A stretch of 33,800 bases of DNA, from the NCBI GenBank assembly GCA_007128855.1, contig SKWQ01000172.1, positions 1 to 33,800 on the forward strand. Reading direction: 5' to 3'. Made by a program: the position numbers and the translations under genes. This stretch comes from Balneolales bacterium. Lineage in GTDB: Bacteria; Bacteroidota; Rhodothermia; Balneolales; Natronogracilivirgulaceae. Position 1 is the stretch's first letter; every line of letters starts with the position of its first letter. This document shows, one piece after another, positions 1-33,800 of this stretch. The notes below the pieces were generated by a model. The model did not search any database and had not been told where the DNA came from. It saw only the letters and a program-made list of their open reading frames with translations.

Positions 1-11
1 CTGAAAATAAA

Positions 12-43
12 AAAAGGTGACAACATTAGCGTCATCACCTTTT
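12..43 (-). terminator. Intrinsic terminator after clpB
   Basis: A 9-base inverted repeat (AAAAGGTGA at 12-20, TCACCTTTT at 35-43) with a 14-base loop lies about 35 bases beyond the clpB stop. The A/T-rich outer ends give T-runs on both strands, so it could also stop transcription entering from the left. Confidence 0.65.
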
Positions 44-76
44 ATCAGAAATCAGTGAATAAACTGGCGGACCCGG

Positions 77-2722
<2,646 letters not shown>

Positions 2723-2849
2723 GTCCTTCTCATCCTTAATTGTTTAAGAAAACTGTTCTGCCGTGAGACTGCTTTGAAAAAAATCTGCGCAGCCTTTATT
2801 GTTTCTGCAAAGGCAGGAGCAGATATCATACCAATCAGGAATTCCTGCC

Positions 2850-2899
2850 CTGACATGACGTAATGTCAGTCCCGCGCAGTCGCTTTGTCAGGACATGAC
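2850..2899. promoter_or_regulatory. Palindrome cluster upstream of clpB
   Basis: Positions 2850-2869 read CTGACATGACGTAATGTCAG, a near-perfect 20-base palindrome with seven-base arms and one mismatched pair near the centre. A second related block at 2886-2899 repeats TGTCAG directly followed by GACATGAC; the octamer GACATGAC also starts at 2852. Both blocks lie 130-180 bases upstream of the clpB start and within 115 bases of the dnaJ stop. The symmetry suits a dimeric regulator, but a hairpin in the dnaJ transcript tail is an alternative. No known operator (for example CIRCE) matches. Confidence 0.4.
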
Positions 2900-2961
2900 T
2901 CAAGATGGGTATCGCCCGGACTTTGCACCCACAAAAATACTTTCTGCAACCGGACCTGCCA

Positions 2962-3972
2962 TCAGCTGTCCTGCACTTTCTCTCCACGCAGATCCGCCAG
3001 TTCCCGGAACATTTTTTTCTCGTCTTCGCTCAATTTTTCCGGCAGGGCGACCTGCAACGTCGCGAACAGATCCCCTTTCCGGTTTTCAGACTGGAAAACA
3101 GGCATGCCATATCCCGCCAGACGCATCACCTTGCCCGGCTGCGATTCGGGAGGCACCTTAATTTTCACATTGCCGGTCATGGTCGGGACACTGATTACTC
3201 CGCCTAGCAGCAACTGATAAAGGCCGACGTTTACGGTGACATGGAGATCGTCATTCTCGCGGGTGAACACATCGTGTGGCCTGATGTTGATCCGGATATA
3301 AAGGTCACCGGACTCCCCGCCCTGTCCACCGGACTGCCCCCTTCCCTTAAGTTTAAGCCGCCTGCCATCGTAAATCCCTTGGGGGATCTTGATCTTCATC
3401 TGTTTTTTATTGACCCGGACCGACTTTTCCGTACCCTTGTGTGCCTCTTCCAGGGTGATTTCAAGCTCTGCATGAATGTCTTTTCCTTTTTGGGGGACAG
3501 GACCAGCCCCCCTGCCATAACTCTGCTCAAAGAAATCAGTGCCCGTGCGGGTGCGACGCTGACCTTGTTGCCCCATGTTGGAACCACCCCCAAAAACCTG
3601 CTCGAAAAAGTCGGAAAAATCCCCGCCTCTGAAAAAATCTTCGGCTGATCGGGAATGCGCATGCTGCCTGTTACGGGCGCCCTGGCTGCGCGCCCACTGT
3701 TGCCAGTTGAAATCCGCACCCTGTCCGCCATCCTGTTTGTACCGTTTCCAGTCCGATCCCAACTGATCGTACAGCTTCCGGTTTTCCTCATTGCCCAGCA
3801 CTTCGTAGGCCTCGCTGATCTCCTTGAATTTCTGCACAGCGGTGGCGTCATCCGGATTCACATCCGGGTGGTATTTGCGGGCCATCTTTCTGTATGCTTT
3901 CTTTATCTCCTCCTTTGAAGCATTCTTCTTAAGTCCCAGCGCACTGTAATAATCTTTGTAATTCATGTTCAT
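2962..3972 (-). CDS. DnaJ-family co-chaperone, CbpA type
   Basis: This is a J-domain protein that stimulates the DnaK ATPase and delivers unfolded clients. The J domain occupies about residues 4-70 with the HPD motif at 35-37. It is followed by a Gly/Phe/Gln-rich linker (about 85-160) and C-terminal beta-sandwich substrate-binding domains (about 160-325). The CxxCxGxG zinc-finger repeats of classical DnaJ are absent, so this is a class II (CbpA-like) protein of 336 residues, close to the usual length. Two in-frame ATGs are close together (3972 and 3966); the second would begin MNYKDYY, the common family start. A terminator for htrA lies upstream, so it probably has its own promoter in 3973-4120. 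Being near dnaK and clpB suggests they share stress control. Confidence 0.93.
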
Positions 3973-3986
3973 TATGCGGTTCTCTA

Positions 3987-4061
3987 TGACAATCTGACAT
4001 GGCCAAATTGTGTTCGACCGGATTTATTTCCTGAAACATATCGAAATACACGATGTATTTC
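3987..4061. promoter_or_regulatory. Candidate dnaJ control region
   Basis: Two elements lie upstream of dnaJ. TGACA occurs twice in tandem (3987-3991 and 3995-3999) only 15-30 bases before the start codon. Further up, 4043-4061 is a perfect 19-base palindrome with GAAATACA arms around a CGA spacer. Either could be an operator or, for the palindrome, a small hairpin. No clear sigma-70 promoter could be assigned by eye. Confidence 0.3.
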
Positions 4062-4120
4062 CTGCTTAAAGATACCTGCAAAAATCCTGCCATTTATCAA
4101 CACTTCACGGTATATAAAAA

Positions 4121-4158
4121 GAAAAGCTCCTGCCGATATTAGCCGACAGGAGCTTTTC
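4121..4158 (-). terminator. Intrinsic terminator after htrA
   Basis: Perfect 12-base inverted repeat (GAAAAGCTCCTG at 4121-4132, CAGGAGCTTTTC at 4147-4158) with a 14-base loop. On the minus strand it is followed by a T-rich tract. It lies about 80 bases beyond the htrA stop and separates htrA from dnaJ transcription. Confidence 0.85.
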
Positions 4159-4237
4159 AAATACATGACCTTGCAGTAACCGTTTCCGGTTTAATCCATC
4201 GTCACCTTACGGGCAAGCCCTGCAGTCAATGACCCGG

Positions 4238-5764
4238 TCAGGAGCTTTGCGGTTCAAAAGCGATAAAGAACCGGTTGTTGCCGCGAACGATCTGCAGCAG
4301 AACCACATCCGCCGGATCGATGGCCGATATCCCTTCATTGAATTCGCTGACCGAAGTGACGGGACGTCGGTTCAGGGAGACGATCACATCACCCTGACGC
4401 AGTCCATTACGGGCTGCAGAGCTGTTCTGTTCAACCTCCTCGACCACAACTCCCTGGATATTGGAACGGAGCCGCAGCCGCTGGGCCAGATCGGCGGTAA
4501 GTTCGGTGACGGAAAATCCGATGACATCACGGATGGTTTCCTGATCGGCATCGGCGATTTCATCGGACGGGAACTCACCAAGAACAACTTTGACATCCTG
4601 TTCCCGGCCATCACGGTTGACCCGAAGGGTTATCTCCGTGCCCGGCATCATTTCAGCCACCCTCCTGCGAAAGTCGGATGGGGACTGGATATTCCGGCCG
4701 TTGAACTGCAGGATGACGTCCTCTAACTGGATTCCCGCTTCACTGGCCGGGGAATCTTCCACTACTTCGGTGACAATGATCCCGCGGGCCTGCGGCAGGT
4801 CAAGTGCACGTGCCAGGTTTTCGTCCACCGGCTGGAAGCCAATGCCGACAAAACCCCGGACGACACGTCCGGTCTCGATAATGGACTTCATCACATTGCG
4901 CGCCATGTTACTCGGAATGGCAAAACCGATTCCCTGGAATCCGCCGGACTGCGATGCTATTGCCGTATTGATGCCCACCAGTTCGCCCCGCATGTTAACC
5001 ATCGGACCACCCGAATTACCGCGGTTAATGGCGGCATCGGTCTGGATGAAGTTCTCAAATCCGTTGCCTCCCAGTATATTGAGATCTGACCGCCCCTTGG
5101 CGCTCACGATCCCCTGGGTGACGGTGTGGGCCAGTGCAGCGCCGAGCGGACTTCCGATCGCCAGCACCATTTCCCCGACCTGCAGTTCATCACTGTCGCC
5201 AAAACGCATATAGGGGAGATTCTCGGCATCCACTTTCAGAACGGCCACATCGGTTCTGGGATCCGATCCCACAACCTTGGCCGGGATCACCTTCTCGTTG
5301 ATCAGGCTCACCGTAATCGTATCCACCTGGTCGATGACGTGGTGGTTGGTAAGTATGTATCCGTCTGCCGATACTATGACACCCGAACCGAGTCCCCTCT
5401 GCTGGAATTCCCTTTCCTGCGGACCCCGGTCGCGGAAAAACGGATGATCCCGGAAAAACGGATCATCACGGAATGGTGCAAAAAAGTCAGAAATGGAGCC
5501 GCCCGATCTGCGGGTGACGGTCCGTTCCGTTGAAACCATTACGACCGTCGGCTTACTGACATCCGACAGGTTCACCAGCGCACTGTTGAACCGCGTGAGC
5601 AGGTCCGTGGCTTCCTCCCTGAGTTCGACCGGGGCATCATTGCCTTCCGCCCTGTAATCGTAGGGCACATCCCCGGATGCGCTGCTGCCCATCGGAAACC
5701 GGATGACCAGAAATACCAGTACGACAGTCAGTGCCGTTGCAAACTTCGAATAATGACTTTTCAT
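4238..5764 (-). CDS. Periplasmic serine protease, DegP/HtrA family
   Basis: This is a Do-type protease that degrades or refolds damaged proteins in the cell envelope. An N-terminal hydrophobic segment (about residues 10-28) serves as signal peptide or anchor. The trypsin-like domain carries the triad His142 (TNHHV), Asp172 (TDVAVLK) and Ser251 (GNSGGP). Two PDZ domains follow at about 285-385 and 405-505. The length (508 residues) fits DegP/DegQ/MucD proteins. The LA-loop region before the catalytic His contains a short repeated FFRD pattern (about 98-113), a local oddity in a variable loop. The ATG at 5764 is supported by AGGAG seven bases upstream. It diverges from the phosphatase-like gene on the plus strand and ends at a strong terminator. 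I cannot separate DegP from DegQ by sequence alone. Confidence 0.96.
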   Translation of the reverse strand: MKSHYSKFATALTVVLVFLVIRFPMGSSASGDVPYDYRAEGNDAPVELREEATDLLTRFNSALVNLSDVSKPTVVMVSTERTVTRRSGGSISDFFAPFRDDPFFRDHPFFRDRGPQEREFQQRGLGSGVIVSADGYILTNHHVIDQVDTITVSLINEKVIPAKVVGSDPRTDVAVLKVDAENLPYMRFGDSDELQVGEMVLAIGSPLGAALAHTVTQGIVSAKGRSDLNILGGNGFENFIQTDAAINRGNSGGPMVNMRGELVGINTAIASQSGGFQGIGFAIPSNMARNVMKSIIETGRVVRGFVGIGFQPVDENLARALDLPQARGIIVTEVVEDSPASEAGIQLEDVILQFNGRNIQSPSDFRRRVAEMMPGTEITLRVNRDGREQDVKVVLGEFPSDEIADADQETIRDVIGFSVTELTADLAQRLRLRSNIQGVVVEEVEQNSSAARNGLRQGDVIVSLNRRPVTSVSEFNEGISAIDPADVVLLQIVRGNNRFFIAFEPQSS

Positions 5765-5879
5765 GCTAAAGCTCCTGATACTTATGCTTTTGTTCGTGTT
5801 TTACTGAGTTACTTCTTTGCACATAAAAACTCCTGTCCGCTTGATTTTATTGTTACCCGAATTCAAACTATCTTTCGCC

Positions 5880-6509
5880 ATGGCACATCTAGACCCCGTC
5901 CTCGACCAGATCATCGATCAGCTCACCGAAGATGCTGACCGGATACCGGAATCACGCCAGGCCATTCTGAATTCCCTGACGCAACAGATCCGCAAACTAA
6001 GCAAGGGCAAGAAACCCGTGCGCCTCAATTTCATCTGCACGCACAATTCGCGCAGGAGTCAGATGTCACAGATCTGGGCCCACACGGCGGCAGCCGCCTA
6101 TCAGATTCCGCACATCGAGACCGGTTCCGGTGGCACCGAAGCCACGGCGTTCCATCCGAATGCGGTCCGGGCCATGCGGACCCTCGGGTTCCGGATCGCG
6201 GAAGCGCAAGACCAACCGGATCCCGCCAATCCACGCTACCACGTTTCGGTGGGTACCGGCATCCCGGAACTCACCTGCCACTCCAAGCGCTTTGAAGATG
6301 CGTTTCCATCCGGCACCCCGTTCGTTGCCGTGATGACATGCTCGGATGCCGACCAGAACTGTCCGGTGGTTCCCGGTGCCCAGGCACGGATACCGCTCAC
6401 CTACGAAGATCCCAAAGCTTCCGACGGATCCGGGAATGAGCAGAAGGAGTATCTGAGGACTGCCGTGGAAATCGGCAGGGAAATCCTCCAGGTCTTCCGG
6501 AACATCTGA
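5880..6509 (+). CDS. Low-molecular-weight phosphatase / arsenate reductase-like protein
   Basis: The protein has the P-loop of low-molecular-weight tyrosine phosphatases and thioredoxin-type arsenate reductases: a CX5RS motif with Cys53, Arg59 and Ser60 inside FICTHNSRRS. About 45 mostly helical residues precede it, longer than in minimal family members. Further cysteines (in MTCSDADQNCP) could serve in a redox relay if it is a reductase. The product is 209 residues if translation starts at the ATG at 5880, which begins MAHLDPV; an upstream in-frame ATG at 5817 would add 21 residues with no family resemblance. It is the only plus-strand gene in the first 20 kb and no arsenic genes (arsR, arsB, acr3) are near, so arsenate reduction cannot be assigned from context. 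Phosphatase activity on a protein or small molecule is equally possible. Confidence 0.85.
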   Translation: MAHLDPVLDQIIDQLTEDADRIPESRQAILNSLTQQIRKLSKGKKPVRLNFICTHNSRRSQMSQIWAHTAAAAYQIPHIETGSGGTEATAFHPNAVRAMRTLGFRIAEAQDQPDPANPRYHVSVGTGIPELTCHSKRFEDAFPSGTPFVAVMTCSDADQNCPVVPGAQARIPLTYEDPKASDGSGNEQKEYLRTAVEIGREILQVFRNI

Positions 6510-6555
6510 TATTCCGGAACAAGCGGTGGCATCCAACAGAACCGGCATTAAAAAA

Positions 6556-6586
6556 CCCGGCGAAAACACATCGCGCCTCCGCCGGG
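6556..6586. terminator. Terminator between convergent genes
   Basis: CCCGGCG (6556-6562) pairs with CGCCGGG (6580-6586). On the minus strand the hairpin is followed by six T residues, so it chiefly ends hsp20. On the plus strand it is followed by CCTCTTT and may also serve the phosphatase-like gene, which ends at 6509. Confidence 0.75.
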
Positions 6587-6631
6587 CCTCTTTACACGTA
6601 CAACGCCTTCCCAATAAGGATCACGGCGTCG

Positions 6632-7072
6632 TTATTTCACCTTGATCTGCTTGTTCACCTGCTTCTCTTTCTTCTCGACGTCAAGCTTCAGGACGCCATC
6701 CTCGAAGCGGGCATCGATTTTATCCTGGTTGATGTTGTTCGGAAGCATGATGGTACGCTCGAAGGTTCCGTACCGCATTTCCCTGACGTGATACTTGGTG
6801 TTCTTATCATCCACTTCCTCTTTCCGCTCGCCGGTGATGGTAAGACGGCGATCCTGCAGGTCGATGCTGATGTCATCTTTTTTCATTCCCGGCATGGAAA
6901 GCTGGATGTGATAATGGGTGTCGGTCTCAGAGACATCCAGGCTCGGAACATACAGACGGCCGCTGTCACTGGCTACCGCATCATTGAAAAAGTCATCCAG
7001 CAGGCTGGAAAAAGTACGTGGAACGGACGGATGGTCCATGCTGCGAGTCGGGGTATATCTGGTGATAGTCAT
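6632..7072 (-). CDS. Small heat-shock protein, Hsp20/alpha-crystallin family
   Basis: An ATP-independent holdase that binds unfolding proteins and passes them to DnaK/ClpB. The 146-residue product has a short N-terminal arm including FSSLLDDFFND (about 21-31). An alpha-crystallin domain follows (about 44-134) with the conserved GVLKL near 126-130. A C-terminal tail carries an I-x-V motif (IKV) of the kind used in oligomer assembly. The start at 7072 is fixed by a near-ideal ribosome-binding site (AAGGAGGT) four bases upstream. The gene has a 287-base upstream gap and its own terminator, so it is probably a single-gene unit. Confidence 0.96.
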   Translation of the reverse strand: MTITRYTPTRSMDHPSVPRTFSSLLDDFFNDAVASDSGRLYVPSLDVSETDTHYHIQLSMPGMKKDDISIDLQDRRLTITGERKEEVDDKNTKYHVREMRYGTFERTIMLPNNINQDKIDARFEDGVLKLDVEKKEKQVNKQIKVK

Positions 7073-7076
7073 AACT

Positions 7077-7085
7077 ACCTCCTTT
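7077..7085 (-). promoter_or_regulatory. Strong Shine-Dalgarno site of hsp20
   Basis: The minus strand reads AAAGGAGGT with a four-base spacer to the ATG at 7072. It nearly matches the full anti-Shine-Dalgarno sequence. This stands out because many genes in this window lack any recognisable site. Confidence 0.8.
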
Positions 7086-7155
7086 TTTTTGGTTTGGTTT
7101 GTAATGGGTTTAATTCAGTGTTTCACCCTGTATATGTACAAACCCCGTACCAGTC

Positions 7156-7266
7156 GGACATACTGTCAAACCATCGCGGCACACCCTGCCCTTTTTGCAT
7201 TATCCGTAGCACAAACTGTCAGACAACAGCATGCCACCAGCGCACGTCCGTCAAAAGGACTGACAG
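7156..7266. promoter_or_regulatory. TGTCA-type motifs upstream of hsp20
   Basis: The 287-base gap between the DAHP synthase stop and hsp20 holds no gene. It contains GACA-TAC-TGTC (7157-7167), TGTC-A-GACA (7217-7225) and TGACAG (7261-7266). The first overlaps a TTGACA hexamer read on the minus strand, which could be a -35 element, although no well-spaced -10 is evident. They are reported as candidate operator or promoter parts. Confidence 0.3.
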
Positions 7267-7359
7267 AATTGCTATCCTTGCGCAACACTCAAATACCGTC
7301 TGCCCAATGGCCGGCAAAAACCCGATATATTGGAAATCATGCCGGGAGTCCGACCGCCC

Positions 7360-8727
7360 CTACCTGACATCCCAGGTTGCTTTCCACTCTTTGGTGATAA
7401 GGAACGCCATTTCCAGGCTTTGCTGATAGTTCAGTCGCGGATCACAGAACGTCTTGTAGTTCCGCTTGAGTCCCTCGGCCTTAAGCCCGTTGGCACCGCC
7501 GACACACTCCGTCACGTTGTCGCCCGTCAGTTCCAGGTGAACCCCGCCAAGGAACGTACCCTCGTTCCGGTGCACTTCGAACGTCTGCTTGATCTCGGCA
7601 AGGATGTCATTGAAACTCCTCGTCTTGATATCCTCATCCGTGGCATACGTATTGCCATGCATCGGGTCACAGCTCCATATCACATGCAGTCCGGCTTTTT
7701 TGACCGTCCGGATCAAACCTGGCAGCATGGTGGCGACGTTCTCCTTGCCCATCCGGGTGATGAGCGTAACCTTGCCCTCCGTGTTGTCCGGATTCAGTTT
7801 TTCGACCAGCCGCACGATCTCGTCATTTTCGAACGGCGGGCCCACCTTGATGCCGATCGGATTGCGGATCCCACGGAAATATTCCACATGTGCCCCGTCC
7901 AGGTCCCTGGTCCGGTTGCCCAGCCACGGCATATGCGTGCTCAGGTTGTACCAGCCCTTGTTGTGCGGCACCTGCTGGGTCTGGGCCGAATCATAGTAGA
8001 GATTAAGGGCTTCATGGGATGTGTGGATGCGCACCTGCCTCATGGCGTCAATCCGGTGGTTGGACACGGTTTCCACGAATTTCACCGCATTGTTGATCGA
8101 CCGCACCATTGACTCATACTCCTTGTAGTACTTGTTGCGTCGCATGAAATCCAGCTCCCAGTACTCCGGATGGTTCAGGTTGGCAAACCCCTTGCCCTCG
8201 GTGAGCGAGCGGATGAAGTTCAGTGTCAGCGCGGACAGCTTATACCCTTCGAGCAGTCTTTTGGGGTTGGATATGCGTGCGGCTTCTTCCGGATCGTACC
8301 TGTTGAACAGGTCGCCCCGGTACGATGGCAGCTCCTGTCCACCCACATTCTCCATCGGCTTGGAACGCGGCTTGGCATACTGCCCGGCAATGCGTCCGAC
8401 CCGAATCACCGGGATGTTCATCTCGTGGATGAGGATAAAGCTCATCTGCAGCAACACCTTGAGCAGATTCACCGTCTGCGGGGCATTGCAGTTGTCGAAC
8501 ACCTCGGCGCAGTCCCCGCCCTGAAGCAGAAACGCCTTCCCACGCGAGGCAAGGGCCAGCTGGTCCCGCAAATCCTCGATTTCCCAGGAGTTCACCAGTG
8601 GCGGATAGCTCTTCAGTTCCTTATAAACCTGCATGAGCAGCTTCTGATCATCGTAATCCGGCAGCTGCTTGACCGGAAATGATTGCCAGGAGGTCGGACT
8701 CCAGGGCTTCGTACTTGTCTGTTCCAC
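7360..8727 (-). CDS. 3-deoxy-7-phosphoheptulonate (DAHP) synthase, class II
   Basis: This enzyme catalyses the first step of the shikimate pathway, condensing phosphoenolpyruvate and erythrose 4-phosphate to DAHP in the cytoplasm. The 455-residue protein belongs to the plant/actinobacterial-like class II (AroA-II) family, unrelated in sequence to E. coli AroF/G/H. Seen motifs are GGDCAE (70-75, with the metal-ligand Cys73), the Arg-rich RVGRIAGQYAKPRS stretch (about 109-122), HTSHEALNLYYD (235-246) and SCDPMHGNT (352-360, His357 likely a metal ligand). No chorismate mutase or ACT domain is fused. Translation starts at GTG (8727). The gene stands alone between dnaK and hsp20; aroA of the same pathway lies 2.4 kb away beyond dnaK. 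Confidence 0.96.
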   Translation of the reverse strand: MEQTSTKPWSPTSWQSFPVKQLPDYDDQKLLMQVYKELKSYPPLVNSWEIEDLRDQLALASRGKAFLLQGGDCAEVFDNCNAPQTVNLLKVLLQMSFILIHEMNIPVIRVGRIAGQYAKPRSKPMENVGGQELPSYRGDLFNRYDPEEAARISNPKRLLEGYKLSALTLNFIRSLTEGKGFANLNHPEYWELDFMRRNKYYKEYESMVRSINNAVKFVETVSNHRIDAMRQVRIHTSHEALNLYYDSAQTQQVPHNKGWYNLSTHMPWLGNRTRDLDGAHVEYFRGIRNPIGIKVGPPFENDEIVRLVEKLNPDNTEGKVTLITRMGKENVATMLPGLIRTVKKAGLHVIWSCDPMHGNTYATDEDIKTRSFNDILAEIKQTFEVHRNEGTFLGGVHLELTGDNVTECVGGANGLKAEGLKRNYKTFCDPRLNYQQSLEMAFLITKEWKATWDVR

Positions 8728-8899
8728 AGCCAGTAATATAATGTTGTTACTAAAAGGAATGCCGCAGACCTGATAACGCTACAGTCATAAAATGAGTATC
8801 ATGCACAACCGCTTGCACGGACTCAGACCCCCGACATGTGATAAACTCGAACCAGCAAAATAGAAAAACTGCGGGTAAACAACAGTAAGGAAATAAAAA

Positions 8900-8945
8900 G
8901 CCCCGGAACCAGTCCCTTCCAAAAGGAAGCACCGGCCCGGGGCCC
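8900..8945 (-). terminator. Intrinsic terminator after dnaK
   Basis: A long, slightly interrupted hairpin: GCCCCGG and CCCTTCC on the left pair with GGAAG and CCGGGGC on the right around an AAAA loop. In the dnaK direction it is followed by a T-run. It lies about 45 bases past the dnaK stop and upstream of the DAHP synthase gene. Confidence 0.8.
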
Positions 8946-8989
8946 GTTTTGATGGCTGCCTGAAGCAGCGGATCGCCTATGGATGCGCG

Positions 8990-10939
8990 TCAGTCTTTTT
9001 TCTTCTCATCTTCGTCGTCATCCACGACCTCGAACTCCGCATCCACGGTGTCGCTGTCGTCACCGGAGGCATCGGAATCACCGGATGACGGTCCACCCGC
9101 CTCACCGGCTCCGCCGTCCTGCGCCTGCTGTTCCTGCTGCGTGGCCTGATACAGCTCGGTCGACGCATCGGACCAGACCTTGTTGAGGGCCTCGATGGCA
9201 GGCTCCAGCTCATCCGCTTTCTCTTCCTTGTAGAGTTTTTCCAGGTTGTCAAGCGCCTGCTGGATGTTGGTCTTGTTTCCTTCGGAGAGCTTATCCCCGT
9301 ATTCGTCCAACTGCTTTTTCGTGGAGAAGATGAGGCTGTCAGCCTTGTTCAGCAGCTCCACTTTCTCGCGAAGGCGCTTGTCCTCATCGGCATGTTCCTT
9401 GGCTGCTTTCCGCATTTTTTCGATCTCCTCTTCGGAAAGGCCGGAGCTGGCCTCGATGCGGATGCTCTGCTCTTTGCCGGTTCCCTTGTCCTTGGCGCTG
9501 ACACTCAACACGCCGTTGGCATCGATGTCAAAGGTGACTTCGATCTGCGGAATTCCGCGTGGCGCCGGCGGGATCCCATCAAGATGGAACCGACCGAGCG
9601 TCCGGTTGTCCTGCGCTTTGACGCGTTCCCCCTGGATCACATGGATCTCCACGCTCGACTGGCTGTCCGCCGCCGTGGAGAACACCTCCGTCTTGCTCGT
9701 GGGGATGGTCGTGTTGCCTTCGATAAGCTTGGTCATCACACCGCCGAGGGTCTCTATGCCGAGCGTCAGCGGGTTCACATCCAGCAGGACCACATCCTTC
9801 ACGTCACCGGAGAATACACCGCCCTGGATGGCCGCGCCGATGGCAACCACCTCGTCCGGGTTCACGCCCTTGCTGGGCTCCTTGCCGAAGAACTCCTTGA
9901 CCACTTCCTGGATTTTCGGGATCCGCGTGGATCCGCCCACCAGGATCACCTGGTCGATCTCCGACGTTTTCATCTTGGCACCCTTGAGCGCCCTTTCACA
10001 CGGCGTGAGCGTGCGCTGCACCAGGTCTTCCACCAGCTGTTCGAATTTCGGTCTGGTGACGTCGATGCTCAGGTGTTTCGGTCCGGAACTGTCCGCCGTG
10101 ATGAACGGCAGGTTCACATTCGTTTTCTGGGAGCTGGACAACTCCACCTTGGCCTTCTCGGCGGCATCACGCAGGCGCTGAAGCGCCATGGGATCCTTTT
10201 TCAGGTCAATGCCGTCGCTTTTTTTGAACTCATCCACCAGATAGCCGAGGATGCGGGTATCAAAGTCATCACCGCCAAGATGGGTGTCCCCGTCGGTCGA
10301 CTTCACTTCAAATACACCGTCGCCAAGCTCCAGAATGGAGATGTCAAAGGTTCCGCCACCAAGGTCAAAGACCGCAATGGTCATGCTCTTGTCCTTTTTG
10401 TCGAGTCCGTACGCCAGCGATGCCGCTGTAGGCTCGTTGATGATGCGCTTGACATCCAGGCCGGCGATCTTTCCGGCTTCCTGGGTCGCCTTGCGCTGGG
10501 CATCGTTGAAGTAGGCCGGTACGGTGATCACCGCCTCTGTCACTTTCTCGCCCAGATACTCCTCGGCGGTCTGCTTCATCTTCTGCAGCACCATGGCGGA
10601 GATTTCCTGCGGTGCATACGTACGCTCGCCGATATCCACACGCGCCGTGCCGTCATCGGCCTTCACAACCTTGTAGGATATGGTTTTCTCCTCTTCCTTC
10701 ACCTCGCTGTGAAGACGGCCCATGAAGCGCTTGATGGACGATATGGTTTTCTCCGGGTTGGTGATGGCCTGTCGTTTGGCAGGCGCCCCGACCAGTCGTT
10801 CACCGTCTTTCGTAAATGCCACGACCGATGGCGTGGTCCGGCCACCCTCCGAGTTCTGGATGACTACCGGCTCGTTGCCTTCCATCACTGACACGCAGGA
10901 GTTGGTTGTTCCAAGGTCAATTCCTATGATTTTTCCCAT
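8990..10939 (-). CDS. dnaK: Chaperone protein DnaK (Hsp70)
   Basis: The central Hsp70 ATPase chaperone, working with J-proteins, a GrpE exchange factor and ClpB. The 649-residue sequence is a complete DnaK. The nucleotide-binding domain begins with [10 protein letters not shown] (5-14) and also shows PAYFNDAQR and the DLGGGTFD phosphate loop. The [13 protein letters not shown] linker leads to a beta-sandwich substrate-binding domain and a helical lid, ending in a disordered, Gly/Ser/Asp-rich tail. The tail finishes [17 protein letters not shown], a longer acidic-basic ending than the usual EVVD-type terminus. The ATG at 10939 begins [10 protein letters not shown]. It has its own upstream gap and terminator. 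Neither grpE nor dnaJ is adjacent; the nearest J-protein gene is 5 kb away on the same strand. Confidence 0.99.
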
Positions 10940-10951
10940 AATGATTCTGGA

Positions 10952-10998
10952 TCTGTATGATTTGCATTAACATTCGTCAAGTAACGGTTCCATTACTT
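10952..10998 (-). promoter_or_regulatory. Candidate dnaK promoter and inverted repeat
   Basis: On the minus strand TTGACG (10975-10980) and TACAGA (10952-10957) are 17 bases apart, as in a sigma-70-type promoter. However, this would start the transcript only a few bases before the ATG. Next to it is an inverted repeat, AAGTAA (10979-10984) and TTACTT (10993-10998), around an eight-base spacer, a possible operator. There is no CIRCE sequence. The assignment is weak. Confidence 0.3.
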
Positions 10999-11068
10999 TT
11001 GCCCTGTATAATTGCAACAACAATGCCATGCAGGAAAGCAAGTCGATTCTCTGCCGAATTGACAGAAA

Positions 11069-11086
11069 ATCCGGGCCTGACCGGAT
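11069..11086 (-). terminator. Intrinsic terminator at the end of aroA
   Basis: ATCCGG and CCGGAT form a six-base perfect stem with a six-base loop, followed on the minus strand by TTTTCT. Its first base is the last base of the aroA stop codon. It would close the aroA transcript ahead of dnaK. Confidence 0.6.
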
Positions 11087-12375
11087 CAGCGATGTGCCAA
11101 GCTGTCCAGATGCGACCAGAATTCAGGATAGGAGACTGATGCTGCCTCCGCATTGTCAATTTCCGAGGCGCTTCCACCCATGAGCGACAGAATGGCAGCC
11201 GCCATGGCAATCCGGTGATCGTGTCGGCTGTCGTGCCGTGCCCCACGAACCTTGCGGCCGGGTTCCCCGTAGATCGTAAGTCCATCCGGATGTCCCTCCA
11301 CGCGGACGCCCGCGGCTTCCAGGATTTTCTGGATGGCATCAAGCCGGTCGCTCTCCTTGTAACGCAGCTCTTCCGCTCCGGAAATGCGGGAAACCCCGTC
11401 TGCAAACGCCATTGCCACACACAGCACCGGAAGCTCATCGATGGCATTGGGTATCTCTTCCGGGTGGATACGGACCGGTTTGAGTTGCGAGGATCGGACC
11501 CGCAGCCGGACAGCCGGCTCCTTGCCGGTTTGCTGCTCCCGCTCCTCCTCAATATCCGCACCCATCCGCCTCAGGATGTGCAAGGCGGCGCACCGGGTCG
11601 GATTGACACCTGTTGCGGGCAAAATGATATCCGATTGCGGCACAATGGTCCCTGCCACCAGCCAGAATGCCGCGGCGGAAAAGTCACCCGGAATGTTCAG
11701 GTTCTGAGGGGGGATGGATTGCCGCCTGCTGCTGGTGATAACGTTGGTTCCATCTGTGCGGACGACCGGCAGATCCAGCATCAGTTCCGTATGGTTCCGC
11801 GTGGCGACAGGCTCCTCGACCCGCGTCGGCTCATCACCAAACAGCCCGGCAAGCAGCACACATGATTTCAGCTGGGCGCTTGCAACGGGCAACCGGAATT
11901 GGATGGGCCGGAACGGACCTTCACGGGTGATCCCGAGGGGCGGCAGCCCGCCTCCGGCCGACTGGATATCAGCTCCCATTCGGGACAACGGATCGATGAT
12001 GCGCTTCATGGGCCGGCGCGACAGCGAATCATCACCGGTCAGGACCGCCGGAACTCCCGCCCCGGCAAGTATCCCTGCCAGCAATCGCATCACCGTGCCG
12101 GAATTTCCACAGTCGATGGCCTCCTCCGGTACCCGGATCCCGTCGCGACCCGTACCTGTGATCCGGATCATCTCCCCGTCGTCCACCACATCGGCTCCAA
12201 GCCGGCGGACGCAGGACAGGGCGGTCCGGGGATCCTCCGCCAACGGATAGTTGGTTATGCTGGAAGTTTCCGGTGACAGCAAAGCGAACAAGGCCGACCG
12301 CTGGGCAATGGATTTGTCAGCCGGCAATGCAATGGTTCCCTGCAGCCCTGTTGCTGGTTCTACCGTTTTTATCAT
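11086..12375 (-). CDS. aroA: 3-phosphoshikimate 1-carboxyvinyltransferase (EPSP synthase)
   Basis: This enzyme transfers the enolpyruvyl group of PEP to shikimate 3-phosphate, the sixth shikimate-pathway step. The 429-residue protein keeps the family landmarks. Lys21 is in PADKSIAQRS, and DCGNSGTVMRLL (88-99) is the PEP-binding loop. Further landmarks are RRPM (120-123), the catalytic Asp313 in AIDELP, RYKESDR (338-344) and HDHRIAM (385-391). The usual PGDKS is PADKS here (Gly19 position is Ala). Substitutions in this region can affect inhibitor sensitivity in other EPSP synthases, but this may be natural variation. The gene starts 15 bases after the TPR-protein stop, so the two are probably co-transcribed, and a terminator overlaps its end. 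Confidence 0.97.
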   Translation of the reverse strand: MIKTVEPATGLQGTIALPADKSIAQRSALFALLSPETSSITNYPLAEDPRTALSCVRRLGADVVDDGEMIRITGTGRDGIRVPEEAIDCGNSGTVMRLLAGILAGAGVPAVLTGDDSLSRRPMKRIIDPLSRMGADIQSAGGGLPPLGITREGPFRPIQFRLPVASAQLKSCVLLAGLFGDEPTRVEEPVATRNHTELMLDLPVVRTDGTNVITSSRRQSIPPQNLNIPGDFSAAAFWLVAGTIVPQSDIILPATGVNPTRCAALHILRRMGADIEEEREQQTGKEPAVRLRVRSSQLKPVRIHPEEIPNAIDELPVLCVAMAFADGVSRISGAEELRYKESDRLDAIQKILEAAGVRVEGHPDGLTIYGEPGRKVRGARHDSRHDHRIAMAAAILSLMGGSASEIDNAEAASVSYPEFWSHLDSLAHR

Positions 12376-12390
12376 CAGGCACCCATATCC

Positions 12391-15384
12391 TTACAGTTGT
12401 TGGGATGCCCTGCGTGCAAATTCGGTTTCCGGGAACCGCTCGACCACATCACGCAAAGTCTGGTTTGCCCGCCCGGTCTGCCCCATCTGGCGGTACGACT
12501 CTGCCGTAGCCAGCATCGAGCGCGCCACCCATTCGTCAAATGCACTGAACAGGGTGCTGACCCGGGCATAGGCCTCAATGGCTGCTTCATGATTCCGGCG
12601 TGCCTGTTCCACATTCCCCAGATAGTACTGGGCCCTGGCACCGCTCTCGAGCGAGCTGGCATCCGCCACACGCTGAAAGTACTGCCTGGCATCCATCAGC
12701 TGTCCGCGCTGCAAAGCCACCCGTCCCTTGCCGATCACGGACTGCTCGTGTTCCGGGCGGCCCTGCAGTGCCTGGTTGTAGGCATCCTCGGCACGGTTCA
12801 GGTTCCCGGCAGCCAGGTGCGCATCCCCCAGGGACGCGAGGGCTTCCACCTGCAGACGGCCCTGTCTCCCGACCAGGGTTTCCAGTGCGTTGATGGCATT
12901 CTGTTCACGCCCTCTTCCGAGCTCAATCCGGCCTATGTGCAGCAGCGCCGGATCCATCCTGTCGGATTGCGGATAACCCTCCGTGATTTCCCGGTATGCG
13001 GCAATGGCCTGGTCGCGCTGTCCCATCTGCTCATTTGCTTCCGCGATGTGATACCATGCCTCTGGTATCATCGATTCGTTGGTGGTCACACGGATATAGT
13101 GGCGGAACGCCCCCACCGCGTCCTGATAATCGCCGGCCTGCAGCAGGTTTTCGGCCTGGCGGAACCGGAGTTGGTCGGCCGTGCCGGTCTGCGGATGACG
13201 GTCCAGAAACTCTTCCAGGATGTCCAGGCTCGTATCCTCCTCACCGGCCGCCATCTGGGCAAACTGGATGCCGTTGACCGCGTCCACCACCAGCTGGCTT
13301 TGCGGATAGGACTCCATCAACTCGCGGTAGGCATTGATCGCCATCTCGTAATTGCCGGCATTGTAGTAGGCATCCCCGATCTGGTACTGCGCCCGGGCGG
13401 CCCAGTCGGTTCGCGGATAACGGTTTATGAGTTCATGGAACTCCTGGATGGCCTGGTCGTAATTACCGATCTGGAAATAGATATAGCCGATATTGTACTG
13501 TGCCTGTTCACGCAACCGGCTGTAGGGATAGATGCGGATCAGCCGGCGGAAATTCTGCACCGCTTCGAAGGAATCTTCATTGCGATAGTGGCTGTTGCCC
13601 ATCTGGAATATGGCGTAGTCGCCGCCGGGCTCGGCGCCCACGGCACTATCATAGTTGCGGATGGCCTCCTCGTAGCGGCCGAGGGCATAGTAGGAGTCCC
13701 CAAGACGCAGCTGCGTATCCACATCATAGGGAAACAGCGCCATTGGCGGCGGTTCGTGGTCATTCTGGAACGATGTGAAATACCGGATGGCCCTGTCGAA
13801 CTGCCCCAGGTTGAAATGGGCCCATCCAAGCGAGTACACGGCTGCCCCGGCAAACTGGTGGTCGGGATAACCGTCCAGGAAGCGTTCAAACTGCCGGATG
13901 GCATCGCTCCAGCGCCGCAGGTTGTAGTAGCTGTCGGCACTCCAGAACAACGCCTCGGCCGCGAGCTCTCCTGAGGGCTGGTCGCGATAGACAGCTTCAA
14001 AATCACGTGCAGATTCCCGGTATGCATGGTTTTCATACCGCACCCACGCCCGCTGGAACTGTGCCTGCCGTTTCATGTCGGGATCCACATCGGCCGACTG
14101 TTCGGCAACCTCGAATGCCTGTACCGCCCGGGAAAATTCATTGTTGGCGAAATAGGCCTCGCCCAGAAGCGAATACACCGTGCCGGGATCTTTCAGCTGC
14201 TGATCGCTGCGGACCAGCTGCTGCAACACCTCGATGGCCAGATCGTAGCGGCCGAGTTCGAAGGCGGTCAAACCCCACTCATAGTAGGCATGTTCCACCC
14301 AGAAACCGGTCCGGTACCGGTCCCCGAACTTTTGGAACGCTTCCAGCGCCAGATCGTAACGGCCGCCCAGCTTCCGGTTGATGGCCTCGTAATAACGCGC
14401 CTTGCGGGCCAGTTCGTCATCACCCATCGCCGCTTTGGCAAAAGAATCACCCGCCCAGTGGAAAACGCGCTGCTTGTGGTAGACCCAGCCAAGGCCGTAA
14501 TGCGCGGGACGGGCCTGCATCTCGTCGCGGCTCAGGTTGATGTACCGGCGATACTGCGTGGCCGCCTGATCGAATTCCCCCAGATAATTATGGCTCTCGG
14601 CTATCAGCAGCGCCGCTTTCAGCTGCGCTTCCCCTTCCAGATAGGCCAGTTCGCTGCGGAGCGACTGGATGGCCTCCTCGTACCTTTCCTGCCGATAGTA
14701 CATCTCGCCCAGCGCCGTGCCGATCTGACGGGTCTGCGGATGGGTGGGATACCGCTTCCGTAGATCTTCAAAGACCTCCGTGGAGCGGTCGAAGTTCTCC
14801 TTGTCCAGATAAAGCTGCCCGCGGGAATACAGCGCCCTTGGAGCCCAATCCGAATCAGGGTATCGATCGGCCAACTCTCCGTACAATACGGATGAGGTAT
14901 CAGTACTGTCCATTCCCCGGGCCGATTCCGCCTTCCAGAACAGAAGCCTGGCCTTGTTCCTGCTTTGACTCTCCACATGGTATGCCCTGGAGTAGTCCTC
15001 CATGGCCCCGTAATAGTCCCCGGAAAGATACTTTCGTCCCGCCATATCCTCCAACAGGGCCACGGCGTTGGCACCGGACGGGTAATCCATCAGGAAACGG
15101 TTGGTGTAGATCTCGAACCGAAGGGTGTCCAGCGCAATGCGCGACAGCGCCATGTAATAATGCGCCTGTTCGGCAAGGTTCCGGTCGGGATCGCTGTCCA
15201 GAAATTGCTGCAGCTGTTCGGCCGCATGCTCGTACAGCCCCTCGTAAAATAGCGTGACTCCTGTCTGGTAGCGCTCATGGACCGGCTCGGTCACGACCTG
15301 GGCCTCGCTTTGGAGATACCTACCCGAAACTCCTGCGATCAGAAGCACTAAAATGGCAATCCGGAAGATCCCTTTCATCATCAC
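12391..15384 (-). CDS. Exported tetratricopeptide-repeat protein
   Basis: The 997-residue product begins with an N-terminal hydrophobic signal (about residues 5-22, after three consecutive Met). The rest is almost entirely TPR units from about residue 30 to the end. Typical units read YYNAGNYEMAINAYRELMESYP and LGRYDLAIEVLQQL, with many spaced about 34-37 residues apart. Such proteins are scaffolds for protein-protein contacts in the periplasm or at the outer membrane; the repeats resemble those of YbgF/CpoB and BamD, though it is far longer than either. No enzymatic domain or C-terminal anchor is seen. The exact first Met among 15384, 15381 and 15378 is uncertain. It sits between a CBS-domain gene and aroA in one orientation. 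Its partner and role cannot be read from the sequence. Confidence 0.9.
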   Translation of the reverse strand: MMMKGIFRIAILVLLIAGVSGRYLQSEAQVVTEPVHERYQTGVTLFYEGLYEHAAEQLQQFLDSDPDRNLAEQAHYYMALSRIALDTLRFEIYTNRFLMDYPSGANAVALLEDMAGRKYLSGDYYGAMEDYSRAYHVESQSRNKARLLFWKAESARGMDSTDTSSVLYGELADRYPDSDWAPRALYSRGQLYLDKENFDRSTEVFEDLRKRYPTHPQTRQIGTALGEMYYRQERYEEAIQSLRSELAYLEGEAQLKAALLIAESHNYLGEFDQAATQYRRYINLSRDEMQARPAHYGLGWVYHKQRVFHWAGDSFAKAAMGDDELARKARYYEAINRKLGGRYDLALEAFQKFGDRYRTGFWVEHAYYEWGLTAFELGRYDLAIEVLQQLVRSDQQLKDPGTVYSLLGEAYFANNEFSRAVQAFEVAEQSADVDPDMKRQAQFQRAWVRYENHAYRESARDFEAVYRDQPSGELAAEALFWSADSYYNLRRWSDAIRQFERFLDGYPDHQFAGAAVYSLGWAHFNLGQFDRAIRYFTSFQNDHEPPPMALFPYDVDTQLRLGDSYYALGRYEEAIRNYDSAVGAEPGGDYAIFQMGNSHYRNEDSFEAVQNFRRLIRIYPYSRLREQAQYNIGYIYFQIGNYDQAIQEFHELINRYPRTDWAARAQYQIGDAYYNAGNYEMAINAYRELMESYPQSQLVVDAVNGIQFAQMAAGEEDTSLDILEEFLDRHPQTGTADQLRFRQAENLLQAGDYQDAVGAFRHYIRVTTNESMIPEAWYHIAEANEQMGQRDQAIAAYREITEGYPQSDRMDPALLHIGRIELGRGREQNAINALETLVGRQGRLQVEALASLGDAHLAAGNLNRAEDAYNQALQGRPEHEQSVIGKGRVALQRGQLMDARQYFQRVADASSLESGARAQYYLGNVEQARRNHEAAIEAYARVSTLFSAFDEWVARSMLATAESYRQMGQTGRANQTLRDVVERFPETEFARRASQQL

Positions 15385-15423
15385 TGGCGGTTACGTTAAG
15401 AAAGGTGGAATATAGCAAATGGA

Positions 15424-15438
15424 GCAGAATTGTTCTGC
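15424..15438. promoter_or_regulatory. Short palindrome upstream of the TPR gene
   Basis: GCAGAA (15424-15429) and TTCTGC (15433-15438) form a perfect inverted repeat around TTG. It lies 40 bases upstream of the TPR gene and 43 bases beyond the CBS-gene stop. It could be an operator or a weak hairpin; no T-run follows on the minus strand. A TATATT hexamer downstream on the minus strand could be a -10 box. Confidence 0.3.
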
Positions 15439-15481
15439 CGAATCATAACGGGAAGGGACCGGCGTTTATGCGTCACCGGGA

Positions 15482-16150
15482 TCAGATATTCAGGTAATGC
15501 ATCAGCTCGTCGGCCCGCTGCTCGTACCTGCGGTCCTCCTGATCATCCGAACTGTGCTGGTCGACGATGTAGTCATGCCGCTTCAGTGAAGCCACGATGC
15601 GTCCGGGATCCGTCAGGTTCAGTTTGATGGACACGACAAAAAACGGATTCCTTGATTTCGGGGATTCCACGCTCATTCCCAGGATGAGTCCGCCTTCGGC
15701 CTCAATTATTCGAACCAGCTTGGACAGGGTGAAGTCACGTTCCTCAAAGTGGATGGTGATCAGGGAACCATGCTCGGTGAAGTTCATGATCTTGACGATC
15801 CTGTCGTTCAGCTCGCTTCGCTCAACGACACCGAGATAGTTGCGATCACTGTCAATGACCGGCAGGATCGCAAGCTCGTGCTTCTCCATGAGCCTGACCG
15901 CATCAAAGATGTTGTGATCCGGACCGGTGACGATCAGCTCCTCCTCACGGAGCGCCAGAACGCTGCTCACCGCCAAACGGTCTTGTTCAGCCGATGCACG
16001 CGATACCACGCCAATAAATTTTTTCGTGGTCTGATCTACTACCGGAAGCGCCGAAAGCCCGTACGCAACCATGGCCGTGAGGGCTTCCTGCGCGGTATCC
16101 ACGGCCCTGAGCGGCTTGATGTTCTGGCTGACGACTTCCTGCACCAACAT
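15482..16150 (-). CDS. CBS-domain pair protein with C-terminal ACT-like region
   Basis: A 222-residue cytoplasmic protein with two CBS motifs (about residues 5-60 and 75-130), which usually bind adenosyl ligands. A C-terminal region (about 135-205) resembles an ACT-like regulatory fold, giving an AcuB-like layout. The conserved CBS phrases are seen in LSALPVVDQTTKKFIGVVS and LAILPVIDSDRNYLGVVER. No enzyme domain is attached, so it is probably a stand-alone sensor or regulator of an unknown target. I chose the ATG at 16150 because AAAGGAG sits seven bases upstream; an earlier TTG at 16156 overlaps the hflX stop. It follows hflX with 2 bases between them, suggesting translational coupling. Confidence 0.85.
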   Translation of the reverse strand: MLVQEVVSQNIKPLRAVDTAQEALTAMVAYGLSALPVVDQTTKKFIGVVSRASAEQDRLAVSSVLALREEELIVTGPDHNIFDAVRLMEKHELAILPVIDSDRNYLGVVERSELNDRIVKIMNFTEHGSLITIHFEERDFTLSKLVRIIEAEGGLILGMSVESPKSRNPFFVVSIKLNLTDPGRIVASLKRHDYIVDQHSSDDQEDRRYEQRADELMHYLNI

Positions 16151-16152
16151 GA

Positions 16153-17481
16153 TCAATCTCCTTTGGCATCCACTGCTTTTACAGCAGACACATTACTGTT
16201 CTCCAACAACTCATTCAGCTTGTCCGTGTACTTCTCATGAATCCTCACGGCCAGATGAACAGAGTCATCGTCGTACGTTTCCTGTTTTACTTCCGCTACG
16301 TCATGCAGGTAAGATACAACATGGTAATGGTATACCGGCACGACAATTTTACGATAAATATAGTTTCCTTCAACCTTTTTTTGGATCTCCGCGGAAATCT
16401 CGTCCAGCCCGATGCCGCGAGTTGCCGAAACCAGCACCGAACCGGGAAATTCCTTCCTGACGCCCGCCAGCTCTTCCGGCGAAGTGACCAGATCCACTTT
16501 GTTGAAGACCAGGATTTCGGGTTTGTCGTCCGCTCCGAGCTCCTTAAGGGTGTCATAGACCGTCTGGATGTACTCTTTTTTCATCGTCGAGGATACATCG
16601 ACCACATGCAGCAGCAGGTCCGCCTCACGGATTTCGTCCAGGGTGGATTTGAAGCTCTCCACCAAATTATGCGGGAGTTTGCGGATAAAACCGACGGTAT
16701 CTGACAGCAGCACACTCTCCTGTCCCACTGTGAAACGGCGCACCGTGGAATCGAGCGTCGCGAAAAGCCGGTCCTCGGCCAGCACCGACGTTTCGGTAAT
16801 GGCGTTCATGAGCGAGGATTTTCCGGCATTGGTGTAGCCGACCAGGGCAACCCTGAGCAAATCGCTGCGTCCCTGCCGCTGGACCTTGCGCTGCTGATCC
16901 AGTTTCTGGAGCTTTTCCTTGAGGATGGCGATCCGGCGACCGATAAGGCGGCGGTCCGTTTCGATCTGGGTCTCACCGGGTCCCTTGGTGCCGATACCGC
17001 CTTTGGTGCCCACACCCCCTTTCTGCCTGGAAAGGTGAGTCCAGAACCGGGTAAGCCGCGGCAGCAGGTACTGAAGCTGGGCCAGTTCCACCTGGGTTTT
17101 CGAAGCGGAGGTCTTGGCACGGGAGGCAAAAATATCCAGGATCAGTCCGCTTCGATCCAACACTTTGGCCTCGGTCACACGCTCGATGTTGCGGACCTGC
17201 GTGGGCGAAAGGTCATCGTCAAAGATCACCAGGTCTGCGGAAACGGACTCCATTTTCTGGCGCACTTCCTGCAGTTTTCCCTTTCCGATGTAGGTGCTCA
17301 CATCCGGACGGTTACGGTGCTGTAAAATCTTTTCCACAGTGACACCGCCGGCCGTATCGGTCAGAAGCTCCAGTTCTGCAAGGTGCTCTTCTGCCAGGTC
17401 TTTATCCGTCGTGTCCCCGTAGATGCCAACCAGTACTGCACGCTCTTTTTCTTCGATATTGGTTTTGAGATCGTTGTTCAA
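16153..17481 (-). CDS. hflX: Ribosome-associated GTPase HflX
   Basis: HflX binds the 50S subunit and splits stalled or stressed ribosomes. The 442-residue protein has the HflX N-terminal domain, a helical linker and the glycine-rich GGIGTKGPGETQ signature (161-172). The GTPase domain carries G1 GYTNAGKS (215-222), G3 DTVG (261-264), G4 NKVD (327-330) and a G5-like SATRG. The start is a TTG at 17481; the RAVLVGI stretch typical of the family N-terminus follows directly, and the next Met is too far in to be the start. The gene is followed by the CBS-domain gene and preceded, 87 bases away, by a small membrane protein gene. Its stress role fits the chaperone region to the left, but that link is inference. 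Confidence 0.96.
   Translation of the reverse strand: MNNDLKTNIEEKERAVLVGIYGDTTDKDLAEEHLAELELLTDTAGGVTVEKILQHRNRPDVSTYIGKGKLQEVRQKMESVSADLVIFDDDLSPTQVRNIERVTEAKVLDRSGLILDIFASRAKTSASKTQVELAQLQYLLPRLTRFWTHLSRQKGGVGTKGGIGTKGPGETQIETDRRLIGRRIAILKEKLQKLDQQRKVQRQGRSDLLRVALVGYTNAGKSSLMNAITETSVLAEDRLFATLDSTVRRFTVGQESVLLSDTVGFIRKLPHNLVESFKSTLDEIREADLLLHVVDVSSTMKKEYIQTVYDTLKELGADDKPEILVFNKVDLVTSPEELAGVRKEFPGSVLVSATRGIGLDEISAEIQKKVEGNYIYRKIVVPVYHYHVVSYLHDVAEVKQETYDDDSVHLAVRIHEKYTDKLNELLENSNVSAVKAVDAKGD
16158..16164 (-). promoter_or_regulatory. Shine-Dalgarno site of the CBS-domain gene
   Basis: The minus strand reads AAAGGAG with a seven-base gap to the ATG at 16150. It lies inside the last codons of hflX. 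It decides the start of the CBS gene in favour of 16150 over the TTG at 16156. Confidence 0.7.
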
Positions 17482-17568
17482 ATAAACCTGCCTGTTTTTG
17501 CTTGTCCGGGGATGATATGGTATGAAAATGATGGGGTAATGGTTACGGCAATCAGAGAACGGCTGTTG

Positions 17569-18144
17569 TCATCTGAGTTGTTCGATCCCGGTGCTTTCGA
17601 ATGACCCGAGGCTGAACCGGCGGCCCAGTTTTTTCTGCATGATGTGCGCAAAAACGGGGCGCTTGTCCACCGGAATATCCAGTTCGAGCCGGATGTTCCT
17701 GGACCGTTCACCCGGCACATGCTCCGGATAGAAAAAGATGTATTTGAGGGCCTTGCCGTCATTGCGCTCCACATAGTCCATGATACGGTTCCATGCCACG
17801 GTCTGGGACGGATCGTTGATATTCTTGACGATGCCGTGATCCGTGATATAGCGCTTGGACATCAGGTAGCTGGTGACGAACCATGTGAGGCCGATCCAGT
17901 TGTAGCAGACAACAGCTACGGTGAGATGATGGAGTTGCTGCGTGTACACCAGCACCGAAAGGCCGATGGTCATACACAGGAAAATAGTGGAAAAAAGCGG
18001 GTAGCCAAGGAGCTTGCCGGACTTCCAGCTGATCTCGATGTTGCGCAGCCGCAAAGCATTGGAAGCGGTGACCATCATGATCATTGTCGTCGATAATGTC
18101 ACCAATGCCAATATCACAAGGTGCATTGTAGCAATGTCAGTCAT
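17569..18144 (-). CDS. Small membrane protein of unknown function
   Basis: I do not recognise this 191-residue protein with certainty. It has three predicted hydrophobic helices (about residues 7-27, 47-67 and 75-95) followed by a soluble C-terminal part of about 95 residues. That part has the pattern I-T-x-x-G-I ... W-x-R-I-x-D-Y followed by an IFFYPEH strand, resembling the PH-like/YcxB-type domains found after membrane segments in many bacterial proteins. The ATG at 18144 lies 12 bases after the BatA-like gene's stop, indicating co-transcription with it. hflX follows 87 bases later. No active-site motif is visible. The pairing with a BatA-type membrane protein suggests an envelope role, which is inference only. 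Confidence 0.75.
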   Translation of the reverse strand: MTDIATMHLVILALVTLSTTMIMMVTASNALRLRNIEISWKSGKLLGYPLFSTIFLCMTIGLSVLVYTQQLHHLTVAVVCYNWIGLTWFVTSYLMSKRYITDHGIVKNINDPSQTVAWNRIMDYVERNDGKALKYIFFYPEHVPGERSRNIRLELDIPVDKRPVFAHIMQKKLGRRFSLGSFESTGIEQLR

Positions 18145-18156
18145 AAGCCAACCCTG

Positions 18157-20289
18157 TCAGTCATCAGCGTTTTCGGTTCGGTATTTCTTAGAAATAATGC
18201 ATTCTGCAACCATAAAAGCAAGTGCCATCCAAATAAACCAGTTCCAGACTTCCCTTCCAAAACTTACTGATGCCACAACGGCCCGGATTTCATCAGCACT
18301 GTATCCGGCAATGCTGACCACTGCGGCCACGGGAATGATATTGGATAGATACTGCCGGGTTTCTGATAGGGATAACGAAGAAAAATCCGATTCCGATATA
18401 TCCTGATTGATGGCAATTGCTGATTTTTTTCCATCGAGTTCCAGCTCCAGCCAGCCCGGCTCCCACTCCTGTGCCGGATAGCGGACGCGCAGGCCCCTGG
18501 CACTCGCCGCCGTTTCCGGACGGACCTCCTCACCGTTCAGGCGCAGCGTGACATCGGCGCCGAATTCGGAAAAATACCGGTCAAACGGCGCCCCTAAAAG
18601 ATGCTCCCTGACACCCCCGTGTTCCCAGGAAACCACGTAAAGCAGCATCCGGTAGACCAGCGGGGCATAGATGGGCTTGATACTCATGTTGGACCATCCC
18701 GGACTGAAACCCATGGTCCCCACCATCACCATGCCGTCCCCGAACGGATGCTCCACAAACAGCGGCTCGCCAAGGTTCGTGCGAAGCACTGTGGCGCCGG
18801 AACCGGCATCCTCCCGCTGGTAGCGCCAGTAATGATAGATGGCCGGCATGTCTATCCGCAACTCTTCCTCCTCACTCATCTCGAACAGGTCGGCCGCCAG
18901 CAAATGTCCGCTGTCAAGCGGCTGCAGCGAGGCAACCTCCTCAAACCTGCCGTACGTTCCTCTCATTCCCGTGAAAGAACCTGCGTTGAACTGTCCCAGA
19001 AAACGATTGTAGTTCTCAAAATTTCCCTGCTCGGACGGTACGAAAAGAATGCCCCTTCCCTGTTGCACGAACTGCACCAGCTCCGCCTGCAGATAGTCGG
19101 GGACCCTCGCCGGACTTTCAAGGATGATGGCATCAAACGCATCCAGGTCATAATCCCTGAAAGTGCTGATATCGGTAAATGAGGTGTGGATACGGGTGCC
19201 GGTCTCGCCGGCTGCCACCAGGGCGGGACGCAGGTAGGAACGGCGGGACGCATCCTCCCCGCGATCGCTGATGAGCAGCACATTCCGGCTCTCTGGCACC
19301 TCCAGGGAGAAGTACCGCGTATGGTCGAATGTGTATGTGCCACCTTCAAGTATGGCCCGGCCGCGGATTACCCCGGGTGACTCGGGTATGACCTCGAAAA
19401 GCAGCTCGCGTTCCTGTCCGGCATCCAGGCTGACTTCGTACTGCCCCAGCCGCTCGCCGTCGATTTCCAGGCTCAGGTATGCGTTGTGGACCGGCTGATC
19501 GCCAAAATTGCGGATTTTGACCGAAACCCCGACAGGAATTCCGGAACCCAGGGTCTGTCCGGTCATTTCCACACCGGTGACGGCCAGGTTCTGGAAAGTA
19601 TCACCGCCCACGCGGATGAAGGTCACCGGTTGCCAGTCGCGGTCAGGTTCCGCCGCGAGGAAATAGCCTTCGAGTTTTTCGAGCTGGGTTTTCCTCGCAT
19701 CGGATATCCAGTAGATCCGTCCCCCTGCACCCGGTTCATCGTCCAGCCGATCCTGGATATACCGCAATCTCGCATCGGGGAACCCACCCTTGTTGACGGA
19801 CTCGAGCCGGTCAAGGAACCGCAGCGCTTCCGCCCGGCGCATGAACCGACCGGATATCAGCTCCCCGTGGGTGGGGATGATCAGAAAGCGCGCATCTTCG
19901 CCGGACTGGTCCACGATTTCAGCGGCAGCATGTAGCGCCTGGTCCATGTACGGTCCGGCCTCGTCGATCTGCATCATACTGGGGCCGTTGTCGACCAGGA
20001 TGGCAACGTGGTCACCCTGTGCCGATGCGCCCAGCCAGCCGGCCACCTGCGACGGCAGGAACGGACGTGCCAGGGCCAGGGCCAGCATCGCAACGGCCAA
20101 CACGCGCATGGCGAGTAAAAGGAACCGCTTGATATTGATGCGGCGGATCGTCGACTTCTGCAGTTCCTGGAAAAATGCCAGTGTGGAAAAAGCAATTTTC
20201 CGCGGCTTGCGGAAGTTGATAAGGTGGATGATAATAGGTATCGCTGCAGCAGCAAGGGCAACCAGCAATATTGGATTCAAAAAACTCAT
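18157..20289 (-). CDS. BatA-type membrane protein with degenerate vWA region
   Basis: The 710-residue protein opens with the two-anchor BatA N-terminal domain: a first helix at about 5-23, basic INFRKPRKIAFSTLAFFQEL, then a second helix at about 55-75. A von Willebrand A-like region begins at VAILVDNGPSM (96-105). Its metal-site motif DxSxS reads DNGPS, so the middle serine is missing. A CARF-like adhesion/beta-sandwich region and a glutaminase-like segment (NVLLISDRGEDASRR, then DAIILESPARVPDYL) follow. A final transmembrane helix (about 680-698) ends the protein. Such proteins are common in Bacteroidota. Unlike the classical Bat operon, no MoxR ATPase, DUF58 or BatB gene is adjacent here. 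It heads a minus-strand run towards hflX and diverges from the lipoprotein gene across 78 bases. Confidence 0.85.
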   Translation of the reverse strand: MSFLNPILLVALAAAAIPIIIHLINFRKPRKIAFSTLAFFQELQKSTIRRINIKRFLLLAMRVLAVAMLALALARPFLPSQVAGWLGASAQGDHVAILVDNGPSMMQIDEAGPYMDQALHAAAEIVDQSGEDARFLIIPTHGELISGRFMRRAEALRFLDRLESVNKGGFPDARLRYIQDRLDDEPGAGGRIYWISDARKTQLEKLEGYFLAAEPDRDWQPVTFIRVGGDTFQNLAVTGVEMTGQTLGSGIPVGVSVKIRNFGDQPVHNAYLSLEIDGERLGQYEVSLDAGQERELLFEVIPESPGVIRGRAILEGGTYTFDHTRYFSLEVPESRNVLLISDRGEDASRRSYLRPALVAAGETGTRIHTSFTDISTFRDYDLDAFDAIILESPARVPDYLQAELVQFVQQGRGILFVPSEQGNFENYNRFLGQFNAGSFTGMRGTYGRFEEVASLQPLDSGHLLAADLFEMSEEEELRIDMPAIYHYWRYQREDAGSGATVLRTNLGEPLFVEHPFGDGMVMVGTMGFSPGWSNMSIKPIYAPLVYRMLLYVVSWEHGGVREHLLGAPFDRYFSEFGADVTLRLNGEEVRPETAASARGLRVRYPAQEWEPGWLELELDGKKSAIAINQDISESDFSSLSLSETRQYLSNIIPVAAVVSIAGYSADEIRAVVASVSFGREVWNWFIWMALAFMVAECIISKKYRTENADD

Positions 20290-20367
20290 CCAAAAAATGA
20301 TATTTTATGTTTTTGTGACATTCCTTGAAAACGCAGTGCCTGTGCAGGTATTTCCCAACAACTCCCT

Positions 20368-23058
20368 ATGATAGCAAGAACCTCGCATTCGTTTCACATT
20401 TTTTTCATCCTCCTGATCGCTGTTGCAGGATGTTCCCGGCAAGACGGCAGCCGCGAGTGGTGGTCGGCCATCCCCGAGGAAGTGCCGCTTGTGATCCTCT
20501 ATCACGACACCGATATCCACGAAGCGCTTCAGGACCGGCGGACGACGGCCCTTGAGGAACTCTCCGACGTGCGTGTCGAAGCCATTTCGGAAATCCTCGC
20601 CCGCATATCGGGCACGGTCACCCTCAAGGCCGTGGCCCTTTATCCCACCGGCACCCATCAGCTCCAGCCGATGTTCATCATGGACGATCCCGGTCCGGGC
20701 ATCGGCGCAATTGCCCAACCCTTTCGCAAGGAGTTCGCGGAAAACAGCTACCGGTTTCACAACAACGAGATCCACATCCTCCACCTGGATCGTCAAAAGC
20801 TGTATGCCGCGCAGATCCGCGACCAGATTTTTCTGAGCGGAAACAGTGTTGCCGTTGAAAACAGCCTGTTGGTACACAACGGGGAACATCCCGGCATCGC
20901 AATAGCGGGCCCTGAACTCGATGAAGGAACCTACCTGCTGAATACCCCGCAACTCTCCAGATGGATCAGTCTGCTCAGCGCCCCCCGCTACCTGCCCCGG
21001 TTTCAAAACCTGTTCCTGGGCACCGGCCCGGTCGTTCTTTCGCTGACCGGCGACCGATACGACGACCCCCTTTATGATGTGAGCCTGAGCGGCACCATTC
21101 CCCTGGATGCCGAATCGGCCTCCGGGTTTGTGAGTACGTTTGCTGCCGGACCGGCCGAAACCGATCTGGACCGGTACATTCCTGCGGATGCCGCTTTTTT
21201 TGCCCTGTTCCACCAGGGTCAGGAGGGAAGTTTGCCGGACAACCTGACCGGTGCCGGTCGTCTTGACTCGCTGCTGCAGTCCGACCACGAACTTGTTGCC
21301 GATCTTCGCGCCACCCTGGCTCCGCCCACGGCCTTTCTCACTTTTGAGGCCAGTGGCTTCCTGTCCGTCGGGGAGCATATGTACCTGCGGCGCCTTGAGG
21401 ATCCGGACAGGTTCCAGCGGATCCTGCGCGACCTGCACTCCAATGGGTACATCGAGGAAAGCAACGATGTGTACTATGTGAACAGCACTATTCTGGGACA
21501 CTTGCTCGGCGGCCCGCACAGCCGGCTCACCGATTTTTACGTACTCCGCTCAGCCAGTGCCGCCGTCATTACCAAGCGGTCAGGGCTGGCGCGCCGCATT
21601 GACCAGGACCGGCGGAGACGTGCCGTTGTCTACTATGATGACACCTACATGCGGGTCAGGGACCGGCATCCGGTAGCCGTGAGCGTGTGGATGTATTCCC
21701 GTTCCGGACCGCTGCTCAACTACCTGGAGCCGATGCTCAACCCGATCAACCACACCCGTTTCCTCGCTTCCCTTATGGATACCGGGGCGATGAGCCTGGT
21801 CCGCGACGGAGACCGGATCTCGATGCGTCTGGACACTTATTTCAGCGAGGACCGCACCGATCCGGTGCGTGATGTATGGGTCTTTGACCTGCTCGGTTCC
21901 CGCATCACCGGAAAACCCCTGCTTGCCAACATCGGGGGCGGATCACGGGATGAAATACTGATCGCAACGGAAAGCAACCACATCTATGGCATCGCGGCCG
22001 ACGGCACAGGATTCCTGGAGATCAATACGGGCAACGACCGGCCCATCGGTTCGCCGTTGGTCTATGACTGGTACGCCAACAACCAGTACGCCATCCTTAT
22101 TGCTGCCGGTAACAAAATCTATGCCTGGAATGCGCGCGGCATCCCGCTCCCCAACTTCCCGGTCACCATGGAGGAACGCATCACGGCACCCCTGGCACTG
22201 GCCGATGTGGCCCGTAACGGCCGGCCGGAAATGATCGTGGCCACAGCCGACCGCAAGGTACATGTGCTCGACCAGCGGGGCCGGAATATCCAGGGGTGGC
22301 CGCAGGATGTGAACATCCAGGTCACGCATCAACCCGTATTCCGTGAGTTTGCGGGTGAGCAGAGTGTGTGGATCACGGCCGGAAACGGGCTGTTCGCTTT
22401 CTCGTCCAGAGGAAACCTGCGTGATGGCTATCCGGTCTTTGCCGGATCAGACCTGGGTCCGTTCACCTTCCATGGCAGTCAGGTCCTTGCCGGAGCTGCC
22501 GACGGCCACCTTTACGCCATCGGCCGTGAGCCCTTCTTCGCAGATTCGCTTGTCGTTCCGCTGGACGACAACGGACAGGGGATGGATGCGGATCAGACTG
22601 CAGGATCTGCACAGCCGGGCAAGCTCCACGTCCGCCGGGTCTATGTCGGCAATTCGCCCATATTGAACGCACCAATCGTTCAGACCCTGACCCTTGACCA
22701 TGGCAACGGTCAGCGGTTACGCGAACGGATGATCGGCGTCCAGAACCAGAACGGAAACCTCTTCCTACTGAATGAAGCCGGTCATCTGCGAATGAGCCGC
22801 AACATGGGCCAGCCAGCCGCTTCCTACGACAACATGCTGATCACCGACCTGAACGGCAACGGCAAACCCGACATGGTCGGGGTGGCCTCCACCGGACGGG
22901 TATATGCCTGGCAGGTGGAATCCGGCGAGCAAGTACCGGATATCCCCTCTGCATCCGTGCGATTCCCCATTGTTGCCGATGTGCTGGGCAACGGGGAGCG
23001 GGAGCTCATCGGCCAGACCAGGGACGGCCTGCGGTGCTGGGCATTCCGGCGTCCGTAA
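20368..23058 (+). CDS. Large lipoprotein with C-terminal beta-propeller-like half
   Basis: An 896-residue secreted lipoprotein that I cannot name. The signal peptide ends in a lipobox VAGC with the acylated Cys at residue 22. Residues about 25-490 form a soluble region without a recognised catalytic motif, perhaps distantly like DUF3352 proteins of Bacteroidota. From about 500 on, repeated strands read like FG-GAP/VCBS or PQQ propeller blades: DEILIATESNHIYGIAADG, PEMIVATADRKVHVLDQRG and DLNGNGKPDMVGV. The last (near residue 827) contains a calcium-loop-like DxNxNGxxD. The ATG at 20368 gives a compact signal peptide. It diverges from the BatA-like gene and converges on the epimerase gene with 36 bases between. 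A surface or periplasmic binding role is plausible, but the ligand is unknown. Confidence 0.8.
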   Translation: MIARTSHSFHIFFILLIAVAGCSRQDGSREWWSAIPEEVPLVILYHDTDIHEALQDRRTTALEELSDVRVEAISEILARISGTVTLKAVALYPTGTHQLQPMFIMDDPGPGIGAIAQPFRKEFAENSYRFHNNEIHILHLDRQKLYAAQIRDQIFLSGNSVAVENSLLVHNGEHPGIAIAGPELDEGTYLLNTPQLSRWISLLSAPRYLPRFQNLFLGTGPVVLSLTGDRYDDPLYDVSLSGTIPLDAESASGFVSTFAAGPAETDLDRYIPADAAFFALFHQGQEGSLPDNLTGAGRLDSLLQSDHELVADLRATLAPPTAFLTFEASGFLSVGEHMYLRRLEDPDRFQRILRDLHSNGYIEESNDVYYVNSTILGHLLGGPHSRLTDFYVLRSASAAVITKRSGLARRIDQDRRRRAVVYYDDTYMRVRDRHPVAVSVWMYSRSGPLLNYLEPMLNPINHTRFLASLMDTGAMSLVRDGDRISMRLDTYFSEDRTDPVRDVWVFDLLGSRITGKPLLANIGGGSRDEILIATESNHIYGIAADGTGFLEINTGNDRPIGSPLVYDWYANNQYAILIAAGNKIYAWNARGIPLPNFPVTMEERITAPLALADVARNGRPEMIVATADRKVHVLDQRGRNIQGWPQDVNIQVTHQPVFREFAGEQSVWITAGNGLFAFSSRGNLRDGYPVFAGSDLGPFTFHGSQVLAGAADGHLYAIGREPFFADSLVVPLDDNGQGMDADQTAGSAQPGKLHVRRVYVGNSPILNAPIVQTLTLDHGNGQRLRERMIGVQNQNGNLFLLNEAGHLRMSRNMGQPAASYDNMLITDLNGNGKPDMVGVASTGRVYAWQVESGEQVPDIPSASVRFPIVADVLGNGERELIGQTRDGLRCWAFRRP

Positions 23059-23094
23059 TTACGCGTCACCTGAAACCCGGCCCAGACCAGCTGA

Positions 23095-23991
23095 TCAACC
23101 GGCGAGAATATCCTCCAGGGCATGCTCCACATGTTCGAAACGGAAACGGAATCCTTCCCCAAGGATTTTTTCCGGGATGACCCTCAGGCTCGTGGTGATC
23201 ATGATGGCGGCTTCACCCAGGACCAGGTTCAGCCCGAATTCCGGGACACGGAACAGGGAAGGCCTGGATATCGTGCTGCCCAGCGATTTTGCAAATTCAT
23301 CCATGGTCACCGGATTGGGCGCCGAGGCATTAAAGGGACCCGATATTGCACTGTTTTCCATCATAAAAAGAAAACTGCGGCACAGGTCATCCACATGGAT
23401 CCATGGGAAATACTGCGTTCCGGCACCAATCGAACCACCCACAAATGAGCGGAATACCGGCAGCATGGTGGCCAGCGCCCCTCCCTCCCTGCCAAGGGCA
23501 ACCCCGATCCTCGGGTTCACCACCCGGATCCCGTACTTTTCGGCTTCGACAGCGGCTTGCTCCCACTCCCGGCACAATTCCGCCAGAAAATCGCCACCGG
23601 CCGGGTGTTTTTCGGTAACCTTGTCGGATCCGCGATCACCGTAATACCCAACCGCAGAAGCGGAGATGAAAAGCGCCGGTTTTTTGTCCAGCCGTCCCAT
23701 GGCATCCACAAGCGAACGCGTGGTCCTGATGCGGCTCTCGCGAAGCCGTTTTTTTACGGGCGCAGTCCACCTTTTTCCGAACAGGGACTCCCCCGCCAGA
23801 TTGACGACCACGTCGCAGCCCTCCAGGTGCCCAGCCAGACCGTCCTCAAGGGAAACAAAACGGACCGATGGGCTGTCACCCTTTTTTTCGGGACTCCTGG
23901 TCGCGACGACCACCGTGTCGCCTCTTTCAACAAGGGCGCGGACCAGGTGGCCGCCAATGAAACCGGTCCCGCCGGTAATGAATATCTTCAT
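23095..23991 (-). CDS. TIGR01777-family NAD(P)-dependent epimerase (YfcH/SDR39U1-like)
   Basis: An extended short-chain dehydrogenase/reductase of 298 residues. The Rossmann nucleotide-binding motif TGGTGFIG is at residues 6-13. VVNLAGES follows near 85, then KRWTAPVKKRLRESRI, and SASAVGYYGD contains the active-site Tyr region. The C-terminal DUF1731-like part includes RVPEFGLNLVLGEAA. These features are typical of the TIGR01777 family (E. coli YfcH, human SDR39U1), whose substrate is unknown. It follows cdsA by 50 bases on the same strand and is the last gene of a long run starting at accA. The gene converges with the lipoprotein gene. Confidence 0.93.
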   Translation of the reverse strand: MKIFITGGTGFIGGHLVRALVERGDTVVVATRSPEKKGDSPSVRFVSLEDGLAGHLEGCDVVVNLAGESLFGKRWTAPVKKRLRESRIRTTRSLVDAMGRLDKKPALFISASAVGYYGDRGSDKVTEKHPAGGDFLAELCREWEQAAVEAEKYGIRVVNPRIGVALGREGGALATMLPVFRSFVGGSIGAGTQYFPWIHVDDLCRSFLFMMENSAISGPFNASAPNPVTMDEFAKSLGSTISRPSLFRVPEFGLNLVLGEAAIMITTSLRVIPEKILGEGFRFRFEHVEHALEDILAG

Positions 23992-24041
23992 CGATTTCTC
24001 CGTTGGAATGAGGATGGCTCAGGGTGGGATCCCGTTGCAGT

Positions 24042-24869
24042 TCAGAGCAGCTCAAAAAGCGTGAGTGCATATAAATAGACGGCCGCGGCCGGGGCGGAAA
24101 ACAGTATGGCATCAAACCGGTCATACAGCCCGCCGTGTCCGGGCATCAGACCCGATGAATCCTTGATACCGGATGCGCGCTTGAGCTTGCTTTCCGCCAG
24201 ATCCCCTGCCGGCCCGAACAATCCCGCAATCACGGCAAACGGCAGGGCCGCTCCCAGCGACAATGGATATTCGGGGATGAAATGCATGCACAGCCCCAGG
24301 GCCAGAAAGCTTCCGAAGAAACCCCAGACAAATCCTTCCACGGTCTTGGCCGGACTTATTTTGGGGGCCAGTTTGATCTTGCCCATGGTTTTACCGCCGA
24401 AATAGGCAAATGTGTCATTGGCCCAGATCATCAAAAGCAACGTGAAAGCCAGGATGAACCCGGTACGGTCGTCGCCCATATTCCGCAGGATGATCAGTCC
24501 GGATATCAGTGCCGGTACCATGACGCCGACAAAGATGGTGGCGAGCAGATGTTTCCACCCATCGCCATGATCACGGAACACTTCCGTCACCAGGACAAGG
24601 AGCAGCATGGCGAGAAACAGCATCCAGGCCATATCGGGCATCACGGCCATCAGGATCACCGGCACACCCAGCAGTACGGTCATCAGCTTCCTGGCGGCAA
24701 GTTCCTGCCTGGAAAGCATGGAGATGATCTCAACCTGTATCACGATCATGGTCAGGATCAAGACAATCGTGAAATACCAGCCCCCCAGCCAGGTTACCAA
24801 CAAGAAAACCGGCGCCGCGACTAATGCTGAAAGAATGCGTTTGACCAGCTCAGGCACCGTTTTCATCAT
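24042..24869 (-). CDS. cdsA: Phosphatidate cytidylyltransferase
   Basis: CdsA makes CDP-diacylglycerol from phosphatidic acid and CTP in the inner membrane, the branch point of phospholipid synthesis. The 275-residue product has about eight hydrophobic segments and the CDS signature, from Ser227 (SKLKR) through KDSSG (236-240) to PGHGGLYDRFD (243-253). The reading frame is open further upstream to 25040, but that extension is soluble, Arg-rich and lies inside the preceding gene. I therefore place the start at ATG 24869 (or 24866), giving the usual family start MMKTVPELVKRIL. It overlaps the end of the DUF2007 gene by 20 bases, so translation is likely coupled. Confidence 0.95.
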   Translation of the reverse strand: MMKTVPELVKRILSALVAAPVFLLVTWLGGWYFTIVLILTMIVIQVEIISMLSRQELAARKLMTVLLGVPVILMAVMPDMAWMLFLAMLLLVLVTEVFRDHGDGWKHLLATIFVGVMVPALISGLIILRNMGDDRTGFILAFTLLLMIWANDTFAYFGGKTMGKIKLAPKISPAKTVEGFVWGFFGSFLALGLCMHFIPEYPLSLGAALPFAVIAGLFGPAGDLAESKLKRASGIKDSSGLMPGHGGLYDRFDAILFSAPAAAVYLYALTLFELL

Positions 24870-25152
24870 CCTCGTCTGGTTCTCCCTTGCCCTCGTAGTC
24901 GATTTTACCCTCCTTCCACTCTTCCAGCGCCTCCACGGCCTTCCCGGCCTGGTCGGCCGGCACATAGACAAACAGGGCGGAAAGATCGCCGAAATTAACG
25001 GTATAGGCACTGTCCTTCTTCGACAACACTTCGCATTCAAGCCCCTGGTCTTTCAGGAACGCCTTAACAAGGCTGGCTTCGCTTTCGATACTGGTTTCGT
25101 ACACGCACTTCCAGTTATCGACGTTGTCCGGTTTGATTTTTTCATTGAACAT
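24850..25152 (-). CDS. DUF2007 small protein
   Basis: A 100-residue acidic soluble protein matching the DUF2007 pattern ('putative signal transducing protein'). An N-terminal KCVYETSIESEASLVKAFLKDQGLECEV shows a beta-alpha-beta arrangement, and LFVYVPADQAGKAVEALEEWK forms the last strand and helix. The tail (EPDEDDENGA) is disordered. The function of this domain is not established; it is often found next to membrane or signalling genes. The ATG at 25152 lies three bases after the CPBP gene stop, and its end overlaps cdsA, so all three are likely one transcript. Confidence 0.85.
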   Translation of the reverse strand: MFNEKIKPDNVDNWKCVYETSIESEASLVKAFLKDQGLECEVLSKKDSAYTVNFGDLSALFVYVPADQAGKAVEALEEWKEGKIDYEGKGEPDEDDENGA

Positions 25153-25155
25153 GGT

Positions 25156-26133
25156 TCATTCCCGCTTGGTTGTTTGATTGATGGCAAGCAACAGCATAAT
25201 AGTGGCTCCCAAACTAATCAACAAGAGCCATACGGGTGGAAGTTCGGTTGCCGTCATCTGCTCCATCACATATTCAGGATACAGCGACGCCAAGATCACG
25301 CTTCCGCCATTGTTTACAAAGTGACCGGCCATTGCAGGGTACAGGCTGCCGGATTTCCACACGATCCACGCCAGCAGCATGCCGATGACAGCCAGCGGTA
25401 TGACCTGCGTGAGCCGGATGTGATAGATGCCGAACAACAGTCCGCCGATGATGATGGCTGCCCAAATACCCCAGGTTTTTTCAAGGGCTCTCTGGAAATA
25501 GCCCCGGAAAAGTATCTCCTCACAGACCGAGGGGACCAGCCCGATGTGGATCAGGGTCAGAAGCACAATATGGTCCCCCATCAGAAAGTTTTTCAGCATT
25601 TCGATCTGGTTCTCCTCGAAAGCCATGTATCCGTCTGAGAACGGGAACTGCGCATTCAGCCAGGAGAGCAGCCAAATGAGCGGCTGCATCACGACGATCA
25701 GCGCGGCCGTCTGCAGTATGACCGGTACCGTGCGGCTGTCCGCTTTCAGACGGAGGAACGTCGACCGGCTGCCGGTAGTCAGCAGGCCGGTGACCAGCCA
25801 GGTTGCCAGTCCGAGAAACAGGATCTGGCTCAGGGAATTGGCGATGAAGAGGACATCCAGGTGCTCCAGCAGCATGGCGGTGTCGAAAGCAAGCGGATCC
25901 TCGCTCACCAGCAGCAGATAGATCACGGTGGTGGCGGTACCCACCAGCTGGAACAGCAGGAAGGAGATGACCAGCCAGACAAATGCCATGAGCCAGAGCG
26001 GGAAACCGTTGCGCTCGGCCCAGCTCTGTTCGTGAAGGAAACCGGTGGGCATGCTGCTGCCGGATGCCGATGAACCATCACCGGATTGGTCTCCCGGTGG
26101 AAAATCCCTTCTGCTGGAAAAATGCTCAGTCAT
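25156..26133 (-). CDS. CPBP-family intramembrane metalloprotease
   Basis: The 325-residue polytopic membrane protein carries the motifs of the CPBP (Abi, CAAX-protease-like) family. These are EEILFRGYF with Glu205, Glu206 and Arg210, FGIYH ending at His238, and HFVNN at 271-275. These residues form the intramembrane metal site in Rce1-type proteases. A Ser/Gly-rich cytoplasmic N-terminus of about 40 residues precedes eight or so helices. I chose the ATG at 26133 (MTEHFSSRRDF), as the longer reading frame would begin inside the preceding gene. Bacterial members have roles in peptide maturation or are unknown; no bacteriocin genes are nearby. It is flanked by the DUF4199-like and DUF2007 genes, with gaps of 16 and 3 bases. 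Confidence 0.92.
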   Translation of the reverse strand: MTEHFSSRRDFPPGDQSGDGSSASGSSMPTGFLHEQSWAERNGFPLWLMAFVWLVISFLLFQLVGTATTVIYLLLVSEDPLAFDTAMLLEHLDVLFIANSLSQILFLGLATWLVTGLLTTGSRSTFLRLKADSRTVPVILQTAALIVVMQPLIWLLSWLNAQFPFSDGYMAFEENQIEMLKNFLMGDHIVLLTLIHIGLVPSVCEEILFRGYFQRALEKTWGIWAAIIIGGLLFGIYHIRLTQVIPLAVIGMLLAWIVWKSGSLYPAMAGHFVNNGGSVILASLYPEYVMEQMTATELPPVWLLLISLGATIMLLLAINQTTKRE

Positions 26134-26149
26134 ATAATCTGGATGTATG

Positions 26150-26407
26150 TTACAGTTCCGGCTCCGGAGCCCTTCCCATGAACTTGGCGGCAAGCAGGCC
26201 GCTCAGCAGGTTCAGGAGGCCATACGTGACGATGCCCATGAAGAATCCCTGCAGGATGGTCCCGACTCCATAAAAATTCTGGAACTGGGCATAGACGGCA
26301 TCGATCATATCCTCTTTCTGGGCGGAGGGAAGCTGTTCGGATATCTCGATGTTTGCGATGAGGGCCGTCTGCAGGTTCTCGATGAAGGCACCGTCGATCA
26401 TGGCCAT
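26150..26407 (-). CDS. DUF4199-like membrane protein, C-terminal half (separate frame)
   Basis: An 85-residue reading frame beginning MAMIDGAFIENLQ, with a single C-terminal hydrophobic helix (about residues 50-74). Alone it looks like the second half of a DUF4199-type protein, in which a charged, helical extramembrane stretch precedes the last helix. It directly follows the 106-residue gene upstream in another frame. The ATG at 26407 overlaps the end of that gene by 10 bases, and a second ATG at 26401 makes an ATGA overlap with its TGA. It could be a genuine translationally coupled second subunit or the product of a one-base frameshift in an originally single gene of about 190 residues. Confidence 0.6.
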   Translation of the reverse strand: MAMIDGAFIENLQTALIANIEISEQLPSAQKEDMIDAVYAQFQNFYGVGTILQGFFMGIVTYGLLNLLSGLLAAKFMGRAPEPEL

Positions 26408-26718
26408 ATAAGGGCAAGGATCTGTGAGACGACCGCCATGACGATCCCGGCCATCAGTCCAATGACCGCGCCCTGACCGATCTTCATCACCGGTCCGTAT
26501 TCGTTGATATAGAATTTGACACCCAGAAAACCACCAAAAAACGCGATCAGACAGCCAACGACCGACGCCAGGATGGTACCGCTTAACAGGTTGCCGGTCG
26601 GCTCGGAATTGATGGTTATGTAACTGCCAATGGTGGATACCAGAAAAACGACAAATCCAAAGATCACACCAGCTTTTATCGCGGCATTCCAGATGTTTTT
26701 GTTTTGAGCGGGCTCCAT
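26398..26718 (-). CDS. DUF4199-like membrane protein, N-terminal half
   Basis: A 106-residue membrane protein with three hydrophobic segments (about residues 10-30, 45-70 and 78-104), ending SQILALIWP before a TGA. The pattern of helix, loop, two long helices and a GQG-type turn (KIGQGAVIGLMAG) recalls the N-terminal part of DUF4199 proteins of Bacteroidota. A strong AGGAGGA ribosome-binding site lies upstream of the ATG at 26718. The family's remaining C-terminal part is encoded immediately downstream in the -1 frame. Domain identification rests on memory of the family, so I hold it with moderate certainty. Confidence 0.65.
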   Translation of the reverse strand: MEPAQNKNIWNAAIKAGVIFGFVVFLVSTIGSYITINSEPTGNLLSGTILASVVGCLIAFFGGFLGVKFYINEYGPVMKIGQGAVIGLMAGIVMAVVSQILALIWP

Positions 26719-26726
26719 ACGAAAGA

Positions 26727-26733
26727 TCCTCCT
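26727..26733 (-). promoter_or_regulatory. Shine-Dalgarno site of the DUF4199-like gene
   Basis: The minus strand reads AGGAGGA, eight bases upstream of the ATG at 26718. The strong site contrasts with the lack of any site before the downstream half, where start and stop codons overlap instead. Confidence 0.65.
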
Positions 26734-26735
26734 GT

Positions 26736-27260
26736 TTATGAATCGCGGGGTATTGTCACACTAATGATGAGGAGCAGGCCTGCGGCCATACCCCACAACG
26801 TTCCGGTCAGTAATCTGATAAGATCCGCTGTCTGCCAAAGATGCAGCAGATTGCCGGCTCCATCCAGGATCACCAACAGCGATGCAAGTGCAAATATCCG
26901 GACAATATAACGCTTTGCCCTGACCAGCACAGTGAAAAAAAACGAAAAAACGAGCAGCACTAACGGCAACGCTGTATAAATACCGGTGCATCGACTGCAA
27001 ACAGCAAGGGGGATCCCTCCGGAAACAAATGTGCGGTCGATTTGCTGGTGGCAGACCCGTGACATCAAAACCCTCTGCCAGCTCTCATGCCACTCCGTGA
27101 TACTGCTGTACATGACGGGCGTACTCCATACCACAAAAGCAAAAAACAGCGATATAGAAACCACCAGAAGAAACAGGATGGGATGCAGCTTCCAGCCGTA
27201 GGCGTTGTTTCCGGCCGGCTCCGATGGCCGGTGATGTGGTGTCCCTGGCGTTGTGCTCAT
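26736..27260 (-). CDS. DUF2085 membrane protein
   Basis: The 174-residue protein carries the DUF2085 signature: SRVCHQQIDRTF (Cys70-His71) followed by PLAVCSRCTGIY with Cys88 and Cys91. The CHQ and CSRC elements suggest metal or cofactor binding, but no function is known for the family. It has about four hydrophobic helices, at roughly residues 25-48, 94-112, 118-137 and 147-168. The ATG at 27260 is 51 bases after the nadC stop, and the DUF4199-like gene follows in 17 bases, so it belongs to the accA-to-epimerase run. Upstream of the ATG no ribosome-binding site is obvious. Confidence 0.85.
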   Translation of the reverse strand: MSTTPGTPHHRPSEPAGNNAYGWKLHPILFLLVVSISLFFAFVVWSTPVMYSSITEWHESWQRVLMSRVCHQQIDRTFVSGGIPLAVCSRCTGIYTALPLVLLVFSFFFTVLVRAKRYIVRIFALASLLVILDGAGNLLHLWQTADLIRLLTGTLWGMAAGLLLIISVTIPRDS

Positions 27261-27311
27261 TATGATATGGAACTTTGCTCCCGGTCCGTGTGAATACTGC
27301 TCACAAAACGG

Positions 27312-28178
27312 TCAGCTTCCCGCCTTTCCGCCATCGACCAGCAGGGAGATATCCATTGCCCTGACAGAGTGGGTGAGGGCCCCGGAAGAGATGAAATCCA
27401 CCCCGGTTCCGGCAATATCGCGCAGCCTGTCCAGGGTGACATTGCCCGAAGCCTCGGTCCGGATCCGTCCATCGACCAGCCGGACCGCCCTGCGCATCTC
27501 ATCCAGCGGCATATTGTCCAGCATCACGTAATCGACGCCCCCGCAGTCCAGCACCTCCTGCAGTTCCTCCAGATTGGTGACTTCGATCTCGAGCCCGGCT
27601 TCCAATCCATGCTGCCCGCGATATTCGGAACAGAACCTGATTGCCTTGCCGATGCCGCCGGCCATGCGGATGTGGTTCTCCTTGATGAGGAACCGGTCAT
27701 CCAGACGCATCCGGTGGTTGGTCCCGCCGCCGATGCGCACGGCCATTTTGTCCAGGAACCGGTGTCCCGGAGCCGTTTTTCGCGTATCGAGGATCCGGGT
27801 GCCGGTGGATTTCAGTACGTGCACGTACCGGTCGGTCTGTGAAGCGATGCCGCACATGCGCTGCAGGAAATTGAGCATCGTGCGCTCGGCGCTCAGGATA
27901 GGGGCCAGCGGACCGTGCAGACGGGCGACCACCATGCCGGGAGTGAGCCGGTTGCCATCCTGAAGGGTGGCATCAAAAGTGACCTCTTCGCTGACCAGGT
28001 TCTGGATGAACTTCGCCAGCCCGATACCGGCCAGCACCCCATCCTCCCGGCTCACCAACACCGCCGACCCGGTCTCTTTGCCGCTGTAAATGGCGTTGGT
28101 GGTGATGTCGCCGGAACCGAGGTCTTCCTCAAGCGCCAGGGACACGATACGCTGCACATGTTCAGGCCATTGCTGCAT
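27312..28178 (-). CDS. nadC: Nicotinate-nucleotide diphosphorylase (quinolinate phosphoribosyltransferase)
   Basis: NadC converts quinolinate and PRPP to nicotinate mononucleotide, CO2 and pyrophosphate in de novo NAD synthesis. The 288-residue protein shows EDLGSGDITT near the N-terminus and the phosphoribosyl-binding TRKTAPGHR at about 132-140. RIGGGTNHRMRLDDRFLIKENH follows, then a C-terminal DYVMLDNM and EASGNVTLD. I chose the ATG at 28178 (MQQWPEHV); a GTG at 28184 would add two residues. The start overlaps the thioesterase gene by 17 bases. NadA and NadB genes are not in the window, so the partner genes lie elsewhere. Confidence 0.95.
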   Translation of the reverse strand: MQQWPEHVQRIVSLALEEDLGSGDITTNAIYSGKETGSAVLVSREDGVLAGIGLAKFIQNLVSEEVTFDATLQDGNRLTPGMVVARLHGPLAPILSAERTMLNFLQRMCGIASQTDRYVHVLKSTGTRILDTRKTAPGHRFLDKMAVRIGGGTNHRMRLDDRFLIKENHIRMAGGIGKAIRFCSEYRGQHGLEAGLEIEVTNLEELQEVLDCGGVDYVMLDNMPLDEMRRAVRLVDGRIRTEASGNVTLDRLRDIAGTGVDFISSGALTHSVRAMDISLLVDGGKAGS

Positions 28179-28599
28179 AGTCACGGATTTTAGTCAGGAA
28201 GGATTCGGGAACACGCATGGGACGGCGGGTGGACATATCCACAAATACCAGCTCCACCTTGCCGAGCACGGCAGGTCTCGGGGCGCCGGCGGGACGGATA
28301 TCATACCAGGTGACGAGTTTCACGGTCGGTTCATCATAGATCAGCATCCGCCCGTCCATCAGTTCATCGTACCGGATGGGGCTCTTGTACCGGACCTCCG
28401 CCCTTGCCACCGGAAGCATCACGCCGTCGCGCTCCATATCGGCGTAGGGCAGCCCGGCCTCACGGATGAACTCCGTCCGCAAAACCTCAAAATATTCAAG
28501 GTAGCGGCTGTGATAGACCACTCCCATCTTGTCGGTCTCGCTGTACCGGCTGCGCAGCTGCATGGTATAGGTGAGTATGGGAGGACGGTCCGGGAACAT
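28162..28599 (-). CDS. YbgC/FadM-type acyl-CoA thioesterase
   Basis: A 145-residue hot-dog-fold thioesterase of the 4HBT family. The active-site motif SETDKMGVVYHSRYLEYFE (about residues 20-38) contains Asp23, the likely catalytic residue, and is characteristic of YbgC-like proteins. It would hydrolyse short- or medium-chain acyl-CoA; the substrate cannot be read from the sequence. Its ATG follows the accA stop codon with no spacer (TAAATG), and its end overlaps nadC. This arrangement implies strong translational coupling to accA. There is no tol-pal cluster here, where ybgC often sits. Confidence 0.92.
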   Translation of the reverse strand: MFPDRPPILTYTMQLRSRYSETDKMGVVYHSRYLEYFEVLRTEFIREAGLPYADMERDGVMLPVARAEVRYKSPIRYDELMDGRMLIYDEPTVKLVTWYDIRPAGAPRPAVLGKVELVFVDMSTRRPMRVPESFLTKIRDYAAMA

Positions 28600-29661
28600 T
28601 TATTTTTTCTGGCGGCTTTTTGTTTTTCCGGATCCGGACGGGGTGTCGGAAACTGAAGTTTTTCCGGTTTTGGCTGTCCCGCCCTTACCTTTACCGGCCG
28701 GTTTCCGGGATACATCTTCCCAGGCACCCATTTTGGAATACTTTTCGATCCGATGGGCCTTGAGCTCTTCCGGGGTCATTTTGGACAGCCGGTCGAGGCT
28801 CTCGACAAGCTGGTCGCGCACGGCCTTGGCGGCGATGGCATAGTTGCGGTGCGCCCCGCCCAGGGGCTCCCTGATGATGCCGTCGATGACCTTCAGCTTC
28901 ATGAGGTCCTGCGCGCTCAATTTCAGCGCCCTGGCAGCCTGCTCCTTGTAATCCCAGTTTTTCCAGAGAATGGAGGAACAGGATTCCGGTGAGATGACGG
29001 AGTACCAGGTGTTTTCCATCATATACACCTCGTTGCCCATTCCGATGCCGAGCGCACCGCCGCTTGCTCCCTCACCGATGACGACGGTCACGATCGGGAC
29101 CTGCAGCAGGGCCATTTCGCGCAGGTTGCGGGCGATGGCCTCGGCCTGTCCACGCTCCTCCGCCTCCAGTCCGGGAAACGCCCCGGGAGTGTCGAGCATG
29201 GTTATGACCGGGACACCGAATTTTTCCGCCGTCTTCATCAGGCGCAGCGCCTTGCGGTAACCGTCCGGATTGGGCATCCCGAAATTGCGGTATTTCCGGC
29301 TTTTTGTGTCGCGTCCCTTCTGGTGTCCGATCACCATCACGGACCTGCCCTCGAATGTGGCTAACCCACCGACGATTGCCTTGTCGTCACTGAAACAGCG
29401 ATCGCCGTGGAGCTCCACAAAATTCTCCATGATATTGTACACGTAGTCCAGCGTGTAGGGCCGGTCGGGATGACGGGCCAGCTGCACCCGCTGCCAGTGT
29501 GTCAGATTGGAGAAAATGGATGCCCGAAGTTCCTCGACCCGCTCCCGCAAGCGCTTGATTTCGGGCAGGAGCACATTGTCGTCGGTGATGTTCAGCTCAC
29601 TGAGCTCGGATATCTTCTTTTCCAGCTCAATGATCGGCTTTTCGAAGTCTAGATAATTCAT
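28600..29661 (-). CDS. accA: Acetyl-CoA carboxylase carboxyltransferase, alpha subunit
   Basis: AccA, with AccD, transfers CO2 from carboxybiotin to acetyl-CoA to give malonyl-CoA, the first committed step of fatty acid synthesis. Residues 1-315 cover the family: an N-terminal helical hairpin, [18 protein letters not shown] (83-100), [14 protein letters not shown] (151-164) and the oxyanion-hole loop [12 protein letters not shown] (196-207). The protein is 353 residues, about 35 longer than E. coli AccA. The extra C-terminus (about 319-353) is Lys/Gly/Ser-rich and predicted to be disordered. The gene begins a tight minus-strand run with lipid and membrane genes. No accD lies in the window. 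Confidence 0.97.
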
Positions 29662-29823
29662 TCGTCTGGATTGCTGGTGTGCACTTACTGTAAGATACGT
29701 TCCAAAGGCCGTATCGGAACCCGTTTACAGCAAAGGTCGCCCGGTGGTTCTGCGGCCGGACTGCCGGTGCTGCCTGCCGCCCGCCTAAACCGTAAATTGA
29801 CCTTGCTTTCGTCCTATGCGCCG

Positions 29824-30573
29824 TCAGAGGATGCCAAAGATACTGCGAATTTTGAGAATCCAAACCATCCAGACAGCTTCTACCACTATCTTTTTAGACA
29901 TTTTTGAGACTCCTTCCGTTCTCTCACGGAAGATAGTTGAGACCTCCTTGAGGGTGAACCCGGCTTTGTATGCCCGGAAATGTACTTCAATCTGGAATGA
30001 ATATCCATTCGACCGGATCTTTTTCAAGTCTATCTTTTCCAGAACCTTGCGGGAAAAGCATTTGAACCCTGCCGTGGTATCGCGTACCGGCATGCCCGTA
30101 ATCAGGCGGGCATACATATTGGCCGAATAGGACAGAATGAGCCTGGAAAGCGGCCAGTTGATGATGCTGATACCCTTGATATACCGCGAACCGATCGCCA
30201 CATCGCAGTTCCCCTCCCTGACCTCCCGGACCAGTCTGGGCACATCGTCCGGATCATGGGAAAAATCGGCATCCATTTCACAGATATACTGATAGGACCG
30301 CTCCAGGGCGTAATAAAACCCCGTGACATAGGCAGTACCAAGTCCCAGCTTGCCGGCTCGCTCGATCAGATGCACGCGGCCGGCGTACTTCTTCTGCAGT
30401 CCCTTCACAACCCCGGCCGTTCCATCCGGTGATCCGTCATCCACCACCAGGATATCCATCGGCTCATCCAGGCCAAGCAGATGAGGTATCAGTTTCGCAA
30501 TATTCTCCGCTTCATTGTACGTCGGTATAATGATCAGGGTGTCCCTGCTTCCAATTTCACTTTTCTGGCTCAT
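29824..30573 (-). CDS. Polyprenol-phosphate mannosyltransferase-like GT2 glycosyltransferase (Dpm1 type)
   Basis: A 249-residue family 2 glycosyltransferase. It has IIIPTYNEAENI (14-25), DDGSPDG (45-51), the metal-binding DADFSHDP (101-108), and GSRY and TTAGFKCF further on. This pattern matches Dpm1/polyprenol monophosphomannose synthases, which put a sugar on a lipid phosphate at the cytoplasmic face of the membrane. It lacks the C-terminal transmembrane pair found in GtrB proteins. The gene starts two bases after the WcaJ-type gene, so both are likely expressed together for surface polysaccharide or glycoprotein synthesis. The sugar specificity is not visible. Confidence 0.93.
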   Translation of the reverse strand: MSQKSEIGSRDTLIIIPTYNEAENIAKLIPHLLGLDEPMDILVVDDGSPDGTAGVVKGLQKKYAGRVHLIERAGKLGLGTAYVTGFYYALERSYQYICEMDADFSHDPDDVPRLVREVREGNCDVAIGSRYIKGISIINWPLSRLILSYSANMYARLITGMPVRDTTAGFKCFSRKVLEKIDLKKIRSNGYSFQIEVHFRAYKAGFTLKEVSTIFRERTEGVSKMSKKIVVEAVWMVWILKIRSIFGIL

Positions 30574-30575
30574 GC

Positions 30576-31991
30576 CTATTGTCCCTTGCCTTTTAATACG
30601 GTCATTATGGTGTTTATCAGGATCTTGAAATCCATTTTCAGCGAGATGTTCTCTACATAGAACAGGTCGTACTTCGTTTTTTCCTTCACATCCTCCAGGT
30701 TCTCATCGTATTTCCATTTTACCTGCGCCCAGCCGGTAATACCCGGCCTCACCCGCAACCGCCGTGAGTACAGCGGGATATTCTTTTTGAACTGATCGAC
30801 AAAATACGGCCTTTCGGGACGAGGCCCAACCAGGCTCATGTCCCCCTTGAGTACATTGAAGAACTGCGGGAGTTCGTCGAGCCGGAGTTTGCGCAGCCAG
30901 TAACCGATCGGGGTGATTCGCGGATCATTGTCGGTTGCCCAGACCGGGCCGCTCTCCTTCTCGGCATCGATGAACATCGTCCGGAATTTGTACATGGTGA
31001 ATACCTTGTCGTATTTGCCCACCCGCTTCTGTTTGAAAATGGCTGGTCCCGCCGAGGTGGTACGGATGATCAGGGTGAGGACAATCATCAGGGGCAGTGT
31101 GGGAATCAGGATCAGCAGCGAAAGCACAATATCCATCAGCCGCTTGATGAATTTTTCCCAGGTGGGCATCGGATCCGGCATCACATCGATGAGCGGAAGG
31201 CCGAAAATCTGATTGGTCTGGTTCAGGCCGGTGATCATCTGGTGGAAATCGGGCAGGATTTTCACGGATACGTCAGGTATGTCGATCTGGTCCAGGATGG
31301 TGACCAGGTTGTCCCGTTCCTCCTTCTCCAGGGCCACGATGACCTCCTGTACCTTGTGTTCCAGGATGAGATCCTTGATTTCCCCGATCGACCCGATGAC
31401 CATCTTCCTGTCGACCCTGATCTCATCGGTATCCGACCCGTTCAGCCGTAAAAAGCCGACCACATTCATCCCGGAAGTTCGGTGGCGGTTCAGGTTTTCA
31501 TGGACGGATTGTGCGGTCGGACCGGTGCCCACGATGAACGCACGATGCAGCCCTTCGCCACGCAGGGCGCGGTGTTTCTGGATGGTCCGGAGGATGAACC
31601 GACTGGTCGAAACACAGCCCAGCACAATCAGCCAGTAGATCAGCGTGACCCATTTTGCCTGATGAAGGTTGTCCGAGGTCCACCCCAGCGAATCAATGAA
31701 CAGCAGGAAAAAGAGGATGAGCGTACCGATTATGGTGATTTTCGCCACCCGGATGCTCTCGTCAAACCGGGAGATAAGGTAGAGATGGCGATACAGTCCA
31801 AATACCCCGAAAATGGCGATCCAGAAGATGGAAATGACCACTCCCGGAATAAACAGGCTGTAAGGTCCCATTCCGGATGGCGCACTCATCCAGCCCAGCT
31901 CAAACCTGAGATAGTAAAAGATGTACCACGCCAGTATCAGGAAGATAAAATCACTGATGATGGTACTGATTATTTCCCTTGCCTTATCCAA
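30576..31991 (-). CDS. Undecaprenyl-phosphate glycosyl-1-phosphate transferase (WcaJ/ExoY type)
   Basis: This initiates polysaccharide repeat-unit synthesis by moving a sugar-1-phosphate onto undecaprenyl phosphate. The 471-residue protein has four N-terminal helices and a Rossmann-like CoA-binding-type domain (about 148-250). The catalytic domain is complete: entry helix at about 283-309, FKQKRVGKYD (319-328), KFRTM (335-339), LDELPQFFNVLKGDMSLVGPRP (371-392) with the DE dyad, and RPGITGWAQV (415-424). The start codon is TTG at 31991, giving MDKAREIIST ahead of the first helix. The sugar (glucose, galactose or another hexose) cannot be told. It is divergently arranged with tgt. Confidence 0.93.
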   Translation of the reverse strand: MDKAREIISTIISDFIFLILAWYIFYYLRFELGWMSAPSGMGPYSLFIPGVVISIFWIAIFGVFGLYRHLYLISRFDESIRVAKITIIGTLILFFLLFIDSLGWTSDNLHQAKWVTLIYWLIVLGCVSTSRFILRTIQKHRALRGEGLHRAFIVGTGPTAQSVHENLNRHRTSGMNVVGFLRLNGSDTDEIRVDRKMVIGSIGEIKDLILEHKVQEVIVALEKEERDNLVTILDQIDIPDVSVKILPDFHQMITGLNQTNQIFGLPLIDVMPDPMPTWEKFIKRLMDIVLSLLILIPTLPLMIVLTLIIRTTSAGPAIFKQKRVGKYDKVFTMYKFRTMFIDAEKESGPVWATDNDPRITPIGYWLRKLRLDELPQFFNVLKGDMSLVGPRPERPYFVDQFKKNIPLYSRRLRVRPGITGWAQVKWKYDENLEDVKEKTKYDLFYVENISLKMDFKILINTIMTVLKGKGQ

Positions 31992-32105
31992 ACCAATAGC
32001 GATTGAAACGATTTTTTAAAAAAAAAGACGCCGGAGGTGACGCAGCTGCAATTGTGCCTTTCGGACCGAAAAAAGAATCGATTACGGGTTAAGTTGGCGA
32101 CTCGT

Positions 32106-32113
32106 TATATTTG
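32106..32113 (+). promoter_or_regulatory. Candidate tgt promoter, -7 box
   Basis: TATATTTG exactly fits the Bacteroidota TAnnTTTG -7 consensus. It would place the transcription start about 40 bases before the GTG of tgt. A clear matching -33 TTTG is not seen at the right distance, so the call rests on the -7 box. The remaining intergenic DNA (31992-32157) shows no other feature. Confidence 0.45.
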
Positions 32114-32157
32114 AGCTCAATTACAGTCACAAATATTTCAGTAATCCCGAATATAAC

Positions 32158-33285
32158 GTGTTCCGGCTCATAAAAGAAACGTCGAAAGGCAAAGCCCGCC
32201 TGGGTGAGATCCAAACCGATCACGGCACCATCCCTACCCCGGTCTTCATGCCCGTGGGAACGACCGGCACGGTCAAGGCCGTCGACACCCGCACCCTCAC
32301 CGATAAGATCAGGGCGCCCATCATCCTTGGCAACACCTACCACCTGTACCTGCGTCCGGGAACGGCGATCATGGAACAGGCCGGCGGACTCCATTCCTTC
32401 ATGAACTGGCCCGGCGCCCTGCTGACCGACTCCGGCGGCTACCAGGTGTTCTCCCTGTCCGAAATCCGAAAACTGGAAGCGGACGGCGTGGTCTTCAAGA
32501 GCCACCTTGACGGATCCTCCCATAAATTCACGCCGTCCCAGGTCATTGAGACACAGCGGATTTTTGGCTCGGACATCATGATGGTCCTGGATGAGTGTCC
32601 GCCCTATCCGGCGACCGAATCCTATGTCCGCCAATCACTTGATCTGACACATCGCTGGGCCGGTGATTGCCTGCAGGCGTTTCGTAACAGTACGGACCGG
32701 TACGGTCACCGGCAGTTCCTGTTTGGCATCTGCCAGGGCGGTGTGTTTCCTGATCTCCGCCGCAATTCCGTTGAAGTACTGTCCGGAATGGGGTTCGACG
32801 GCATGGCTATCGGCGGGCTGAGTGTCGGTGAGCCGGCCGCAAAAATGTACGAGATCACAGATATCTGCACGGACCTTCTTCCACGTGAAAAACCACGCTA
32901 CCTGATGGGGGTCGGCACGCCCGGTGACCTTCTGGAATCGGTGGCCCGCGGGGTGGACATGTTCGACTGTGTCATGCCTACCAGAAATGCCCGCAACGGG
33001 ATGCTGTTCACCCGCAACGGCATCATCAATGCCAAAAATGCCCGGTGGAAGACACATTTCGGCCCGGCCGACGACGGGTTCCCCTCCGATCTGTGCACCC
33101 GTCACACCATGGCCTACCTGCACCACCTCTTCCGCGCCGGTGAAATACTCGGATTACAGCTTGCGACCGTGCACAATCTGACGTTCTACCTTTGGCTGAT
33201 GGATGAGATCCGACGTCACATTGGGGACGGCACGTATGATGACTGGTACCCCGGTATGGTCTCGAAGGTAACGTCACGGGTATAG
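32158..33285 (+). CDS. tgt: tRNA-guanine transglycosylase with reduced zinc site
   Basis: Tgt exchanges guanine 34 for preQ1 in tRNAs with GUN anticodons, leading to queuosine. The 375-residue protein has DSGGYQVFSL with Asp91 (general acid/base), GGLSVGEP (219-226) and the nucleophile Asp270 in FDCVMPTR. The zinc-binding CxCxxC...H element is altered. Aligning YLHHLF and VHNL puts Phe308 and Ser310 where the first two Cys should be, and only Cys313 and His339 remain. As I recall, many Bacteroidota Tgt proteins also lack these Cys, so it is probably a lineage variant and not a dead enzyme. It starts at GTG (32158), with no ATG in frame nearby. It is alone on the plus strand, and the convergent gene begins 8 bases beyond its stop. 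Confidence 0.95.
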   Translation: MFRLIKETSKGKARLGEIQTDHGTIPTPVFMPVGTTGTVKAVDTRTLTDKIRAPIILGNTYHLYLRPGTAIMEQAGGLHSFMNWPGALLTDSGGYQVFSLSEIRKLEADGVVFKSHLDGSSHKFTPSQVIETQRIFGSDIMMVLDECPPYPATESYVRQSLDLTHRWAGDCLQAFRNSTDRYGHRQFLFGICQGGVFPDLRRNSVEVLSGMGFDGMAIGGLSVGEPAAKMYEITDICTDLLPREKPRYLMGVGTPGDLLESVARGVDMFDCVMPTRNARNGMLFTRNGIINAKNARWKTHFGPADDGFPSDLCTRHTMAYLHHLFRAGEILGLQLATVHNLTFYLWLMDEIRRHIGDGTYDDWYPGMVSKVTSRV

Positions 33286-33293
33286 GCAGCGAC

Positions 33294-33800
33294 TCATCTG
33301 CCCCGGTCGATCATTTCCAGTGTCGGGTGGCGGTAGATCAGCGTTTTTACCAGAACGTCCAGATCCAGCCAGATCGAGTAGTTTTGCAGATAGTAGAGCT
33401 CATGCATCTGCTTTTCGTCCTCATGGTAAAGCCGGTTTTCGGAGAGCTGCCGGAACCCGGTGAGCCCCGGCTTCACGTTGGCATAATGCGGTTTGCGGTC
33501 CGGCACCACCGGTCCGCCGACCATGCTGATCTTTCCGGTTGCCACTTTCCATAGCAGCAGATACCGGTTTTTCCAGCGATGGGAGCTATAGGGCAGAAAC
33601 AGAGGGATGGTATGGGTGATCGAATCTGACACAGATATGTTCAGAGGCGTGCGCTTTCCGTGCTGGATGAGCACCGGTATCAGAAGCACCGGTGTGAGCA
33701 ATGCTACAAGCGGCAGTGAGACAGCCAGATCCAGTATACGTTTGAGGAACAGGTTCCAGCGGGAAAAATAGGGCAGGTTGACATCCATCACGGGTATGTC
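33294..33800 (-). CDS. Degenerate sugar-transferase domain, 3' part of a gene cut by the window edge
   Basis: The frame stays open to the window end and is therefore partial at its 5' end; a GTG/ATG at 33791/33788 is internal. The visible 168 residues align with the end of the WcaJ-type protein. DIPVMDVNLP corresponds to its GLPLIDVMPDP, KRILDLAVSLPLVALL to the membrane-entry helix, GKISMVGGPVV to GDMSLVGPRPE, KPGLTGFRQL to RPGITGWAQV, and YYLQNYSIWLDLDVLVKTL to its C-terminus. The core between helix and GKISMVGG is shortened. It lacks KFRTM, the FKQKRVG loop and the DE dyad of DELPQ, which holds the nucleophile in related enzymes. It may be a pseudoenzyme or the C-terminal module of a larger glycosyltransferase. 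Confidence 0.75.
   Translation of the reverse strand, partial: DIPVMDVNLPYFSRWNLFLKRILDLAVSLPLVALLTPVLLIPVLIQHGKRTPLNISVSDSITHTIPLFLPYSSHRWKNRYLLLWKVATGKISMVGGPVVPDRKPHYANVKPGLTGFRQLSENRLYHEDEKQMHELYYLQNYSIWLDLDVLVKTLIYRHPTLEMIDRGR

Follow-up and report, generated by a model that had tools for sequence, protein, structure and literature searches.

Introduction

Large monotopic PGTs such as WbaP (8t53) and WcaJ (TIGR03025, EPS_sugtrans) are built from a helix bundle, a PF13727 domain, a hairpin, a re-entrant helix and a C-terminal Bac_transf half. As far as the accessible text of the sources goes, the DE pair of monotopic PGTs carries out covalent catalysis and the PRP motif binds uridine (PMC10653937), a mobile loop closes over the bound nucleotide (PMC10519829), and a different Arg is favoured for uracil in PMC12550135. 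In Porphyromonas, the first A-LPS sugar appears to be added by WbaP and the second by GtfC, which ties an initiating PGT and a putative second-sugar GT to T9SS anchoring (accessible portion of PMC7468200).

Here we report a gene whose product, judged by its full-length orthologues, shares with the large monotopic PGTs all the parts named above at the level of sequence, but has a GT2 domain in front, lacks DE, KFRTM with the mobile loop, and PRP, and is 45 residues shorter than the neighbouring PGT. Like a Bi-PGT, as portrayed in the available text of PMC10942596, it joins a PGT domain to another functional domain, but here the whole large-PGT module is fused and its PGT part would be dead, the motifs of an active PGT being absent. 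With GT2 glycosyltransferases (PF13641/PF00535) it has in common, in its orthologues, the family motifs including NPD (DxD-like) and ED, whereas its membrane module would be borrowed from a PGT. The likeness to WbaP and GtfC would be one of role, and the available text of PMC7468200 mentions no dead PGT.

The literature searched, mostly non-subscription papers, yielded neither a description of such a fusion nor an inactive monotopic PGT. The window, the whole stretch of DNA analysed, is one contig of 33,800 bases in a Balneolales draft genome of 287 contigs. We know of no work on T9SS glycolipid genes in these organisms. In outline, we give a probability of about 0.55 to the reading that the gene encodes a two-module membrane GT, in which a GT2 acts after WcaJ and a retired PGT serves as membrane dock.

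Results

A shortened PGT domain at the contig end

The features of the locus are collected in Table 1. The Bac_transf profile of Pfam matched residues 83-154 of the 168-residue fragment at profile positions 94-174 of 179 (53 bits, cut-off 27), leaving the first half of the profile unmatched, whereas the neighbouring WcaJ covers all 179 positions. Counting from the Trp of the entry helix to the final Thr gives 139 residues for the fragment versus 184 for the neighbouring WcaJ, that is 45 fewer, of which 31 are lost between the entry helix and S-[ML]-V-G, 11 from there to [RK]PG[IL]TG and about 3 elsewhere. The preliminary description had put the shortening of the core at roughly 60 residues, which is too high: 31 were measured in the core and 45 over the whole domain. 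It was right on the distance of 1.3 kb to wcaJ and on the absence of KFRTM and the DE dyad from the partial protein; the PRP motif, which it did not mention, is gone as well. A PHROGs search gave no match.

Table 1. Positions of the features in the window
Feature	Position	Strand	Remarks
3' part of the GT2 / helix bundle / PF13727 / pseudo-PGT fusion gene	33294..33800	-	168 codons, 5' end cut by contig end
Re-entrant membrane helix region, kept	33666..33758	-	K-R-x-x-D entry; helix in two AF2 models of low overall confidence
Short predicted beta hairpin at the KFRTM/mobile-loop place, no KFRTM	33588..33647	-	strands in low-confidence models
Asn codon at the place of the catalytic Asp	33567..33569	-	182-row alignment; profile alignment to 8t53
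Kept C-terminal half of Bac_transf (GKISMVGG, KPGLTGF, YYLQNYSIWLDLD)	33339..33554	-	
tgt, between fusion and wcaJ in Balneolales	32158..33285	+	convergent with fusion
WcaJ/EPS_sugtrans active-type large PGT, conserved companion	30576..31991	-	KFRTM, DE, PRP and PF13727 domain
Dpm1/PpgS-like GT2, conserved companion	29824..30573	-	NCBIfam matches below cut-off; synteny
accA, conserved cassette flank	28600..29661	-	

About the first 550 residues are absent upstream of the fragment. A search of the window's assembly did not recover this 5' part; the sole match was a GT2 on contig C169 with 27% identity. The GT2 of the window's own gene is thus assigned by orthology, because its first part is missing from the assembly.

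Full-length orthologues begin with a GT2 domain

Searching 146 relatives, the window's genome included, gave 74 matches, and neighbourhoods were fetched for 60 of them; the 13 unfetched are mostly short ordinary sugar-transferase matches, but also include two full-length frames (G117, G126) and a piece at a contig edge (G046). Orthologues of the same genus are 71-84% identical, with frames of 741-807 codons. Full-length orthologues of about 670-850 residues have a uniform architecture, composed of an intact-looking GT2 domain, a helix bundle, a PF13727 domain, a linker hairpin, a re-entrant helix and a shortened Bac_transf end; eight of the 60 fetched frames are cut by contig ends or have a part absent. 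The helix bundle and the PF13727 domain, lying outside the window, are seen in orthologues only. Pfam searches with seven orthologues recovered GT2 in all seven, and PF13727 and Bac_transf over cut-off in six each. Among 94 fusions of at least 600 residues, the GT2 motifs Y[GA]ED[ILD]D, NPD, HYKGE[SC] and [VI]DNx[SA] occur in 94, 93, 91 and 90, respectively. No NCBIfam model reached its cut-off with the GT2 part, which resembles the PgaC/IcaA and MftF models weakly, far below cut-off. A profile of 26 order sequences aligned with WbaP 8t53 at E 3.1e-23, the match covering the helices, the PF13727 domain and the PGT, and with PglC 8e37 at E 9.3e-16.

The N-terminal domain that the preliminary description had left to be identified is therefore a GT2 in the orthologues. 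Its suggestion of the remnant C-terminus of a bifunctional enzyme holds for the architecture and for the lost catalysis, but not as simple decay; the second complete catalytic domain that it had named as counter-evidence exists as another domain, a GT2, and not as a second PGT. The membrane helices behind the GT2 and the weak likeness to PgaC/IcaA and MftF would also fit a processive or polymerising synthase, in which GT2 and following helices elongate or export a glycan and the PGT part is a fold remnant. We regard this as decidedly improbable, since the part behind the GT2 matches WbaP and the GT2 family matches lie far below cut-off.

Although the gene stops at a contig end, an assembly error or a pseudogene private to the window's genome has a practically negligible chance, because 60 other genomes of the order each contribute a sequence with the same shortened domain, including six named MAG contigs (one Balneolaceae, five Balneolales); an assembly error deleting the core is thereby excluded. 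An rRNA operon upstream is a likely cause of the frequent contig ends at the fusion gene. In L066, L072 and L082 such an operon, complete or partial, precedes porZ; in L053, whose porZ lies elsewhere, it precedes the fusion.

The catalytic motifs of the PGT domain are lost

To compare the C-terminal half, 182 rows were aligned, comprising 81 WcaJ sequences (80 from fetched loci and the window's) and 101 fusions, of which 61 are order-level including the window, 20 came from a class search (two of them, L106 and L107, from in-order genomes) and 20 from a phylum search. The DE pair is found in none of the 101 fusions, two of which lack the domain and two more of which are gapped at the D column, versus 81/81 WcaJ, in line with the earlier idea of an inactive paralogue, which these sequences render probable. 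A pattern search found K[FLYI]R[TS]M and GPRP in 0/101 fusions each versus 81/81 WcaJ each, and K, R and M of KFRTM, D, E and PRP are each present in all 81 WcaJ rows. At the column of the catalytic Asp (D in 81/81 WcaJ), 60 of the 61 order-level fusions have Asn and one has Ser; among the other 40 fusion rows there are one Asp (L117, without the Glu), four gaps and otherwise other residues. Glu at the dyad partner column occurs in no fusion among the 101. The DExP string of five fusions is located in the linker hairpin.

Counted ungapped from the G of GKIS/GDMS, the N of WKNR in the window falls on the D of LDELPQ, giving D to N and E to R, and the 182-row alignment and the profile alignment to WbaP 8t53 concur in placing Asn opposite this Asp. 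A 12-row MAFFT alignment differs in showing a gap opposite DELPQ, so that a replacement of Asp depends on the alignment, whereas the absence of DE does not. On most alignments, the catalytic Asp would have been substituted rather than deleted. The FRSM and mobile-loop region is skipped in the profile alignment to WbaP 8t53. That the domain is a still-active PGT using other residues is extremely improbable: L117 does have an Asp at the nucleophile column, but no partner-column Glu, K[FLYI]R[TS]M or GPRP exists in the 101 fusions. One fusion of 848 codons (L095:3209-5752, genome G080) has stretches of low complexity inserted into its GT2 part and ahead of the former dyad.

What the dead transferase has retained

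Still conserved in the fusions are the K-R helix entry, the G of S-x-V-G, the PG-x-TG turn and the tail Tyr. At the K-R-x-x-D entry, K and R are found in all 61 order-level fusions, followed by D in 59 and E in 2. The linker hairpin between the PF13727 domain and the PGT has the consensus GKSNVEYLDDIP, with invariant and nearly invariant columns of the C-terminal-half alignment. In WbaP the corresponding hairpin forms the dimer, and UMP inhibits the enzyme, according to the available text of PMC10942596.

Three basic residues bind UndP in PglC, as stated in the accessible part of PMC10519829. The equivalent of PglC Arg88 is R in 81/81 WcaJ, and R in 3 and K in 23 of the 61 order fusions, while that of Lys179 is unconserved in both fusions and WcaJ and that of Arg145 is at best shifted by one residue. 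PglC-like binding of UndP or an acceptor by the dead module is therefore unlikely, because the Arg88 equivalent is mostly lost.

AF2 was run on shallow alignments of window and related-locus sequences only; the model of the full-length orthologue L033, from 11 rows, had a mean pLDDT of 47.7, and that of its C-terminal half, from 12 rows, one of 50.3. Foldseek placed WbaP 8t53 first for the C-terminal-half model (E 6.7e-8, TM 0.20); coming from so poor a model, the match would only agree with the sequence profile.

The fusion is old, and its dead domain is under selection

The GT2 is the best conserved part of the fusion, with a mean pairwise identity among 51 sequences of 0.66, compared with 0.38 for the helices, 0.42 for the PF13727 part and 0.38 for the pseudo-PGT. 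By the Nei-Gojobori method applied to 14 pairs (undefined in 2, many dS near saturation), dN/dS of the pseudo-PGT was 0.07-0.19 in 11 of the 12 defined pairs, and 0.41 in one pair with dS 0.03. These low values suggest that the dead domain is kept as a structure and not as a catalyst.

The A4 profile found matches in 206 of the 244 genomes of the class at E 1e-10 and in 249 of the 392 of the phylum at E 1e-15; many of these matches are WcaJ itself. Twenty loci were taken from each list, picked for long frames, and in all 40 the frame starts with the GT2. The 700-residue matches in other orders had been considered as WbpM/PglF-type dehydratases, which was rejected as the translations of these 40 loci start with GT2. 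In a tree of the helix bundle, PF13727 domain and re-entrant helix, built without the catalytic columns from rows chosen among the 101 and the 81, a single branch separates 53 fusions from 41 WcaJ sequences (SH-aLRT 99); the tree was computed by a quick method and rooted at the midpoint, and it contains one long branch and 17 rows of odd composition. It follows from this two-sided tree that the neighbouring WcaJ is not a recent parent of the fusion. An assembly error and a recent remnant are both ruled out for the fusion, which recurs in other orders and classes and forms one clade apart from WcaJ.

Slow erosion of a C-terminal part with no present role is quite improbable to us: its motifs are further eroded in other orders of the class and it is deleted in several lineages, yet purifying selection acts on it in the pairs compared, with dN/dS of 0.07-0.19 in all but one of the 12 defined, and the fusion persists across classes.

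A conserved neighbourhood, and co-occurrence with PorZ

In 18 of 20 loci from other classes, wcaJ, dpm1 and the fusion lie in that order and on one strand, sometimes with an extra gene between wcaJ and dpm1, and accA is next in 17 of these 18; of the exceptions, L134 has only a wcaJ scrap and L144 none of the companions. In all 18 loci from other orders of the class, accA closely follows the fusion.

Co-occurrence was scored in 128 order genomes, with E-values of 1e-45 (fusion), 1e-90 (WcaJ) and 2e-60 (PorZ) or better. The fusion was present in 64 genomes (G103, whose PGT part is deleted, being scored positive), WcaJ in 72 and PorZ in 71 (67 over the curated cut-off), 19 weaker PorZ matches (1e-10 to 1e-21) being scored absent. 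Given as both, first only, second only and neither, the counts were 63/1/9/55 for fusion and WcaJ, 61/3/10/54 for fusion and PorZ, and 67/5/4/52 for WcaJ and PorZ; they ignore phylogeny, and the genera g22 and g26 make up 40 of the 52 genomes without both WcaJ and PorZ. Eight of the nine mismatches between WcaJ and PorZ are genomes less than 90% complete, and the ninth, G055, has a run of N there. A PorV-family control was found in 126 of 128 genomes, so genome incompleteness does not explain the absences. Repeated joint loss is suggested by two genomes of genus g18 and two of g28, which lack all three genes while their sisters have them.

PorZ bears the NCBIfam label T9SS anionic-LPS delivery protein. 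With a match over cut-off to NF052228, porZ was recognised at L146:123-2441, L147:10576-12894 and L148:103-2421, in each case upstream of the GT2 gene. It directly precedes that gene in L146 and L147; L148 and L082 have one small gene in between. In the window's genus, PorZ is on contigs other than that of the fusion, the window's porZ contig, C96, being 3417 bases long. Outside the class, PorZ was present in 68 of 68 fusion candidates among the matches listed (20 recognised from their translations, 48 from profile match and frame length alone), compared with a background of 260 of 392 genomes. Two large frames were also seen in the window: one of 909 codons at 20329-23055 (+), whose match to a T9SS-dependent inactivated M6-like metalloprotease stays below cut-off, and one of 999 codons at 12394-15390 (-), with many TPR-type matches, for example to YbgF/CpoB and BamD.

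Natural deletions spare the GT2

Three order-level groups have deleted the dead domain in the slot beside tgt and have retained GT2, wcaJ and dpm1. The gene of G103 ends after the hairpin (543 codons), keeping GT2, helices and PF13727 part; G032, G056 and G048 keep the GT2 and a PF13727 scrap in frames of about 400; G055, where the start lies inside a run of N, and G112 keep only the GT2 (about 300). Since these deletions spare the GT2, the main function appears to reside there, with the dead module as an accessory, and because the latter two groups have no predicted membrane helices, a membrane dock is not indispensable. An apparent loss of the PGT part in G111 was rejected, as the gene appears split between contigs C3 and C96 of that genome. 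In G093 and G094 the same slot (L151:9292-10110 and L152:8940-9758) holds a GT2 about 35% identical to that of the fusion, which may reflect either replacement by another gene or fast divergence.

These deletions bear on the proposal that the dead domain is a partner or regulator of the active transferase, by which it would pair with WcaJ via the PF13727 domain and hairpin, relay UMP/UDP-sugar sensing of the WbaP type and so control pathway entry. WcaJ is present in 63 of the 64 fusion genomes, and the strongly conserved hairpin is the counterpart of the dimer-forming one in UMP-inhibited WbaP. However, WcaJ remains in all three groups that dropped the dead domain, and the most conserved part is the GT2, not the dead module, for which reasons we hold this role to be unlikely.

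Discussion

On the favoured reading, the N-terminal GT2 would do the chemistry, and the C-terminal module, from the helix bundle to the C-terminal helices, would be a former large monotopic PGT whose nucleophile is gone along with the elements that bind metal and nucleotide. WcaJ would make undecaprenyl-PP-sugar from undecaprenyl phosphate, and the GT2 of the fusion would then add the following sugar on the same membrane face, held at the membrane by the dead module, probably as a dimer scaffold. The product would most likely be the glycan of the lipid anchoring T9SS cargo, because the pair of WcaJ and fusion tracks PorZ.

More tentatively, and at less than even odds, WcaJ may hand its product over to the fusion, perhaps within a mixed dimer, so that the pair lays down the first two sugars of the PorZ/T9SS glycolipid, with the retired PGT preserved in several classes of the phylum as the dock of the enzyme that follows in its own pathway. 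By analogy, the two proteins would match the pair of WbaP and GtfC in Porphyromonas.

For annotation there is a practical warning: the fragment passes the Bac_transf cut-off and would be named a sugar transferase, yet judged by its residues the domain should be unable to act by the established mechanism. Through the PorZ link, two genes can be put forward for the T9SS glycolipid. If true, a dead PGT serving as a fusion module over several classes would show how consecutive membrane glycosylation steps can be kept together, a picture to which the natural deletions of parts of the fusion add.
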